DNA of 64,000 nt from Streptomyces uncialis. Lineage in GTDB: Bacteria; Actinomycetota; Actinomycetes; Streptomycetales; Streptomycetaceae. Positions 1 through 64,000 of this stretch are shown here, piece after piece. Positions within the stretch are counted from its first letter, which is position 1. Each line of letters starts with the position of its first letter. The DNA lies in NCBI RefSeq assembly GCF_001905345.1, contig NZ_LFBV01000001.1, forward strand, positions 445,321-509,320, given 5' to 3'. The position numbers were made by a program, and so were the translations under genes. The notes below the pieces were generated by a model that worked only from the letters and a program-made list of their open reading frames with translations, was not told where the DNA came from and did not search any database.

Positions 1-642
1 GGTGAGGCCGATCTGGGCGCTGAATCTGGACCACAGCCGCTTGCGGCTCCACCCGCAGGACGCGGCGAGATCGGTGACCCGTACCCGGCCCCGGCGGGCC
101 ACGATGGTGTCCCAGGCGGCGGCGACCTCCGGGGCCATCACCGGTGCCCGCGCGGCCCGCCCGGCGAGGAAGCCGTCCATCAGCGTCAGGCGTTCCTGCC
201 AGGTCGGGGCGTCGGTGAGCCGTTCGCGCAGGGTCCGCGCGGGGCGCCCCCACAGGTCGTCGAGCCCGGTGACGGTCCCGTCCAGTTCGCGTGGTGACGT
301 GCCCAGCAGCGCGTACGCGGCCCGGGGTGACAACCGCGCCTCCAGGCACTCGACGCGCGCGCCCCGGATGCGGACCGGGCCGGGCGACAGCGCGGCGACG
401 AGGCTCCGCATGGGCCGGGGCCCGTCGGCGCCCTCCACCGTGACCGGTTCGTCCCCGAGCGCGAGGACGACGACCACGACCGGCTGCGGGAGCACCCGCA
501 TGTCCAGCCCGGCGGCGCTCCGGTCGCGGAACCCGGCCATCCGGACACCGTCCACGGACGTGCCGCCGAGGGGACGGGCGACCTCCCAGCCCTTCCCGAT
601 GTCGCTGTCGACGGGGCCGGACCCCGTCTCGTAGCTGCGCAT
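1..642 (-). CDS. AraC-family transcriptional regulator, C-terminus cut by window edge
   Basis: The reverse strand is open from an ATG at 642 to the window edge (214 codons, no stop), so the gene is truncated by the window, not broken. The last visible part reads VTDLAASCGWSRKRLWSRF, the first helix-turn-helix of an AraC/XylS DNA-binding domain. The roughly 180 residues before it would be the effector-binding or dimerisation domain typical of this family; I see no ligand signature there. It is divergent from nothing close by (386 bp to the next gene, on the same strand). The class is fairly certain; the target is unknown. Confidence 0.75.
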   Translation of the reverse strand, partial: MRSYETGSGPVDSDIGKGWEVARPLGGTSVDGVRMAGFRDRSAAGLDMRVLPQPVVVVVLALGDEPVTVEGADGPRPMRSLVAALSPGPVRIRGARVECLEARLSPRAAYALLGTSPRELDGTVTGLDDLWGRPARTLRERLTDAPTWQERLTLMDGFLAGRAARAPVMAPEVAAAWDTIVARRGRVRVTDLAASCGWSRKRLWSRFSAQIGLT

Positions 643-1028
643 GTCCCCACGGTCCCCGACTTCGGCGCCCCTGTCTTGGACGAAAGTTCCGCGCCGGACG
701 CCACCGCCGCCAGCGGGACCGTACGGCTGGCGTAACACCGCGCAGGTCAGGGGGTGTTCGCGAGGCGGGGCGGACCGTCGCGGGCCACGGGAGCGGGATT
801 CGGACGAAGTTCTCCCACGGGCGGCGCGGACAGCGCGGCGGTGCGGGGGGTGCGGGGGGTGCGGACAGCCCGGCCCGGGAGCACGGGCCGCCGGAACCGC
901 CGGAACCGCCGGGAAGGGCAGGGCGACGGGCCTCGGGGCATCCCGGCACAGGGACCGCACCTCAGCGGGATCATCTGTCACCGGGGTCACCCGTCACCCG
1001 GGCGACGGACCACCGGGCCGGGTGCCGG
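643..1028. other. Gene-free stretch with G-rich direct repeats
   Basis: No ORF here has convincing codon use or a ribosome binding site. Around 838-870 there are short direct repeats of a GGTGCGGGG type, and 890-915 carries CCGGAACCG-like repeats. It lies upstream of the AraC-like gene and downstream of the hydrolase, both on the minus strand. No clear terminator hairpin was recognised. Confidence 0.4.
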
Positions 1029-2726
1029 TCACCGTTCGGGGGCCGGGGTGCCGCCGGGCAGGTTCAGGGACGTGCCCGTGTACAGGGTGATGTGCGCGGG
1101 GGTGACCGTGGCCGCCTCCGTGTCGGGGACGCCGGTGCCGGGGTTGCTCGCGTAGCGCGGGTGCGCGCCGCCGCTGATCTGGAGGCGGACGCGGTGGCCC
1201 GGGGCGAAGCGGTGGGCGATCGGGCTCATGACGACGGTGACCTCGGTGGGCGTCCCCGGGGCGGTCGCCACCCGGGTGATGCCGTCGCAGACGTTGGTGG
1301 ACCGCCCCTGCCCGTCCACGTCGCACAGCCGGACGAAGGCGTCGGCGTGGCCCGTGTCCACGGCGAGCCGGACCCGAGCGGAGACCGGGCCGACGGCGTC
1401 CAGAGGTTCGGTCAGGGGCGGGCCGGTGAACGTGCGGACGTCGTCCCGGGCCTCCAGCGCGGTGTTGTCGCGGGGGCCCGCCGTCCGGGACAGCAGCAGA
1501 CCGCCGACGGACGGGGTGGGGGCGTCCGGGTCGTGGCGGAAGGACGTGAGGGGCGCGGGTTGCGCCGGGGGCCGTGAGGTGAGCGAGTCGTCGGGGGCCG
1601 CGTACCAAGGGGCCGGGGCGGGGTCCGGGGACTGCGGCCAGTCGTCCAGGTCGCGCCAGGTGTCCGCGCCGCCGACGTGGACCCGTACCCCGGTGGGCCG
1701 CAGCCCGGAGGGGTCGTCGCACAGATGCGCGCGCAGCCAGGCGAGGCTCTCGGCGAAGACCTCGGGCCAGCCCTGCTGAAGGGCGGAGGTGTGGGTCCAG
1801 GGGCCGACGAGCAGGGAGGTCCGGGCACCGGCCGCCCGCAGCCGGGCGTACTGCTCGAAGGTCTGGTCGACGAGGGCGTCGTGCCATCCGCCGATCAGGG
1901 CGGTGGGTATCCCCGCCTGCTCGGCCGCCCCGGCCAGCGCCGCGCCGCGCCAGTACGGGTCGTCGGCGTCCGGGTGGGCCATCACGCCGTCCAGCCAGGG
2001 CAACTCACCGAGCGCGGACTCGTACGCCTTGCGCAGCGGGCGCGCGCTGACGATCCCGTCCAGCCCGCGGCGCAGCCGCAGGACGGCCTTCAGGAACGGC
2101 ACGATCCCGCGGTGCTGGTTGGTCATGCCCGCGCCGACGGCCAGCGCGTTCTCCAGGTGGAACGCGCCGCCCCGGTGGTAGAAGGCGTGCGGGTCGTGCA
2201 TCCCGACCTGCACGACCATCGCCTTCAGCTCCGGCGGCGGGTCGAGGGCGAGCGCCCACTGGGTGTAGCCCAGATAGCTGGGTCCGACCGTGCCGAGGGT
2301 GCCGGTGAACCAGGGGCGCCCGCGCAGCCAGGTGACCGCGGCGAGGCCGTCGGCGGTCTCGTTGCGCCACAGGTCGAAGCGGCCGTCCGAGCCGCCGGTG
2401 CCCCGGCAGCTCTGGAGCACCACATGGAAGCCCTGTTCGGCGAAGAGGATCCCGAACATCGGTGACCAGGGCAGCCCCCTGCCGTACGGCGAGCGGATGA
2501 GGAGCGTGGGGAAGTCGCCGTCGGCGCGGGGGAAGTAGTGGTCCGCGCGCAGGGTGCCGCCGTCCGCGCCGGGCACGGCGAGCCCGGCCTCCAGGCCCAC
2601 GTCGTACCGCTTGGGCGGCAGCCCGCGCCAGGAGGCCCGCATGAGCCGGGCCGACAGGGACGGCCCGCGGACCGGGGGACGGGGACCGGACTGAGGGGTG
2701 ACGTCGTGCGGGCGGGTGTCGGCCAT
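1029..2726 (-). CDS. CocE/NonD family serine hydrolase (X-Pro dipeptidyl-peptidase S15 type)
   Basis: A 565-residue protein, normal for CocE/NonD hydrolases, which cleave esters or amides with a Ser-Asp-His triad. The nucleophile elbow GPSYLGYTQW (about residue 168) is the S15 GxSYxG motif. IRSPYGRG near residue 78 matches the conserved N-terminal RxPYG element, and the C-terminal third (THTSALQQGW, then a beta-rich part ending in RFAPGHRVRLQISG) fits the jelly-roll domain. The start is supported by GGAGGAA at 2731-2737, about 4 bases upstream. That RBS lies at the edge of the perfect operator at 2736-2768, so the divergent TetR gene very probably represses it. Substrate unknown; no signal peptide. 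Confidence 0.88.
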   Translation of the reverse strand: MADTRPHDVTPQSGPRPPVRGPSLSARLMRASWRGLPPKRYDVGLEAGLAVPGADGGTLRADHYFPRADGDFPTLLIRSPYGRGLPWSPMFGILFAEQGFHVVLQSCRGTGGSDGRFDLWRNETADGLAAVTWLRGRPWFTGTLGTVGPSYLGYTQWALALDPPPELKAMVVQVGMHDPHAFYHRGGAFHLENALAVGAGMTNQHRGIVPFLKAVLRLRRGLDGIVSARPLRKAYESALGELPWLDGVMAHPDADDPYWRGAALAGAAEQAGIPTALIGGWHDALVDQTFEQYARLRAAGARTSLLVGPWTHTSALQQGWPEVFAESLAWLRAHLCDDPSGLRPTGVRVHVGGADTWRDLDDWPQSPDPAPAPWYAAPDDSLTSRPPAQPAPLTSFRHDPDAPTPSVGGLLLSRTAGPRDNTALEARDDVRTFTGPPLTEPLDAVGPVSARVRLAVDTGHADAFVRLCDVDGQGRSTNVCDGITRVATAPGTPTEVTVVMSPIAHRFAPGHRVRLQISGGAHPRYASNPGTGVPDTEAATVTPAHITLYTGTSLNLPGGTPAPER

Positions 2727-2735
2727 GGGGTTCCT

Positions 2736-2768
2736 CCGTTATTCTCGTACGTTGTACGAGAATAACGG
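2736..2768. promoter_or_regulatory. Perfect 15-bp inverted repeat: probable TetR operator
   Basis: CCGTTATTCTCGTAC (2736-2750), spacer GTT, then its exact reverse complement (2754-2768). It is AT-rich against its surroundings and sits between a hydrolase and a divergent TetR gene. The left arm overlaps the hydrolase RBS, so the hydrolase transcript must start inside or very close to the operator. Confidence 0.85.
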
Positions 2769-2779
2769 ATGCTTGGATG

Positions 2780-2851
2780 GACCCCGAGGCGGACCCCGAG
2801 GCGGACCCAGAGGCCGACCCCGAGACGGTCCCCGAGACGGACCCCGATCGG
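2780..2851. repeat. 12-bp tandem repeat, six imperfect units
   Basis: Units of GGACCCCGAGGC type run from 2780 to about 2851. They fall just before the chosen TetR start. If translation began at the ATG at 2777 instead, they would encode an acidic DPEADPEA repeat tail. Confidence 0.7.
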
Positions 2852-2911
2852 TGTACGGCTGCGGCAGGAGCGGACCGGTCGGCGGTCGTGGCAGGAGAGG
2901 AACCGAGGAAC

Positions 2912-3628
2912 GTGCCCCGTGGTGACGGTGACGGCGCCTCCGGCGTCGACCCCCAGCAGCTCTGGCTGAGCCCGGCGCGCCCCGGCCGGGGCCGCAGACC
3001 CGCCTTCAGCCGTGCGGCGATCACGGTCGCGGCCGTCGCCCTCGCGGACGCCGAGGGGCTGGACGCCGTCACCATCCGGCGGGTCGCCGCCGGGGTCGGG
3101 GCGGGCGCCATGTCGCTGTACAGCTACGCCCCCGACAAGGCGACCCTGCTGGACCTGATGGTCGACCACGTCAGCGGGGAACTCCCGACGACACGGCCCC
3201 TGACCGGGGACTGGCGCGCGGATCTGAAGACCGTGGGCCGTCTCCAGCGCGAGCTGATGCTGCGGCACCCCTGGCTGCCCACCGCGCTGGCGGCACGCCG
3301 CACCCCGGGGCCGCGCGCCCTGGACTTCGTGGAGTACGCGCTCGCCGCGCTGCGGCCCACCGGACTGGACGGCGCGGCGAAGCTGGAGGTCTTCAGTCTG
3401 CTGACCGGCTTCGTCGCCGGTCATGTGGGCCATGAGGTCGGCCGGGCGGCGGCGGCCCACACCCCCGACCGGGCCGCCGCCGAGGCCCGCTACCTCGCGG
3501 CCGTCGCCGCCGACGGCCGGCACCCGGAACTGGCGGAGGCGCTCGCCTCGGCGGGACGCCCCGTCACACCGGAAGCGACCTTCGCCCGTTTCCTCGACCG
3601 GCTGGTGGACGGCCTCGACACCGGGTGA
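2912..3628 (+). CDS. TetR/AcrR-family repressor (TetR_C type), divergent from the hydrolase
   Basis: The protein is 238 residues from the GTG at 2912. The N-terminal helix-turn-helix spans about residues 28-75, with AAITVAAVALADAEGLDAVT followed by IRRVAAGVGAGAMSLYSYA and the recognition-helix end LYSY. The C-terminal ligand-binding region resembles TetR_C proteins of actinomycetes. GTG 2912 is preferred for the AGGAGAGG at 2892-2899 and for family length. An in-frame ATG at 2777 would add 45 residues encoded by a 12-bp repeat and has no good RBS. It probably binds the palindrome at 2736-2768 and controls the hydrolase and perhaps itself. Confidence 0.85.
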   Translation: MPRGDGDGASGVDPQQLWLSPARPGRGRRPAFSRAAITVAAVALADAEGLDAVTIRRVAAGVGAGAMSLYSYAPDKATLLDLMVDHVSGELPTTRPLTGDWRADLKTVGRLQRELMLRHPWLPTALAARRTPGPRALDFVEYALAALRPTGLDGAAKLEVFSLLTGFVAGHVGHEVGRAAAAHTPDRAAAEARYLAAVAADGRHPELAEALASAGRPVTPEATFARFLDRLVDGLDTG

Positions 3629-3674
3629 CGGCCGGGGGCCGATCGCGTCCCGGATGTCCGTTGCCCGGACGCGC

Positions 3675-3755
3675 GGTGGCGCCGTGACGTGGGGTGGCGC
3701 GGTGACGTGGGGTGGCGCGGTGACGTGAGGTGGTGCCGTGACGTGAGGTGGTGCC
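3675..3755. repeat. 18-bp tandem repeat, 4.5 units
   Basis: Units of GGTGGCGCCGTGACGTGG type start at 3675, 3693, 3711, 3729 and 3747, with a few substitutions. They lie between the convergent TetR and cold shock genes. No protein is convincingly encoded. Confidence 0.8.
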
Positions 3756-3865
3756 CTGGCACGGGGAGGCGCCCTGACGTACGGCGACGGTGCCCGGACG
3801 GGCGGTGGCGCCCCGCCCCGGCCGTCGGCTCAGGAGCGCGGCGCCACATGGACCGCGGCCGAGCC

Positions 3866-4075
3866 CTAACCGGGGATGGGCACGACCCGCTCAGCCTGCG
3901 GACCCTTCGGGCCCTGGGTGACGTCGTACTCCACCCGCTGGTTCTCGTCCAGCGACCGGTACCCGGCCGCGTCGATCGCGGAGAAGTGGACGAACACGTC
4001 CGCACCGCCGTCGTCCTGCTGGATGAAACCGAAGCCCTTGTCCGCGTTGAACCACTTCACCGTGCCTGTTGCCAT
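3866..4075 (-). CDS. Cold shock protein (CspA/CSD family)
   Basis: A 69-residue protein starting [18 protein letters not shown], consisting of one cold-shock (OB-fold) domain. RNP1 is GFGFI and RNP2 is VFVHF, the nucleic-acid-binding aromatic patches. Proteins of this family bind single-stranded RNA and DNA and act as RNA chaperones. The start is supported by GAAGGAAG 9-10 bases upstream. A long reading frame in the same phase continues upstream of this ATG, but it has no family match and is not credible. A second Csp lies at 21997-22200. Confidence 0.95.
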
Positions 4076-4495
4076 CGTGCGCTTCCTTCTGCTTCTTGCC
4101 ACGGCGCTGTTCCACCGCGCCCACCAGGACCTGTCGACGGCCCGGTATCCGAACCTTGGCACCCGGGGCCGCGATCCGTCCGCGAAACACGCCAAGGTAC
4201 GGCGGCCCGGCATCACCCTCCGCACGGATGTGCCCGGCTGGGCGAACGGCGTGCCGCGCTGGCCACCGTCGGACCGGGCCGGGAGCGGCGTCGCCGAGGC
4301 CCCCGCGGACACGAGGCCCGTGCCCGCGACGCCCCGGCACACCATGGCGGGCCGGATCGGATCGCGCCGGTCCGAGTCCGTCGCAGTCCGTCGGATCGAT
4401 GGACCCCGGACGGGACCCGGCGGCAGGATGGGTGGCGGGCGGCGCGGCGGGTGCCGCGCGGCACGGTCCGGGTGCGGACGGTTCAGGGGGCGGTC
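4076..4495. other. Intergenic region between divergent csp and Crp/Fnr genes
   Basis: This 420-bp gap must hold promoters for both genes and probably a long 5' leader for the cold shock mRNA, as is common in the family. I see no strong palindrome for a Crp-type site and no credible ORF. Confidence 0.4.
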
Positions 4496-5209
4496 ATGGG
4501 TACGGCGACGGGGCAGTGGCCCGCGCGGAGTCTGCTGGGGGTGCTGGCGCCGCCCGCGCGCGCCGAACTCCTCGCCCTGGGCTCCCGGGTGACCTTCCAG
4601 AAGGGCGCGCCACTGCTGCGCGAGGGCGGGCCGGACCGCCATCTCCTGCTGCTGCTCACCGGGTTCGCGAAGGTCACGGCCGCCGTGGAGAACGGCGAAC
4701 GCTCGCTGCTCGCCGTGCGGGTCGGCGGTGACACGGTCGGGGAGATGGCCGCGCTGGACGGCTCCTCGCCCCGGTCGGCCACGGTCACCGCCTGCGGGGA
4801 GATGACCGCGCGTACGGTGCAGCCCGCCGCCCTGCACGAACTGCTCAAGCGGCGCCCCGAGATATCGCTCGCGCTCGCCGTGATCGTCGCGAACCGGCTG
4901 CGCTGGGCCAACCAGCGGCGCCTCGAATTCCGGGGCTACCCGGTCAAGGTCCGGCTCGCCCGCATCCTCGTGGAGCTGGCCACCGCGTACGGGCGCCGCA
5001 GCGAGGGCGGTGTCGTCATCGGCTGCCGTCTCACCCAGCCCGAACTCGCGGACCTGACCGGCGCGGCCGAGACCACGATCCACAAGGCGCTGCGCGATCT
5101 GCGCGCCGAGGGACTGCTGGAGTCCGGCTACGGCTCCACGACGATCAGCGACCCGGCGGGCCTGCGGCACGCGGCCGACCTGGGCCCGGACCCCTGGCCG
5201 GTCCTGTAG
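4496..5209 (+). CDS. Crp/Fnr-family transcriptional regulator
   Basis: A 237-residue protein. Residues about 10-125 form a cyclic-nucleotide-binding-like beta barrel, with [21 protein letters not shown] matching the phosphate-binding cassette position (G-E-x-A, then R-S-A). Residues about 145-225 form a winged helix (HTH_Crp), with [20 protein letters not shown] as the recognition region. The Arg and Ser in the cassette leave cyclic-nucleotide binding possible, and no Fnr cysteine cluster is present. The ATG at 4496 follows AGGGGG at 4484-4489. It reads away from the csp gene and towards the convergent PycTM-like gene. Confidence 0.9.
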
Positions 5210-5425
5210 GACCCCCGTCGGGCGACCCCGGCCAGGTTCCGGCGCGCGACCGGTACGGCCCCGGACACCGGCACCGCCCCCTGGACCGGCCCCGACCCGG
5301 CCCCGGTCCCGGTCCCGGACACCGGTACGAGCACCGGACACCGGAGCCGCCCCCACCCCCGGACACCGCCCCCACCCCCGGCACCCGTACGAACACCGGG
5401 TGCCGGACGGCCCAAGCCCCGCCGG

Positions 5426-6205
5426 TCAGCCCAGCAGCGGGCGGAGCACGATGCCCAGCCCCGCCGCCGCGCCCATCACGGCCGTGCACACCACCGCGCC
5501 GCTCAGACAGCGGTACTTGACCACCGCGACCCGGGCCAGGAAGGCGAGGGTCTGCGCCAGCTCCCGCCGGTCGGCCGCCGGATCATGGTCCGGTACGGCG
5601 TCCGGGGCGGCGTCCCCGGTGCCGCCCCCGGCGGCGTCACCAGAGCCGTCCGGCGAACCGGCCGGGGCAGCCACGGAGCCGGATCCCGGGGCAGCCACGG
5701 CGTCGGCGGCGGAGCCCGGGGCACCCGAGGCGACGGAGGCCGTACACGCGTCGGAGGCCGTACGCGCCGCGCGGGCCATCCGCGCGGCCAGGCTCGTACG
5801 CGCTACCCGGGACGTACCGCCGCCCCCCGCACCCGTCCCCGCACCCGCCGCCAGATACGCGAAGCTGTACCGGTTGACGCCCCGGGGCCGCAGCAGCCGG
5901 GGCCGCAGCGCCGCGCCGAGAGCGCCCGCCCCGCCGAGCAGCCCGGCGGCGAACAGGAACAGCAGCAGCCCGGCCAGGGCCCCCGCCGCCCCGCCGTCCC
6001 GCCAGGCGCCGGCGGCCGTCCCGGTCCATAAGTCGCACGTGCCGACGAGGGCGACCTGGGCCGCCGCGAGGATGCCGGTCTTGGTGTCGGCCTGCTGATG
6101 GGTGCTCTGGAGCGCGGCGAGCATCGTGGGTCCCGGCCCCCCGGGGACCTCGACGACAGCGGTGTGCGGGGCGGGCAGGTCCGCCGGACGGGTGGTGAGC
6201 GTCAT
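5426..6205 (-). CDS. PycTM-like (DUF5706-type) membrane protein, candidate conflict-system effector
   Basis: A 259-residue protein from the ATG at 6205 (AGGGGG upstream). The order of elements matches the PycTM effector domain of Pycsar systems: an amphipathic helix with QQADTKTGILAAAQVALVG (residues 37-55), a hydrophobic segment at about 75-100, the linker ALRPRLLRPRGVNRYSFAYL, and a C-terminal helix ELAQTLAFLARVAVVKYRCL followed by a last membrane segment. In known Pycsar systems such proteins damage the membrane on sensing cCMP or cUMP. An Ala/Gly-rich insertion of about 85 residues before the last helices is unusual. The gene diverges from the cyclase-like gene at 6516. The family call rests on pattern recognition, not on a search. 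Confidence 0.7.
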   Translation of the reverse strand: MTLTTRPADLPAPHTAVVEVPGGPGPTMLAALQSTHQQADTKTGILAAAQVALVGTCDLWTGTAAGAWRDGGAAGALAGLLLFLFAAGLLGGAGALGAALRPRLLRPRGVNRYSFAYLAAGAGTGAGGGGTSRVARTSLAARMARAARTASDACTASVASGAPGSAADAVAAPGSGSVAAPAGSPDGSGDAAGGGTGDAAPDAVPDHDPAADRRELAQTLAFLARVAVVKYRCLSGAVVCTAVMGAAAGLGIVLRPLLG

Positions 6206-6277
6206 CCCGTGTTCCCCCTCGGTGACGGTGCATGTCCGTCCAGTAACCGGCATTCCCCCGGGGCCAACCAGTCACTT

Positions 6278-6301
6278 CTATGGATTCCGCTATGGATTCC
6301 G
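6278..6301. repeat. 12-bp perfect direct repeat in the divergent promoter region
   Basis: CTATGGATTCCG occurs twice head to tail (6278-6289, 6290-6301) in a locally AT-rich stretch between the PycTM-like and cyclase-like genes. It may be a regulator site. Confidence 0.6.
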
Positions 6302-6429
6302 CATCCCGTATTTCCACAAGGTCCTGTTCCGGGCGGAGGTGTACGACTGAATGGCCGGCGCCCGTCAGCTCGGGGGAACGGGCGCCGGTCCGGCCCGGCG
6401 GATATCGATCCGTCACTACGTGCGGGTAA

Positions 6430-6456
6430 CAACTCCGCCCAGCGGAACCGGAGTTG
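6430..6456. promoter_or_regulatory. 8-bp inverted repeat upstream of the cyclase-like gene
   Basis: CAACTCCG (6430-6437) pairs with CGGAGTTG (6449-6456) across 11 bases, 59 bp before the cyclase-like start. It could be an operator or a leader hairpin. Confidence 0.45.
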
Positions 6457-6515
6457 CCTGACGGAGCATCCTTCCCTCCCGCAACTACCCTCCACCGCGC
6501 ACCACTAGGGGTGTC

Positions 6516-7367
6516 ATGACAACGATCGCAGGCGGACCCGGCGGCCTGGACACATTCGGCCGCAGACTGCTGCTGGCCGTCGACGCGAAGGGGTACGGCC
6601 GGGCCGACGTGCTCACCCAGAGCTGCTTCCAGGAGGCGATCCCCCAGCTCGTCGGCGTGGCCGCCCGTGCGGCCGGTGAGGACATGGCCGCGTGGGCGGT
6701 CCAGCAGGCGGGTGACTCGGTCATGGCCGTCCTGCCGGAGGGCGCGTCCGAGCCCGCGATGGTGGACACGTTCATGCGCCGGCTGGACGCCGGGCTGCGG
6801 GCCTTCAACCACGGCCGGGTCCGGGACTCCTGGCTGGAGCTGCGGGCCGCCCTGCACTTCGGGACGGCGTCCCCGGGGGCCAACGGCTTCGTCGGCCGCG
6901 CCCCGGTCGAGATCGGCCGCCTCCTCGACAGCCGGGTGCTGCGGAGCGCGCTGGCGGCGGCCGAGGACGCCCCGCTCGCCGTCGCCGTCTCCGCCACCGT
7001 CTTCAACGACGTAGTGCGGGAGGCGTACACCACCGTCCGCGCCCGCGACTTCCTCCAGGTGCGGATCGAGGAGAAGGAGTACGCCGGGCGGGCCTGGATC
7101 TGGGTGCCCGGCCATGACGTGCACACCCTGGGGCTCGACGCCCCGGCCGCCCTGGACGCGGTGACAGGGACGCGGGACGCGGACGTACCCGCTGCTCCCG
7201 CGCGGTCCGACGACCTGCCCCGGTCCGCTCCGGGGCACCGGTCCGACGCTGCGGGCCCGTCCGGGTCCGAAGCGGACGACACATCAACGGCGGTGCGGGA
7301 AAGGGTGGTTCAGAATTTCCATGGAACCGTCCACGCTTCCGGCGCCGTCTTCGGGATCTCCAAGTGA
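6516..7367 (+). CDS. Class III nucleotidyl cyclase-like protein with C-terminal shared motif
   Basis: A 283-residue protein. Residues 17-205 resemble a class III adenylate/guanylate cyclase fold: LLLAVDAKGYGRAD carries the first metal-binding Asp (D23), QQAGDSVMAVLP the second (D67), then LRAALHFG and FVGRAPVEIGRLLDS. The last element replaces the usual Asn-x3-Arg of active cyclases, so catalysis is uncertain; Pycsar uridylate/cytidylate cyclases share this fold. A flexible linker follows (about 206-255). Residues 256-283 carry VVQNFHGTVHASGAVFGI, closely similar to a segment in the next protein. The ATG at 6516 has AGGGG 5-8 bases upstream. The next gene starts 20 bp after the stop, or overlaps if its first ATG is used. 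Confidence 0.7.
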   Translation: MTTIAGGPGGLDTFGRRLLLAVDAKGYGRADVLTQSCFQEAIPQLVGVAARAAGEDMAAWAVQQAGDSVMAVLPEGASEPAMVDTFMRRLDAGLRAFNHGRVRDSWLELRAALHFGTASPGANGFVGRAPVEIGRLLDSRVLRSALAAAEDAPLAVAVSATVFNDVVREAYTTVRARDFLQVRIEEKEYAGRAWIWVPGHDVHTLGLDAPAALDAVTGTRDADVPAAPARSDDLPRSAPGHRSDAAGPSGSEADDTSTAVRERVVQNFHGTVHASGAVFGISK

Positions 7368-7386
7368 CATCGAGCGACGGCCTGGA

Positions 7387-10113
7387 ATGACAGAGCACGA
7401 TGACGAGCCGCGTGAGCGGCGACAGCTTCCGCTTCCCGCCCCACCACTCCACAACCGACGCGAGCCCCAGTCGTGGCCCGCTCCCCTCCCGGGAGCCGCG
7501 CCCGTCCCGCAGCCGCGTACCCCGCACCCACCCGCGACCTCACCACCCGCGTCCCCACCACTCGCGTCCCCACCACCCGCGACCCCGCACGCCGCCGGGG
7601 CCGACCGTCCGGGCGCCGTCCGCCGGGTCATCCGGCTCGGGGACCGCCCCGACCCCGCCCGCACACCCGACCCCGCCCGGACTCCCGACCCCGCCCGCAC
7701 ACCCGACGCCCCCGGCCCGCCGGACCCCGCCGACGGCGACCGCCGCACTCCGGGGAGCCCCGAGGACGACCGCCGCACACCGGGAGGTCCCGCCGGTGAC
7801 CGGTCCACGCCGGGGAGCCCCGACGACGACCGCCCGCCCTCCGACCCGGCCCCCGACGGCCCCGGCCCCACCGACCCGCCCGGCCCAGGACCCGCCGGCA
7901 CCGACCCACCACCCACCGACCCACCACCCGCCGACCCACCACCCACCGAGAATCCACCGCCACCCGGGGACCCGAGTACCGCGCCGTCCGGGGACCCGAG
8001 TACCGCCGCACCCACCGACCCCCGGTCCGCCACCGACCCCCGGTCCGCCACCGAGCCCCGGCCCGCCACCGACCCGCAGACCGCCGTCCACCAGAGCAAC
8101 GTCAGCCAGTACTTCTACGGCTCCGTGGCGGCCCCGCACGCGCACTTCGGTATCGGCGGGAGTGCCCCGGGTGCCGCCGGGGGCCGCCGCCGGGCCACCG
8201 GGTGGCTCGACGCCCAGGAGGTGGACGGCCTCCTCGCCTCCTACGTACGTCCCGCCTGCTTCCCGGACACCGCGCGGATGCTGGAGAAGGACAGCGTGGT
8301 CGTCCTCGTCGCGCAGCCCGGCACCGGCAAGCGTTCCGGCGCGGTCGCCCTGCTCGACGCGGTCGCCGAGAGCGGCACGGGCGGCGTCGGCGGACCCGCC
8401 GAGTACGTCGTCCTGTCCCCGGACCTCGACCTGCGCCAGCTCGCCGACCGTACGTTCACCGCGGGCGTCGGCTACGTCCTCCTCGACCGGATGGACGAGG
8501 GCCGCGCGGGCACCGCCGACTTCGACTGGCGGCGGGTCCGCGACCAGGTCCGCGCCCAGGGCGCCCATCTCGTCGTCACCACCGTGCACGGCGCCGGGGA
8601 GACCGCCCCGGAGGCCGTCCATCACGCGCTGTGGCGGCCCCCCGACCTGGCGGACGCGCTGCGGCTGCGGCTGCGCAAGGCCGGATGCGGCGACGACACC
8701 GTCGACCGGGCGGTCCGGGGACTGCCCGCCGGATGCCGGATCGCGGAGGTCGCGGCGGCGGCGGGGCGGATCTGCGCCGGGTCCGACCCCGACGACGTAT
8801 GGCGGGAGTACGGCGACAGCGCGTCCCGGCCGGTCCGCGACTGGTTCGCCGAGGACCGCACGCTCCAGGAGATCGCGGAGGTCACCACCCTCGCCTTCGT
8901 CACGGGGGCGGGCCGCCGGGCCTTCGAGTCGTACCAGGAGCTGCTGGAACCCCGGCTGGAGCAGGAGTTCCCCGGGCCACCGCCGCCGCCCCCCGCCAGG
9001 GACGGCGACGACGACACCACGGAGGCCCGGCCCCGTCCCGACCGGACCCGCCCCGACCGCCGCCGCCCCGACCGCCGCCGCTCCCTCGCCCGCAACGCGC
9101 TCGTCACCACGGAGGAGCTCTCGGGCGGTTCACCGGTGCGCACCGCGCTCGTCTTCCCCGGTCCGCAGTACCGGTCCTGGGTGCTGGAGGAACTGTGGGA
9201 GAACCACTCCACCGCGTACTGGGACGGGGTCCGCGACTGGCTCACCGCACTGGTCGGGCTCATACCCGAGGCCGCCCTGTGGATGTCCGTCTCCTCGGGC
9301 CTCGCGCTGCTGGCCCGGCCCGCCTTCGAGGAGGTCTCCGGCTGCTATCTGCACCCCTGGGCGAGCGGCGCGGAGGGCCCGGCGGCGCAGTCCGTGGCGG
9401 TCCTGGTGCTGTGGTGGATGAGCCAGGACGACGCGCTCGACGCCACCGCCCTGACCCTCGCCCGGGGCTGGGCCCAGTCCGCCGACCCGGGGCTGCGCAG
9501 ATCGGCCGCGCTCGCCTTCAGCGGTCCGCTCGGGGTCCGCTTCCCCACCGACGCCGTCAAGCGGCTCTGGACTCTGACCGGGAAGGACGCGGAGACCTCG
9601 CTGCACGCCCGGCTCGCCCTCGCCAACCTCGTCGTGGCGCTGGTGGAGAGCGGGGAGGACGCCGGTGTCGTCCTCGATCTGCTGGTGTACCGACTGGGGC
9701 TCCAGCGCCGCAAGGACGCCACCGACCGCACCAAGGGAGTCACGTTCCGGGCCGCGCTGGAGGTGCTGACCGTCCGGGTGGCACGCACCCGCTGCCCGGT
9801 GGTCGCGGTACTGACCGCCGAGCAGCCGGGGTTCCGGCCCAAGCTGGCGGAGCTGTGGGCGGCCGTCCTGTGCAACCGCCCGCTGCGCGGGGACGCCCTG
9901 CGTTCCCTGCGGGCCGCGCTGCGCGCGCTGCCCCAGGTCGGGGAGAACCCGCTGGACGTGGCACGGGAGTTCGGCGCGAGCGTGGGAGCGGCGCTCCCCC
10001 CGAACGAACGCGAACTGCTCCACCGCGTCCTTGAGCCCCCCGCCTCCCTCGCCCCGGAACCGACCGCCCTCACCCACACCTTCCGCGCGGCGCTCCTCTC
10101 ACCCGCCCGGTAG
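7387..10113 (+). CDS. P-loop NTPase of STAND-like type with proline-rich N-terminus
   Basis: 908 residues from the ATG at 7387; an alternative ATG at 7321 would overlap the cyclase-like gene. Residues 1-230 are a disordered Pro/Asp/Thr-rich tract with DPARTP and DPRSAT repeats. Residues about 235-260 read SQYFYGSVAAPHAHFGIGG, matching the C-terminal motif of the preceding protein. A P-loop domain follows: Walker A VAQPGTGKRS (about 308-317) and Walker B-like GYVLLDRMDEG (about 360-370). The C-terminal 450 residues look alpha-helical and are not recognised; they could be a sensor or repeat region. The context suggests the regulatory NTPase of a conflict system. The exact NTPase clade is uncertain. 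Confidence 0.65.
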   Translation: MTEHDDEPRERRQLPLPAPPLHNRREPQSWPAPLPGAAPVPQPRTPHPPATSPPASPPLASPPPATPHAAGADRPGAVRRVIRLGDRPDPARTPDPARTPDPARTPDAPGPPDPADGDRRTPGSPEDDRRTPGGPAGDRSTPGSPDDDRPPSDPAPDGPGPTDPPGPGPAGTDPPPTDPPPADPPPTENPPPPGDPSTAPSGDPSTAAPTDPRSATDPRSATEPRPATDPQTAVHQSNVSQYFYGSVAAPHAHFGIGGSAPGAAGGRRRATGWLDAQEVDGLLASYVRPACFPDTARMLEKDSVVVLVAQPGTGKRSGAVALLDAVAESGTGGVGGPAEYVVLSPDLDLRQLADRTFTAGVGYVLLDRMDEGRAGTADFDWRRVRDQVRAQGAHLVVTTVHGAGETAPEAVHHALWRPPDLADALRLRLRKAGCGDDTVDRAVRGLPAGCRIAEVAAAAGRICAGSDPDDVWREYGDSASRPVRDWFAEDRTLQEIAEVTTLAFVTGAGRRAFESYQELLEPRLEQEFPGPPPPPPARDGDDDTTEARPRPDRTRPDRRRPDRRRSLARNALVTTEELSGGSPVRTALVFPGPQYRSWVLEELWENHSTAYWDGVRDWLTALVGLIPEAALWMSVSSGLALLARPAFEEVSGCYLHPWASGAEGPAAQSVAVLVLWWMSQDDALDATALTLARGWAQSADPGLRRSAALAFSGPLGVRFPTDAVKRLWTLTGKDAETSLHARLALANLVVALVESGEDAGVVLDLLVYRLGLQRRKDATDRTKGVTFRAALEVLTVRVARTRCPVVAVLTAEQPGFRPKLAELWAAVLCNRPLRGDALRSLRAALRALPQVGENPLDVAREFGASVGAALPPNERELLHRVLEPPASLAPEPTALTHTFRAALLSPAR

Positions 10114-10260
10114 CACCCGCACCCGACGAACAGCCGCACGAGGCGCTCCCGAAAGGGCGCGGGAACCGCGCGAGAAGAGCGGACCCGCACCCGCGGAACG
10201 GCGCGCACCCACGACCACCAGTCCACCGCACAGCAATCCGCACCCATAAGGAACCCTCAC

Positions 10261-11871
10261 ATGACCGACACGTACCCCCTTGTGGAACAACGGGTGTACG
10301 GCCGCCCCGGCCGGCGCCGGGGCCTCCTCACCAGCCGGCCCACCCGCGCCGACGACGAACTGCCCCTGCTCGCCCCGCACCACGTCCGCGTGTTCCGCAC
10401 CGGCGAGGACTACATCGCGGACCCCGGACGGCTGCACGCCGACGACCCCCTGGTCGTCACCGCGTCATCCGTGACGGTCGTCAACTGCCGCGTCGGGGTC
10501 CCCGTCGTCGTGGAACTGCCCGTGCCCTCCGCCGACCAGGGCTCCTTCACCGCGCGGATCACCTTCGACTGCACGGTCGTCGACGCCCCCTCCGTCGTCC
10601 GCGACGGGGTCACCGACGTCCATGAACTGCTGCTCGGCTACCTCCGCTCCGTACCGGGCCTCGTCGAGGACGGCGCCGACCAGCCCATCGGGGAGACCAC
10701 CGGGACCCGCGACCGTATCGACGCCCGGCTCACCGGCTACCAGGAGATGACCTCCGACGTGGTGTCCGGGCTGCGGATCGTCGCGTCCGGCGTCGAGGTG
10801 CTGACCCCGGAGGAGTTCGCGGCCCATGTCGAGGAGGTCAAACGGGCCCGGCTCGCCGCCGACAAGGCCCGGGTGGAGGCCGAACTCGCCGCCCAGCAGG
10901 CCAGGGCCGAGCACGAGCAGCGGATGCGCGCCGAGAAGCAGCGCATCGAGGCGGCCCGCGAGGAGGAACGGCACCGCGCGGAGCTCGCCGCCCTGGAGGA
11001 GCGCCACCGGCAGGAGTTCGAGAACATGCGCACGGTCTACGAACAGGCCGCGGGCAGCCGCACCCAGGAACACGAACTGCTGCTCCAGGCCCGCGCCAAC
11101 GGCTTCCAGCGCAACCAGGCCCATGAGGACATCACCTCCGTCGGCGACGACCCCGTCGCCACCGACTTCCTCGCCCTGCGCAGCGGCGGACTGACCGCCG
11201 CCGAGATCGCCGAACGCCGCCGCGCCGACGAGGAACGCCGCGACACCAGGGCCGAGGAGGTCGCGGCCCTGCAACGCGAGTACCTCGCCAAGCGCGAGGC
11301 CATGGACCGGGACGACGCCCGCGCGCAGCTCGAACGCGACGACCGCCGCCACGAACTGGACCGGGAGGACCAGCGGACGGATGCCACGGCCGACCGCGAG
11401 GAGCGTTCCCGCCGCTGGTTCCAGCGCCGGGAGGACCGCGAACGGCGCCGTCTGGAGAACCGGGAGGACGCCCGGACACAGCGCCAGGAGCACCAGGAGT
11501 GGCGCGACCGGGTCCTCAAGGTCCAGCACGACCTGACCGCCCGCGCGATCAGCCGGGGCCACGGCGACGACCGGCCGGTCGACGTCGGCGCGCTGATCTC
11601 CAACGTCGGCGAGACCCCGCAGCCCGGGGTGCAGGCGCTCACCCAGGGCCGGGACGACGAGGTCCAGCGGGTCACCGCGGAACGCCTGGACCGCGCCACC
11701 GACGACGGCCCCTACGCGGCGGCCGCCGCCGTCCCCGCGGACCCCGCCGAGCCGCGCGCCGCCGGAGCCCCGGCCCCCGACCCGGTGACCGCCCCCGACG
11801 ACCCGGAATCCGACTCCGACGACGACTCCGACATCGGATTCGCGGGACTGGAGGAACGCCGTGGCGACTGA
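10261..11871 (+). CDS. SPFH/band-7-like protein with long charged coiled coil
   Basis: A 536-residue protein; RBS AAGGAA lies 7-12 bases before the ATG. Residues about 40-185 look like a PHB/SPFH fold: FTARITFDCTVVDAPSVV followed by a short helical block and SDVVSGLRIVASGVEVLTPE, as in stomatin-like proteins. Residues about 190-430 are a highly charged Glu/Arg/Ala coiled coil. The last 100 residues are acidic and Pro/Ala-rich, ending in a DSDDDSD cluster. No N-terminal membrane anchor is present. It overlaps the DUF4407 membrane protein gene by 11 bases, so the two are probably translated together and may form one membrane-bound assembly. Confidence 0.6.
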   Translation: MTDTYPLVEQRVYGRPGRRRGLLTSRPTRADDELPLLAPHHVRVFRTGEDYIADPGRLHADDPLVVTASSVTVVNCRVGVPVVVELPVPSADQGSFTARITFDCTVVDAPSVVRDGVTDVHELLLGYLRSVPGLVEDGADQPIGETTGTRDRIDARLTGYQEMTSDVVSGLRIVASGVEVLTPEEFAAHVEEVKRARLAADKARVEAELAAQQARAEHEQRMRAEKQRIEAAREEERHRAELAALEERHRQEFENMRTVYEQAAGSRTQEHELLLQARANGFQRNQAHEDITSVGDDPVATDFLALRSGGLTAAEIAERRRADEERRDTRAEEVAALQREYLAKREAMDRDDARAQLERDDRRHELDREDQRTDATADREERSRRWFQRREDRERRRLENREDARTQRQEHQEWRDRVLKVQHDLTARAISRGHGDDRPVDVGALISNVGETPQPGVQALTQGRDDEVQRVTAERLDRATDDGPYAAAAAVPADPAEPRAAGAPAPDPVTAPDDPESDSDDDSDIGFAGLEERRGD

Positions 11872-13222
11872 CCTCACCACCCCGGCGACGGACCACGCGT
11901 CCGACGCCCCCGACCCCGCACCCCACCCCGCCCCACAGCCACCAGCACCCGCGCCGCCCGCCCGTGGCCCGGCGGCCCGGCTGCGCGGCCTGATCGGGGT
12001 GCGGGAGGACATCCTCGACCACGGCCCGGAGGAACGCGCCCGCTACACCTGGTACGGGGCGATCGTCGTCAACACGGCCCTGTTCGGCGGGGCTTCGATG
12101 GCCATAGCCCTCGTCACGTTCCGCCCGGACCTGCCGCTCGCCGTGGCGCTGGTGGTCGCGGCCGTGTGGTTCTGGGTGGTACTGGCCCTCGACAGCTGGC
12201 TGGTGTCCAGCACCCACGGCGTCCACACCAAGGGACGGCTGCGGGCGCTGCTGCCGCGGCTCGCGGTGTCGGTGCTGCTGGGACTGTTCATCGCCGAACC
12301 ACTGCTGTTCCAGGTCTTCGACCCGGAGATCCGCCAGGAGATCAGCGTCGGCAACGACCGCAAGGCCGCCAAGCACCGCGGCGCCCTGATGTCCTGCAAC
12401 CCGCCGAGCGGCGCCGACACCACCGCCCGCCCCGAGTGCGCCGCGCACCAGCTCAAGGTCCCGGGCTCACCCGCGGTGCTGCGCGCCCAGCTCGCGAAGA
12501 ACACCACCCGCTCCGGTGAACTCCGCACCCAGGTCGACCGGATCAACAAGAACCTCAGCACCAAGATGGCCACCGAACAGCGGGAGTGCGGCCGGGCCAA
12601 GTGGATCTGGTGGAACGGTGTCGCGGACGTCAGCGAGACCTGCGAACGGGCCCGCGCCGACTCCACCTCGTACCGCACCTCCAGCAAGATCAAGGAGTAC
12701 GAGGAGGAACTGTCCGCCCTCACCGCCAAGGGCCGCACCCTCGCCGTGAAGCGGGACTCCGCGGACGACACGTACCAGGTCGCCCTGCAACGCCGGATCG
12801 AGCGGGACACCGCGCGCTTCGCCGGTGACCTCGACGGCACCGGCATCCTCACCCGCGCCCACGCCCTCGGCAAGGTCGCCTGGAGCGACTCGTTCGCCGC
12901 CTTCATCACGGTGCTGCTGCATCTGCTGCTGCTCGCGGTGGACGCGATGCCGGTCCTCGCGAAGCTGATGAGCCGCCCCACGGCGTACGACGAGAACCTC
13001 ACCGACCGGCTCCGGGCGGGCCGCCGCCTGCACGGCGACAAGCTCCGCATCCGGCATACCCTCGCGGAGATCGAGCACCAGGAACTGCGGCATCTCGCCG
13101 AGGAAGAGTCCGCCGACCGGATGCGGGCCGTCGAGACCCGCCACCAGCTCCACGCCGCCGAACGGGCCCGCCACTTCCGCGCGGAACTCGACGCCCGAGC
13201 GGCCCGGCTGCGCACCCGCTGA
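11861..13222 (+). CDS. DUF4407-family membrane protein
   Basis: 453 residues. After a Pro/Ala-rich tail (1-45), RLRGLIGVREDILDHGPEER (44-63) is the DUF4407 opening. Membrane segments follow at about 66-88 and 93-112, the second ending in LALDSWLVSS, the typical L-D-x-x-V-S-S signature. Another is at about 128-146, and after a 190-residue charged helical region there is a last one at about 345-368 (FAAFITVLLHLLLLAVDAMP). The C-terminus is a charged coiled coil. The GTG start overlaps the upstream gene by 11 bases. Function is unknown in the family; the context makes it part of the candidate conflict locus. Confidence 0.8.
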   Translation: MATDLTTPATDHASDAPDPAPHPAPQPPAPAPPARGPAARLRGLIGVREDILDHGPEERARYTWYGAIVVNTALFGGASMAIALVTFRPDLPLAVALVVAAVWFWVVLALDSWLVSSTHGVHTKGRLRALLPRLAVSVLLGLFIAEPLLFQVFDPEIRQEISVGNDRKAAKHRGALMSCNPPSGADTTARPECAAHQLKVPGSPAVLRAQLAKNTTRSGELRTQVDRINKNLSTKMATEQRECGRAKWIWWNGVADVSETCERARADSTSYRTSSKIKEYEEELSALTAKGRTLAVKRDSADDTYQVALQRRIERDTARFAGDLDGTGILTRAHALGKVAWSDSFAAFITVLLHLLLLAVDAMPVLAKLMSRPTAYDENLTDRLRAGRRLHGDKLRIRHTLAEIEHQELRHLAEEESADRMRAVETRHQLHAAERARHFRAELDARAARLRTR

Positions 13223-13239
13223 CCCCTCGGCTGCTCAAC

Positions 13240-13264
13240 GGCCCCGGTGTCATACACCGGGGCC
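13240..13264. terminator. Terminator hairpin after the DUF4407 gene
   Basis: GGCCCCGGTGT pairs perfectly with ACACCGGGGCC across a CAT loop, 17 bp after the DUF4407 stop. It marks the end of the 6.5-13.2 kb transcription unit and may also serve the convergent genes from 13363. Confidence 0.8.
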
Positions 13265-13362
13265 GCCCTTCCGGGTCCTCGCACATGAGCGTGCTCCGAC
13301 CCTGCTTCCAGGCTAGGCCCGGACCGGACGACCCGCAGCAGGGACGGAGGGAGGGCCGGGGG

Positions 13363-13662
13363 TCACAGCTCGTCGGAGTGCGCGCGCCGGTTCCGGGACG
13401 GCTCACTGCTCTCCAGCCAGCCCCGCGCCGGTTCGGCAGGCCGCGTGGTGTCCACCGTCAGGTGCAGCCGCGCCCCGCCCTCCTCGTCGGCGGGGTAGCT
13501 GCGCTGTTCCGTCCCCGCGAAGCAGCGGCGCAGCACCTCGGCGACCTTGCGGGCGGCGTCCGGCGACCCCGCGACGACCCGCACCTCGGCCCGCCCGCCG
13601 GGCGGAGCCTGCGAGGACGACGTGGCCGCCCCGTCGGTCCCGGTCACCCGGCCGGCTTTCAT
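13363..13662 (-). CDS. Small conserved-looking hypothetical protein
   Basis: 99 residues. The middle part, AEVRVVAGSPDAARKVAEVLR, looks like a compact alpha/beta unit. It then gives a basic, polar C-terminus ending RRAHSDEL. The start overlaps the stop of the upstream small membrane gene by four bases, which supports translation as a two-gene operon. No catalytic motif is visible and I do not recognise a named family. Coding is supported mainly by the overlap and the GC3 pattern. Confidence 0.6.
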   Translation of the reverse strand: MKAGRVTGTDGAATSSSQAPPGGRAEVRVVAGSPDAARKVAEVLRRCFAGTEQRSYPADEEGGARLHLTVDTTRPAEPARGWLESSEPSRNRRAHSDEL

Positions 13663-13901
13663 CGACTGCCCCGGTCGGACCCGTGGGACCTGTCGGACCC
13701 GTCGGTCGCGTCGCGCGGGGCCTGCTCCGGCCGCGCGACCGGACGGTGGTGCCCCCGCTGCCGACGGCCCACCCCGGGCATGGTCTCGCTGTAGTGGAAG
13801 GCCATGTTCCGGTCATGCTGCCGACGGTGGAGCTGATGGATGACCATCATCCCCAGAACCACGACAACCACGAACACGGCGACCACGGTGAAGGCGTCCA
13901 T
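13659..13901 (-). CDS. Small single-pass membrane protein
   Basis: 80 residues starting MDAFTVVAVFVVVVVLGMMV, one N-terminal membrane helix (about 3-21). A basic, His-rich cytoplasmic tail (HQLHRRQHDRN) follows, then a disordered C-terminus with DGSDRSHGSDRGS repeats. It is the first gene of a two-gene unit with the 99-residue protein downstream (four-base overlap). Function unknown. Confidence 0.6.
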   Translation of the reverse strand: MDAFTVVAVFVVVVVLGMMVIHQLHRRQHDRNMAFHYSETMPGVGRRQRGHHRPVARPEQAPRDATDGSDRSHGSDRGSR

Positions 13902-13958
13902 ACGGTCACCTCACGCTGGTCAGGGCCCGACACGGTGCCGGTCCCACCCTCCACGGTA

Positions 13959-14046
13959 CGCCTTCGCTCGCGCTCCCGAGGTTCCCCACCTGGACGTACC
14001 TGTCCCTGCGCGGGTACGGACGTGGGTGCGCAGTTCGGGCTGCCGG
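13959..14046. repeat. Degenerate copy of the intergenic repeat family
   Basis: CGCCTTCGCTCGCGCTCCCGA and the GTGGGTGCGCAGTT stretch downstream match the order of modules in the longer repeats at 25069-25440 and 54190-54480. It borders the acquired patch on its left. Confidence 0.5.
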
Positions 14047-14080
14047 TAGGAACGCTGTCACCAGCCGCAATCGGTGGGTG

Positions 14081-14278
14081 TCACGTGCGGCGACGTGCGG
14101 CGGGGTCGCGTCCGGCGACGTGTCGGGCGACTGCGTCGACGCCAGGGCGGGCGTACCGCTCCAGGGAGCGGACGGAGACATGGCGGGAGCGGGCCGGCAG
14201 CATGGGGGTGGAGGTGCCGCCCTCCGCGTCGTGCGTCAGGGCGCTGTGGCGTAGCCGTGCGGCGTGAAGCCGGTCCCA
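14081..14278 (-). pseudogene. Tyrosine recombinase (phage integrase) C-terminal remnant
   Basis: About 65 codons of the catalytic C-terminus survive: ARLRHSALTHDAEGG is the box II H-x-x-R/L-R-H-S region, PARSRHVSVRSLERYARPGV contains the nucleophile Tyr context, and the fragment ends AGRDPAARRRT and a stop. The N-terminal three quarters of the enzyme are missing, and upstream the frame runs into sequence antisense to the hydrolase. It is a relic of an integrating element and marks one edge of the acquired patch that holds the vgb gene. Confidence 0.75.
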
Positions 14279-14332
14279 CCGAAGCGAGAAAAGCAGTTGC
14301 ACCGGCTGTCTTCGCGCAGACAGGGTGCGGTG

Positions 14333-15253
14333 GTGACCGGAACAGAGATCGAACTCCCCGTCGTGGACGGGGTCCTGTCCGGTGTGGACTTCGGCGGTCA
14401 CGGTGAGGGCGTGCTGCTTGTCCACGGCAGCGGACACAACGCCGCGGCCTGGACGGATGTGGCATCCCATCTGGTGGGCGAGTGCCATCCGATTGCCCTC
14501 GACCTGCGTGGCCATGGGCAGACCCGGCTCGACTCCACCGATCCCGAGCAGTACTGGCGAGACATCGGTGGCGTCGTCACCGCGCTGGCCTGGGACCGCC
14601 CCGTGCTGGTCGGCCATTCCACCGGCGGGTACGCGGTGACGGCCGCCACTGCCTGTGGACTTGTGGAACCGGCCGCCCTCTGCATCGTGGAAGGCATGGT
14701 GCTCGATGACCGTAACGCGTCGATCGCCGAGCATGCTGACATGCGGACCACCGAGGCGGCGGACCGCTTACGGTCGATGTTCCGCTATGGCTGGAATGCC
14801 GACCACGACCAGATGCACGCCTATGTCGAGCAGTGCGTACGGGAGTCCGGAGGGGACTGGCTCAACGCCGGAGCACGGCCCGGACTTGTCGAGGAGGTCA
14901 CGAGGCGCTCCTTCATGCGCCGCGGCCACCGGTGGGTACGGCGGCCCGCCATCGAGGAGGTCGCCACTGTCACTGCTGTAGAGCCCGACGCAGAAGTCTT
15001 CCCAGCCGTCGATCTGTACGACCGCCTCACCTGTCCGATTGACCTTCACCCCACCACCCCTGCAGGGAGTTGCTGTGCACCCTTCCGATGCCCCGCCCAT
15101 CAGGGAGATCTCCGTGGCGGACAAGGGCGCGGGGCCTTACGGCATCGCGGCCGGACCGGACGGTGCGCTGTGGCTCACCTTCGCGCACAATGGCCGCATC
15201 GCGCGTCTCACCCTCGACGGCGAACTCGACGAATACCCCCTGGACTCGTCTGA
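14333..15253 (+). pseudogene. Alpha/beta hydrolase truncated at its 3' end
   Basis: From the GTG at 14333 the product reads as an alpha/beta hydrolase: oxyanion region LLVHGSGHNAAAW, nucleophile elbow GHSTGG, cap region to about residue 220. Homology stops at DRLTCPIDL, exactly where the strand carrying the catalytic Asp should follow, and the later His is also lost. The remaining codons (to 15253) are out-of-frame reading of the vgb gene that begins at 15075. A rare TTA codon at 14768 would make expression bldA-dependent and suggests foreign origin. Probably inactive. The break is best explained by a recombination junction near 15040-15070. Confidence 0.7.
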
Positions 15254-15968
15254 GTGCCGCCCTACGGTCATCACTCCCGGGCCCGACGGAGCACTGTGGT
15301 TCACCCGGTTCGAGGACCACCGGATCGGCCGCGTCACCACCGACGGCGAAAGGGAGTCCTTCCCCACCCCGACGCCCGACAGCGGACCCTTCGGTATCAC
15401 TGCCGGTCCGGACGGCGCGGTGTGGTTCACGGAGATGAACACCGACCGTATCGGCCGCATCACCTGCGAAGGAGAGATCACCGAGTTCGTCCTTCCCCGT
15501 ACGGGCGCCTATCCCTCGGCGATCACCGCAGGCCCTGATGGGGCCCTGTGGTTCACCCTCAACCAGGCGAACGCGATCGGCCGCATCACTGTCCACGGGG
15601 ACATCGTCATACACCCACTCCCCACCCCCGGCGCCGCACCCGTGGGCATCACCAGTGACGGCACCGCCTTGTGGTTCGTCGAGATCGCAGCGGGCCAGAT
15701 CGGCAGGATCTCGGTGGATGGCGCGATCAAGGAGTTCCCGCTCCCCGACCGCACGGCCAAACCCCACGCCATCGTCGCGGCGTCCACCGGGGACTGCTGG
15801 TTCACCGAATGGGGCGCCAACCGCATCGGCCACATCACCGACAGCGGCGAGATCGCCGAGTACAGCCTGCCGTCACCGTCGTCCGAGCCGCACGGCATCA
15901 CCATAGGTTCCGACGGCGCTGTGTGGGTGGCCCTTGAGACGGGAGGGGTCGCGCGGTTGGAACCGTAG
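15075..15968 (+). CDS. vgb: Virginiamycin B lyase (streptogramin B resistance)
   Basis: 297 residues, the usual length of Vgb. The enzyme linearises streptogramin B antibiotics by eliminating the ester bond between the Thr hydroxyl and the C-terminal phenylglycine. The sequence is a seven-bladed propeller of repeated GPDGALWFT...IGRIT blades. The four catalytic residues known from the Staphylococcus aureus enzyme (H228, E268, H270, E284) align with H231, E271 and H273 (in SEPHGI) and E288 (in ALETGG). The GTG at 15075 follows AGGGAG at 15064-15069; an in-frame ATG at 15039 lacks an RBS. It lies beside an integrase remnant and a truncated hydrolase, so it was probably acquired. Confidence 0.92.
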   Translation: MHPSDAPPIREISVADKGAGPYGIAAGPDGALWLTFAHNGRIARLTLDGELDEYPLDSSECRPTVITPGPDGALWFTRFEDHRIGRVTTDGERESFPTPTPDSGPFGITAGPDGAVWFTEMNTDRIGRITCEGEITEFVLPRTGAYPSAITAGPDGALWFTLNQANAIGRITVHGDIVIHPLPTPGAAPVGITSDGTALWFVEIAAGQIGRISVDGAIKEFPLPDRTAKPHAIVAASTGDCWFTEWGANRIGHITDSGEIAEYSLPSPSSEPHGITIGSDGAVWVALETGGVARLEP

Positions 15969-16527
15969 CTCGGGACGGAGAACCCCCCACACCGGACCTC
16001 GTACCGAGCACGTCGGAACGAGGACGGACCCGCACCCGAAGACCGACAGCAAGAGGCAGCATTCAGGGGCGCGGGGAACTGCGCGAAACCACCGAGCGAC
16101 GGCACAGCAACGAAGTACGCCGACCCGGACGGACCTGGGAAGCGCAAGCGAAGGCGCCCCGCGGGGAACTGCGCGAAACCGAGGGCGGACCAGCACCCGA
16201 AGACCGACAGCGAGGGGCCAGCTTCCAGGGGCGCGGGGAACTGCGCACCCACCGAGCGACGGCACAGCAACGAAGTACGCCCAGCCGGGCGGACCTACGA
16301 AGCGCAAGCGAAGGCGCCCCGCGGAGAACTGCGCGAAACCCACCGAGCGACGGCACAGGAACGAAGTACGCCGACCCGGACAGACCTACGAAGCGCAAGC
16401 GAAGGCGACCCGCGGACGTACCACCCCCGAGCCCCCCGCCGCCGGGCTTCCGCAGGACACCACCCCTTCGGGGGGCCGCCCGCACCCGAAGGCATGACCC
16501 CACCCCACCTGGGCACTGATCGCCCCC
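15969..16527. repeat. Tandem array of the intergenic repeat family (copy R1)
   Basis: No gene. From about 16053 to 16432 the modules GGGGCGCGGGGAACTGCGCG and AAGCGCAAGCGAAGGCG, with a CGGCACAGCAACGAAGTACG core, recur three times or more at about 90-160 bp spacing. The phrase CCCGAAGACCGACAG appears before two of the units. It starts shortly after the vgb stop and ends before the GMC operon, so it forms the right edge of the acquired patch. Reading frames through it are low-complexity and not credible. Confidence 0.75.
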
Positions 16528-16959
16528 GTGCCGTGGACATGGAGAAGACACAGGGACCAGGGCCCGGAGAACGACCGGGACGACCGGGACCGGGCCGGGG
16601 AACAGGACTTCGTCACCCTGTCCGCCGAACTGACGGGATTCACCGCCGAGGAGCTGTACGCGACCGGCCTGGTCACCGAGTACCGGGACCTCGTGGCCCG
16701 GGAGGCGGGCCCCGACAACTACGCCCGCCTCGTCGGCGGCGAACCGCACACCGTCCCGGAACTGGTCCGCGCCATGACCCGTCTCTGGTACACCGGCAGC
16801 TGGCCGGGCCTGCGCGGCGGCGCGGGACCGTACCTCGTCTCCGCGAGGGCGTACGCCGGGGCACTGGTCTGGCGGGCCGCCGGGACCCCGGCCCCCGGCA
16901 CCACCGCCCCCGGCTTCGGCAGCTGGAGCGCCCCGCCCCCGGACGGGATCCCCCGGTGA
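16528..16959 (+). CDS. Small subunit of a GMC/sorbitol dehydrogenase-type oxidoreductase
   Basis: 143 residues from a GTG at 16528 (start uncertain, no clear RBS). The pattern FVTLSAELTGFTAEEL, MTRLWYTGSWPG, SARAYAGALVWRAAG and FGSWSAPP resembles the small subunits of FAD-dependent sorbitol or gluconate dehydrogenase complexes, which accompany and stabilise the large GMC subunit. No Tat signal is seen, unlike many periplasmic relatives. The stop overlaps the GTG of the GMC gene, so the two are translationally coupled. Confidence 0.7.
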   Translation: MPWTWRRHRDQGPENDRDDRDRAGEQDFVTLSAELTGFTAEELYATGLVTEYRDLVAREAGPDNYARLVGGEPHTVPELVRAMTRLWYTGSWPGLRGGAGPYLVSARAYAGALVWRAAGTPAPGTTAPGFGSWSAPPPDGIPR

Positions 16960-18800
16960 GCGGACCGCGGTACGACGTGATCGTGGTCGGCGCCGGGATC
17001 GCCGGTTCCCTGGTGGCCCGGCACCTCGGGGACCGGGGCCGCCGGGTCCTCGTCCTGGAGGCGGGCGAACACACCGCCGACCCGGACCGCGGCCACCGCG
17101 ACGCGCTGGAGCGCTATCTCGCCGCCCCCGCCAAGACCGCCGACTCCCCGTACCCGGCGAACCCGGCCGCCCCCTGGCCCACCGCCGTGGCCGGCGACGG
17201 TACCACCGGGCACCTCGTCCAGCGGGGCCCGCTCCCGTACGCCAGCGGCTATCTGCGTACCAACGGCGGCACCGGGAACATCTGGACCGGGCTGACCCCG
17301 CGCATGCTGCCCGAGGACTTCGACACCGAGGTCTTCGGCTACGGCCGCCGCTGGCCGCTCACCTACGCCGACCTCGAACCGCACTACCGCGCCGCCGAAC
17401 GGGAGATCGGGGTCGCCGCCGATGTGACCGAACAGCGCGACGCCGTCGGCCTGTCCTTCCCCGGCGGCTATGTCTTCCCCATGCGGGCGATCCCGCCGAG
17501 CCACCTCGACCGCACCCTGGCCGCCCGGCTCGACGGCCGCCGGGTCACGGACCCGGTCACCCGCGACGGCGTCGAACTGCGGGTCACCGGCACCCCGCAC
17601 GCCCGCAACAGCGCACCCCACCCCGGGTACGACGCGGGCGCGGGCTACGTCCCGGCGGGCGCGCACGGCCGCCCCGACCCGGACAGCCGCTGCGTCGGCA
17701 GCGCGACCTGCATCCCGCACTGCCCGTCCCACGCGAAGTACACCCCGCTCAAGACCCAGGCCCGGTGGTCGGGCTCGGTGACGCTGACCGCCCGCGCGGT
17801 GGTCAGCCGGGTCCTCACCGACGGAACGGGCCGCGCCACCGGCGTCGAGTACCGCGCCTACACGAACACCACCAGCCACACCACACCCACCACCCACACC
17901 GCCCACGTCACCCTCGCCGCGCACGCCGATGTCGTCGTCCTCGCCGCGCACGCCGTCGAGAACGCGCGGCTGCTCCTGCTGTCCGGTCTCGCGAACCGCA
18001 GCGACCAGGTCGGCCGCAACCTCATGGACCACCCGGTCCTGCTCACCTGGGGCCTGCTGCCGAAGCCCGTCGGCCCGTACCGGGGCCCCGGCTCCACCTC
18101 CGGCTTCGAAGGGTTCCGGTACGGGCCGGGCCGCCGGGTCCGCGCACCGTTCCGGATCGAGATCGGCAACTGGGGCTGGGTGTGGGCCAAGGGACCCGTC
18201 GACACCGATGTCGCCGAACTCGTCGGCCGGGGGATGTCCGGCGGAGCCCTGCGCGAGGCCCTCCACACCCGGCTGAGCCGCCAGTTCACCCTCCAGTTCG
18301 AGATGGAACAGGCCGCCGACCCCGCCAACCGGATCACCCTCGACCCGGTGCTCCGGGACACCCTCGGACTGCCGCGCCCGGTCGTCACCTACGACCTCGA
18401 CACCCATGTGCGGGACGGGATGGCCGCCGCCCGCGGGGTCTCCGAGCAGATCTTCGACCTCCTCGGCGCCGAGGACCACACCTCCTACCGGCCGCCCGGC
18501 GACTGGCCGGGCCGCTTCGAGCACCGCCGCCGCACCTACGCCTACCGGGGCGCGGGCCACGCCGCGGGCACCCACATCATGGGCGAGAGCCCCGGCACAT
18601 CCGTCGTCGACCCGTGGCAGCGCTGCTGGGACCACCCCGGGCTGTACGCGGTGGGCTGCGGCAGCATGCCGTCCGTCGCCACGTCCAACCCCACCCTCAC
18701 CATGGCGGCCCTCGCCCTGCGCAGCGCCGACCGGATCGAGGCCGACCTGACCGAACGGGACCGCCCGCTCACCGTCCTCGACCCCGGAGCCGCCGTATGA
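16956..18800 (+). CDS. GMC-family FAD-dependent oxidoreductase
   Basis: 614 residues. The N-terminal Rossmann motif VVGAGIAGSLVARHL (about 10-24) with the following acidic VLVLEAGE binds FAD. GGTGNIWTGLTPRM (about 105-118) fits the second GMC signature area, and CVGSATCIPHCPSHAKY supplies a cysteine-rich stretch seen in fungal-pyranose-oxidase-like and gluconate dehydrogenase large subunits. The C-terminal GMC_oxred_C block ends AGTHIMGE...YAVGCGSMPSVATSNPTLT, with the conserved His and Asn of the active site. The GTG overlaps the upstream stop and the stop overlaps the next ATG, so three genes form one operon. Alcohol or sugar substrate not predictable. Confidence 0.88.
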   Translation: MSGPRYDVIVVGAGIAGSLVARHLGDRGRRVLVLEAGEHTADPDRGHRDALERYLAAPAKTADSPYPANPAAPWPTAVAGDGTTGHLVQRGPLPYASGYLRTNGGTGNIWTGLTPRMLPEDFDTEVFGYGRRWPLTYADLEPHYRAAEREIGVAADVTEQRDAVGLSFPGGYVFPMRAIPPSHLDRTLAARLDGRRVTDPVTRDGVELRVTGTPHARNSAPHPGYDAGAGYVPAGAHGRPDPDSRCVGSATCIPHCPSHAKYTPLKTQARWSGSVTLTARAVVSRVLTDGTGRATGVEYRAYTNTTSHTTPTTHTAHVTLAAHADVVVLAAHAVENARLLLLSGLANRSDQVGRNLMDHPVLLTWGLLPKPVGPYRGPGSTSGFEGFRYGPGRRVRAPFRIEIGNWGWVWAKGPVDTDVAELVGRGMSGGALREALHTRLSRQFTLQFEMEQAADPANRITLDPVLRDTLGLPRPVVTYDLDTHVRDGMAAARGVSEQIFDLLGAEDHTSYRPPGDWPGRFEHRRRTYAYRGAGHAAGTHIMGESPGTSVVDPWQRCWDHPGLYAVGCGSMPSVATSNPTLTMAALALRSADRIEADLTERDRPLTVLDPGAAV

Positions 18801-19633
18801 GCCCACTGCCCTTGCCACCCGTCCCCGAGCCCTTCCGGCTGCCCTTCCACTACGGGGCGCTGCACCAGCTCGGCGCCGACTTCCCCGTCGACCCGGAACC
18901 GGTGCGCGCGGTGCTCGCCGAGCACCATCCGGCGCTGACCGCCGCGGAGTTCGAGGGACGGGCGCTGGTGTCGCTGAACTACCAGCTGTACTTCGCGCAG
19001 TACGCGGACGGGGGCGGGGTCACCCAGGAGATCGAGTACAGCGTCGTCGCGTACCCGGCGGGGGCGGAGGACCGGCTGCCCGCGCTCACCTACGCCCAGT
19101 ACGCGCGGGGCTGGGACCAGACGAAGCTGCTCGGTATCGCGCGGCTGCACGTCCTGTGCGACAACCCGTTCGCCGTCGAGGCCGGCCGCGCGCTGTTCGC
19201 GGAGCCCAAGCACCCGGGCCGGTTCGAGGCGCGGATGCCGTCGCCCAACGGGCCCGCCGGGGACGACTGGCACATCAGCTGCCGGACCGCGCCGGGGACG
19301 GGGGAGGGCACGGAGGTGTTCTCGCTGGCGGCCGGGCTCACCGGGCTGACCCCGCTGCCCGTGAACACCGCCCCGATCACCGGCTACGGCACCGATACCC
19401 GGGGCCGCACGCTCGCCGGGCCGATGAACGTCCACCAGCCCTACCGCTGGTACGACCTGACGGACCCCGCCGCGGCCGGCCGGGTGTCCCTCACCGTCCA
19501 TGACCCGGACCCGCCACTGGGCCGCGATCTGGCCCGTCTCGTCGCGGGCGCCGCGCCCGCCGGGGCCTGGACCTGCCAGTCGCCCCCGGTGGCGGCACAC
19601 CACCGCCCCTACTACCTCCCCGCCCGCCCCTGA
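18797..19633 (+). CDS. Acetoacetate decarboxylase-fold protein
   Basis: 278 residues. FHYGALHQLGADFPVDPEPV and the block LVSLNYQLYFAQYADGGGV followed by QEIEYSVVAYPAG resemble the acetoacetate decarboxylase-like beta-cone fold. I do not see the catalytic Lys-Lys context with certainty, so another activity of the fold (aldolase-dehydratase or ligand binding) is possible. The ATG overlaps the GMC stop by four bases. The operon pairing suggests it acts on the product of the oxidoreductase. Confidence 0.55.
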   Translation: MSPLPLPPVPEPFRLPFHYGALHQLGADFPVDPEPVRAVLAEHHPALTAAEFEGRALVSLNYQLYFAQYADGGGVTQEIEYSVVAYPAGAEDRLPALTYAQYARGWDQTKLLGIARLHVLCDNPFAVEAGRALFAEPKHPGRFEARMPSPNGPAGDDWHISCRTAPGTGEGTEVFSLAAGLTGLTPLPVNTAPITGYGTDTRGRTLAGPMNVHQPYRWYDLTDPAAAGRVSLTVHDPDPPLGRDLARLVAGAAPAGAWTCQSPPVAAHHRPYYLPARP

Positions 19634-19680
19634 GCGGGAGCGGTGGCGGAAAGGCGGCAGGGGCGGAGGAGGCGGGAACG

Positions 19681-19716
19681 GACGGACGGCCGGACCCCGG
19701 GGTCCGGCCGTCCGTC
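19681..19716. terminator. 36-bp perfect palindrome, bidirectional terminator
   Basis: GACGGACGGCCGGACCCC is followed directly by its reverse complement. It sits between the convergent GMC operon (ends 19633) and the SCO5918-like gene (ends 19728), placed to stop transcription from both sides. Confidence 0.85.
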
Positions 19717-19727
19717 AGAGGTATCGG

Positions 19728-20027
19728 CTAGCGCAGGCCCTCGTAGCCCTCGGCGGAGACGCTGCCGTCCACCGCACCCGCGGGCGCGGGCGCCGCGGCC
19801 TCCACACAGGTGAAGCCGAGCTTGGCCATCGCGCGGATGACCTCACCGGCGCTGAAGTCACGGCGGTCCTGCCCGGTGATGATCTGTCCCACCTGCTTGG
19901 CGGGGTACTGACGGCGTCCGATGATGACGGACTCACCGGTGATCGGCTCGGGCTTGATGCCCTTCATCGATTCCAGTACTCCGCCCTTGGTCAGGTCGAA
20001 CGGGAAACGGGCGATGACACAGCGCAT
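19728..20027 (-). CDS. SCO5918-family protein of the cold-shock locus
   Basis: 99 residues starting MRCVIARFPFDLTKGGVLES, with GESVIIGRRQYPAKQVGQII and a C-terminal FSAGEVIRAMAKLGF helix. This matches the small protein family conserved in Streptomyces next to the DEAD-box helicase and cold shock genes. Its function is unknown to me. GTGAGG precedes the ATG. The gap from the helicase stop is 78 bp on the same strand, so co-transcription is likely and a role with RNA or the cold response is a reasonable inference. Confidence 0.8.
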   Translation of the reverse strand: MRCVIARFPFDLTKGGVLESMKGIKPEPITGESVIIGRRQYPAKQVGQIITGQDRRDFSAGEVIRAMAKLGFTCVEAAAPAPAGAVDGSVSAEGYEGLR

Positions 20028-20105
20028 GATGCCTCACAGGTGGATGAGAGGGACGTTCCTGGCGGGATTGCTGAGAAGGGCGGCTTCCTGATCGATGCCC
20101 AGGGA

Positions 20106-21647
20106 CTAGGCAGTCTTCCCGTACGACGAGCGCCGCGCGCCACCGGACGAGGACGAGGACGAGGACGAGCGACGGGCGCCCGGACCGGGACGCCGACGCC
20201 CGCGCGAGGTGGTGGCGCCGCGCTTGGGACGCTCCACCGCGGGCGCGGCGATGACGACCGGGACACCCGACGGGATTCGGGCACCGGTGATGCGGCTCAG
20301 CTCCTCCTCACCCGGGCGGACCTGCGCGGTGTTCGGACGGATACCCGCGTCGGCCATGAGACGTGTCATGTCACGGCGCTGGTCCGGGGTGACCAGGGTG
20401 ACGACGCTGCCCGACTCACCCGCACGGGCCGTACGGCCACCGCGGTGGAGGTAATCCTTGTGGTCACTGGGCGGATCGACGTTGACGACGAGGTCCAGAT
20501 CGTCGACGTGGATACCGCGCGCCGCGACGTTCGTCGCCACGAGCACGCTCACATGACCGTTCTTGAACTGGTCCAGGGTGCGGTTGCGCTGCGGCTGCGA
20601 CTTGCCACCGTGCAGCGCGGACGCCCGCACCCCGACGCTCAGCAGGTGCTTCGTGAGCCGGTCCACCGCGTGCTTGGTGTCCAGGAACATGATCACCCGG
20701 CCCTCGCGCGCCGCGATCTCGGTCGTCGTCTGGTGCTTGTCCTCACCGCGGACGTGCAGGACGTGGTGCTCCATCGTGGTCACCGCGCCCGCCGACGGGT
20801 CGACGGAGTGGACGACCGGGTCGCTGAGGTAGCCGCGCACCAGCTTGTCGATGTTGCGGTCGAGCGTCGCGGAGAACAGCATCCGCTGGCCCCCGGGCAT
20901 CACCTGGTCGAGCAGTGCCGTGACCTGCGGCATGAAGCCCATGTCGGCCATCTGGTCGGCCTCGTCCAGGACGGTGATCCCGACCATGTCCAGCCGGCAG
21001 TCGCCCCGGTCGATGAGGTCCTTCAGCCGGCCCGGGGTCGCCACGACGACCTCGGCACCGCCGCGCAGCGCGCTGGCCTGCTTGCCGATGGACATACCGC
21101 CCACGACCGTGGCCAGCCGCAGCCGCACCGAGCGGGCGTACGGGGTGAGCGCGTCGGTGACCTGCTGCGCCAGCTCACGCGTCGGCACCAGCACCAGGGC
21201 CAGCGGACGACGGGGCTCGGCACGCCGCCCGGCGGTCCGGGCGAGCAGCGCGAGACCGAACGCGAGGGTCTTGCCGGACCCGGTGCGTCCGCGGCCCAGC
21301 ACATCGCGGCCCGCGAGGGTGTTCGGCAGGGTCGCGGCCTGGATCGGGAACGGGGTGGTCACACCTTCCGCGGCCAGCGCGGCCAGCAGCGGGGCGGGCA
21401 TGTCCAGATCGGCGAACGCCTCGACGGACGGCAGCGCGGGCGTCACCGTCACCGGCAGCGCGAACTCCTTGCGCCCGGCGGGGCGGCGACCGCCGCCGCC
21501 ACCACCCGAACGGCTCGGCGCGCCGGAGCGGCCACGGGACGCGCCGCCGGAGCCACCGAAGCCGCCGGAGCGGCCGGTGCCACGGCCCGCTGCCGCGGCA
21601 CCTTTACGGGCACGGGAGGATCGGTCGTTGGTACGTGTGCGGTTCAT
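20106..21647 (-). CDS. DEAD-box ATP-dependent RNA helicase
   Basis: 513 residues. In order: a Gly/Arg/Ser-rich N-terminus (1-55), the Q motif (PFPIQAATLPNTLAGRD), motif I GRTGSGKT, motif Ia PTRELAQQV, GG, TPGRLKDL (Ib), motif II DEAD, motif III SAT, then the second RecA domain with IMFLDTKHAVD, TNVAARGIHV (motif V) and HRGGRTARAG (motif VI). The C-terminus is Arg/Ser-rich. It unwinds RNA duplexes. The ATG at 21647 follows AGGAAGG; a longer frame upstream is not credible. It lies between a csp gene and the SCO5918-like gene, so cold induction is likely. Confidence 0.95.
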   Translation of the reverse strand: MNRTRTNDRSSRARKGAAAAGRGTGRSGGFGGSGGASRGRSGAPSRSGGGGGGRRPAGRKEFALPVTVTPALPSVEAFADLDMPAPLLAALAAEGVTTPFPIQAATLPNTLAGRDVLGRGRTGSGKTLAFGLALLARTAGRRAEPRRPLALVLVPTRELAQQVTDALTPYARSVRLRLATVVGGMSIGKQASALRGGAEVVVATPGRLKDLIDRGDCRLDMVGITVLDEADQMADMGFMPQVTALLDQVMPGGQRMLFSATLDRNIDKLVRGYLSDPVVHSVDPSAGAVTTMEHHVLHVRGEDKHQTTTEIAAREGRVIMFLDTKHAVDRLTKHLLSVGVRASALHGGKSQPQRNRTLDQFKNGHVSVLVATNVAARGIHVDDLDLVVNVDPPSDHKDYLHRGGRTARAGESGSVVTLVTPDQRRDMTRLMADAGIRPNTAQVRPGEEELSRITGARIPSGVPVVIAAPAVERPKRGATTSRGRRRPGPGARRSSSSSSSSGGARRSSYGKTA

Positions 21648-21944
21648 GGGGAACCTTCCTCGATGTGGCACGTATCGAGGAATTCCCGCAGCGATGAACA
21701 GCGCAGAGAATTGCAAGAACGAGCCAGTGGAAAAGCGAATGCGAATCCGTCCGGCGGGAAATCCCAGCGGGCTCGGAATCGGAAGTGCGGTACGTGGTCC
21801 GGGCCGGGAATCCGGGGTACGGGCCACGGGAAGCGCTGGTCTGTCGAGTGGCGTCCGGTGCGGTGCGGCGGGCCGGGCATTCCAGGAGCGCCACGAGTGG
21901 GGCGGCCCCGGGCCGGCGGCTGGGCCGCGTTCCGGAACGCAACG
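21648..21944 (-). other. Leader region of the DEAD-box helicase gene
   Basis: About 300 bp between the csp terminator and the helicase start. It is less GC-rich near 21660-21790. No ORF is supported. It probably holds the helicase promoter and a 5' leader. Confidence 0.4.
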
Positions 21945-21980
21945 AGCTGGGGCCCGCACCCCAAGGTACGGGCCCCAGCT
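21945..21980. terminator. Terminator hairpin after the second csp gene
   Basis: AGCTGGGGCCCG (21945-21956) pairs perfectly with CGGGCCCCAGCT (21969-21980) across 12 bases, 17 bp downstream of the csp stop on the minus strand. Confidence 0.85.
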
Positions 21981-21996
21981 GCTGTACGCGTGATGA

Positions 21997-22200
21997 TCAG
22001 GCGGGAACGATGTTCTCCGCCGTCGGGCCCTTCTGGCCCTGCGCGATGTCGAAGGTCACCTTCTGGCCTTCCTGAAGCTCACGGAAGCCCTGGGTGGCGA
22101 TGTTCGAGTAGTGGGCGAAGACGTCAGCGCCGCCGCCGTCCTGCTCGATGAAACCGAAACCCTTTTCGGCGTTGAACCACTTCACGGTGCCAGATGCCAT
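21997..22200 (-). CDS. Cold shock protein (CspA/CSD family)
   Basis: 67 residues, [20 protein letters not shown], one cold-shock domain with RNP1 GFGFI and RNP2 VFAHY. About two thirds identical to the Csp at 3866-4075. GAAGGAG lies about 6 bases before the ATG. The upstream 740 bp contain no gene, and the proximal part is unusually AT-rich for this genome, fitting a long cold-responsive leader. It ends in a strong hairpin and is followed by the helicase and the SCO5918-like gene on the same strand. Confidence 0.96.
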
Positions 22201-22942
22201 GTCAAATCTCCTTCGGGGCAGTGCCCGGCGTCCGCACTGTGCGGACGCCGTGTCGCCGCGATGATTGCCCCGCCCGGAAAAAAGCACCGGAAATACAGAA
22301 GTGCTCCCACCGGCAGTCAACACCAGTGAGGGCACTTGAAGTTTTTGGGAACCACAACTGCAACTTCGTCGACAGTAGCACGCCAGGATGGCTTCCGCAC
22401 TGTCGATATTTCCCCGTGCCCCGCCACCGGCATTCCCCGGACCATGCGCGGGCCCGTTTTTCCGCGCCTTCTCGTCGGAAACGGTTCGTTCCCGAGCCAA
22501 TATGTGATCCCACCCACGTACCCACCCGGCCCGGACACCCCGGCGATGCGGGAAAGTGCGCGACCACGTGCGATCGACACGTGTTCGGAGCGGGTCCGGT
22601 GTGTGTTCGAGGTGTGTTCGGCGTGCGTTCGGCAACGGTTCGGTGCGGGTCCCGGGGGGCCGGGGGTGCCGAGTGGTCGGGGGTGCGGTCGGTCGGGGGT
22701 GCGGTGGGGGGGCCTGGGCCCGGGTCCGGTACGGGCTGGGGGCCGGGCACGCTCCGGTTCGCCGCCGGTGACCGGGGACGGTGGGGCGGGCAACAGTGAG
22801 GCGGACCCGGACCCCGGACCGGGGCATCGGTGCACGGACCCGGGCATCGGCGCACGGGCGTGGCGGGAGGCCCGTTCCGCCCGCGGGGATCCGCCCGCCG
22901 ACCGCCGCCGGACCGCGGACCGCCGCCGGATAAAGTGCGGCG
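22201..22942 (-). promoter_or_regulatory. Gene-free region upstream of csp, probable long mRNA leader and promoter
   Basis: 742 bp between divergent csp (minus) and cobL (plus). The csp-proximal part (22260-22530) is AT-richer than its surroundings and contains GAAGTT (22338-22343) pairing with AACTTC about 18 bases away, as part of possible leader structure. The distal part (22580-22930) is G/C microrepeats (GTGTTCGG, GGGGGTGCGGT). No cobalamin riboswitch was recognised in front of cobL. Confidence 0.45.
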
Positions 22943-24304
22943 GTGACCCCCGAGCAGCCCCGTCCCCCCGCCGTCGTGACCCCCGCCGTCGTGACCCTCG
23001 TCGGCATCGGCCCGGACGGCTGGCAGGGTCTGGCCGAAGCCCCCCGCGCGGCCCTGCGCGCCGCCGGGACCGTCCTCGGCGCCCCGCGCCAGCTCGCGCT
23101 GCTCCCCGCCGAGTGCGCGGCGGAACGCGTTCCCTGGCCTTCCCCGCTGCGACCCGCCGTCCCCGGTCTCCTCGCGGCCCACGCCGGACGCCGGATCGTG
23201 GTCCTCGCCAGCGGCGACCCCATGTTCCACGGCATCGGCCGCGCCCTCGCGGAGATCGTCGGCCCGGCCGGCCTGCGGGTCCACCCGCACCCCTCGTCCG
23301 TCTCGTACGCCTGCGCCCGCTTGGGCTGGCCCGTCGAGGACACCGACGTGGTCTCGGCCGTCGGCCGCCCCGTGGAGCGGCTCGCCGCGCTGCTCCACCC
23401 CGGGCGCCGTGTCCTGGTCCTCAGCGCCGACGCGGACGGACCCGCGCGGGTGAGCGAACTGCTGCGGGAGCGCGGCTTCGGCCCCAGCCCGGTCCGGGTG
23501 CTCGAACAGCTCGGCGGCCCGGACGAGCACATCACCGCGCCCGCCACCGCCGACGACTGGTCCCGCCCCCCGGGCGACCCCCTCAACATCGTCGCCGTGG
23601 AGTGCGTCCGGGCGCCCGACGCCCTGCCCCTCGGGACGGTGCCCGGTCTGCCGGACACCGCGTACGAGCACGACGGCCAGCTCACCAAGCGCCATGTCCG
23701 CGCGGCGACGCTCGCCGTACTGGCGCCCGAGCCCGGACAGCTGCTCTGGGACATCGGCGGCGGCTCCGGTTCCATCGCCGTCGAGTGGCTGCGGGCCCAT
23801 CCGTCGTGCCGGGCGCTCAGCGTGGAACGTGACCCCGAGCGGGCGGCGCGGATCGTCCGCAACGCGCGTGCGCTCGGTGTCCCGGGGCTGCGCGTCGTCA
23901 CCGGGGCGGCACCCGCCGCGCTCGACGGGCTGCCCGCGCCCGACGCGGTGTTCATCGGCGGCGGACTGACCTCGGCGGGACTCCTCGACCGCTGCTGGGA
24001 CGCGCTCGCTCCCGGTGGCCGGCTCGTCGCGAACACCGTCACGCTGGAGTCCGAGGCCCTGCTGGCGGACGCCCGCCACCGGTACGGCGGGGAACTCGTC
24101 CGGCTCGCGGTCGCCCACGCGGTGCCCGTCGGCCGCTTCACCGGCTGGCGCCAGGCCATGCCCGTCACCCAGTGGTCCGTACGGAAGGCTCCCCCGGGGG
24201 CGTCCGACGGAGCGCCCGGGGCGCGGCACGGCGAGGAGCCGCCCCACGCACAGCGAAAGACCCAGGAACAGCGGGAACAGCGGGAACAGGGGGACGGCTC
24301 ATGA
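22943..24304 (+). CDS. cobL: Precorrin-6Y C5,15-methyltransferase (decarboxylating), CbiE-CbiT fusion
   Basis: 453 residues. Residues about 15-215 are a CbiE-type tetrapyrrole methylase ([41 protein letters not shown]). Residues about 230-420 are a CbiT-type Rossmann methyltransferase ([31 protein letters not shown] as SAM motif I, FIGGGL). Together they methylate precorrin-6Y at C5 and C15 and remove the C12 acetate carboxyl, giving precorrin-8. The GTG start has no clear RBS. The last 35 residues are charged low complexity. The stop overlaps the cobM ATG by four bases. Confidence 0.95.
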
Positions 24305-25065
24305 CCGTGCACTTCATCGGCGCGGGGCCCGGGGCGGCGGATCTGATCACCGTGCGGGGCGCGCGGCTGCTCGCCTCCTGCGGGGTCTGTCTGTACGCGG
24401 GGAGCCTGGTGCCCCGTGAGCTGCTGGCGGAGTGCCCGCCGGACGCGCGGCTGATCGACACGGCCGATCTCACGCTCGACCGGATCACCGAGGAACTGGT
24501 GCGGGCGCACGGGGAGGGCCACGACGTGGCCCGGCTGCACTCGGGGGACCCGTCCGTGTTCAGCGCGGTCGCCGAGCAGATGCGGCGCCTCGACGCGGCG
24601 GGCGTGCCGTACGAGGTGGTGCCCGGGGTGCCCGCGTTCGCCGCGGCGGCGGCGGCGCTCAAGCGGGAGCTGACGGTGCCGACCGTGGGGCAGACCGTCG
24701 TACTGACCCGGGTCGCGCACCGGGCCACGCCGATGCCGCCGGGGGAGGACCTGGCGACGCTGGGGCGCAGCGGCGCGCTGATCGTGCTGCACCTCGCGGT
24801 GCGGTTCGTCGACCGGGTGGTCGAGGAGCTGCTCCCGCACTACGGGGCGGAGTGCCCCGTCGCGGTGGTCGCGTACGCGAGCCGTCCGGAGGAGGTCGTG
24901 CTGCGGGGCACGCTGGGTGACATCGCGGGGCGGGTGCGCGAGGCGGGTGTCCTGCGGACGGCGGTCATCATGGTGGGCCGCACGCTGGGCGCGGAGCAGT
25001 TCCCGGACAGCTATCTGTACAGCGCGGGACGGGACCGCGGAGGGCCGCCTTCGCTTGCGCCCTGA
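24301..25065 (+). CDS. cobM: Precorrin-4 C11-methyltransferase
   Basis: 254 residues, typical for the family. [18 protein letters not shown] is the N-terminal tetrapyrrole methylase motif; [27 protein letters not shown] and [13 protein letters not shown] are the SAM and substrate pocket signatures. The enzyme methylates precorrin-4 at C11 to give precorrin-5 in the aerobic cobalamin pathway. It starts within the cobL stop (ATGA), so the pair is translationally coupled. Repeat sequence begins straight after the stop, and the last codons already run into it. Confidence 0.95.
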
Positions 25066-25548
25066 GGTCCGTCCGGCGGGACGCGCTTCGTTCCTGTGCG
25101 GTCGCTCGTCGTTTTCGCGCGGTTCCCCGCGGGTCGCCTTCGCTTGCGCTTCCCAGGTCCGTCCGGCGGGACGCGCTTGTCCCTGTGCGGGTCGCTCGTG
25201 GGGTGCGCGGTTCCTCGCGCCCCTGGGTACTCGGTGCGGGGCGTACTTCGTTGCTGTGCCGTCGTTCGGTGGTTTCGCGCAGTTCCCCGCGCCCCTTTGG
25301 GGCGCGTTCTGCTGTCTTTCGGGTCGGGGCCGGTCGGGATTCTCCGTCCTCGCTCCAACGCGCTCGGTCGGACGTCCCTCTTGCCGTACTGAAGAGCATC
25401 GGAGTCTGCGGGCAGAGATTCCCGCCCACCCCCTTGCGTAGCCGGGCGACTGCGCGAGGAGGGTGGTTCAGCCCCTGCCTCGGTTGCTGACAGCCCGCAA
25501 CCTGACGGCCGCCTCAAGAGGCTCATCGACTCCCGACTGAGGTGTGTC
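25066..25548. repeat. Intergenic repeat family, long copy (R2, reverse orientation)
   Basis: No gene. Modules in order on the plus strand: CGCCTTCGCTTGCGCTTCCC, CGCGGTTCCTCGCGCCCC, CGTACTTCGTTGCTGTG, CGCGCAGTTCCCCGCGCCCC (25280-25300), CGGTCGGGATTCTCCGTCCT (25330-25350), and GAAGAGCATCGGAGTCTGCG running into AGATTCCCGCCCACCCCC (25391-25437). The same modules, inverted, fill 42000-42400. It lies between convergent cobM and the DUF6236 gene. Confidence 0.8.
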
Positions 25549-26245
25549 TCAGACGGAGGTTCCCGTGGCCCGGCCGATGCCGCGCATCACCCGCTCGTGG
25601 AGCCGCTGGGGCTGGAGCCCGCGTTCGACGCGGAGGAGGTAGGCGACCGGTTCGGCGTTCATCCGGGCGTCCCGGGCCACCGCCGCGTTGCGGCGCAGCG
25701 AGGCGATCCCGAGGACGGCCGCCGCGGCCGTGGCCAACGGCTGCCCCGCCGGGACACTACCGGCGGCGAGGCTCGCCGCCGCGCCCAGTTCGACCTTGGC
25801 GCCGAGGGAGCTGAACGCTGTGTCGATCCTGAGTCCCCGCATGGCCTTGCGAAGGTCCTCCAGCGGTGCGGCGAAGGATTCGGTGACCTTGAGAGTGAGA
25901 TACCTCTGCCGGGCTTCGGCGTCCTCGATCGCGCCAAGGGATTCCCGGAAGTCCGCTGCGGCCGAGCTGACCGCGTGTGCGTAGGCGTCGAACTCGGGGC
26001 CGTGCCGCTCTCGCAGCCGGATGATCTTCTCGACCGGGACGTCGTCAAGGTCTTCCGGGACGACGAGCCGCACCGACATCAGCCCGATGGCCTCCTCGGC
26101 GTCCTCGTTCGGGCGTCGGGCGGCGGGATACGGGTCCAGCAGTACGGCGGCGACACGGGCCGCGTCCCAGCCGTGCGTCCCGTGGGAGTCGGACTGGTCG
26201 GTGAGCGGGGGGGATGTACGGGTAGTACAGACCGATCCGCCGCAT
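25549..26245 (-). pseudogene. DUF6236-like gene with a one-base frameshift near its start
   Basis: A well-formed start exists at ATG 26245, with GAGGAGGAA upstream and the product MRRIGLYYPYIPP, the N-terminal signature of DUF6236 proteins. At 26207-26213 a run of seven C (minus strand) shifts the frame; with six C the reading would join the remaining long frame (PLTDQSDSHG ... to 25549), which carries the helical rest of the protein (EKIIRLRERHGPEFDAY; GAAASLAAGSVPAGQPLATA). The intact product would be about 230 residues. Either a mutation, phase-variable slippage or a sequencing error. Function of the family is unknown. Confidence 0.6.
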
Positions 26246-26562
26246 CGAATCCTGTTCCTCCTCGCTGGATACCTGCTCATCGGTCCCGGTGACCGGGCCG
26301 CTCGGCCCGCAGATCGTATCCAGCGGGACGCGAGGCCCCAGTCCGCTGGTTCCCCATGGCGGCCGGAGCGGTACAGGCAGTCGCCCGTACCGCCTCCGCT
26401 TCCACGTCGTTCCCAGCCCGGGGATCAGCCAGGCAATCGATGCGATCCGGACCCAAAGGCGCAGTAATCGGCCGGTTGCGGCGGTACGTGGGGCGATGTG
26501 CCGTGTGGGATCGGGACCATGGCTTCGCCAGGGCACACCTCCGACCGGATCAAGGGGGACGA
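26246..26562. other. Intergenic region upstream of two divergent genes
   Basis: About 317 bp between the DUF6236-like start and the small Cys-rich protein. It is of lower GC than average. No ORF is supported; both promoters must lie here. Confidence 0.35.
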
Positions 26563-26706
26563 ATGGGTATTCAGGTCAAGTGCGGATCGACCGACACCAA
26601 GACGGGCAAGCGGTGCCGGAACAAGGCGATGATCGGCTACTCCCGCTGTCAGAAGCATCGGGGTCCGTGGACCCCGCCGCAGCAGAAGAAGACCAAGAAG
26701 CGCTGA
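26563..26706 (+). CDS. 47-residue Cys/His-rich small protein, probable zinc binder
   Basis: ATG 26563 is preceded by an excellent AAGGGGG. The product MGIQVKCGSTDTKTGKRCRN continues with a second Cys-His pair in SRCQKHRGPW and ends in a Lys-rich KKTKKR. The pattern C-x10-C-x10-C-x2-H could bind one zinc. The basic C-terminus suggests nucleic acid or ribosome contact. It stands alone between a hypothetical and a convergent peptidase gene. The family is not named with certainty. Confidence 0.7.
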   Translation: MGIQVKCGSTDTKTGKRCRNKAMIGYSRCQKHRGPWTPPQQKKTKKR

Positions 26707-26873
26707 TCCCGGGCCGCCGCCGCACGTCCCGCCCGCTTCGGCGGCCGTACGGCGGCGGCTGGGCCGCGAACCGAGGCCCAACGCGTCAGCTCACGGATCT
26801 CATCCGGGCACGGGCGGGTACTCGCGGCCCGCGTCGATGTCCGTCACCCGTCGGCGTCGGGGCACGGGGCGGC

Positions 26874-28535
26874 TCAAGGTGCCGTCCGGTTCGGTGGGGC
26901 GCAGGTGATGTTCGTGGGTGGGAGGGTTCCGTCGCGGAAGTAGGTGTTCACCGTGCGGTCGGCGCAGGGGACGGGGCGGTGTCCGTCGGTGGCCCGGCCG
27001 TAGACGCCGTGGGTGCGGAGGTCCGTCGTGACCAGGCGGGAGCCGGTGAGCCGGCGGTGGAGGGCCAGGGCGCCCTCGTACGGGACGTTGTTGTCGCGGC
27101 GGGCGTGCAGCATCAGCAGGGGGACGTCGTTGGCGACGGCGGTGCCCGGTTCGCGGGGCTCGGTGCCCCAGAACGCGCACGGGGCGATCATGCCGTTGAC
27201 GTACGGGCCGAACACGGGCTGGGTGGCGCGGCTGTGGACGCTGTTGCGCCAGTACGTGCCGGGATCCTCGGGCCAGCCGCCCGCGGGCCAGCCGCCGTCG
27301 CCGCACATGTAGATCGCCCCACCGGTCATGGCGCCGTCCAGTTCGGGCGAGGTCAGGAGTCGCAGTACGGATTCCAACTCTGGGCCTGGGGTGGCCAGTT
27401 CTCCGTTCGACGCGGCGACCAGGTCACGGACCAGGGCGGCGAGTACGGGGTCGTTCTCCTCGTGCTGGACGGGCTGCTTCAGCAGCATCCGCAGCAGCGG
27501 GGCGTCCAGCCGCTGTCCGGCCACCACGACCGGACGGCGTTCGGCGCGGTCCAGCAGACCTTGCACGGCTGCCCTGACCTGGCCGGGTGTACGGCCGAGC
27601 CGGTACGTGCCGTGGTGGCGGGCGGCCCACGCGGCCCACTCGTCGAGACCGGATTCGGCCGGCGCGCCCGACCGCTGGAACAGCTCGTACTGGGTGGCGG
27701 CCGGATCGGTGCCGGAGTCGATGACCATACGGCCGGTGCGGCGGGGGAACATCTGCGTGTAGACGGCTCCCAGGTCGGCGCCGTACGACACCCCGTAGAA
27801 CGACAGCCGCCGCTCACCGAGGACGGCCCGGATCAGGTCCATGTCGCGGGCGACGTTACGGGTGGAGGCGTGCGGAAGCAGCTCCGCGTTGTCGCCGTGG
27901 ACCTGGCAGCGGCGCGCGGTGTCCCGCGCGGACCGTACCGACCGCTCGTAGTCCTGGCGCGGGGACGTCACCTCGGGCGGTGGCGTCGGTGGTCCGGGCG
28001 GGGCGCAGCTGACGGGGGTGCTTCCGCCGAGGAACCGCGGATCGAAGCCGATGAGGTCGTAGCGGTCCGCCGCGTCCCCTAGGGCGGGCCGCAGGGCGAG
28101 GGCGTACGCGAGTCCGGTGCCGCCCGGACCGCCCGGGTTGGACAGCAGGATGCCGGACCGGCCCTCGGGGGACCTGGCCTTGATCCGGGACACCGCGATC
28201 CGGATCGTCCGGCCGCCGGGATCCGCGTAGTCCAGCGGAACGGTCACCTCCGCGCACCGCGCGCCCGCCTCGTTTAGCTCCCGCTGCTCCGCCGGGCACG
28301 CTGCCCATGCCAGTCGCTGCCGGGCGAAGTCGGCGACGGTGCGGGTCGGTTCGGCGGGCCCGGTGCGGGTGGGCCCCGTGCCTGCGGACGCCGTGGACCC
28401 CATAGTCGTGGACCCTGGCCCGAGGGCCACCGCCCCGGCGGGTGCCGCGCGGACGGATACACCGCCGCTGGATACGGCACCGGATAACAGGACGGCCAGG
28501 CCGAGACCGGCGGTGGCGGTCAGCGCGACACGCAT
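26874..28535 (-). CDS. Secreted tripeptidyl aminopeptidase-like alpha/beta hydrolase (S33 family)
   Basis: 553 residues. The N-terminus MRVALTATAGLGLAVLLSGA is a signal peptide, followed by a Thr/Pro-rich spacer. Catalytic elements: LLSNPGGPGGTG (oxyanion turn), FYGVSYGADLGAVYTQMFP (nucleophile Ser), ARRDNNVPYEGA (acid) and THGVYG (His). This is the SlpD/SlpE-Tap architecture of Streptomyces extracellular aminopeptidases. Start at 28535 with GAGGAG upstream; a longer frame to 28958 has no basis. It diverges from the XRE regulator at 28891, 355 bp away. Confidence 0.88.
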   Translation of the reverse strand: MRVALTATAGLGLAVLLSGAVSSGGVSVRAAPAGAVALGPGSTTMGSTASAGTGPTRTGPAEPTRTVADFARQRLAWAACPAEQRELNEAGARCAEVTVPLDYADPGGRTIRIAVSRIKARSPEGRSGILLSNPGGPGGTGLAYALALRPALGDAADRYDLIGFDPRFLGGSTPVSCAPPGPPTPPPEVTSPRQDYERSVRSARDTARRCQVHGDNAELLPHASTRNVARDMDLIRAVLGERRLSFYGVSYGADLGAVYTQMFPRRTGRMVIDSGTDPAATQYELFQRSGAPAESGLDEWAAWAARHHGTYRLGRTPGQVRAAVQGLLDRAERRPVVVAGQRLDAPLLRMLLKQPVQHEENDPVLAALVRDLVAASNGELATPGPELESVLRLLTSPELDGAMTGGAIYMCGDGGWPAGGWPEDPGTYWRNSVHSRATQPVFGPYVNGMIAPCAFWGTEPREPGTAVANDVPLLMLHARRDNNVPYEGALALHRRLTGSRLVTTDLRTHGVYGRATDGHRPVPCADRTVNTYFRDGTLPPTNITCAPPNRTAP

Positions 28536-28890
28536 GGGGAGGCTCCTCGGGTCGGTGCCCCGCGCGACTCGTACAAGGGCGCGCGGCGGTAGGGGAGTTA
28601 CGGGAGCGACCCTAGGAAGCGGTGCGGTACCGGGGAATCCGGCTGGCAGGTGGGGTGCGGCTGGTGCTGGCTCCAGTACGGGCGCGGTGAGGGTCGGCGG
28701 TGACGGTCGGCACCACGGCCATGGATAACGCGTGTTGACGAGGCGGCAGCAGGTGAAGTCGCTGTGCTTCAGGCCGTCGGGCTGCCGAAGCCGGGAGCGG
28801 GTGACGGCCCCGGGGCGGGAATCCGTTCGCCGTGATCCCGGAGCCGACCGGGGGTACCGTTTCGGGTGTCGAGTCCAGAATGGAGCCAGT
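28536..28890. other. Divergent promoter region between peptidase and XRE regulator
   Basis: 355 bp without a credible gene. TTGACG at 28734-28739 could be a -35 element for the XRE gene. No clear inverted repeat was seen. Confidence 0.35.
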
Positions 28891-30114
28891 ATGCCCGACA
28901 GCAATGACGCATACATCGGCGCACGCATCGCGGAGCAGCGCAGACTCGCGCACCTCACACAGCGCGGTCTCGCTGCGTCAGCTCATGTTTCTCACAGTTT
29001 GCTCAGCAAAGTGGAGAGCGGTCACAGGCCCGCTTCACCCGCCCTGGTCGCGGCCTGCGCCCGCGCATTGGGTATCGAAAGCAGCGTCCTGGCAGGGCAG
29101 CCATTCTCGGGCGAGCAGCGCGAAGACCGTTTCGACGCTCCTGTCGCCGCCATTCGCGCCAGTCTGGAGAACTGGGATATCCCGCTCGAAGACGTGACTC
29201 CCCCACGTCCGCTCCAAGACATCGCCGTGGACGTCGAACTCGTCGGTGATCACCGGCGCTCCGCGAACTACCTCAAGACGGCGCTCGACGCCCCCCGACT
29301 CATCGACGAGTTGGTCGAGTCGTCGCACCAGGGTGAGGGGCGGCACAAAGAGCGCGCGCATCGGCTGCTCGCATACACCTATCGCTGCGTGCACGATGTC
29401 GCCTACAACCTGGGGCACATCGATCTGGGCAGCAGCATCCTGTCCCGGATGGGCTTCAGCGCGGAACGGTCCGGCGATCCGTACATGGTCGTCCTCACGT
29501 CCTATTTGCGCGCCCAGTCGTGCTTCAACACCGGCCGTCATGAGGTGGGACTGCGGTTGATGAGCCGTGCGCTCGCCGACGTGGAGGAGGATGCGCGGCG
29601 CGGGAACCGGTCGGCTCTCTGCGTCCAGGGCAATCTCCGACTGCGATCGGCGATGCTGGCCGCGAGGAGCCGTCCGGCCGGGAAGTCGCAGGCGGACAAC
29701 GCGCGGGCCCAGTGGAACGAGGCATGGGATACCGCGAAGCTGCTCAAGGGGGACGTGCAGAACTACGTGATGTCGTTCGGTCCCACCAACACGCGCATCC
29801 ATCAAGTCGCCATAGAGGTCGAGCTCGGCAACTACGGGAGTGCCGTCAAGGCATCCGAGAACCTGCGGTTTCCCGACGAGTTCCGGGGCGCATATCCGGA
29901 TCGGGTCGGCCATCACTACATCGACTTGAGCCGTGCCCAGTTGTGGACGGGAGACCGGTCCGCCGCGTTCGCGTCGCTTCGCGAAGCCCGCTCGGTCGCA
30001 CCGCAGCAGACGCGGTATCACCCGCACGTACGGGAAACCGTTCATACGCTGCGCCGCGCGGACCGGGCCCAGAACGAATCCTTGTCGAACTACGCACGCT
30101 GGCTGGGTCTTTAG
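28891..30114 (+). CDS. XRE-family regulator with long helical (TPR-like) C-terminus
   Basis: 407 residues, ATG with GGAG 6 bases upstream. Residues 6-65 form an HTH_3 domain (IGARIAEQRRLAHLTQRGLA followed by HVSHSLLSKVESGHRPAS). The other 340 residues are helical repeats resembling the TPR-like sensor part of Streptomyces regulators and of peptide-sensing RRNPP-type regulators (YLRAQSCFNTGRHEVGLRLM, YIDLSRAQLWTGDRSAAFAS). It is followed by a strong hairpin and then by very short overlapping ORFs. If it senses a ligand, a small peptide encoded nearby is a candidate. Confidence 0.82.
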   Translation: MPDSNDAYIGARIAEQRRLAHLTQRGLAASAHVSHSLLSKVESGHRPASPALVAACARALGIESSVLAGQPFSGEQREDRFDAPVAAIRASLENWDIPLEDVTPPRPLQDIAVDVELVGDHRRSANYLKTALDAPRLIDELVESSHQGEGRHKERAHRLLAYTYRCVHDVAYNLGHIDLGSSILSRMGFSAERSGDPYMVVLTSYLRAQSCFNTGRHEVGLRLMSRALADVEEDARRGNRSALCVQGNLRLRSAMLAARSRPAGKSQADNARAQWNEAWDTAKLLKGDVQNYVMSFGPTNTRIHQVAIEVELGNYGSAVKASENLRFPDEFRGAYPDRVGHHYIDLSRAQLWTGDRSAAFASLREARSVAPQQTRYHPHVRETVHTLRRADRAQNESLSNYARWLGL

Positions 30115-30127
30115 GACTTCGCTCACG

Positions 30128-30164
30128 GTGAGGGGGGTTTCACACTTTGTGCAACCCCCCTCAC
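30128..30164. terminator. 12-bp perfect inverted repeat after the XRE gene
   Basis: GTGAGGGGGGTT (30128-30139) pairs with AACCCCCCTCAC (30153-30164) across 13 bases, 14 bp after the stop. Probably a terminator; it could also attenuate the small downstream ORFs. Confidence 0.8.
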
Positions 30165-30179
30165 TTGTTCCTCGGCACG

Positions 30180-30260
30180 ATGGCCGGTGAAAGACCCCCG
30201 CGACGGGGCGAACCGTCCGGGGGCGTGGCCATCAACCAGCTGGAGTTGACGACGCTGTGA
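30180..30260 (+). CDS. Possible 26-codon ORF, first of a four-base-overlap chain
   Basis: ATG 30180 to TGA 30258-30260 reads MAGERPPRRGEPSGGVAINQ then LELTTL. No good RBS; an internal GTG at 30225 is an alternative. Its stop overlaps the GTG of the next tiny ORF by four bases. Coding is suspected only from this chain of overlaps. Confidence 0.3.
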   Translation: MAGERPPRRGEPSGGVAINQLELTTL

Positions 30261-30304
30261 AGCGTATCGGACTGATCTTCGAATACATGGACGCCCGGCG
30301 GTGA
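30257..30304 (+). CDS. Possible 15-residue peptide ORF
   Basis: GTG 30257 to TGA 30302-30304 would give MKRIGLIFEYMDARR. It overlaps the ORF before and the gene after by four bases each (GTGA). Size and hydrophobic centre fit a leader or signalling peptide, but nothing proves translation. Confidence 0.3.
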   Translation: MKRIGLIFEYMDARR

Positions 30305-30711
30305 CCGGTGAGGAAGGGGTGGTGCCCCCGGCGTTTGTGCGGTTGAGCGGTGCAGGGTCGGCGCGACTGCTGCCGTGGTCGTCCTCGGACGGGAACCCGT
30401 GCTACCTCGTGACGGACAACGGTGACGGGTACCTGTCGAGGGTCGCGGACAGCATCGAAGCCTCGCAGCTCGACATGGCGGCCCGACTCCTCTCGCACGC
30501 GGAGGCGCTGGTGCGGGAGCCGAAGGCGAGTGCCCGGGAGTTGCGGTACGTGGCGGCACGGCTCGTGGAGTCGTTGCACGAGACGTTGAGGGTTGCGCGC
30601 AGCCGAGGTGGGCGGCTGCCACGCCCCGTCGAACCCTTCCACTCGCCGGATGGCGGGCCGGTCCCCGGTAACGGGGACTGCGCGGGGCCTCCGGGCGCGC
30701 CGGGAGGGTGA
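30301..30711 (+). CDS. Conserved-looking hypothetical protein next to the XRE regulator
   Basis: 136 residues from GTG 30301. Core: LPWSSSDGNPCYLVTDNGDG followed by YLSRVADSIEASQLDMAARL and a helical LRYVAARLVESLHETLRVAR. The Gly/Pro-rich last 30 residues are disordered. I recognise the pattern from small Streptomyces proteins of unknown function found beside XRE regulators. The start overlaps the stop of the 15-codon ORF, suggesting coupled translation, and GTGAGG lies further upstream. No catalytic residues are evident. Confidence 0.6.
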   Translation: MTGEEGVVPPAFVRLSGAGSARLLPWSSSDGNPCYLVTDNGDGYLSRVADSIEASQLDMAARLLSHAEALVREPKASARELRYVAARLVESLHETLRVARSRGGRLPRPVEPFHSPDGGPVPGNGDCAGPPGAPGG

Positions 30712-31117
30712 GGGTGTCGGAGACGTCCCCACCGGTGCCGTGCGCCCCGTGCGTGGTCGCCCGGATCATGGGACACCCCTGGAGCGCGCACCGCTGTCAT
30801 GGGGTCACCAGGATGCGGTTGTCGGGACTGCGCCTGCGGCTACGGCCCTTCGGCCGAGGGCGCGCGTGCCCATGTCCGTGTGCCCGGGGCGGTGCCCGTT
30901 GAACGCTCGGATGCGGGTGGCGTCAAGGAGGGGCCCGACCCCGTACCGGCGTACCGGCCGAGGGTGTTGGCCCGCACGGCGCGAGCCCTCTTCGGGGCCT
31001 TTGCCCGACGGGCCGGGGGCGGAGTTCTCCGGGAGCCGTGAAGCACTAGCCGTGAACCGCGAGCCGTGAACCGCGAGGCATGGGGCGCGCGGCATGGGTG
31101 GGCGCGGGGCATGAAGA
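30712..31117. other. Gene-free stretch with short direct repeats
   Basis: About 400 bp. At 31036-31080 there are direct repeats of GCCGTGAACCGCGA type. Reading frames here are Arg/Pro-rich and not credible. It separates the hypothetical gene from the convergent pirin terminator. Confidence 0.4.
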
Positions 31118-31149
31118 AGGCCCCGGCCGGGTTTTGCCGGGCGGGGCCT
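31118..31149. terminator. Terminator hairpin after the pirin gene
   Basis: AGGCCCCGGCCGG and CCGGGCGGGGCCT form a near-perfect stem around a T-containing loop (GTTTTG), about 17 bp after the pirin stop (minus strand). Confidence 0.75.
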
Positions 31150-31165
31150 CTTCGGGGGTGCTGGA

Positions 31166-32122
31166 CTACATTCCGTGGACCGCCGGGATCGTGCCGAGGC
31201 GGCCCTTCTGGAAGTCGTCGAACGCCTGCTGGAGTTCTTCGCGGGTGTTCATGACGAACGGGCCGTAGTGGGCCATCGGCTCGCGCAGGGGGCGTCCGCC
31301 GAGGAGGACGACCTCCAGGTCGGGGGTGTGGGAGTCCTGGCTGCCGTCCGCGCGGACGGTGAGCGAGGAGCCGCTGCCGAAGACGGCGGTCTGGCCCAGT
31401 TCGACGGGGCGGTGGTCCGTGCCGACCGTGCCGCGGCCCGCGAGGACGTACGCCAGGCCGTTGAAGTCCTTGCGCCACGGCAGGGTGATCTCGGCGCCCG
31501 GGCGGATCGTCGCGTGGACCATCGTGATCGGGGTGTGGGTGATGCCGGGGCCGCTGTGGCCGTCCAGCTCACCGGCGATGACACGCAGCAGCGCGCCGCC
31601 GTCGGGTGTCGTGAGGAGCTGGACCTCGCCGCCGCGGATGTCCTGGTAGCGGGGGTCCTTCATCTTGTCGGCGGCGGGCAGGTTCACCCAGAGCTGGAGG
31701 CCGTGGAAGAGGCCGCCCGACTGCACCAGCGACTCCGGCGGCGCCTCGATGTGGAGGAGGCCCGAACCGGCCGTCATCCACTGGGTGTCACCGTTGGTGA
31801 TGGTGCCGCCACCACCGTTGGAGTCCTGGTGGATGAAGGTGCCGTCGATCAGGTACGTGACGGTCTCGAAGCCCCGGTGCGGGTGCCACGGCGTGCCTTT
31901 CGGCTCGCCCGCGGCGTAATCGATCTCGCCCATCTGGTCCATCATGATGAACGGGTCGAGGTACTTGTAGTTGATTCCGGCGAACGCCCGGCGCACCGGG
32001 AAGCCCTCGCCCTCGAAGCCACTCGGAGCGGTGGTCACGGCGAGCACCGGACGCGCCTCGGCATCCTTCGGCGCGATCACGCGGGGCAGGGTCAGCGGGT
32101 TCTCAACGGTCACAGCGGGCAT
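31166..32122 (-). CDS. Pirin-family protein (cupin)
   Basis: 318 residues, the usual bicupin length. The N-terminal cupin shows LDPFIMMDQMG, PWHPHRGFETVTYLIDG and the metal ligands His-x-His...Glu, with HIEAPPES later; LFHGLQLWVNLP is the pirin signature. Pirins bind one iron and some show quercetin 2,3-dioxygenase activity or act in redox regulation. GAAGGAGG precedes the start. Upstream, AGTT/AACT halves around 32151-32166 form a possible operator. Confidence 0.93.
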   Translation of the reverse strand: MPAVTVENPLTLPRVIAPKDAEARPVLAVTTAPSGFEGEGFPVRRAFAGINYKYLDPFIMMDQMGEIDYAAGEPKGTPWHPHRGFETVTYLIDGTFIHQDSNGGGGTITNGDTQWMTAGSGLLHIEAPPESLVQSGGLFHGLQLWVNLPAADKMKDPRYQDIRGGEVQLLTTPDGGALLRVIAGELDGHSGPGITHTPITMVHATIRPGAEITLPWRKDFNGLAYVLAGRGTVGTDHRPVELGQTAVFGSGSSLTVRADGSQDSHTPDLEVVLLGGRPLREPMAHYGPFVMNTREELQQAFDDFQKGRLGTIPAVHGM

Positions 32123-32287
32123 GGTCGGTACCTCCTTCTGAGCCTGAGTTTAGTTGAATGTCGAACTTTCTGCCACCCGTAACGTGCCGCGGGCGCGCGG
32201 CATTCCCCCGCCGTTCGGTCTGTTGTGCGAACCGGGCGTCGCTGGACCGTAGCATTCGGTGCCCATCTGGTCACCGTCAGGTATCGG

Positions 32288-33616
32288 TCAGGGCCGGGCG
32301 AGCAGTTCCCGCAGCACCTCGTACGAGCGGTCCCAGTTCCACTCCTCGCGCACCCAGGCGCGGCCCTTGCGGCCCATCTCCGTGGCCAGCTCGCGGTCCC
32401 GCAGCAGTCGGACCACGCGGTCGGCCACCGCGGCGACCGAGCCGCCGTCGACCACGTACCCCGTCTCCCCGTCCCGCACGGTGTCCGGCGCGCCGCCGGA
32501 ATCCCCCGCCACCACCGGCAGGCCCGACGCCGCCGCCTCCAGATAGACGATCCCCAGCCCCTCCACCTCCAGCCCCCGCTTACGGGTCCGGCACGGCATC
32601 GCGAAGACGTCCGCCGCCGCGAAGTACGCGGGCAGCGCGCTGTGCGGATGACCGCCCGCGAAGACCACGGCCTGAGTCATGCCCTCCCGGGCGGCCAGCC
32701 GTCGCAGATCCGCCTCATGGGGACCGTCCCCGACCAGCAGCAGCATCGCGTCCGGCACCACCCGGCGGACCCAGGGCATCGCCCTGATCAGGGTGTCCTG
32801 GCCCTTGCGCGGGATCAGCCGGGACGCGCACAGGATCACCGGCCGGTGGGCCAGCCCGTGCCGCTCACGGACGCCGCCGCCGTGCTCCCCGGGCCGGAAG
32901 ACGTCCGCGTCCACCCCCGGGACCAGCCGGACGACCTCGGTGTCCGCCGGCAGCGCGGCGGTGATCGGGCGGGCGGTGGCCTTGCCCAGGGTGGTCACGG
33001 TGTCCGCGCCCTTGCCGATCCGGCGCAGCAGGCCCCGGGCGCCGGGTGTCCTGGCCCACCAGACCTCGTGCCCGTGGGTGGTCGCGACGACACTGCGGAC
33101 GCCCGCCTCCTGGCGCAGCCGCCGGGCCATCAGCCCGAGCGGCGCCGCCGCACCGAACCAGACGCTGTCGCAGTGGTACGCCCGCGCGACGGCCACGGCC
33201 CGGGCCGTGGCCTCCGGGGTCGGCAGCAGCGTCCGGGTGGTGGCCCGCACCACCGGATACGGAAGTGCGGCGTCGTACGCCGCCGCGTCGGGGTGCGACG
33301 AGGTCAGGACCACGACCTCCTCCGGAGGGAAGCGGTCGGCCAGCGCGCCGACGAAGGTCTCGATGCCGCCCTGCCGGGGCGGGAAGTCGTTCGTGACGAT
33401 CAGGGTGCGGGGCCTGCGCGTCCGGTCGGGAGGGGTGCGGTGCGTGCCCGGCGACAGGTTCGGCGGGATGTGGCGTGTGTCCGGTGACGAGTTCGGTGAC
33501 AAGTCCGGTGCCATGTGCGGCGACGCGTCCGATGGCTTGGCCGGCGACGCGTCCGACGACCGGTCCCGTGGCCGGTTCGGCGAGCTGGTCGGCGGTATGG
33601 GGGGCGTGGGGGGCAT
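32288..33616 (-). CDS. Glycosyltransferase family 4, PimB-like mannosyltransferase
   Basis: 442 residues. The GT-B fold begins at TLIVTNDFPPRQGGIETFVG (about residue 70). LCASRLIPRKGQDTLI and LLVGDGPHEADLR form the donor-binding side, and the E-x7-E motif lies in GLEVEGLGIVYLEAAASGLP. The pattern is that of PimB-type enzymes adding mannose from GDP-mannose to phosphatidylinositol mannosides. The first 65 residues are a Ser/Pro/Asp repeat tail not found in typical homologues; GGAG precedes ATG 33616, but an internal start is possible. Confidence 0.83.
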   Translation of the reverse strand: MPPTPPIPPTSSPNRPRDRSSDASPAKPSDASPHMAPDLSPNSSPDTRHIPPNLSPGTHRTPPDRTRRPRTLIVTNDFPPRQGGIETFVGALADRFPPEEVVVLTSSHPDAAAYDAALPYPVVRATTRTLLPTPEATARAVAVARAYHCDSVWFGAAAPLGLMARRLRQEAGVRSVVATTHGHEVWWARTPGARGLLRRIGKGADTVTTLGKATARPITAALPADTEVVRLVPGVDADVFRPGEHGGGVRERHGLAHRPVILCASRLIPRKGQDTLIRAMPWVRRVVPDAMLLLVGDGPHEADLRRLAAREGMTQAVVFAGGHPHSALPAYFAAADVFAMPCRTRKRGLEVEGLGIVYLEAAASGLPVVAGDSGGAPDTVRDGETGYVVDGGSVAAVADRVVRLLRDRELATEMGRKGRAWVREEWNWDRSYEVLRELLARP

Positions 33617-33998
33617 GGGTACTCCGGTCTCCGGTGCTGAGCGCTGCTGAGGGTGTCCCGGCGGCGGGTTCGCGATGTTTCACGTGGAACAGCGCTGGCG
33701 GTCCGGGTGGGGCGTGGCGTGGGTGGGGAGGAGGCAAGAGGGTTGCTGGGCGCGTGGGTTGGGCGGGGTGCGGGGGGTGGTCGCTCCGGTGGCCGGGAGG
33801 GCGCGGCGGGGGCGTCCGCTCGTCTCCGTCGAGGCTAGGAATCCTCGGTGCGCGGGGCGTCAGCCGACGGGTCGCCTCCGGACCTCAACCCGTGGTGTGA
33901 CGTCCGGGCGGGAGGTCAACCCGTACGGTGACGCGTGCTCCGGCGGCGTCACGAAGAATGGGGGCGTACCGGTCAGCAGCTACCCCAGGAGGGGAGTC
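33617..33998. other. Intergenic region with a parS-like site
   Basis: 382 bp between the divergent glycosyltransferase and sensor kinase genes. Besides the parS-like site, it is G-rich (33700-33800). A frame starting at the parS site (MFHVEQ) is in phase with the kinase but lacks an RBS and family support. Confidence 0.45.
33676..33691. promoter_or_regulatory. parS-like ParB binding site
   Basis: TGTTTCACGTGGAACA matches the bacterial parS consensus (TGTTTCACGTGAAACA) with one mismatch in one arm, a form common among Streptomyces parS sites. ParB bound here organises chromosome segregation. Such sites cluster around oriC in Streptomyces, so the window may lie within a few hundred kb of the origin. 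Confidence 0.8.
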
Positions 33999-35597
33999 TT
34001 GGTTCCCGCACCACCGAGCCCGGAGCCCGGCCCGGCCCGCCGTACGGAAGGCCGGTCGGTCGCGACGGCGGGGCACCGGACCACGACCGTCGTGTCGGGA
34101 GGCCCGGTCCGCCGTACGGAACTCGTTCCGAAGGGCGCGGCGCCGCTGGTCCCGCCCGGTCGCGCCGTACGGTTCGCCGCCCGGCCGGAAGGTCCTCCAC
34201 GGTCCGCCCGAGCGCGGGACGGTGTACGGGTCACCTCGTCGGCGGACGGCCTACGGGCCACCTCGACCGGGGGCGGCGTACCGGTCGCGCGGTCGGTGGG
34301 CGGTGTGCGGGGCGTCGTCCCGGGGGCGTGGTGGGGCGTCGGGCGGGGGAAGCGGCGGGTGGCGGGGCTGCCGGGGGTGGCGGGTGCGGGTCCGTCGGCC
34401 GGAGGTCCGCGTGGGCTCGTGGCGCGGCTGCGGGACTGGACGGCCGGGTCCACCTACCCGGTGGTCACCGGGCTGCTGCTCACCGCGCTCGCGTTCCTGG
34501 AGTTCGTGGCGTACCCGCCGGACTCCCTGACGATCGCCCTCGGGGTGCTCGTCTCGGCCGTCTGCCTGGTGTGGCGGCGGTCGTTCCCGCCGCTCGCGGT
34601 GCTCGCCGTGGCGGCGGGGATGACCGCGTTCGCCGCCGGGCAGAGCCTGTACCTCGTCACGATCGTCAGCGGGCTGGTCGGGCTGTACACCCTGGCCCGG
34701 CACCGGGTGCAGCGGCCATGGGTGCTGGTGCTCGCGGGGACGCTCGGCGCCGCCGCCGTGAACGTCGTCCACATCGCGTCCTGGCCCGAGGTCAGCGGAC
34801 TGCCGGTGCCGGAGATCGGGGCACCCGGCTCGCTCGGGCTGTTCGCGGAGACCTTCGTACTGGCCGTGGTGATCGTCGGGGCCGTGTCGATGGGCGACGC
34901 GGTACGGACCCGGCGGGAGGCCCGGCGTGAGCGGGTCCTGTCCCAGGCCAAGGTGATCGCCATGGAGCGGCGGGAGGCGGCGGCCGAGGAGCGGACGGCC
35001 ATCGCCCGCGAACTGCACGACATCGTCGCGCACTCGGTCTCGATGATCGCCGTCCAGGCGGAGAGCGCCACGTACACGACCCCCGGGCTGAGTCCCGAGG
35101 CGCGGGACGGGTTCCAGCAGATCGCCGGGACCGCCCGGGCGTCGATGACGGAACTGCGGCGGCTGCTCGGGGTGCTGCGCACCCCGGGCGGGGAGATGCC
35201 GCAGATCGCGCCGCAGCCCACCCTCGGCCATCTGCCCGAACTGCTCGACCAGCACCGCGCGGTGGGCGAGGACGCCGTGCTGCGGGTGACCGGCGAACGG
35301 GTCGTGCTGCCCGCGGGCTGGGAGCTGTCCGCGTACCGGATCGTGCAGGAGGCCCTGACCAACGTCCGCAAGCACGCGTCCGGGGCACGGACCCTCGTCG
35401 AGGTCGACTACGGCACCGACCGGCGGCTCCTGCTGCGGATCACGGACGACGGGCCGGGATACGCGGTGGACGGACCGGGCGCGGGAGGCCACGGGCTCAC
35501 CGGGATGCGGGAGCGTGCCGCGCTCGTCGGGGGCTCCCTCACCGCGGGCGCCGGGCCGGACGGGGGCTTCGTGGTGGTCGCGGAACTGCCGTGGTGA
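33999..35597 (+). CDS. Two-component sensor histidine kinase (NarL/HisKA_3 type)
   Basis: 532 residues from TTG 33999, chosen for AGGAGGGG at 33987-33994; later GTG starts are possible. The first 140 residues are a Pro/Arg/Gly-rich tail. Four to five membrane segments follow (about 150-265). The dimerisation/phosphoacceptor helix contains ERTAIARELHDIVAHSVSMI with the phosphorylated His; NVRKHASGA is the N box and DDGPGYAVDG plus GHGLTGMRERAALVGG the ATP-binding region. It overlaps the response regulator gene by four bases. The signal is unknown. Confidence 0.88.
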   Translation: MVPAPPSPEPGPARRTEGRSVATAGHRTTTVVSGGPVRRTELVPKGAAPLVPPGRAVRFAARPEGPPRSARARDGVRVTSSADGLRATSTGGGVPVARSVGGVRGVVPGAWWGVGRGKRRVAGLPGVAGAGPSAGGPRGLVARLRDWTAGSTYPVVTGLLLTALAFLEFVAYPPDSLTIALGVLVSAVCLVWRRSFPPLAVLAVAAGMTAFAAGQSLYLVTIVSGLVGLYTLARHRVQRPWVLVLAGTLGAAAVNVVHIASWPEVSGLPVPEIGAPGSLGLFAETFVLAVVIVGAVSMGDAVRTRREARRERVLSQAKVIAMERREAAAEERTAIARELHDIVAHSVSMIAVQAESATYTTPGLSPEARDGFQQIAGTARASMTELRRLLGVLRTPGGEMPQIAPQPTLGHLPELLDQHRAVGEDAVLRVTGERVVLPAGWELSAYRIVQEALTNVRKHASGARTLVEVDYGTDRRLLLRITDDGPGYAVDGPGAGGHGLTGMRERAALVGGSLTAGAGPDGGFVVVAELPW

Positions 35598-36307
35598 GCG
35601 CCGGGACGGAGTACGGGGAGGCGGACGGCGCGCGCCGGACGGTGATCCGTACCGTCGTCGCCGACGACCAGGCGGTCGTGCGTACCGGGTTCGTGAACCT
35701 GCTGTCCACCCAGGACGACATCACGGTCGTCGGGGAGGCGGAGGACGGGGAGCAGGCGGTGCGGGTCGCCGCCGGGACCCGGCCCGACCTGGTGCTGCTC
35801 GACATCCGGATGCCGCGGATGAACGGGATCGAGGCGGCCCGCGAGATCCTCGCCGCCTCCGACGGCACCACCAAGGTGCTGATGCTGACGACGTTCGGGC
35901 TGGACGAGTACGTGTACGACGCGCTGGCCGCCGGGGCGGGCGGGTTCCTGCTGAAGGACGCGACCTTCGCGGAACTGCTGCACGCGGTACGGGTGGTGGC
36001 GCGCGGTGAGGCGCTGCTGTCACCGGAGATCACCAAGCGGCTGATCGGGGAGTTCGTCAGCAGCCGGGCGTCCCGGCCGCCCGCGCGGGGCACCGACGAG
36101 CTGACGGCCCGGGAGGAGGAGGTGCTGGTCCTGATCGCCAAGGGACTGTCCAACGCGGAGATCGCGGTCCGGCTGACGATCACCGATCACACCGTCAAGA
36201 CCCATATCAACCGCCTCTTCGCGAAGCTGGGTCTGCGGGACCGGGCCCAAGCGGTCATCACCGCGTACGAGTTGGGCCTAGTGCGGCCGGGCGGCCCCGG
36301 TGCGTGA
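35594..36307 (+). CDS. LuxR/NarL-type response regulator
   Basis: 237 residues. Receiver domain (about 18-135): VVADDQAVVRTGF acidic pair, phospho-acceptor Asp in VLLDIRMPRMNG, LMLTTF and LLKD. Output domain (about 165-230): LTAREEEVLVLIAKGLSNAE, then HTVKTHINRLFAKLGLRDR, a LuxR helix-turn-helix. GTG 35594 overlaps the kinase stop, so the pair is coupled. It receives phosphate from the upstream kinase; targets are unknown. Confidence 0.93.
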   Translation: MSAGTEYGEADGARRTVIRTVVADDQAVVRTGFVNLLSTQDDITVVGEAEDGEQAVRVAAGTRPDLVLLDIRMPRMNGIEAAREILAASDGTTKVLMLTTFGLDEYVYDALAAGAGGFLLKDATFAELLHAVRVVARGEALLSPEITKRLIGEFVSSRASRPPARGTDELTAREEEVLVLIAKGLSNAEIAVRLTITDHTVKTHINRLFAKLGLRDRAQAVITAYELGLVRPGGPGA

Positions 36308-36410
36308 GGGTACGTGCGAATGCGTACGGCGACCGGTCCGGTACGTACGACGGCCGGTCCGGAACGTAGGACGGTGTGTCCGGGACGGCGCGTCCGGGGC
36401 GGGACGCACG

Positions 36411-36443
36411 ACGGCCGGGCGGGTACGGGACCCGGCCGGCCGT
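36411..36443. terminator. Imperfect hairpin between convergent genes
   Basis: ACGGCCGGGCGGGT and ACCCGGCCGGCCGT pair with one or two mismatches around ACGGG, between the response regulator and PH-domain genes. Confidence 0.65.
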
Positions 36444-36467
36444 TCGATCCCTGCGTGACGGGACCGA

Positions 36468-36833
36468 CTAGCGCGTCACGAACTGGGTGAGTATGCCCTG
36501 GACCTCGTAGATGTCGACGCCCTTGGTGAAGGTCTTCTGGATCGGCACGGGGTTGCCCGAGACCCAGAGCTTCAGCTCGGCGTCGAGGTCGAAGGTGCCC
36601 GCGGTCTCGACCGCGAAGTGCGTGATGCTGCGGTACGGGATCGAGTGGTACTCGACCTTCTTGCCGGTGATGCCCTGCTTGTCGACGAGGATCAGCCGGC
36701 GGTCGGTGAAGAGGATCGCGTCACGCATGATCTGGTAGGCCGCGTGGACCTGCTCGCCGTGGCCCAGCAGCTTGCCGTAGTCCTGCGCGGCCTGGCCCGG
36801 GTCGATCGTGTGCGCGTTTCCGAACAATGCCAT
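36468..36833 (-). CDS. Bacterial PH-domain protein (bPH_1/YvbH-like)
   Basis: 121 residues, MALFGNAHTIDPGQAAQDYG followed by a beta-rich domain: IMRDAILFTDRRLILVDKQG, GKKVEYHSIPYRSITHFAVE, ELKLWVSGNPVPIQKTF, ending in helix VDIYEVQGILTQFV. This is the complete bacterial pleckstrin-homology-like fold of the former DUF1696 family. Role unknown; small cytoplasmic protein. The ATG at 36833 follows GGGGG; the longer frame upstream is not supported. Confidence 0.88.
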   Translation of the reverse strand: MALFGNAHTIDPGQAAQDYGKLLGHGEQVHAAYQIMRDAILFTDRRLILVDKQGITGKKVEYHSIPYRSITHFAVETAGTFDLDAELKLWVSGNPVPIQKTFTKGVDIYEVQGILTQFVTR

Positions 36834-37053
36834 GGTGGCCCCCCACTGGGTCGTTTCATGCGATTTATGGACTGTACACCGATACCATGCGGTCAGTGGG
36901 GAAAAGAGTGGCTGCCCCCGTCGCCGCCACCGCACCGCATCGGACGTCCCTGCGGCACCTCTGGCCGATGCGCGCCTCGTCAGTGAAGCACGGCACCAAG
37001 CCTGTGAACACAGTTGTCCGCTGATTTCTGCGAAACATCTGTGAACTCGATTG

Positions 37054-37080
37054 GCCGGGCCGGTCGATGACCGGCCCGGC
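37054..37080. terminator. Terminator hairpin after the DUF11 protein gene
   Basis: GCCGGGCCGGT (37054-37064) pairs perfectly with ACCGGCCCGGC (37070-37080) around CGATG, 16 bp after the stop on the minus strand. Confidence 0.82.
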
Positions 37081-37095
37081 GGTCGGTTCCGGTGG

Positions 37096-38769
37096 TCAGT
37101 CCCGCGGGCCCTTGGCCGTGTGCGCGGCCGTGTCCTTGAGGGTGTCCCCGACGGGCTTCTCGGCCTTGTCCTTGTCCTTGGCCTTCACCTTGCCGTGGGT
37201 CGTGCAGCGCGCGTCACGGCTGCCCTCGGGGCAGTTGCTGCCGGGGATGTCCGAGACGACGGTGTTGTCGAGCTTGAGGTTCCCGAAGGTACGGGCGTTG
37301 ACGGTGACACTGAAGGTGACCGTGGCGCTCGCGCCCGGTGCCAGCGCGCCGGACCAGAACAGCTCGGGGTTGTCGTACCGGACGGTGCCGCTGGTGGCCC
37401 GGGCGTCACCGTTGTAACGAGCGTCGTCCAGCAGACGGCTGAGGTCGTCGGTGATCGAGGCAGGGTCCCCGGCGGTGTACGCGAGGGGCCCGTCGTTGGT
37501 CACCGTGATCGTGTACGTGACCTTGGCGCCGGGGTCGACGGTGGCGGGACCCTCCTGCCTCTTGGTGATCGTCAGGTCCGCGACCCGGGTCGTGGCGGTG
37601 CTGGAGTCGTTGGCCGGGTTGGGGTCGGGGTCGTTGCCGCGCACATTCGCGGTGTTGACGAAGGTGGGGGTGCCCGGTCCGGCGGTGCCGGTGACGGTGA
37701 CGTCGGTGTGCGCGCCCACGGCCAGGGCGCCCCCGGCGCAGGAGAGGTTCCCGCCGGTGACCGAGCAGCCGGGGGTCGTGGTCGCGGCGTCGGTCAGCCC
37801 GGCCGGGATCTGGTCCGTCAGGGTCCAGCCGGAGGAGGGTCCCGGGCCGTGGTTGGTCACCCGCAGCCGGTAGGTGACGGTCCCGCCGGGACGGACGGTC
37901 GCGGGGCCGGTCTTCACCACCCCGAGGTCGGTCGCCGCGACGAAGCACGAGGTGGCGTCCACATTGCCGGACACCGCGACCGTGGTCTGCGTGGAGAGCA
38001 GCCGGAACACCGGTGTGAGCGGGTCGGTGACGGAGACCCGGCGCAGCAGCCCGGCGTTGTCGAGGAACCCGAGGTCGCCGTTGCCGTAGGTGAAGGCGCC
38101 GCCGTAGCCGGTGACGGACGGGGGGACGACAGCCGCGTACACGGTGACGGCCCCGGTCGCCGGGTCGATCCGGGTGAGGGCGCCGGTGGCCGACACGCCC
38201 CACAGATATCCGCCGCGGTAGGTGAAGTCGTCCACCCCGCCGAGGTTCTGGCTCAGCGTGACGGTCGTGAACGTCCGGGTGTTGACGTCGATCCGCTGGA
38301 GGAGGTTGTCCGAGCCCCCGGCGACATAGAAGTTGCCCGCGGTGTCGAACGCGCCGGCGGTGTAGGCGCCGAGGCCGAGGATCGGGGTGGGGAGCCCCAC
38401 GGTGCCGAGGTCGGTGACCGCGCCGGCGTCGTCGATCCGCAGCAGGTTCCAGCCCGGACCCTGGCTCCTGATCGCGTAGGTGTAGCGGTCGGCCGGGTTC
38501 AGCCCGATCGCGTCGTAGCGGGCGCTCGGCGGACCGATCGGGGTGAAGGAGAGCCCGCCGGTGACGGCGACGCCCCGGTGGAGCTGGGTCGTCTCCAGCC
38601 CGGCGGACAGCAGGATGTCACCGGCGCAGCTGAACGGGGCACGTGGTGCCGCGCCCGGCGCGGGGGCCGGGGCGGACGGGGTGGCGGACGCGGTGGCCGG
38701 AGCCGTCGCGCCGGTCACCACCGTGAGGACGGCCAGCGCGGAACACGCGCGTGCCAGGAGACTTCGCAT
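37096..38769 (-). CDS. Secreted protein with DUF6923-like and two DUF11 domains
   Basis: 557 residues. The signal peptide is MRSLLARACSALAVLTVVTG with an Ala-rich cleavage region. Residues about 45-270 resemble a DUF6923-type propeller (DRYTYAIRS, GAFDTAGNFYVAGGSDNLLQ). Two immunoglobulin-like DUF11 repeats follow (GVVKTGPATVRPGGTVTYRL and TITKRQEGPATVDPGAKVTY). The last 45 residues are Lys/Asp-rich (KVKAKDKDKAEKP). No sortase signal or membrane anchor, so it is probably released or wall-associated. Function unknown. Confidence 0.8.
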   Translation of the reverse strand: MRSLLARACSALAVLTVVTGATAPATASATPSAPAPAPGAAPRAPFSCAGDILLSAGLETTQLHRGVAVTGGLSFTPIGPPSARYDAIGLNPADRYTYAIRSQGPGWNLLRIDDAGAVTDLGTVGLPTPILGLGAYTAGAFDTAGNFYVAGGSDNLLQRIDVNTRTFTTVTLSQNLGGVDDFTYRGGYLWGVSATGALTRIDPATGAVTVYAAVVPPSVTGYGGAFTYGNGDLGFLDNAGLLRRVSVTDPLTPVFRLLSTQTTVAVSGNVDATSCFVAATDLGVVKTGPATVRPGGTVTYRLRVTNHGPGPSSGWTLTDQIPAGLTDAATTTPGCSVTGGNLSCAGGALAVGAHTDVTVTGTAGPGTPTFVNTANVRGNDPDPNPANDSSTATTRVADLTITKRQEGPATVDPGAKVTYTITVTNDGPLAYTAGDPASITDDLSRLLDDARYNGDARATSGTVRYDNPELFWSGALAPGASATVTFSVTVNARTFGNLKLDNTVVSDIPGSNCPEGSRDARCTTHGKVKAKDKDKAEKPVGDTLKDTAAHTAKGPRD

Positions 38770-39048
38770 GCGGGTACGCCTTTCCTGCCATGAGCGGGAG
38801 CGACGGCAGGCAGGGCGGACCTGTACCGCCGCCCGCCGCGCACGGGACGGATGCCCGGTCCCGGTTCTCCCTCATCTGTACGACCATCCGTACGACAAGA
38901 CGACCGCGCGTGGGCGGCGCCGCACCGTGACTGTCCCTCCGCTGCCCGCCCCGCATTCACCCGCCCGGCCGTACCCCGGCTCTGTCCGACCGGGTTTCGG
39001 TCCGGCCCGGCAGTACCCGGTCCGGCCTGGTGGGGAGGGCGGCCCGGG
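38770..39048. other. Intergenic region, 279 bp
   Basis: Upstream of the DUF11 protein and downstream of the sigma-CAP gene. It has CGTACGA-type short repeats near 38878-38900. No gene is supported. Confidence 0.35.
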
Positions 39049-40749
39049 TCAGCGGGGTGCGGCCAGTACCTGGGTCCACCAGCGTTCGCCGTGCGCCTCC
39101 ACCAGGCCCACGCCCACCTCCGTGTAACGGCAGTTGAGGAGGTCGTCACGGACCCGGCCGCGCGCCCAGTCGTCCAGCGCGGCGGTGGCGCTGCGCGGTC
39201 CGTAGGTGCTCAGCTCCGCCACCGCCGACCACCGGTAGCCCGCCGCCGTCACCCGGTCCCCTATGCCACGGCCCTCGGCGTCGACGACGCTGATGTCCCG
39301 CCGCTCGGCCATCCGCGCCGCGTCCGCCCGTGCCACGGCGGTCAGCCGCGCGCTGACCCGCAGGGCCGGGCAGTCGGCGCGTCCGCGCAGCGCGTCGGCC
39401 CCGTTCACGAGCTGCCGCTCGGGGGTGAGGCCGACGGGCCGGGCGGTGGTCCGGGACGGTGCGGGTGCCGGCGCTGGGGCCGTCGTGCGCGGCGGGGTAC
39501 GGGCGGGGGTGGGTGACGGGGTCGGGGACGGGCTCCGGTCCGGGGTGACCGTCACGGAGGCCGGGGGCGGGGCGGCCACCGGTCCGGAGGGCGGTGCCGG
39601 GGCCACCGGCGGGGCCGGCCGTGGCGCGGGCTCGGGCGCGGGCCACGGGAACACCAGCAGGGTGACGGTCACGGCTGCCGCGGCGGCGGCCGTGACCGTC
39701 AGCGCGGCGCCCTTCGACCAGCCCGTCGCGGGAGCGGCGGCCCCGAGGACGGCACCCGGGTCGAGGGGGACGGCGGTGGTGGCACCGGTGGCGGTGACGG
39801 GGTCGAGGGGGACGGCGGTGGTCGTACCGGGGTCGGCGGGGAGCAAGGTGTTCGGGCCGGGGTCACCGGGGAGGACGGTGTTCGCGGGGTCACCCGGGAG
39901 GGTGGCGTCGGTGGCGGGGTCCGTGGGGCCGGAGGGGAACCCCGGGTCCGGGAGTACGGGCAGGGCCGGGGACAGCGGCACCACCAGCCCCACCCCGCTC
40001 AGCAGCCCCTCCACCGGCAGGAGGTCGGCCGAGCGGTCGGCGCAGTCCGGGCAGTCACGGGTGTGCCGGGCGATCCGCTTGCGCCACAGCGGGCCCGGAC
40101 GGCCGTCCCAGGTGGCCGTGAGGCCGGTCAGCCCGGGGCACGGACGGGCGGCGGCCAGGGCGCGGACGACCGCCCGGCCGATGTCGAGCTGCGCCTTGAC
40201 CCGCTGCACCCGCACCGAGACATGCCGCCGGGGCAGCCCGAGGGCCGCGGACAGATCGCCGCGGGTGAGCTCCCCGGCCGCTTCGAGCCACCACAGCGAC
40301 AGCACGTCCCGGTCGTCGGGGTCGAGCCAGCGGGTGGCCTCCGCGACCTCGCGGCGCTGACCCGAGAGCCGCAGCCGCAGGATCGTCAGCTCGGTGAAGT
40401 CGGCGACCGCGGAGACCGGGTGGCCGCGCTCGCCGAGTTCCTGGAGGGACGCCGTGCGGCGGCGGTCGGCGGCCGTCCAGCGGCGGCGCACCTGGTTCAT
40501 CGCGATGGCCACCAGCCAGGACCGGAACCGCTCCGGCTCCCGCAGCCCGGACAGTCCTCCGAGGGCGCGGAGCATGGTCTCCTGCACCACGTCGTCGACA
40601 TCGGCGTGCCCGTCGAGCGCGCGGCCGACGACGTTGTACACGAGGGGCAGATACGCGGCGGCGAGCCGGTCACGGGCCGCGCGGTCACCCCGCTGGGCCG
40701 CGACGACCCACCCGGCGCACTCACGGTCGTCCGTGTGCTGAGCCTGCAT
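39049..40749 (-). CDS. Sigma-70 factor fused to a membrane helix and a degenerate CAP domain
   Basis: 566 residues from ATG 40749 with GGAGGAA upstream. Sigma region 2 at about 25-95 (DVDDVVQETMLRALGG), region 4 at about 125-195 (SAALGLPRRHVSVRVQRVKA). A zinc-finger-like H-x3-C-x2-C (ARHTRDCPDC, 228-236), as in anti-sigma factors, comes next. Then a Pro/Thr-rich linker, a membrane helix (about 345-368), a second Pro-rich linker, and a CAP/SCP-like domain at about 460-566 (GIGDRVTAAGYRWSAVAE ... TQVLAAP). The CAP part lacks the usual His and Glu ligands. Perhaps a membrane-tethered sigma factor sensing the cell surface. Confidence 0.8.
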   Translation of the reverse strand: MQAQHTDDRECAGWVVAAQRGDRAARDRLAAAYLPLVYNVVGRALDGHADVDDVVQETMLRALGGLSGLREPERFRSWLVAIAMNQVRRRWTAADRRRTASLQELGERGHPVSAVADFTELTILRLRLSGQRREVAEATRWLDPDDRDVLSLWWLEAAGELTRGDLSAALGLPRRHVSVRVQRVKAQLDIGRAVVRALAAARPCPGLTGLTATWDGRPGPLWRKRIARHTRDCPDCADRSADLLPVEGLLSGVGLVVPLSPALPVLPDPGFPSGPTDPATDATLPGDPANTVLPGDPGPNTLLPADPGTTTAVPLDPVTATGATTAVPLDPGAVLGAAAPATGWSKGAALTVTAAAAAAVTVTLLVFPWPAPEPAPRPAPPVAPAPPSGPVAAPPPASVTVTPDRSPSPTPSPTPARTPPRTTAPAPAPAPSRTTARPVGLTPERQLVNGADALRGRADCPALRVSARLTAVARADAARMAERRDISVVDAEGRGIGDRVTAAGYRWSAVAELSTYGPRSATAALDDWARGRVRDDLLNCRYTEVGVGLVEAHGERWWTQVLAAPR

Positions 40750-40943
40750 GATCGATTCCTCCGGCCGTCGGACGTACGTGCCCCCGCTCGGAGACCCCCC
40801 GGCGGCCCACAGGACAACACGAACGCGGGAAGCCTCCGCTATGAGGCACGTCACACTCCCGGTTTCTGTTATACGGATGGGGAGTTCGGGTCTCCGGAGC
40901 ACGGGACCGGAACACCCGGGCCACTCACCACGAGGACCATCGA

Positions 40944-41972
40944 GTGAACGACGAGTCTGATACGCCGACCGCGCCGGACGGACAGCGGGGCACCGCGCAC
41001 GGCGGTACGGGACACGACGCGGTGCGCGGCGCGCGCCGCCGGGGTACGGGGCACCGGCGCGGGCACGGCAGGCGCGGGCGGGTGCGCGGGCCCGCGCGGG
41101 CCCGGGTCTGGGGCGCGGTCGCGGCCGTCGCGGTGCTGGGCGCCGGGGGGCTGGGGACGTCGCTGCTGTTCGGCGGTCCGACCGAGGCGTCGGCGGGGCG
41201 GCCCGCGGCGAGCGTGGTGCCCGGGGCCACGACCGTGGAGCCCCTGAAGGCGCCGAAGGCCCCGTCCACCCCGTCCCGGCCCGGCACGAAGCCGTCCCCC
41301 GGCGAGCCGTCGGCCACCGCGCCGTCGCCCGAGCCGCCGCCCCCGGCCGCCACCGCCGGGAAGCCGACCGGCGGTACGGGGTCCGGCGGGGGCGGGAACG
41401 GGCACGGTACGGAGGGCGCGGGCGGCACGGGTACCGGTGGTGCCGGCGGTAGCGGCGCTGCCGGCGGCTCCGGCGGTACGGGGACGGGGGGCGGTACGGG
41501 GGGCGCGGACCCGGAGCCCGCGCCCCGGGACCCCGCGCCGGAGGCTTCGCCGCGGGAGTCCGCGCCGCGTGCCACTCCGTCGCGGACCGCCGGGGCGGTC
41601 ACGGAGGTGGCGGCGCTGGTCAACACGGAGCGCAACGCGAACGGGTGCAAGGACATCACCACGGACGCCCGGCTGAACCGGGCGGCGGAGGGGCACTCGC
41701 GGGACATGGCGGAGCGGGACTACTTCGACCACACGTCGCCCGACGGGCGGGGCGTGGGGGACCGGGTCACGGCGGCGGGGTACGAGTGGTCGGCGGTCGG
41801 CGAGAACATAGCGATGGGGCAGCCGACGGCCGTGGCGGTGGTCGAGGCGTGGCTGGACTCCCCCGGGCACCGGGCGAACATCCTCAACTGCGAGTACACG
41901 CAGATGGGGTTGGGGGTGGACACGTCCGACGGGGGGCCGCGGTGGACCCAGGTCTTCGCGGCACCCCAGTAG
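40944..41972 (+). CDS. Membrane-anchored CAP/SCP domain protein
   Basis: 342 residues from GTG 40944 (GAGGA upstream). A basic cytoplasmic tail (1-50) and a membrane segment (VWGAVAAVAVLGAGGLGTSL, about 54-73) come before a long Pro, then Gly/Thr-rich linker. The C-terminal CAP domain (about 215-342) has the expected features: HSRDMAERDYFDHTSP, GENIAMG and HRANILNCEYTQMGLG. It faces outwards. It is divergent from the sigma-CAP fusion 194 bp away, and both share GDRVTAAGYxWSAV. It may be the sigma factor's target or partner. Confidence 0.85.
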   Translation: MNDESDTPTAPDGQRGTAHGGTGHDAVRGARRRGTGHRRGHGRRGRVRGPARARVWGAVAAVAVLGAGGLGTSLLFGGPTEASAGRPAASVVPGATTVEPLKAPKAPSTPSRPGTKPSPGEPSATAPSPEPPPPAATAGKPTGGTGSGGGGNGHGTEGAGGTGTGGAGGSGAAGGSGGTGTGGGTGGADPEPAPRDPAPEASPRESAPRATPSRTAGAVTEVAALVNTERNANGCKDITTDARLNRAAEGHSRDMAERDYFDHTSPDGRGVGDRVTAAGYEWSAVGENIAMGQPTAVAVVEAWLDSPGHRANILNCEYTQMGLGVDTSDGGPRWTQVFAAPQ

Positions 41973-42455
41973 GCCGCGTCCTCGTCGGAGCCGGGCGTAC
42001 TTGTTCCCGCACAGGTCGCTCGTGGGGTGCGCAGTTCCCCGCGCCCCTGAAGGGGCACCCCTCTCCTCTCGCAGTCGCGCTGCTACGGGAGGGGGTGGGC
42101 GGGAATCTCTGCCCGCAGACTCCGATGCTCTTCAGCAGGACACGAGGGACGTCCGACCGAGCGCGTTGGAGCGAGGACGGAGAATCCCGACCGGCACCGA
42201 CCCGAAGAACCCGCCGGATGCGCCCCAAAGGGGCGCGGGGAACTGCGCAAAACCCACGAACGACGGCACAGCAACGAAGTACGCCCCGCACCGAGTACCC
42301 AGGGGCGCGGGGAACTGCGCGAAATCGACGAGCGACGGCCCAGGAACAAGTGCGCCCACCCGGACAGACCTGGGAAGCGCGAGCGAAGGCGTCCCGGTCA
42401 CCCGTTCACGGTGGGCCGGGGTGCCGTAGGGGGCGACCGCGGCTTGACTCGGGAC
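41973..42455. repeat. Intergenic repeat family, long copy (R3, forward orientation)
   Basis: No gene. It begins shortly after the CAP stop. Around 42088-42134 lies GGGTGGGCGGGAATCTCTGC with CGCAGACTCCGATGCTCTTC, then GGACGGAGAATCCCGACCGG (42175-42195), GGGGCGCGGGGAACTGCGC (42231-42250, again 42300-42320) and AAGCGCGAGCGAAGGCG (42376-42392). The module order is that of the copy at 25066-25440 reversed. Confidence 0.8.
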
Positions 42456-44807
42456 ATGGCAGCCCCCGGCACCCCACCCCGCACCCGCCCCGGCACCCTG
42501 CACCGGGCAGGCCGGTTCTGCGCACGCCACGCGATCCCCGTGATCGCGATCTGGCTCGTGGCCCTCGCCGCGCTCCAGGTCCTGCACCACACCTACGGCG
42601 GCACCTACTCGGACGACTTCTCCCTGCCCGACACCCGGTCCCAGCACGGCGTCGACGTGCTGAAGGCGCATGACCCCGCCGCCGGCGGCTACAGCTCGCA
42701 GATCGTCCTGCACGACCCCCAGCACCCCCTCACCTCCGTGAGCGGCGAGGTCGGCCAGACCGTGACCGCGCTCCAGAAGCTCCCGGACGTACTCGCCGCG
42801 CAGAACCCCCTCACCGCGCCCCCGACCCCGTCGGGCCGGCCGGACGTGGGCCCCCTGTCCACCGATCAGCGCACCGCGTACATCACGGTCCGTTTCGCCG
42901 TGCAGCCGTCCACCCTCGGGGAGGACTATCTGCACGGTGTCGACACGGCGGTGAAGCCGTTGCGTTCCGCGGGCGTGGACGTCGAGTACGGCGGGACCCT
43001 CGGTGAACTGGCGCGGCCCGAGGCCAACGACCGGCTCAGCGAGGTCATCGGCTTCGCCGTGGCGATCGTCGTGCTGCTCATCGGCTTCGGCAGCGTCGTC
43101 GCCGCCGTACTGCCCCTGGTGACCGCGCTGATCAGCGTGGTCTGCGGGCTCGCCCTGCTGGGACTGCTGGCCGCCGCGTCCACGTTCGCGACCGTGTCCC
43201 CCACCCTCGCGACGATGATCGGGCTCGGTGTCGGGATCGACTACGCGCTGTTCCTGGTGACCCGTCACCGGCAGGGCCTGATGGACGGCCGGGACCCGGT
43301 CGCCGCCGCCGGAAGCGCCGCCGCGACCAGCGGTCACGCGGTGCTGCTCTCCGGCTGCACGGTGATCATCGCCCTGTCGGGCCTGTGGGTGTCCGGCATC
43401 GCGTTCATCGGGAAGCTCGGGCTGGCCGCCGCGGTCACCGTCGTCACGGCGGTGCTGGGCGCGCTCACCCTCGTACCGGCGCTGCTCGGGCTGATCGGCC
43501 GCCAGGTCGACCGGCTGCGGGTGCGCGCGCCGGTCGCGGAGACGGACGCGGAGCCCGGCGAGGAGGTGACGGGGCCGTGGCACCGCTACGCGCTGCGGGT
43601 GCAGCGGCGGCCGTGGTGGTACGCGGCGGCGGGGGTCGTGGTCCTCGCGGTGCTGTCCGTCCCGCTGTTCTTCATCCAGCTCGGGCACATCGGGGACGGC
43701 GCCGATCCCAGGTCGTTCACCGACCGGCGGGCGTTCGACCTGATGTCGTCCGCGTTCGGGCCGGGGTCGAACGGTCCGCTGACCGTCGTCGTCGACCAGT
43801 CGTCCGTACCGCAGGCGGACCGCGCGGCGCTCGCCTCGCAGGCGCAGAAGGCGCTGACCGGGGTGCCCGACGCCGCGTACATCACCCCGCTGAAGCCCAC
43901 GTCCGACGGGGACGTGCTGCTCGGCACCGCGTACCCGGTCGCCGCGCCGCAGGACGAGCGGACCACCGGACTGGTCAACCGCTTCCGGGACGACGTGCTG
44001 CCGCAGGCCGTCGCCGGGACCGACGCCCAGGGCTACGTCACCGGGACGACCGCCGCCCAGGTCGACTTCCTCGACATCGTCTCCCAGCGGCTGCCGTGGA
44101 TCATCGCCGCCGTCGTGGGGCTCGCGTTCCTCGTGATCCTGGTGGTGTTCCGGGGTGTGCTCGTCGCGGTGAAGGCAGCCGTGCTGAACGTGCTGTCCAT
44201 CGCCGCGTCGTACGGGGTCGTCGTCGCGGTGTTTCAGTGGGGGTGGGGCGGTCCGGCGCTCGGGGTCTCGGGGAAGGTCCCCGTCGAGAGCTATGTGCCG
44301 ATGATGATGTTCGCCATCGTCTTCGGGCTGAGCATGGACTACGAGATCTTCCTGCTGTCCCGTATCCATGAGGCGTGGCTGCGGACCGGCGACCCGGGGA
44401 AGAGCGTCGCGCACGCGCTGGAGATCACCGCGCGGGTCATCACCTGCGCCGCGCTCATCATGGTGAGCGTCTTCGCGGCGTTCGTCATCAGCGACAACAT
44501 CGTGGTGAAGATGCTGGGACTCGGCCTCGCGGTGAGCGTGCTCATCGACGCGACCGTGGTGCGGCTGCTGCTCGTTCCCGCGGTGATGACGCTGCTGGGG
44601 CGGGCGGCGTGGTGGACCCCGGCCTGGCTGGACCGCGCGCTGCCCCGCTTGCACGCGGAGGGGGCGGACTCGGGTATGGACCCGCCGTCCAGTGACCCGG
44701 GTAGCGGCTCCGGCGACGGTCCGGGTGGCGGTAGGAGTGGCGGCACGGGTAATGGTCCCGGCTCCGGCGGTCCGGGTCCCGGGGCGTCGTCCGGTTCCGG
44801 TGGGTGA
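42456..44807 (+). CDS. MMPL/RND-family membrane transporter
   Basis: 783 residues, ATG 42456. An N-terminal membrane helix ([17 protein letters not shown]) precedes a first extracellular loop, then a cluster of helices with [18 protein letters not shown]. The second half repeats the layout, with [18 protein letters not shown]. These two signatures are the conserved Asp-Tyr motifs of MMPL proteins, which export lipids or small molecules using the proton gradient. The C-terminal 60 residues are Gly/Ser/Pro-rich. Substrate not predictable; no adjacent lipid synthase. Confidence 0.92.
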
Positions 44808-44854
44808 GTACGCGGGCTCAGGTGCGGGGCGGGGCCGTGCGGTTCACTGGGGGC

Positions 44855-45238
44855 ATGCCGACACACGGTTCCACCGGGGTCCGGGGCGGCCCCGGCCACC
44901 GCGCCGACGAGCCGGACCGCCGCGCTTGGGTCGCCCCGCTGATCGGGACCCTCGCGATGTTCCCGATGACGCTGTTCCTGCTCGCGCTCGTGACGATGTC
45001 GCCGACGGCGTGCGAGTCGTGCGACGCGCGGGAGGCCGTGCGGTTCGCGGACAGCCTTGAGGTCGCGGTGATCGTGGCGATGGCGGTCGGGGCGGTGGCG
45101 TGGGTGCTGGTGCTGACGGCGTGGGTGATGCCGCCCCTTCGGCGGCTGCGGGCCCGGCGGGTTCTTCTGGTGGTTGCCGCGCCGCTGGTCGCGGCGGGGG
45201 GATATCCGCTGTTCGACGCGGTGTTGGCGTGGCCCTAG
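44855..45238 (+). CDS. Small three-helix membrane protein (paralogue of 45926-46342)
   Basis: 127 residues. RAWVAPLIGTLAMFPMTLFL (helix 1), a CESCDAREAVRFADSLE loop with a C-x2-C, then two more helices (VAVIVAMAVGAVAWVLVL; VLLVVAAPLVAAGGYPLFD). It is clearly related to the protein at 45926, which shares RAWVAPL and a Cys-containing loop. Start ATG 44855 after a GGGGG run. Function unknown. It ends just before a bidirectional terminator. Confidence 0.65.
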   Translation: MPTHGSTGVRGGPGHRADEPDRRAWVAPLIGTLAMFPMTLFLLALVTMSPTACESCDAREAVRFADSLEVAVIVAMAVGAVAWVLVLTAWVMPPLRRLRARRVLLVVAAPLVAAGGYPLFDAVLAWP

Positions 45239-45269
45239 CGGGGGCTCGGCGGCGCCCCGGCGGGTGTTC

Positions 45270-45287
45270 GGCCCGCCTGGGCGGGCC
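45270..45287. terminator. Short bidirectional terminator hairpin
   Basis: GGCCCGCC and GGCGGGCC pair around TG between the convergent small membrane protein and DinB genes. Confidence 0.65.
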
Positions 45288-45305
45288 CGTCGGCGGCCCG
45301 GCCGG

Positions 45306-45836
45306 TCACGGGCCGGTGGCTCCGTCGATCCGTTCGCGCAGCAGGTCCGCGTGGCCGTTGTGGCGTGCGTACTCCTCGATGATGTGGAGGAGGATCCAGC
45401 GCAGCGACACCTGACGGGTGCCCCCCAGCAGCGGGGCCGCCGCCTCGGGCATCGTCCCGCAGTCGTCGAGTGACGCCCCCGCGATCGCCTCGCGGCCCCG
45501 GGCGATCTCGGCCCGCCACGCGTTCAGGGCCTCCTCGATGCCGCGTTCCGGGGTCAGCGCGAAACCGTCCGGGCCGGCGTCCTTGAACACCGGCGGCGCG
45601 TCCTGGCCGGGCCACACCCGCTGGAACCAGTTGCGTTCGACCTCCGCGAGATGCTGGACCAGACCGAGCAGCGTCATCGACGACGGCGGGGCCGAGGGCT
45701 CCCGCAGCTGCGCGTCGTCCAGCCCCGCGCACTTGATCGCGACGGTCTCACGGTGGAAGTCCAGCCACGCCTCCAGCAGTTCCCGTTCACCGGCCTGCGG
45801 AGGGGGTACGGTCCGTCCGTTCAAGGTGATCGCCAT
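45306..45836 (-). CDS. DinB-family (DUF664) protein
   Basis: 176 residues. The four-helix DinB fold is marked by His residues of the metal site: [39 protein letters not shown] and [24 protein letters not shown]664-type members include mycothiol- or bacillithiol-dependent enzymes; the role here is not known. ATG 45836 is preferred. The gene lies between two paralogous membrane protein genes on the other strand. Confidence 0.85.
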
Positions 45837-45925
45837 GGCCGTCACACTGGCACGGAGGCCGTACCCCGACAAGATGAGTACGACGGCTCAGGCGGCGGCG
45901 CCGTCCCCGGGGCTTGACTGGACCC

Positions 45926-46342
45926 ATGCCGCCGAACACCGCCGCCGAACCCGTCGAACGGGACCCGCGCGCCCGGCTCGCGCCGCTCCCGGACGCAGCC
46001 CCCGCACCCACCGGGCCGGACCCGCGCGCCTGGGTCGCGCCACTGCTCTCCTCGCTGGTCACGGTCCCCTTGATACTGGTCTCGCTGTTCTTCGCCGGAC
46101 TCTCCCAGATGGCCTGCGGCGCGTGCACGGAGGCCGAACTCGACCGTTTCGACCCGAGCTTCGGGACGGCGTTCGACGTCTTCCGGTACGGGCTTCTCGT
46201 ACCGGCGGCGCTGCTGCTGGCGTCCTGGTTCCTGCCGTGGCGACGGCGTCATGCCGCCACCCGGATCGTCCTCGCGGTCCTCGCGCCGTTCACGGTGGCG
46301 GGCCCGGTCCTCGCGTTCGCCGGACTGGTCGACTGGCCCTGA
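45926..46342 (+). CDS. Small three-helix membrane protein (paralogue of 44855-45238)
   Basis: 138 residues. PDPRAWVAPLLSSLVTVPLI (helix 1), a CGACTEAELDRFDP loop with C-x2-C, FRYGLLVPAALLLASWFLPW and ATRIVLAVLAPFTVAGPVLA. It matches the protein at 44855 across its length, so the pair arose by duplication, with a DinB gene between. No strong RBS before the ATG; a GTG or an upstream ATG (45914) is possible. Confidence 0.6.
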   Translation: MPPNTAAEPVERDPRARLAPLPDAAPAPTGPDPRAWVAPLLSSLVTVPLILVSLFFAGLSQMACGACTEAELDRFDPSFGTAFDVFRYGLLVPAALLLASWFLPWRRRHAATRIVLAVLAPFTVAGPVLAFAGLVDWP

Positions 46343-46491
46343 CCGGGGCGGGACGGGGACAGGCCACCCGCGCGGGCCGTTCCCGGGTTCCGGGGCCTGC
46401 CCGGCGGGTGCGTGGGGCACCGGGCGTGTGCCGTCCCGGAGTCCGGTGAGGGCCGGGCGGATGTCGGTGCGGCTGGGTACCCTCGACGGCG

Positions 46492-47448
46492 ATGACGCCA
46501 GAGACCGACGTACCGCAGGCCGCCGCGGCCCCGCAGCCGGACCTCGCCGCGCGGGCGGAGCGCCACCGGGGCGAGCTGCGGGTGCACTGCTACCGGATGG
46601 TGGGCTCGTACAGCGACGCCGAGGACCTCGTGCAGGAGACGCTGATCCGCGCGTGGCGCAAACGGGAGCAGCTCACCGACCCGCAGCGGCTGCGCGCCTG
46701 GCTGTACCGGATCGCCACCCGGGTCTGTCTGGACTTCCTCGGCGGTCCCGCGCGGTCCCGGGAGGTCGTGACGGCCGACTCGGTGATCGCCGAGGTGCGG
46801 TGGCTGGAGCCGTACCCGGACAGCCTGCTCGACGGGGCGATCGCACGCGAGACGATCGAGCTGGCGTACCTCGCGGCGATCCAGCATCTGCCGCCGCGCC
46901 AGCGGGCCGTGCTGATCCTGCGGGACGTGCTCGGGTTCCCCGCCGAGGAGACGGCGACGGCCCTGGAGATGTCGGTCGCGGCGGTGAAGAGCGGTCTCCA
47001 GCGGGCCCGCGCGACCCTGCGGACCCGGCTGCCGGAACGCCGCGCCGACTGGGGACCGGCGACCGGACCGAGCGCGGCGGAACGCGAGACGCTCCGCGCC
47101 TACGTCCGTGCCTCGCAGCGCGCCGATCTGTCGGCGCTGACCGCGCTGCTGCGCGCGGACGCGCGGCAGACGATGCCGCCCGCGTCGCTGGTCTACGAGG
47201 GCCGTGCGGCGATCCTCGACCTGTGGGGGCCCGTTCTGGAGGGGTCCGCGCGCTGGGGCGAGTGGCGTTCCGTGGAGATCACGGTGAACCGCCAGCCCGG
47301 CGCCGTGAACTACGTACGGGCCCCGCGGGACGACGTGTTCCGCGCGGTGAACATCGATGTGCTGCGGATCGAGGACGGGCTCGTCGCGGAGATCACGACG
47401 TTCGGCCCGGAGATCCTGCCCGCGCTGGAACTGCCGCTGACCATGTGA
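46492..47448 (+). CDS. ECF sigma factor with SnoaL-like C-terminal domain
   Basis: 318 residues. Sigma region 2 at about 25-90 (HCYRMVGSYSDAEDLVQETL and RAWLYRIATRVCLDFL), region 4 at about 130-185 (IQHLPPRQRAVLILRDVLGF, SVAAVKSGLQRARATLRTRL). The last 115 residues form a SnoaL_2/NTF2-like fold (LRAYVRASQRADLSALTALL, MPPASLVYEGRAAI), as in SigG/SigX5-type factors whose C-terminal domain replaces an anti-sigma partner. No anti-sigma gene follows; a small lipocalin-like gene is next. Start at ATG 46492. Confidence 0.9.
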   Translation: MTPETDVPQAAAAPQPDLAARAERHRGELRVHCYRMVGSYSDAEDLVQETLIRAWRKREQLTDPQRLRAWLYRIATRVCLDFLGGPARSREVVTADSVIAEVRWLEPYPDSLLDGAIARETIELAYLAAIQHLPPRQRAVLILRDVLGFPAEETATALEMSVAAVKSGLQRARATLRTRLPERRADWGPATGPSAAERETLRAYVRASQRADLSALTALLRADARQTMPPASLVYEGRAAILDLWGPVLEGSARWGEWRSVEITVNRQPGAVNYVRAPRDDVFRAVNIDVLRIEDGLVAEITTFGPEILPALELPLTM

Positions 47449-47565
47449 CCGGCGTCACGCCGTCCGGACCGATTCCTTCCGTGCGCCGGCCCCCGTCACA
47501 GGGGTGTCGGTACATCGGCGGGCCCTGGGAAGCGGGTGTCCCGCCCCTACGGAGGAGCGGCACCC

Positions 47566-47970
47566 ATGAAGGACTACGAGCGTCTCATCGGCACCTGGAA
47601 CGTCACTGGCGGCGCGGAGGGCACCGTCACCTACCGCTGGCTGGAGGGCCGCCACTTCCTCGCCCAGGACATCTCCCTGACCCAGTACGGGCAGCCGGTC
47701 ACCGGCGTCGAGATGATCGGCCGGCTCAAGCCGTTCGGCGCCGAGGAGCCCGGCGAGGACGTCCACTCGCGGTACTACGACAGCCAGGGCAACACCTTCG
47801 ATTACGTCTACGAGCTGGCGGGCGACACGCTCACCATCTGGGGCGGCGAGAAGGGCTCACCCGCCTACTTCCGGGGCACGTTCGACGCCGAGGGGAACGT
47901 CCTCGACGGCGCGTGGGTGTACCCCGGGGGTGGCGGCTACGCGTCCACGATGACGCGCGCGGACGGCTGA
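47566..47970 (+). CDS. Lipocalin-like/DUF1579-type small protein
   Basis: 134 residues, ATG 47566 with GGAGGAG 9-15 bases upstream. MKDYERLIGTWNVTGGAEGT opens a beta-barrel-like repeat pattern, with HSRYYDSQGNTFDYVYELAG and TLTIWGGEKGSPAYFRGTFD. The form is that of the small DUF1579 or heme-binding-like barrels encoded beside SigG/SigX5-type sigma factors. Role unknown; it could be a regulon member of the upstream ECF factor. Confidence 0.65.
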   Translation: MKDYERLIGTWNVTGGAEGTVTYRWLEGRHFLAQDISLTQYGQPVTGVEMIGRLKPFGAEEPGEDVHSRYYDSQGNTFDYVYELAGDTLTIWGGEKGSPAYFRGTFDAEGNVLDGAWVYPGGGGYASTMTRADG

Positions 47971-48146
47971 ACGGCCCGCCTGAGCAGTGCTGTTCGCGGT
48001 CGTGCGCGGCGGCGGGGGTGTAGCGGGATACACCCCGGAGAGGGGAGCGAGCCGGGTGGGACGGGCGGCCCGGGGCCGGGAGAGTGGGGACCACGGCGAC
48101 AGCACCGGACTTCCCGGCGCCCCGGCCGCAGTCCCAGGAGGCCCGA

Positions 48147-49886
48147 GTGATCCCCACGAGCAGCGCGGACCGGCCGAGCGCAGGCCGGTCGGGTGCCGGA
48201 AGGTCCGGTGCCGGTCGGCCCGACGGCGACCGGTCCGGTGAGGACGGGGCCGGTGCCGTTCGGTTCGGTGAGTACGGGTCCGGTGCTGGCCGGTCCGGTG
48301 AGTACGGGTCTGCCGGCGTCCGGCCCGGGGCTGTCGCGCCGGGTGCCGCCCCCGCGCGGCGGCCGGTCCGCAGCGGTCTGGTCCTGGCCCTGGCCGCGGC
48401 GGCGGTGCTGGGGACGGTGTCGGCCGCCCCGGCCGTGTCCGCCGAACGGGGAGCGGGCGCGGGGACGGTCACGGCCCAGGCCCGGCCGCCCCACACCGGC
48501 CACACCGGCCACACGTACGGCACGGGCACGGGTCACGCCGACGGCATAGGCGCAGCAGTGGGCACAGGCGCGACAGAGGGCACCGGCGGCACAAGCCACC
48601 CGTACGGCTCGGACCGCGCGGTGCTCGCCGGGCTGAACCGCCACGCCCACCCGCTGCGCGCCACCGCCCCCGGTGACCAGCGCCCGGCCGGGGACCTGGC
48701 CACGCTCGCCCGGATGACCCGGGACGCGGAGATCATCGGGTTCGGCGAGGTCACCCATGGCTCGAAGGAGGTGTTCGACGTCCGGGAGCGGCTGTTCCGG
48801 TACCTCGCCACCCGGCCCGGTGACGCGGCCGTCACGACCTTCGCGCTGGAGCAGCCCTGGTCGACGGGTGTCCGCCTGGACACCTGGGTGCGCACCGGTG
48901 AGGGCGATCTGCGGACGATCATGCGCGAGGAGTTCCAGAGCGATTACACGTCCTGGCGGACCGAGGAGTTCCATCGTCTGTTCAGCTGGATGCGGGAGTA
49001 CAACCGCACCCATGACCGGCAGTTGCGGGTGATGGGCAACGACATCGGGGACATCGGCCGCGAGCAGTACGCGCGCGTTCTCGGCTGGGCCGAGCGTCAT
49101 CGTCCCGCCCTGCTGCCCGTACTGCGCGAGCGGTACGCGCAGTTGCTCGACCTCCCGGCGGGCCGGGACGCCCGTATGAAGGCCCTCATCGGACTCCCGC
49201 CCGCGCAGCGCCGGTCCTTGGCGGCCGACGCCCAGGCCGCGCACCGGCTCCTCAGCGGCTCCGGCACCGGGACCGGGACCGGAACGGGGTCGGAGTCGGG
49301 GAGGGTGCCCGCCCGGGTGGTCCAGGAGGCCCTCGTCATCTCGCAGATGGCGACCATGTACTCCCTGGACGGCGCCGAACTGCACCGCTTCCGCGACGAC
49401 TCGATGGCGCGGAACACCGTGTGGTGGCAGCGCGACACCGGGGAGCGCGTGCTGGCCGCCGCGCACAACGGCCATCTCGCCTACCAGTCGGCGTGGCCCC
49501 AGCAGTACCCGGTGACCCAGGGCGCGGCCCTGCGCGACCTTGTCGGTGACGACTACGTCGCCATCGGCACCTCCGTCCACAGCGCCGGATTCCTCGCCCG
49601 GCCCGAGACGGGCGGCGACCGGCGCGAGGTCTTCGACACGGGCGCGGCGCACCCCGGGAGCAATGAGCACACGCTCGACCGGGTCCGGCACCGTGACTTC
49701 GTCATCGACCTGCGCGGGACGACCGGCGACCGGGCGACCGCCGCCTGGCTCGCCGCCCCCCGGCCCACGTTCCTCGTCCCGGCGACCTACGTCCCGTCGG
49801 TCATGCGCGAGCCGCAGAGCCTGGCGGAGGGGTACGACGTGATCGTCCACCTGCACCGCGCGGAGGCGGCGACCCCGTTCGACTGA
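48147..49886 (+). CDS. Erythromycin esterase-family protein, secreted
   Basis: 579 residues from GTG 48147 (AGGAGG at 48136-48141). A Gly/Ser/Arg repeat tail (1-70, GEYGSGAGRSGEYG) precedes a membrane or signal segment (RSGLVLALAAAAVLGTVSAA, about 76-95). The enzyme domain follows: IIGFGEVTHGSKEVFDVRER, FALEQPWSTG, VMGNDIGDIGREQY and VLAAAHNGHLAY, which carry the catalytic His and Glu residues of the EreA/EreB family. Members hydrolyse macrolide lactones, but many environmental ones have other substrates. Confidence 0.85.
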   Translation: MIPTSSADRPSAGRSGAGRSGAGRPDGDRSGEDGAGAVRFGEYGSGAGRSGEYGSAGVRPGAVAPGAAPARRPVRSGLVLALAAAAVLGTVSAAPAVSAERGAGAGTVTAQARPPHTGHTGHTYGTGTGHADGIGAAVGTGATEGTGGTSHPYGSDRAVLAGLNRHAHPLRATAPGDQRPAGDLATLARMTRDAEIIGFGEVTHGSKEVFDVRERLFRYLATRPGDAAVTTFALEQPWSTGVRLDTWVRTGEGDLRTIMREEFQSDYTSWRTEEFHRLFSWMREYNRTHDRQLRVMGNDIGDIGREQYARVLGWAERHRPALLPVLRERYAQLLDLPAGRDARMKALIGLPPAQRRSLAADAQAAHRLLSGSGTGTGTGTGSESGRVPARVVQEALVISQMATMYSLDGAELHRFRDDSMARNTVWWQRDTGERVLAAAHNGHLAYQSAWPQQYPVTQGAALRDLVGDDYVAIGTSVHSAGFLARPETGGDRREVFDTGAAHPGSNEHTLDRVRHRDFVIDLRGTTGDRATAAWLAAPRPTFLVPATYVPSVMREPQSLAEGYDVIVHLHRAEAATPFD

Positions 49887-49913
49887 CCGGACACCGGACA
49901 CCGGACCGGGCCC

Positions 49914-49998
49914 TTGGACCGGAACCGGCCCCCGGAACCGGAACCGGCCCCCGGAACCGGAACCGGCCCCCGGAACCGGAACCGGCCCCCGGAACGGA
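49914..49998. repeat. 19-bp tandem repeat, four units
   Basis: GGAACCGGAACCGGCCCCC repeats about four times directly downstream of the esterase gene and before the shared terminator. Confidence 0.8.
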
Positions 49999-50000
49999 CA

Positions 50001-50035
50001 GCGGGCCCCCGGCTGCCGGACAGCCGGGGGCCCGC
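50001..50035. terminator. 15-bp perfect hairpin between convergent esterase and cobN
   Basis: GCGGGCCCCCGGCTG (50001-50015) pairs with CAGCCGGGGGCCCGC (50021-50035) around CCGGA. It can stop both genes. Confidence 0.88.
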
Positions 50036-50057
50036 CGTTCACGGACGTACCGCGGGG

Positions 50058-53000
50058 TCAGCCACCGGTCGGTGCCGTCCCGCCACCCGCCCCGTCCGTA
50101 CCGCCTTCGAGATCGCCCTCCGTCTCCAGGAAGACCTCGCGCAGGGCCTCCAGGGTCGCCGCGTCCGGCTTCGCCCACAGGCCCCGGGACTCGGCTTCGA
50201 GGAGGCGTTCCGTGATGCCGTGCAGGGCCCAGGGGTTGGCCTCCTGGAGGAACGCGCGGTTCACCGGGTCGAGGACGTACGTCTGGGTGAGCTTGTCGTA
50301 CATCCAGTCGGCGATGACGCCGGTGGTGGCGTCGTAGCCGAAGAGGTAGTCCACCGTCGCGGCCAGCTCGAAGGCGCCCTTGTAGCCGTGGCGGCGCATC
50401 GCCTCGATCCACTTGGGGTTGACCACCCGGGCCCGGAAGACCCGGGAGGTCTCCTCGACCAGGGTGCGGGTGCGGACCGTCTCGGGGCGGGTGGAGTCCC
50501 CGATGTACGCCTCGGGGGCCGTGCCCCGCAGCGCGCGGACGGTGGCGACCATGCCTCCGTGGTACTGGAAGTAGTCGTCGGAGTCCGCGATGTCGTGCTC
50601 ACGGGTGTCCGTGTTCTTCGCGGCGACGGCGATCCGCTTGTACGCGGTCTCCATCTCCTCCCGGGCCGGACGGCCGTCCAGCTCACGCCCGTACGCGTAG
50701 CCGCCCCACACCGTGTAGACCTCCGCGAGATCGGCGTCGGTGCGCCAGTCACGGGAGTCGATGAGCTGGAGCAGACCGGCGCCGTACGTGCCCGGGCGGG
50801 AGCCGAAGATACGGGTGGTGGCGCGGCGTTCGTCGCCGTGGACCGCGAGGTCGGCCTGGGCGTGCGCGCGGACGTGGTTGACCCCGGCGGGCTCGTCGAG
50901 TCCCGCGACCAGCCGGACCGCGTCGTCCAGCAGCCCGATGACATGCGGGAACGCGTCACGGAAGAAGCCGGAGATGCGCAGCGTCACATCGATACGGGGA
51001 CGGCCCAGTTCGTCGGCGGGGACCGCCTCCAGACCGGTGACCCGGCGCGACGCGTCGTCCCACACCGGGCGCACCCCGAGCAGGGCCATCGCCTCGGCCA
51101 CGTCGTCGCCCGCGGTGCGCATCGCGCTGGTGCCCCACAGGGACAGCCCGACGGACGTGGGCCAGTCGCCGTTGTCCTCGCGGTAGCGGGTGAGCAGGGA
51201 GTCCGCGAGGGCCTGGCCGGTCTCCCACGCGAGGCGGGACGGGACGGCCTTGGGGTCGACGGAGTAGAAGTTGCGGCCGGTCGGCAGGACGTTGACCAGT
51301 CCGCGCAGCGGCGAGCCCGACGGGCCCGCCGGGACGAAGCCGCCGTTCAGGGCGTGCACGGCGTGGTCGAGTTCGTTGACGGTGCCCGCGAGCCGGGGCA
51401 CCACCTCGGCCGCCGCGAAGTCCAGCACCCGGGCCACGTCGTCGCTGTGCCCGGCCGCCACGCCCGCGACCGCCGCCGGGTCCCAGTCGGCCGCCTCCAT
51501 CGCGGTGACCAGGGCGCGGGCCGTGGCCTCCGCCTCGTCGGCGGTGGTCCGGGTCGCCGCGGACTCGTCGAGGCCGAGGGCCTCCCGCAGTCCGGGCAGG
51601 GCCGTGGTGCCGCCCCAGATCTGCCGGGCGCGCAGGATCGCGAGGACCAGGTTCACCCGGTCGTCGCCCGCCGGGGGCACGCCGAGGACATGCAGTCCGT
51701 CGCGGATCTGCGCGTCCTTGACCTCGCAGAGCCAGCCGTCGACATGCAGCAGGAAGTCGTCGAAGCCGTCGTCGTCGGGCCGGTTCTCCAGCCCCAGGTC
51801 GTGGTCGAGGCGGGCCGCCTGGATCAGCGTCCAGATCTGCGCGCGGATCGCGGGCAGCTTCGCCGGGTCCATGGAGGAGATCTGCGCGTACTCGTCCAGC
51901 AGCTGTTCCAGCCGGGCGATGTCGCCGTACGAGTCGGCGCGGGCCATCGGCGGCACGAGGTGGTCGATCAGGGTGGCGTGCACCCGGCGCTTGGCCTGGG
52001 TGCCCTCGCCCGGGTCGTTCACCAGGAACGGGTACACCAGGGGCAGATCACCCAGCGCGGCGTCCGGGGCGCACGCGGCGGACAGTCCCGCGTTCTTGCC
52101 GGGCAGCCACTCCAGGTTGCCGTGCTTGCCGAGGTGGACCATCGCGTCGGCGCCGAAACCGCCGTCCGCGCGGGACGCGGAGATCCAGCGGTACGCGGCC
52201 AGATAGTGGTGCGAGGGCGGCAGATCGGGGTCGTGGTAGATCGCGATGGGGTTCTCGCCGAAGCCGCGCGGCGGCTGGATGAGGATCAGCAGGTTCTCGC
52301 GGCGCAGCGCCGCGAGGACGATGTCCCCGTCCGGGTTGTGGGTGCGGTCCACGAACATCTCGCCGGGCGGCGGCCCCCAGTGCCGCTCGACCGCCTCCCG
52401 CAGCTCCCCGGGCAGTGTCGCGAACCAGCGGCGGTAGTCGGCCGCCGGGATGCGCACCGGGTTCGCCGCGAGCTGCTGCTCGGTGAGCCAGTCCTGGTCG
52501 TGGCCGCCCGCGTCGATCAGCGCGCGGATCAGCTCGTCGCCGTCGCCGGAGACCAGGCCGGGGAGCTCGTCCAGGGGCCCGAAGTCGTAGCCCTCGGCGC
52601 GCAGCCTGCGCAGCAGCGCGACCGCGCTCGCGGGGGTGTCGAGGCCGACGGCGTTGCCGATCCGGGAGTGCTTGGTCGGGTACGCGGAGAGCACCAGCGC
52701 GAGGCGCTTGTCCGCGGCCGGGATGTACCGCAGCCGCGCGTGCCGTACGGCGGTCCCGGCGACCCGCGCCGCGCGCTCGGGGTCCGCGACGTACGCGGGG
52801 AGCCCGTCCTTGTCGATCTCCTTGAACGAGAACGGGACGGTGATGAGGCGCCCGTCGAACTCCGGTACGGCGATCTGGCTCGCCGCGTCCAGCGGGGAGA
52901 CGCCCTCGTCGTTCGCGGCCCAGTCGGCGCGCGAGGAGGTCAGGCACAGGGCCTGGAGCACGGGGACGTCCAGGCCGGTCAGGGCGCCCGCGTCCCACGA

Positions 53001-53930
53001 CTCGTCGTCGCCGCCCGCCGATGCCTCGGCCGGGCGGGTGCCACCGGCCGCGAGCACCGTCGTGACGATCACGTCGGCCGCGCGCAGCTCGTCGATCAGC
53101 TCCGGCTCGGGGGCGCGCAGCGACGCGACGTACAGCGGCAGGGGCCGCCCGCCCGCGTTCTCGACGGCGTCGCAGAGCGCGGCGACGAAGGACGTGTTGC
53201 CGCTCATGTGGTGGGCGCGGTAGTAGAGCACGGCGACGGTCGGGACGATGCCGTCCGCCGCCGGGGCCGTCCGGCCGGGGGTGCGCTCCAGGGGCCCCCA
53301 GGTGGGGGCGGGCGCGGGGGCGTCGAAGCCGTGGCCCGTCAGCAGGACGGTGTCGGACAGGAAGCGGGCGAGCTGCGCGAGGTTGGCGGGGCCGCCGTGC
53401 GCGAGATACGCGTGCGCCTCGGCGGCGAGCCCGACCGGGACGGTGGAGGCCGCCATCAGCTGGGCGTCGGGGGCCTGCTCACCGCTGAGCACGACCACGG
53501 GCAGCCCCGTGCCCGTCACCCGGTCCAGCCCCTCCTGCCAGGCACGGACCCCGCCGAGCAGCCGGACGACGACGAGCCCGGCCCCGTCGAGCAGCGCGGG
53601 CAGATCGTCCAGCGGAAGCCGCGAGGGATTCGCGAAGCGGTACGGGACGGGGGTGTCCGCGTGGTTCGCGGCGCGGGCACTGAGCAGGTCCGTGTCGGAC
53701 GTGGACAGCAGGAGGATGTGCGGGGCACGGCCGACGGGGTTCCCGTCACCGACGGGCTCTCCGGGAACGGGCTCTCCGGTGACGGGCCCTCCGGGAACGG
53801 GCCTTCCGGTGACAGGCGCTCCGGCAACGGGCCTCCCGGTGAGGGGCTCTCCGGTGCCGGGGTTCTCGGCGGCGGAGTTGTCGGCGACGGGGTTCTCGTC
53901 GGCGGGGCGGTCTTCGGCGGGGTTCGGCAT
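50058..53930 (-). CDS. cobN: Cobaltochelatase subunit CobN
   Basis: 1290 residues, near the usual length. After a repeated N-terminus (residues about 25-65, GEP/GRP/PVTG repeats), the CobN/magnesium-chelatase H-type body follows: HILLLSTSDTDLL, VVLYYRAHHMSGNTSF, LVLSAYPTKHSRIGNAVGLD, MVHLGKHGNLEWLPGKNAGL and a C-terminal VRALRGTAPEAYIGD, FELAATVDYLFGYDATTG. It inserts cobalt into hydrogenobyrinate diamide, using ATP with AAA+ partners that are not in this window. Start at ATG 53930 with GAGGAAGG upstream. Under the control of the cobalamin riboswitch directly upstream. Confidence 0.96.
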   Translation of the reverse strand: MPNPAEDRPADENPVADNSAAENPGTGEPLTGRPVAGAPVTGRPVPGGPVTGEPVPGEPVGDGNPVGRAPHILLLSTSDTDLLSARAANHADTPVPYRFANPSRLPLDDLPALLDGAGLVVVRLLGGVRAWQEGLDRVTGTGLPVVVLSGEQAPDAQLMAASTVPVGLAAEAHAYLAHGGPANLAQLARFLSDTVLLTGHGFDAPAPAPTWGPLERTPGRTAPAADGIVPTVAVLYYRAHHMSGNTSFVAALCDAVENAGGRPLPLYVASLRAPEPELIDELRAADVIVTTVLAAGGTRPAEASAGGDDESWDAGALTGLDVPVLQALCLTSSRADWAANDEGVSPLDAASQIAVPEFDGRLITVPFSFKEIDKDGLPAYVADPERAARVAGTAVRHARLRYIPAADKRLALVLSAYPTKHSRIGNAVGLDTPASAVALLRRLRAEGYDFGPLDELPGLVSGDGDELIRALIDAGGHDQDWLTEQQLAANPVRIPAADYRRWFATLPGELREAVERHWGPPPGEMFVDRTHNPDGDIVLAALRRENLLILIQPPRGFGENPIAIYHDPDLPPSHHYLAAYRWISASRADGGFGADAMVHLGKHGNLEWLPGKNAGLSAACAPDAALGDLPLVYPFLVNDPGEGTQAKRRVHATLIDHLVPPMARADSYGDIARLEQLLDEYAQISSMDPAKLPAIRAQIWTLIQAARLDHDLGLENRPDDDGFDDFLLHVDGWLCEVKDAQIRDGLHVLGVPPAGDDRVNLVLAILRARQIWGGTTALPGLREALGLDESAATRTTADEAEATARALVTAMEAADWDPAAVAGVAAGHSDDVARVLDFAAAEVVPRLAGTVNELDHAVHALNGGFVPAGPSGSPLRGLVNVLPTGRNFYSVDPKAVPSRLAWETGQALADSLLTRYREDNGDWPTSVGLSLWGTSAMRTAGDDVAEAMALLGVRPVWDDASRRVTGLEAVPADELGRPRIDVTLRISGFFRDAFPHVIGLLDDAVRLVAGLDEPAGVNHVRAHAQADLAVHGDERRATTRIFGSRPGTYGAGLLQLIDSRDWRTDADLAEVYTVWGGYAYGRELDGRPAREEMETAYKRIAVAAKNTDTREHDIADSDDYFQYHGGMVATVRALRGTAPEAYIGDSTRPETVRTRTLVEETSRVFRARVVNPKWIEAMRRHGYKGAFELAATVDYLFGYDATTGVIADWMYDKLTQTYVLDPVNRAFLQEANPWALHGITERLLEAESRGLWAKPDAATLEALREVFLETEGDLEGGTDGAGGGTAPTGG

Positions 53931-53969
53931 GCGGCGTCGGCCTTCCTCGGGGTGTCCGCGCCCCGGGCG

Positions 53970-54115
53970 GTGTTCGGACGGCGGGAGTTCCTGGCTCGGC
54001 CGGCCCTGGAGCCGGCGGTCACAGTGGCGGGACCGCGCCGGATTCGAACCGGCTTCCTCCCCTGATGCCGTCGGGTGACGGTCACGGACCGGGTGATCCG
54101 CGATTACCTCATGGT
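53970..54115 (-). promoter_or_regulatory. Cobalamin (B12) riboswitch upstream of cobN
   Basis: On the minus strand the core reads GGGAGGAAGCCGGTTCGAAT, CCGGCGCGGTCCCGCCACTG, and then GAGCCAGGAACTCCCGCC. These are the conserved AdoCbl-riboswitch core elements (the GCCACTG box and the AGCCAGGAACTC B12 box), in the right order and spacing, 40 bases before the cobN start. High cobalamin should lower cobN expression. Confidence 0.93.
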
Positions 54116-54496
54116 ATGCGGGGTTTGTTTGGGCTTTTTGTGGGTCTTTATGGGTCCTTGGGTGCGGGTGGGTGGGTCTTGTGCGTGGCCGTATTTGTTC
54201 CCGCACATGTCGTTCGTGGGGTGCGCAGTTCTCCGCGGGTCGCCTTCGCTTGCGCTTCCGAGGTCTGTCCGGCGGGGCGTACTTCGTTGCTGTGCTGTCG
54301 CTCGTGGGTTTTGCGCAGTTCCCCGCGCCCCTGTCGGGGCGCCTTCTGCTTGTTCTTCGGGTCGGTGCCGGTCGGGATTCTCCGTCCTCGATCCGACACG
54401 CTCGGTACGACGTACCCGTACCGGACTGAAGAGCATCGGAGTCTGCGGGCAGAGATTCCCGCCCACCCCCTCCCGTGGTCCGGCGAGTGCCGGTGG
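54116..54496. repeat. Intergenic repeat family, long copy (R4, reverse orientation)
   Basis: No gene. The modules on the plus strand are CGCCTTCGCTTGCGCTTCCG (54240-54260), CGTACTTCGTTGCTGTG, TTGCGCAGTTCCCCGCGCCC (54311-54332), CGGTCGGGATTCTCCGTCCT and GAAGAGCATCGGAGTCTGCG to 54475. The first part (54116-54180) is T-rich, unusual here. It lies between the divergent cobN leader and the convergent end of the DUF397 gene. Confidence 0.8.
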
Positions 54497-54499
54497 TCA
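54434..54499. repeat. 66-bp inverted repeat, left arm
   Basis: It matches 56319-56384 in inverted orientation with a single mismatch (65 of 66). It starts with the stop codon of the DUF397 gene (minus strand) and includes the hairpin CCGGC-ACTC-GCCGG and the GGGCGGGAATCTCTGCCCGC module of the repeat family. Confidence 0.9.
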
Positions 54500-54718
54500 G
54501 GGGTTGGGGCGCGTGGTCGTGACGTACGAGAGGAAGTCGGCCCACGAGGTGGGTGCGACGGCCAGTACGGGGCCCGGTACGTTCTTCGAATCCCGGATCC
54601 CGATGTGGTGGGGGAGGGCGGCTATCTCCACACAGTTGTTGCCCGTGTCGCCGCTGTAGGAGGACCTGCGCCAGGTGATTTGTCGGGCCGGTTCGAGGGC
54701 CCGGGTGTGAGTAAGGAT
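54497..54718 (-). CDS. DUF397-family protein with an ATC in the start position
   Basis: The product ITWRRSSYSGDTGNNCVEIA ... LAVAPTSWADFLSYV is a classic DUF397 domain, paired in streptomycetes with an upstream XRE regulator. The frame is closed by a stop at about 54733 and contains no ATG, GTG, TTG or CTG before the conserved core. The best candidate is ATC at 54716-54718, 7 bases after the XRE stop, with GGAG 3 bases upstream, exactly where an ATG would stand. Either an unusual AUC start, a start-codon mutation, or a sequence error. Length about 73 residues. Its stop falls in the inverted repeat. Confidence 0.65.
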   Translation of the reverse strand: MLTHTRALEPARQITWRRSSYSGDTGNNCVEIAALPHHIGIRDSKNVPGPVLAVAPTSWADFLSYVTTTRPNP

Positions 54719-54725
54719 GGCTCCG

Positions 54726-55616
54726 CTACCTTCTCGCTAGTTCCTTCATGAATTCGATGGTTTCCTCGACTCCCAGAGCCAGGCCCACCATCGCGTTGAA
54801 CCGTCTGGTGAACCGGTCCACTTCACGGGGCTTGTCGGAGGTGGATACGGCGCCCCACGCGTTGTCGGCCTGGACCCGGGAAGGCAGCTCCCCCAGGTCG
54901 AGGACGGCGAAGTCGTGCGTCGAGCGGTATCCACGGCGGAAGGGCATGACCTGGACCGACACGTGGTCCAGTTCCGCCAGCCGGACGATCTCCTCGTACT
55001 GCTCACGCATCACGTCGTCGCTGCCCACCTGGATGCGCAGCGCCGCTTCGCCGAGAATGACCCGCAGTCGTACAGGGTCCTCCCGAGCGAGTACCCGCCG
55101 CTTTCGCTCCATGCGCAACTCGACGTGGCGTTTGATGAACTCCGAGGTCGTGTCCTCGATCGGCCGTCCTGTTTCGAAGATGGCCTTCGCGTACGCAGGA
55201 GTCTGAAGGACGCCGTACACAACCGTCGGGTGGTAGGCCGTGATGGTCACCGCCTCCGCCTCCAAACCCACGAAGTGGGGCATCCCCGGCGGCATGAAGA
55301 TGCGGTACTGGGTCAGCCAGTCCTCGTTGGGGGCCTCGCGGTTGAGGTCGAGAAGCTCCTCGACGAGCCGTTCATCCGTGACGCTGTACCGCTTGAGGAG
55401 TGCGCGTAGGTTGCCCACGTTGCGGCGGAAGTTGAGTTCACCGTGCTCGATCCTGGCGAGGGTCGCTTCGGACAGGTCCTTCAGTCCCCGTACCGCTTCC
55501 CTGCGGGTCATGCCCTTGGCCCCGGCCCGCTCGACACCTGGGCAGTTCTCCCGCAACTGCCTGAGTTGAATACCCAGTTCCAGACGACGTCCCGAAGCGC
55601 CGCGTTTGGCTCCCAC
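54726..55616 (-). CDS. XRE-family regulator with DUF5753 domain
   Basis: 296 residues from GTG 55616 (TGGAGGG 7 bases upstream). Helix-turn-helix at about 15-70, with MTRREAVRGLKDLSEATLAR and IEHGELNFRR. The C-terminal DUF5753 domain contains YGVLQTPAYAKAIF, ERKRRVLAREDPVRLRVILG, VQVMPFRRGYRSTHDFAVLD and VDRFTRRFNAMVGLAL. Such regulators pair with DUF397 proteins and nearby ATP-binding proteins, as here. The module's biological role is not settled; a developmental link is known for some (BldB-like and SARP-type contexts). Confidence 0.9.
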   Translation of the reverse strand: MGAKRGASGRRLELGIQLRQLRENCPGVERAGAKGMTRREAVRGLKDLSEATLARIEHGELNFRRNVGNLRALLKRYSVTDERLVEELLDLNREAPNEDWLTQYRIFMPPGMPHFVGLEAEAVTITAYHPTVVYGVLQTPAYAKAIFETGRPIEDTTSEFIKRHVELRMERKRRVLAREDPVRLRVILGEAALRIQVGSDDVMREQYEEIVRLAELDHVSVQVMPFRRGYRSTHDFAVLDLGELPSRVQADNAWGAVSTSDKPREVDRFTRRFNAMVGLALGVEETIEFMKELARR

Positions 55617-55868
55617 CTGTGCACCCTCCAGTGCCCTTGTGCCGTCAAGTATCACCCTGTGCAGGTGTCCCGCACCCGTGCGCAGTCGGCCACGTACGTG
55701 CGCAGGTTGGCGCATAGTCCGTTTCGACCCCTCACTGATTAATCAGCGGTGATCCGGTTGCGAGTCAAAGCATGCTCGAAGCAGGGTAGTTGACGCAGAA
55801 CGCGCAGCATGTCCCATCCGTACTTTCCGTACCCTCCCCCACCCCGCCGCATGGCTGGAGGCCCCGCA

Positions 55869-56321
55869 ATGCCCGCAGAAGCGATCACGTCCGTACCGGC
55901 AGCGCATGTAGTGGGCCCGGTGCCCTTCGTGTGCGGGGCGGAGGCGGGATTCGACGTACTGGTTTCACGGGTGCCGTCCGTGGCCGAGCGGGTGTGGCCC
56001 GGACTGGTGCGGCGAGCGGGGGAGGCGGTCCTGACCGAGTGGGGCGCGGACGGGGCCCGGGACACGTACGCGCTGGCGCTGTCGGAGCTGGTGACCAACG
56101 CCTTCCAGCACGGTTACGGGGACACCGTCCGGGTCCGGCTCTGGCGGACTGCCGAACACCTCGGCATCGAGGTCACGGGCGGCACCCCGTACCTGCCTCG
56201 GTCCGGTCCCGCCGACCCGTCCGCCGAGCGGGGCCGTGGCCTGTACCTCGTCGGAGCCCTCGCCGACACATGGGGCATCACCCCGGACGGCACGACGACG
56301 TGGTGCACCCTCGCCATCTGA
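55869..56321 (+). CDS. ATP-binding protein of the RsbW/HATPase_c anti-sigma type
   Basis: 150 residues from ATG 55869, chosen for TGGAGG at 55855-55860. A GHKL ATPase core is seen: ALALSELVTNAFQHGYGDTV (N box), IEVTGGTPY (G1-like) and ERGRGLYLVGALADTWGI (G2). Proteins of this class phosphorylate or sequester partners such as anti-anti-sigma factors. It diverges from the XRE/DUF397 pair, forming the common three-gene module, and its stop is part of the right 66-bp repeat arm. Confidence 0.87.
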   Translation: MPAEAITSVPAAHVVGPVPFVCGAEAGFDVLVSRVPSVAERVWPGLVRRAGEAVLTEWGADGARDTYALALSELVTNAFQHGYGDTVRVRLWRTAEHLGIEVTGGTPYLPRSGPADPSAERGRGLYLVGALADTWGITPDGTTTWCTLAI

Positions 56322-56384
56322 CCGCCGGCACTCGCCGGACCACGGGAGGGGGTGGGCGGGAATCTCTGCCCGCAGACTCCGATG
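56319..56384. repeat. 66-bp inverted repeat, right arm
   Basis: Inverted copy of 54434-54499 with one mismatch (A/G at the sixth base). It begins with the stop codon of the ATP-binding protein gene. The two arms enclose about 1.8 kb with the DUF397, XRE and ATPase genes. Confidence 0.9.
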
Positions 56385-56514
56385 CCCCGTAACGGCCACC
56401 GTCCCGCCTGTGAGTGGTTTATCCGTCGCGGGTGACCCGTTTGCACTGATCGTCACTCGGAGCAATTGAATCCCTACCTAAGGTAGCCGCTTGTTCGCTC
56501 TGGGAAGGAGCCCC

Positions 56515-57594
56515 ATGTTCGACCGCAAGCTGGCCCTCGCCGTCGCTGTTCTCCCCTTCGCCGCCTCGCTCGCTCTGGGACCAGGGGCCCAGGCCGCTCC
56601 GCAGGGCGGCACCGTCACTTTCGCCAAGCCGGGAGGCCCTCAGGAGTGGACGGTGCCCAACGGCGTCTTCACCGTCACCGTCGACATGTGGGGTGCGGGC
56701 GGCGGTGGTTCGGGCGGCACCGGCGGTGCGGGCGGCGGCGGAGGCGGGGGTGCCGGCGGGCAGGACGCCACCGGCCTGGGACACGGGGGAACCGGCGGTG
56801 GCGGAGGCGGTGGCGCCGGCGGCGGGGGAGGCGGCGCGGGGATCCACATCACCTGCACCCTTCCGGTCCTTCCCAACACGCCATTGCGCATCACGGTCGG
56901 CAAGGGCGGTGCCGGTACGGCGGGTACGTCCGGCGCTGCCGGGGGCAAGGGCGGCGAGTACGGCCTGCTCGCCGGAAGCGGCGGCACCAGTGGTGCCGAG
57001 GCCAGGACTCGTACCACCGACGGCGGCTCCGGCGGGGCCACCGTCGTCGATCTTGTCGCGGGCGGCCCCACCGCTTCGCCGGGCGCCGGCCCTGTCCTCT
57101 CCCCGAGGTCCATCGCGTCCGGCGGGTCCGCAGGTGAGGGTGCGGTAGGCGCCGCGGACGGGGGCGAGTGGGGCGGCGGTGGAAAAGCCCTCGGGATCGG
57201 CGGAGGTAACGGAGCAGGCGGAAGTGTGAGCGGTTCCGGCGGTCAGTCCGGGTACGCCGGGCTGGACTTGTCGTGCACCGGGACGCCTCCCGCTCCTGGA
57301 AAGGTGTTCGTCGCCCACGGCAAGAGCGGCAGCGCGGGTTCCGCAGGCAAGACCGGCAACGCCGAGGCCGGCGCCGGTGAGCTGGGCGGGAAGGGCGGAG
57401 CAGCCGGTGCGGGCGGCCAGACCCCCGGTGACCACGGCTACGGCCGGGGTGGGGCCGGCGGCGGCAGCGGCGACGGTGGCGACGGCGGCCGGGGAGCCGA
57501 CGTCTCGGGCGCGGAAGGTGCGGACGGTGACGACGGCGGGAACGGCGCCGCCGGGAAGAAGGGCAGCGACGGAGCCGTAGTCATCACGTACTGA
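56515..57594 (+). CDS. Secreted glycine-rich protein
   Basis: 359 residues, ATG 56515 with GGAAGGAG upstream. Signal peptide LALAVAVLPFAASLALGPGA ending AQAA. VTFAKPGGPQEWTVPNGVFT then VTVDMWGAGGGGSGG begins a glycine-rich domain of the Gly_rich_2 type, with long GG(A/T)GG runs, a conserved RITVGKGGAGT core and GGAGGGSGDGGDGGRGADVS at the end. Two Cys (in ITCTLP and LSCTGT) may form a disulphide. It is probably a surface or adhesive protein. Repeat sequence follows directly after the stop. Confidence 0.8.
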   Translation: MFDRKLALAVAVLPFAASLALGPGAQAAPQGGTVTFAKPGGPQEWTVPNGVFTVTVDMWGAGGGGSGGTGGAGGGGGGGAGGQDATGLGHGGTGGGGGGGAGGGGGGAGIHITCTLPVLPNTPLRITVGKGGAGTAGTSGAAGGKGGEYGLLAGSGGTSGAEARTRTTDGGSGGATVVDLVAGGPTASPGAGPVLSPRSIASGGSAGEGAVGAADGGEWGGGGKALGIGGGNGAGGSVSGSGGQSGYAGLDLSCTGTPPAPGKVFVAHGKSGSAGSAGKTGNAEAGAGELGGKGGAAGAGGQTPGDHGYGRGGAGGGSGDGGDGGRGADVSGAEGADGDDGGNGAAGKKGSDGAVVITY

Positions 57595-58024
57595 CACCCT
57601 GCCCCCGGAACACCGCGCACCGATCACGTCGACGTGCGCGTACGAGCTGCTGGGCGTCCGATGCGACGGGACACCCAGCAGCCCCCGGACATCGCCCCGG
57701 GACATCCCACGGGCGCGACCCATGCGGGAACAAGTCCGCCCAGCGCCGAGTACCCAGGGGCGCGGGGAACCGCGCGAAACCACCGAGCGACGGCACAGGA
57801 ACAAGTCCGCCCAGCCCCGAGTACCCAGGGGCGCGGGGAACCGCGCGGAACCACCGAGCGACCTGTGCGGGAACAAGTCCGCCCAGCGCCGAGTACCCAG
57901 GGGCGCGGGGAACTGCGCACCCACGAACGACCCGCACAGGGACAAGTCCGCCCACCCGGACAGACCCCAAAAGCGCAAGCGAAGGCGACCCGCACGGGAG
58001 ATACGACAAAAACACCGCAGGTCT
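57595..58024. repeat. Intergenic repeat family, three-unit copy (R6, forward orientation)
   Basis: No gene. GGGGCGCGGGGAACCGCGCG occurs at about 57757 and 57829, and as GGGGCGCGGGGAACTGCGCA at about 57901. Each is followed by an ACCGAGCGAC/AACGAC and an AACAAGTCCGCCCA-type stretch, then CCGAGTACCCA. It ends in AAAAGCGCAAGCGAAGGCGA at 57970-57990. No cobalamin riboswitch was recognised before cobG. Confidence 0.8.
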
Positions 58025-59488
58025 ATGCTCGCGGGCGTGGCGAACAGCGTGGCGAACACGGACACCCCGGGCCGACGCACGGCGGGCGGAGAGCGCGCGG
58101 CGGACGTGCGTACCCCCGGCGACGGGGGCGACGCCTGCCCCGGCGCACTCCGTCTGCACCTCGCCGACGACGGCCCCCTCGCCAGGGTCCGTATCCCCGG
58201 CGGAGTCCTCACCACCGCCCAGACGGAAGCCCTGGCCCACGCCGCCCACCACCTCGGCGACGGCGAACTGCACCTCACCTCACGCGGCAACGTCCAGCTA
58301 CGGGCCCTCCGCACGGAGACCTGCGGAGCCGACCTGGCCACCGCGCTGCACACCGCCGGCCTCCTGCCCTCCGCGACCCACGAACGCGTACGGAACATCG
58401 TCGCGTCCCCGCTGTCCGGCCTCGACGGACAGGGCCACCGCGACCTGGCCCCGTGGCTCCACGCCCTCGACACCCTGCTCTGCGCCAGCGCCCCCGCCGC
58501 GCACCTGTCGGGCCGGTTCCTGTTCGCCCTGGACGACGGCCGCGGGGACATGACCTCCCTGGAACCCGACATCACCCTCGTGGCCGGACCGCGCGCCACC
58601 GCGACCGTACGGATCGGCGGGACCACGCTCACCGTGCCGGCCGACGACGCCCCCCGCATCGCCGTGTACGCCGCGGAGGCGTTCGTCGCGGCGGCCCGGA
58701 ACGCCGGGGCGGACCGCGTCTGGCGGCTGGCGGACCTCCCCGGCGGCCCCGAAGCGGTCCGCGCGCTGGCCCGCGAGGTGGCCCACCGCCCGGACGTCAC
58801 CGCGACGCTCACCGACAGCGCCACGGTGACGCCCACGGACCCGGCCCACACCACCGCGACCGCCATCAAGGCCAAGGCGACCCCCACCCCCGGCGCGTTC
58901 CCCGGAGGCGTGTCCGTCGCCGTCCCCCTGGGCCGCTTCACCCCCGCCCAATGGACGGCCGTACGGCACATCGCGGCCCGCACAGGGCTCGGCGTCCGCC
59001 TGACCCCCTGGCGCGGCGCGGTCCTCCCCGGGGCGACCCCCGCCGACCTCATGGCGCTCGCCGCCAGCGGACTCGTGACGGAGCCCGGCTCCCCATGGAC
59101 CGGGGTCACCGCGTGCATAGGCCGCCCCGGCTGCGCCAAGTCACTGGCGGACGTCAGGTCGGACGCGCGGACAGCCGTCCACCCGGCCCACGTACCGGCC
59201 GAGCCCCCGGCCCATGTACCGGTCCAGCACCCGGCCCACGTACCGGCCGAGCCCCCGGCCCACGTACCGGCCCAGCACCCGGCCGACGGACAAGCCGAGC
59301 CCCCCGTCCACTGGTCCGGCTGTGCGCGCCGCTGCGGGCGCCCCCGGGGCGACCGGGTCGATGTCGTCGCCGTCGTCGGCGGTTACGAGGTCACCGCCGT
59401 ACGCGCGGGCAAGGCCGGCCGTACGACCTCGGTGACGGGAACCTCATCGCTCGCGGCTACCGTGGCGGCGGCACGCACCGGAACATGA
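58025..59488 (+). CDS. cobG: Precorrin-3B synthase with a repeat insertion in its cluster-binding loop
   Basis: 487 residues. It is a nitrite/sulfite reductase-like protein: [20 protein letters not shown], the ferredoxin-like half with [14 protein letters not shown], and the siroheme/[4Fe-4S] cysteines C364 and C370 ([11 protein letters not shown]) and C433 and C437 ([10 protein letters not shown]). It oxidises precorrin-3A to precorrin-3B using oxygen. Between the cysteine pairs lies an insertion of five eight-residue repeats (PAHVPAEP type, residues 387-426). The cysteines are intact, so activity is plausible. It is the first gene of cobG-cobH-cobIJ. Start ATG 58025 or GTG 58037. Confidence 0.93.
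59183..59302. repeat. 24-bp in-frame tandem repeat inside cobG, five units
   Basis: Units of the form CCGGCCCACGTACCGGCC plus six bases repeat from 59183, coding alternately PAHVPAEP and PAHVPVQH. The copies are very similar, so the expansion is recent. Confidence 0.85.
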
Positions 59489-59492
59489 GCAA

Positions 59493-60134
59493 GTGAGCGA
59501 GAACAGAGTGTTCGACTACGAGAAGGACGGGGCGGAGATCTACCGCCGGTCCTTTGCCACCATCCGCGCCGAGGCGGACCTCACGGGCCTGCCCGACGAT
59601 GTCGGCAGGGTCGCGGTCCGGATGATCCACGCCTGCGGCATGGTCGACCTGGTCCGTGACCTCGCCCATTCCCCGGCCGTGGTGTCCCGCGCGCGCGAGG
59701 CGCTCCGGGCCGGCGCGCCGATCCTGTGCGACGCCACGATGGTGGCGAGCGGGGTCACCCGCAAGCGGCTGCCCGCCGCGAACGAGGTGATCTGCACCCT
59801 GTCCGACCCGGCCGTGCCGGACCTCGCCGCCCGCCTGGGCACCACCCGCAGCGCCGCCGCGCTGGAACTGTGGCGGGACCGCCTCGACGGCGCGGTCGTC
59901 GCCGTCGGCAACGCCCCCACCGCGCTGTTCCGGCTGCTGGAGATGATCGAGGAGGGCGCGCCCCGCCCGGCCGCGGTGATCGGTGTGCCGGTCGGGTTCA
60001 TCGGCGCGGCGGAGTCCAAGGACGAGCTGGCCGCCCACCCGTCGGGCCTGGAGTACCTGGTGGTGCGGGGCCGCCGGGGCGGCAGCGCGATGGCCGCCGC
60101 CGCGCTCAACGCCATCGCCAGCGAGGAGGAGTGA
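59493..60134 (+). CDS. cobH: Precorrin-8X methylmutase
   Basis: 213 residues. [20 protein letters not shown], the catalytic His in [33 protein letters not shown] and [18 protein letters not shown] are the full set of CobH signatures. The enzyme moves the C11 methyl group to C12, turning precorrin-8 into hydrogenobyrinate. It starts at GTG 59493, four bases after the cobG stop, and ends just before cobIJ, in one operon. Confidence 0.96.
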
Positions 60135-60136
60135 GC

Positions 60137-61732
60137 GTGCACCAGAGCGGCACGGGGCAGCCGACGGAACCGTCGTCGGAACCGCCTTCGGAACGGCTGA
60201 CGGAACCGCCGTCCGAAGAGCCTACGAGAACGTCCACGGGAACGCCCTCGGGATGGCTGTACGGGGTCGGGCTCGGCCCCGGGGACCCGTCGCTGATGAC
60301 CGTACGGGCCGTCGAGGTGATCGCCGGGGCGGACGTCGTCGCGTACCACAGCGCGCGCCACGGGCGGTCGATCGCGCGGTCGATCGCGGCCCGCCATCTG
60401 CGGCCCGGCCAGATCGAGGAGCCGCTGGTCTACCCGCTCACCACGGAGACCACCGACCACCCAGGCGGCTACCGGGGCGCGATGGACGAGTTCTACGAGG
60501 AGGCCGCAGTCCGGCTCGCCGCGCATCTCGACGCGGGCCGCAGCGTGGCCGTCCTCGCGGAGGGCGACCCGCTCTTCTACAGCTCGTACATGCACATGCA
60601 CAAGCGGCTCGCGCACCGCTATCCGACCGAGGTGATCCCCGGGGTGACGTCGGTCAGCGCGGCGGCGGCCCGCCTCGGCACCCCGCTGGTGGAGGCCGAG
60701 GAGGTGCTGACGGTCCTGCCGGGCACCCTGCCCGAGGAGGAGCTGACGGCCCGCCTCGCCGCGACCGACTCGGCCGTGGTCATGAAGCTGGGCCGCACCT
60801 TCGGCAAGGTCCGCCGCGCGCTGGACGCCTCCGGCCGGCTGGCCGAGGCCAAGTACGTGGAGCGCGCCACGATGGACGGGGAGCGCACCGGGGACCTCGC
60901 GGAGGTGGACGAGGACACCGTGCCGTACTTCTCGGTGGCCGTGCTGCCCAGCCGGGTCGACGCCGGGCGTCCGGAGCGGGAGCGGGGCGAGGTCGTCGTC
61001 GTCGGCACCGGACCGGCGGGCCCGCTGTGGCTGACCCCCGAGTCGCGGGGCGCCCTCGCCGGCGCGGACGACCTCGTCGGCTACACCACGTACCTGGACC
61101 GGGTGCCCGTACGCCCCGGGCAGACGCGGCACGGGTCGGACAACAAGGTGGAGTCGGAGCGCGCCGAGTTCGCGCTGCAACTGGCCGCGCGCGGCCGGAA
61201 GGTCGCTGTCGTCTCCGGCGGCGACCCGGGGATCTTCGCCATGGCGACGGCCGTCCTGGAGGTGGCCTCCGAGGACGCCTACCGGGACATCCCCGTCCAG
61301 GTGCTCCCGGGAGTGACGGCCGCGAACGCGGCGGCGGCCCGCGCGGGCGCCCCCCTCGGCCACGACTACGCGACCATCTCGCTGTCCGACCGGCTCAAGC
61401 CGTGGGAGGTCGTCGCGGAACGCCTGCACAAGGCGGCCTCGGCCGATCTGGTGCTCGCCCTGTACAACCCGGGCTCGCGCTCGCGCACCTGGCAGGTCGG
61501 CAAGGCCCGCGAGCTGCTGCTCGAACACCGCGCGCCGGACACCCCGGTGGTCGTCGCCCGCGATGTCGGCGGCCCCACGGAGCGGGTACGGATCGTGGCC
61601 CTCACGGACCTGGACCCCGCGGAGGTCGACATGCGCACGATCCTGCTGATCGGCTCCTCCCAGACCCGGACGGTCAGGCGCGGCGCCGACGAGACGATCG
61701 TCTGGACCCCCCGCCGCTACCCGGAGACATGA
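60137..61732 (+). CDS. cobIJ: CobI-CobJ fusion: precorrin-2 C20- and precorrin-3B C17-methyltransferase
   Basis: 531 residues. A Thr/Glu/Pro/Ser tail (1-35) is followed by CobI (about 38-285: LYGVGLGPGDPSLMTVRAVE, VLAEGDPLFYSSYMHMHKRL, VIPGVTSVSAAAARLGTPL). CobJ follows (about 290-530: VVVVGTGPAGPLWLTPESRG, VSGGDPGIFAMATAVLEVAS, VLPGVTAANAAAARAGAPLG, VLALYNPGSRSRTWQ). The two methylations flank the CobG step. GTG 60137 has GGAGG 7-8 bases upstream; a GTG at 60131 overlaps the cobH stop. The fusion is common in actinomycetes. Confidence 0.95.
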   Translation: MHQSGTGQPTEPSSEPPSERLTEPPSEEPTRTSTGTPSGWLYGVGLGPGDPSLMTVRAVEVIAGADVVAYHSARHGRSIARSIAARHLRPGQIEEPLVYPLTTETTDHPGGYRGAMDEFYEEAAVRLAAHLDAGRSVAVLAEGDPLFYSSYMHMHKRLAHRYPTEVIPGVTSVSAAAARLGTPLVEAEEVLTVLPGTLPEEELTARLAATDSAVVMKLGRTFGKVRRALDASGRLAEAKYVERATMDGERTGDLAEVDEDTVPYFSVAVLPSRVDAGRPERERGEVVVVGTGPAGPLWLTPESRGALAGADDLVGYTTYLDRVPVRPGQTRHGSDNKVESERAEFALQLAARGRKVAVVSGGDPGIFAMATAVLEVASEDAYRDIPVQVLPGVTAANAAAARAGAPLGHDYATISLSDRLKPWEVVAERLHKAASADLVLALYNPGSRSRTWQVGKARELLLEHRAPDTPVVVARDVGGPTERVRIVALTDLDPAEVDMRTILLIGSSQTRTVRRGADETIVWTPRRYPET

Positions 61733-62236
61733 CCGGTACGGAGCGCGCCTGAGCGGTACGGGGAGGACCCGGGGCCGTACGGGGTCCGAGGGCCGGACGG
61801 GGAGCCGGGACGACGTGATCCGGGGGCTGTACGGGAAGCCGGGGCCGTACAAGTTCCCGGGGCCGAACGGGAATCTGGGGCAGACGAGTTCCCGGGGCTG
61901 TACGGGGAACTGGGGCGCCGTACGGGGTCCGAGGGCCGTACGGGGAGCCGGGACGACATGATCCCGGGGCTGTACAGGAAGCCGGGGCCGTACAAGATCC
62001 CGGGGCTGTACGGGGAGCCGGGGCGGACGAGTTCCCAGGGCTGCACGGAAGCCGGGGCTGTACAAAGATCCCAAGGCCGAACGGGGAGCCGGGGCAGACG
62101 AGATCCCAGAGCCGTACGCGCCCCGGGGCCGTACAAGGACCCGGGGCCGTACAAGGACCCTGCGCCGGACAAGGCCCAGGGCCGGACGGGCGCGTCCCGG
62201 GAGACCGAGGGGCCGGGGGACGGGGGCCCGGGGGAC
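61733..62236. repeat. Tandem higher-order repeat, about 143-bp period
   Basis: No gene. Starting at 61781 and again at 61924, the series GGGGTCCGAGGGCC, GGGAGCCGGGACGAC, GCCGGGGCCGTACAAG and CGGACGAGTTCC recurs, with a third partial unit from about 62045. Inner repeats are of GGGGCTGTACGG type. Frames in it give Pro/Gly-rich nonsense on both strands. It lies between the convergent cobIJ and cobK genes. Confidence 0.75.
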
Positions 62237-62995
62237 TCAGGCGGCCATCCGTCCCGTGACCCAGTGGGCGGCCTCCTCGGGCCCCGCCACCACCGGCACC
62301 CCGTCCGGTACGGGCGGTCTGCGGACGACCACCACCGGTACGCCGGCCTCCCGCGCGGCGGTGAGCTTCGGGGCGGTGGCGCGGCCGCCGCTGTCCTTGG
62401 TGACGAGGACGTCGATCCGGTGCGCGGCGAGCAGCGCCCGTTCACCGTCCAGCGCGAACGGTCCGCGGTCCAGCAGGACGTCCATCCGCCGGGGTACGGG
62501 CGGCTCCGGCGGGTCGACGGACCGCACCAGGAACCACAGCGCGTCCAGTTCCGGGCGACCGGTGAACGCGGCGAGCCCCGTCCGTCCTGTGGTGAGGAAC
62601 ACCCGGGACCCGAGCGACGGCAGCAGCGCGGCGGCCTCGGCCAGCGAACCGGCGGACCGCCAGTCGTCCCCGTCGACGGCCTCCCACCCGGGCCGCCGCA
62701 GCGCGACCAGCGGCACCCCGGCCGTCCGCGCGGCCCCGGCCGCGTGGAAGCTCATGGTCCCCGCGAACGGATGAGTGGCGTCCACCAGCACATCGACGCG
62801 TTCCCGCACCAGCCAGCCGGCCAGCCCCTCGGCTCCCCCGAAGCCGCCGATCCGCACCTCACCGGGTGGCAGCCGGGGCGCGGCGACCCGTCCGGCGAGC
62901 GACGAGGTGACCGTGCGGCCGGGGACGGCGGGCGCGGTCAGCAGCTCCGCGAGCCGCCGGGCCTCGGCGGTCCCGCCCAGGATCAGTACGTGCAC
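62237..62995 (-). CDS. cobK: Precorrin-6A reductase
   Basis: 252 residues. HVLILGGTAEARRLAELLTA is the N-terminal nucleotide-binding motif, RIGGFGGAEGLAGWLVRERV, VLVDATHPFAGTMSFHAAGA and VLVTKDSGGRATAPKLTAAR are CobK signatures. It reduces precorrin-6A to precorrin-6B with NADPH, the step before CobL. It is convergent to cobGHIJ and stands alone on its strand. Confidence 0.95.
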   Translation of the reverse strand: MHVLILGGTAEARRLAELLTAPAVPGRTVTSSLAGRVAAPRLPPGEVRIGGFGGAEGLAGWLVRERVDVLVDATHPFAGTMSFHAAGAARTAGVPLVALRRPGWEAVDGDDWRSAGSLAEAAALLPSLGSRVFLTTGRTGLAAFTGRPELDALWFLVRSVDPPEPPVPRRMDVLLDRGPFALDGERALLAAHRIDVLVTKDSGGRATAPKLTAAREAGVPVVVVRRPPVPDGVPVVAGPEEAAHWVTGRMAA

Positions 62996-63078
62996 GGAGC
63001 CGGATTCCCTTCCTGGCCGGTGGGGTCACCGGCGGACGTATGGCCCGTGTGACCCCACGGGCGGACGTGACGCCCCAC

Positions 63079-63201
63079 TCAAACACACCGGTCCGCGACC
63101 CGGCCCACAGCGCCTGGCGGCCCGCGCACCAGCAGGACCACGGCGGCCCGCGCGACGACGACGGCGTCGACCACATCGGAGACTCCCCCCTGGGTGATCA
63201 C
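63079..63201 (-). CDS. Possible 40-residue hydrophobic peptide, coupled to marR
   Basis: GTG 63201 overlaps the MarR stop by four bases, and the frame gives MITQGGVSDVVDAVVVARAA then VVLLVRGPPGAVGRVADRCV. One hydrophobic stretch is visible. Only the overlap supports it; it may be chance. Confidence 0.25.
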   Translation of the reverse strand: MITQGGVSDVVDAVVVARAAVVLLVRGPPGAVGRVADRCV

Positions 63202-63695
63202 GCCCCTGACCGGGTTACCCGCTGTTCCTCCCCCTCCCTCAGCCGTTCGGCCTGCGCGTCGCCGACCTGGGTGGTGCGCCGGAGATAGCGCTCGACCACG
63301 GCGAGTTCGTCGTCGGTGAAGTCGTCGAGGGCCGCGGCGAAGGCCTTGGCGGGTGTGTCCCAGGCGGCATCGACCTCGGAGGCGCGCCGGGCGGTGAGCG
63401 AGACGAGCGTCTTGCGTCGGTCGTGGGGGTCGGGGCTCCGTCCGGCGAGCCCGGCTCGTTCCAGCCGGTCCACCAGACGGGTGGCCGATCCCGAGGTCAG
63501 GCCCGTCAGCTTCGCGATCTCGCCGGTGGTGCGGGGCCGGGGGTCCAGGCCGAGGAGGCTGACGCACTGGAGGTCTGTCGGGTGCAGTCCGAGCCGGTCG
63601 GCGAGGGCCTGACTGAACAGGGTGTACGCGGCGTGGTGCCGCCGCGCGGCGACGGTGACCGCCGCGAGCAGTTCCGCACGGTTCCGGTGTGACAC
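63198..63695 (-). CDS. MarR-family transcriptional regulator
   Basis: 165 residues from GTG 63695. Winged helix at about 45-110: LGLHPTDLQCVSLLGLDPRP, TTGEIAKLTGLTSGSATRLV, DRLERAGLAGRSPDPHDRRK and TLVSLT, with the Asp-x-Arg wing of MarR proteins. The C-terminal helix mediates dimerisation. The upstream region contains two 13-bp palindromes shared with the divergent SnoaL-like gene, so it is the likely repressor of both genes. Confidence 0.9.
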   Translation of the reverse strand: MSHRNRAELLAAVTVAARRHHAAYTLFSQALADRLGLHPTDLQCVSLLGLDPRPRTTGEIAKLTGLTSGSATRLVDRLERAGLAGRSPDPHDRRKTLVSLTARRASEVDAAWDTPAKAFAAALDDFTDDELAVVERYLRRTTQVGDAQAERLREGEEQRVTRSGA

Positions 63696-63720
63696 GGATG
63701 GCCAGCCCTTCTCATTTAAA

Positions 63721-63733
63721 CTGCGCCACGCAG
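63721..63733. promoter_or_regulatory. MarR operator half-set, site 1
   Basis: CTGCGCCACGCAG, a 13-bp palindrome with 5-bp arms, 25 bp upstream of the marR start. Confidence 0.75.
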
Positions 63734-63752
63734 AGAATGTATGGCACGGTAG

Positions 63753-63765
63753 CTGCGTCACGCAG
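63753..63765. promoter_or_regulatory. MarR operator half-set, site 2
   Basis: CTGCGTCACGCAG, same arms as site 1, centre 32 bp away (about three helical turns), 40 bp before the divergent gene. Two aligned dimers could cover both promoters. Confidence 0.75.
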
Positions 63766-63805
63766 TAGGCAGCTCGAAGACGTTCTATCACGAAACGGGA
63801 GAACC

Positions 63806-64000
63806 ATGGCCACAGCTCTGCCCCTTGACGAGATGCGCGCCCTCCATGAGGGCTGGTGCGACCTCTGGCGCGGGGACTTCGCCCGGGCCGAGGAGATACT
63901 CGACCCGGGCTTCGTCGTGCACCAGGCGCGGCCGGACGGCAGCGACTCCCGGGCCGTGACGGGTCCGGCGCGGCTGCTGCCGGAGATCGAGCAGACGATG
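63806..64000 (+). CDS. SnoaL/NTF2-like protein, cut by window edge
   Basis: Only the first 65 codons are visible. MATALPLDEMRALHEGWCDL then WRGDFARAEEILDPGFVVHQ fits the first helix and strand of SnoaL-like polyketide cyclase or ester cyclase folds. ATG 63806 follows GGGAGA. Divergent from marR with the twin operators between them, so it is the likely regulated gene. Confidence 0.7.
   Translation, partial: MATALPLDEMRALHEGWCDLWRGDFARAEEILDPGFVVHQARPDGSDSRAVTGPARLLPEIEQTM

What the first reader, a model, noticed from the sequence alone, without database searches (positions are those of the whole stretch)
7281..8163. Shared amyloid-like signalling motif between cyclase-like C-terminus and NTPase N-terminus
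The last 25 residues of the cyclase-like protein (VVQNFHGTVHASGAVFGI) and residues 240-258 of the NTPase (VSQYFYGSVAAPHAHFGI) align as V-x-Q-x-F-x-G-x-V-x-A-x-x-A-x-F-G-I, preceded by TAV in both. Both sit at the ends of flexible linkers in adjacent genes. This is the arrangement of bacterial amyloid signalling sequences (BASS) that couple NLR-like NTPases to effectors by prion-like templating. The exact sequence may be a new BASS class.
Basis: partly seen in the sequence, partly recalled or inferred. Interest (0 to 1): 0.92.

Follow-up and report, generated by a model that had tools for sequence, protein, structure and literature searches.

The report
Receptor–cyclase pair sharing amyloid-like tag
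Two neighbouring genes in a Streptomyces-like bacterium, one resembling an immune-type sensor and one resembling an enzyme that makes cyclic nucleotides, carry the same short tag, and many related bacteria have such pairs with differing but matched tags, which suggests that the sensor switches the enzyme on by prion-like contact; none of this has been tested at the bench.

Summary
The motif pair is real. Alone it is barely above chance: 918 of 20000 shuffles score as well. Relatives make the case. Cyclase genes of this family (profile A1) occur in 153 of 245 genomes of the order. In 114 testable genes the cyclase tail matches a neighbouring gene at z>=6 in 47, against 3 of 342 controls; in 46 of the 47 the partner is the next gene. 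The motif differs between loci yet is matched within the locus in most, not all. A receptor-side profile searched through the whole genome at E<=0.05 finds its own gene and the cyclase C-terminus only.

The 'cyclase-like' protein has a class III cyclase fold with both metal aspartates. The partner is a P-loop NTPase with helical repeats, elsewhere an AAA/TPR protein. Crp-like and PycTM-like genes lie alongside.

Best reading: a STAND-type receptor seeds an amyloid-like assembly that clusters and activates a cyclase feeding PycTM and Crp. Amyloid, direction and product are inferred. A 2021 review names BELL, CHAT and TIR as partners of such bacterial motifs. New variant of a known kind.

The parts
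4451..5209 (+). Crp/Fnr-like cyclic-nucleotide-binding regulator
   Evidence: Pfam cNMP_binding 4.8e-15 and HTH_Crp_2 2.4e-14; Crp-like gene within 3 genes upstream to 5 downstream in 92 of 115 loci
5426..6253 (-). PycTM-like (Pycsar effector) membrane protein, divergent; my gene caller starts it at 6205
   Evidence: PADLOC PycTM 4.6e-6; Pfam PF18967 9.7e-6, 26.4 bits against a cut-off of 27.2; PycTM-like gene in 61 of 115 loci
6516..7367 (+). class III nucleotidyl-cyclase-fold protein (g1); core about 12-200, then a tail of low model confidence
   Evidence: AF2 mean pLDDT 82, core mostly above 90, tail about 50; VIA Z 17.1 to 3mr7, 16.9 to Ma1120, 14.8 to the cUMP synthase 7r65; catalytic Asp kept
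7305..7358 (+). effector-side motif VVQNFHGTVHASGAVFGI
   Evidence: profile A4; found by the receptor-side profile
7387..10113 (+). P-loop NTPase with helical repeats (g2); alternative start 7321
   Evidence: AF2 mean pLDDT 89 for 8161-10110; nSTAND3 0.0036, below cut-off; Foldseek best SAMD9 3.8e-5 with low TM-score 0.26, Avs4 1.4e-3; VIA: helical-repeat rows for 221-643, AAA+ rows for about 10-223
8101..8154 (+). receptor-side motif VSQYFYGSVAAPHAHFGI after a Pro-rich linker
   Evidence: profile A5; hhalign with A4 94%, 1.3e-7
10261..11871 (+). coiled-coil-rich protein of the same gene row (g3)
   Evidence: no Pfam family at cut-off; same position in L039-L041
11861..13222 (+). DUF4407 membrane protein (g4)
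   Evidence: Pfam PF14362 5.6e-59; in 24 of 115 loci

Best explanation
The two segments are the two halves of a homotypic, amyloid-signalling-like coupling tag. The NTPase/HEAT-like protein acts as a STAND-type receptor. On sensing a trigger it oligomerises, and its N-terminal motif nucleates a beta-rich assembly that recruits the like motif at the C-terminus of the cyclase. Class III cyclases build their active sites between two subunits (general knowledge), so clustering would switch the enzyme on. The cyclic nucleotide would then act on the PycTM-like membrane effector and the Crp-like regulator encoded alongside. Shown here: the motif pair, its cognate matching across many loci and motif variants, the cyclase fold with conserved metal aspartates, the NTPase-plus-repeats model, and the gene neighbourhood. 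Inferred: amyloid structure, templating, direction NTPase to cyclase, catalytic activity and product, and a role in defence or regulated death.
For: Tail-to-neighbour matching: z>=6 in 47 of 114 genes against 3 of 342 control neighbourhoods, z>=8 in 34 against 0. Of the 47 the partner is the next same-strand gene in 46, and the match ends within 40 residues of the cyclase C-terminus in 45; 44 partners are 650-1787 aa with the match near the N-terminus, two are 148-aa proteins matched near their C-terminus, one is a 77-aa protein on the other strand. Of 80 genes with an NTPase next, 56 have P<=0.05 against NTPases of loci with core identity under 45%, and 51 beat every one of them. 42 dereplicated loci: mean z 4.97 for cognate pairs against 0.58, 0 of 10000 permuted pairings as good. 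The tag varies with the locus also behind homologous receptors: the 1787-aa (L043) and 1766-aa (L090) AAA/TPR-type proteins are 59% identical, yet each carries the motif of its own cyclase; a third case is the 1750-aa TPR protein of L175. In 12 class-A loci the mean identity is 0.73 in the last 20 residues and 0.34 in the linker. In 53 next-gene pairs at z>=5 the matched segments are poorer in Pro and richer in Gly, Val, Phe, His than the linkers. Asp23 in 116, Asp67 in 117, Arg135 in 116 of 118. On a plasmid relative the record calls the neighbours Crp/Fnr regulator and 'Pycsar system effector family protein'.
Against: No amyloid assay or amyloid predictor was run. The window pair alone is near chance. 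24 of 80 NTPase-next genes do not reach P<=0.05; of 42 dereplicated loci only 21 reach z>=3, 13 lie under 2, and non-cognate pairs reach z>=6 in 20 of 1722, partly because loci share a motif class. Loci with a ~230-250-aa or ~1460-1515-aa next gene show no clear match. The canonical catalytic Asn is Val in the window (N in 51, V in 46 of 118), so activity may be low or altered. The NTPase Walker A Lys is Arg in 25 of 45 and Lys in 15 (Lys in the window). The NTPase domain's VIA rows are AAA+ ATPases such as TRIP13 (Z about 10) and PAN (9.5), not a STAND protein, and Foldseek TM-scores are low, so 'STAND receptor' rests on weak sequence hits and architecture. The PycTM Pfam score lies just below its cut-off.
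Confidence: 0.52

Rival explanations
1. The matched segments are ordinary docking peptides (a non-amyloid homotypic beta-strand or small oligomer) that merely hold receptor and cyclase together in a stoichiometric complex.
For: Nothing here distinguishes amyloid from other homotypic pairing; the segments are short (median ungapped length 27 residues over 53 pairs) and lie in a tail of low model confidence.
Against: Similar, not complementary, sequences on both partners, Gly-rich and Pro-poor, in many unlike variants, is the pattern described for amyloid signalling motifs (PMC7889193, passages).
Confidence: 0.25
2. Signal runs the other way, or the cyclase is only a regulator: the cyclase-fold protein senses or binds a nucleotide and, through the tag, controls the NTPase/repeat protein, which is the executioner with the membrane proteins.
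For: The catalytic Asn is replaced in 67 of 118, Walker A is atypical in many NTPases, and g3 and DUF4407 genes follow the NTPase.
Against: Both metal Asp and the Arg are nearly invariant, and cyclic-nucleotide readers (Crp-like 92, PycTM-like 61 of 115 loci) sit alongside.
Confidence: 0.2
3. Coincidence or leftover duplication: the two segments resemble each other by chance or because a short piece was copied once, without joint function.
For: Window pair alone: 918 of 20000 shuffles as good.
Against: Recurs in many loci with different motifs, matched within the locus, and better conserved than the linker.
Confidence: 0.03

Closest known systems
BASS (bacterial amyloid signalling sequences) in NLR/BELL gene pairs
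   Same: Similar short motif at the C-terminus of an effector and the N-terminus of an NTPase receptor in adjacent genes of filamentous actinobacteria
   Different: Effector is a class III cyclase fold, not BELL, CHAT or TIR as the review lists (PMC7889193, passages); most partners here are ~700-aa NTPase/repeat proteins; membership in BASS1-10 untested
Effector-associated-domain conflict systems (Kaur et al. 2020, 2021)
   Same: The closest design in print that I saw: a cNMP cyclase (infrequent) or protease fused to the same EAD or bDLD3 as stands at the N-terminus of the iSTAND2 NTPase (PMC8195603, passage); cNMP cyclases and Crp-like regulators in related systems (PMC7159879, passages)
   Different: Those adaptors are folded domains, as I recall; here a segment of about 20-30 residues of low model confidence. 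Relation of this NTPase to iSTAND2 untested
Pycsar (PycC + PycTM/PycTIR)
   Same: Class III cyclase fold, PycTM-like membrane effector next to it, structural match to BcPycC 7r65 (Z 14.8)
   Different: No PADLOC PycC match; adds an NTPase with a shared tag and a Crp-like regulator; product unknown
STAND/NLR-type sensors (Avs, SAMD9)
   Same: P-loop NTPase followed by helical repeats; Foldseek lists SAMD9 3.8e-5 and Avs4 1.4e-3
   Different: TM-scores are low (0.26 and 0.20 by query); the effector is a separate protein; trigger unknown
Fungal amyloid motifs (HET-s, sigma, PP, PUASM)
   Same: Receptor/effector motif pairs; the sigma peptide in PMC8086366 ends NFYGSVQF, resembling QYFYGSV by eye (section 13)
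   Different: Resemblance is short and untested for homology

Membership tests
BASS / bacterial NLR-associated amyloid signalling | Shared motif, C-terminus of one protein and N-terminus of receptor, adjacent genes | tested here: met
BASS / bacterial NLR-associated amyloid signalling | Receptor is an NLR-type STAND NTPase with repeats | tested here: inconclusive
   Window: nSTAND3 0.0036 below cut-off, P-loop NTPase + helical repeats by model with weak matches. L043: AAA_16 and nSTAND5 hits below cut-off, TPRs well above
BASS / bacterial NLR-associated amyloid signalling | Effector carries BELL (less often CHAT or TIR) | tested here: not met
   Class III cyclase fold
BASS / bacterial NLR-associated amyloid signalling | Motif matches one of BASS1-10 | not testable with these tools
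   BASS profiles are not held
BASS / bacterial NLR-associated amyloid signalling | Motif forms or seeds amyloid | not testable with these tools
   bench assay needed
Pycsar | Class III cyclase fold with both metal Asp | tested here: met
Pycsar | Protein recognised by PADLOC PycC models | tested here: not met
   P0001: 0 families at E<=0.1
Pycsar | PycTM or PycTIR effector adjacent | tested here: met
   PADLOC PycTM 4.6e-6; Pfam 0.8 bits below cut-off; 61 of 115 loci
Pycsar | Makes cUMP or cCMP | not testable with these tools
   residue 4 before the second Asp is Q (54 of 118), A (28), E (19); product not predictable
Effector-associated-domain (EAD) conflict systems | The shared adaptor is one of the described EAD or bDLD domains | not tested
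   P0001 and P0005 had no Pfam hit at their termini, but EAD profiles were not compared one by one

The most novel reading that the evidence does not exclude
A widespread actinobacterial family of signalosomes in which STAND/NLR-type receptors switch on second-messenger cyclases by templated amyloid, with many sequence-unlike, cognate-matched motif classes acting as an insulation code between paralogous pathways: a receptor-to-amyloid-to-cyclic-nucleotide relay feeding Pycsar-type effectors.
Probability: 0.42. Interest if true: 0.9.

Novelty: new variant of a known kind. Interest (0 to 1): 0.75.

Why it matters
How Pycsar-type cyclases are switched on is open: the authors of PMC11224242 write that whether oligomerisation of PycC acts as another activation mechanism needs further study (passage). 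[quoted passage not shown] A receptor and a cyclase joined by a matched tag, in many variants, makes both questions directly testable and offers natural tag pairs to test for orthogonality.

Tried and rejected
Considered and set aside: chance similarity (although the window pair alone is weak); 'TAV precedes both' as part of the motif (out of register, not seen in orthologues). The NTPase set drifted into the cyclases and is not used; one search replaces it for the NTPase, while its Crp, PycTM and DUF4407 sets are used (no overlap of Crp or PycTM with the cyclases). In one search, 10 of 67 NTPases of loci with core identity under 45% score as well with the window tail as its own partner, run over all next genes, lists 10 such and 9 of them carry the AAFGF/AVFGF-type motif (L123 does not). 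Dropped before counts: 6 of 121 sequences gave no cyclase; 4 of 118 cyclase genes had no testable tail or neighbour; 8 of 118 were outside the next-gene tests (110 left). My gene caller missed or truncated some partners (for example L046), which lowers the cognate counts. NTPase model: the top VIA rows are eukaryotic helical-repeat proteins (residues 221-643), with AAA+ rows for the N-terminal part. Phages: no match to P0001. Genome contigs gave one named relative, Streptomyces sp. NBC_00620. Nonomuraea gerenzanensis keeps the gene row by eye, but its motif match is weak by eye. Amyloid predictors were not available.
Full report
The observation. The cyclase-like gene (g1, 6516-7367, +) ends in VVQNFHGTVHASGAVFGISK and the next gene (g2, 7321 or 7387 to 10113, +) holds VSQYFYGSVAAPHAHFGI at 8101-8154, after a long Pro-rich stretch. 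Taken alone the pair is weak: 918 of 20000 shuffles reach its ungapped score, and its own partner ranks 4th of 42 for the window tail. The TAV before both is one residue out of register and not seen in the orthologues printed.

Relatives. Searching g1 in 150 same-genus genomes gave matches in 86; a profile of 11 g1 cores (A1) matches 153 of 245 genomes of the order at E<=1e-8, and at E<=1e-10 60 of 296 of the class (20 of 114 genera) and 9 of 296 of the phylum. I fetched 120 loci, chosen from the upper part of the hit lists and so not a random sample, called genes with my own codon-position script, and found 118 g1 genes in 115 of 121 sequences, window included.

The paired-tag test. For 114 g1 genes with a usable tail I aligned the tail to every gene within 7 kb and normalised by shuffles. 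The best z is >=6 in 47 of 114, against 3 of 342 control neighbourhoods taken from loci with core identity under 45%; z>=8 in 34 against 0. Of the 47, 46 point to the next same-strand gene and 45 end within 40 residues of the g1 C-terminus; two partners are 148-aa proteins matched near their own C-terminus, one is a 77-aa protein on the other strand. After dereplication at 70% core identity (42 loci) the cognate mean z is 4.97 against 0.58, with 0 of 10000 permuted pairings as good; the true partner ranks first in 15 of 42 and in the top three in 23, but 13 of 42 have z under 2. Among 80 genes whose next gene is the NTPase, 56 have P<=0.05 against NTPases of unrelated loci and 51 beat all of them; 24 do not reach 0.05. 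Several loci below z 4 show a visible match by eye, such as the GDKxV tails of L143 and L148.

Many motifs, mostly matched. By eye the matched motifs fall into many unlike classes: AVFGI (window), AVFGFG, GDQHGVSGGQVTGDV, FGSGDAARTMHKKYYG, VGEGAAIMGNVGRDF, SAIVVGNGGNA, GGAAAQGPGA, GVGVNHG, GQAGGTHHGDQ. The receptor can change type: in L043 the partner is a 1787-aa protein with AAA_16/nSTAND5 hits (below cut-off) and TPRs. Its homologue in L090 is 59% identical, yet each carries the motif of its own cyclase. On a Streptomyces sp. NBC_00466 plasmid the annotated row is Crp/Fnr, Pycsar effector family protein, hypothetical protein (g1), TPR protein, with FVQNVSGGTGIQAENATLTI against YVQNVGPDGWGVQSTNATINV.

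The window class. Profiles of the two sides (A4, A5) match at 94% and 1.3e-7. A5 found 10 of 150 genomes at E<=0.05; in the own genome only g2 and the g1 C-terminus. One of the ten (G107, E 0.0275) is a weak hit that I did not follow. A4 in the own genome found g1 (9e-15) and nothing else better than E 1.04. In 12 class-A loci mean identity is 0.80 in the core, 0.34 in the linker and 0.73 in the last 20 residues.

The proteins. A1 as a profile hits Ma1120 adenylyl cyclase in the PDB set at 9e-5. The AF2 model of g1 has a confident core and a tail of low confidence; VIA gives 3mr7 Z 17.1 (rmsd 2.6, 164 aligned), Ma1120 16.9, BcPycC 14.8 (rmsd 2.8, 173 aligned). Asp23 is kept in 116 of 118, Asp67 in 117, Arg135 in 116; the canonical Asn position is Asn in 51 and Val in 46, as in the window. 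The roles of these residues are from general knowledge of class III cyclases. The g2 model (pLDDT 89) is a P-loop NTPase followed by helical repeats. Foldseek lists SAMD9 and Avs4 with low TM-scores; VIA lists helical-repeat proteins for the C-terminal part and AAA+ ATPases (TRIP13, PAN; Z about 9.4-10.5) for the N-terminal part. Walker A Lys is Arg in 25 of 45 and Lys in 15.

Neighbourhood. Of 115 loci, 92 have a Crp-like gene, 80 the NTPase, 61 a PycTM-like gene and 24 DUF4407 within three genes upstream to five downstream; the NTPase is the next gene in 79. The Crp, PycTM and DUF4407 sets come from iterated profiles. Four PycTM members were scanned by Pfam: two pass the PF18967 cut-off, one lies just below (25.7 against 27.2 bits) and one has no hit.

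Mechanism. The like sequences on both partners, their place at the ends of low-confidence linkers, their Pro-poor, Gly/Val/Phe-rich make-up (from aligned segments, so biased towards alignable residues) and the receptor/effector gene order are what amyloid signalling predicts. Class III cyclases work as dimers (general knowledge; PMC11224242, passage), so clustering is a plausible switch. Direction, activity and amyloid state are not shown.

Literature. Seen as passages: PMC8086366 (section 13 whole), PMC12261475, PMC7159879, PMC8195603, PMC9815663, PMC7889193, PMC11224242. Dyrka et al. 2020, which defined BASS, was not read. Kaur et al. 2021 already describe cNMP cyclases sharing an EAD with a STAND NTPase (passage), so a receptor-to-cyclase link as such is not new; the short amyloid-like tag is the difference. 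Searches pairing amyloid signalling or amyloid with cyclase or Pycsar showed no title or abstract start describing it (15 of 56 papers listed, 2 of 3); the library lacks most subscription journals.

Noticed in passing
G000:C6:22166-22756 (L078) and G000:C11:502576-503160: Two further g1-type cyclases in the same genome (one search lists C6, both); the C6 copy has a ~715-aa gene next to it and a different tail (VGEGIALMGDVGRDLTYTGG).
   Followed up: partly
L059 11153-11386 (+): A 77-aa protein with two motif-like segments, one like the cyclase tail of that locus and one GPVVAG-type; could be a bridging adaptor.
   Followed up: no
L045 (G085:C73): Class-A-like cyclase with motif, but no NTPase called between it and the DUF4407 gene; perhaps a decayed row or a gene-calling miss.
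   Followed up: no
L053, L054, L055, L110, L118: A subgroup with a like tail (SQYVHQG...G..VGL type) but a ~230-250-aa next gene without a clear matching segment; partner unknown.
   Followed up: partly
L060, L064, L077: Matched motif lies inside g1, followed by a further C-terminal segment, not at the end.
   Followed up: no
L044, L087, L089: Next gene is a ~1460-1515-aa P-loop-like protein; only a short, weak match (VxAxGxVVGIxI) to the tail in two of the three.
   Followed up: partly
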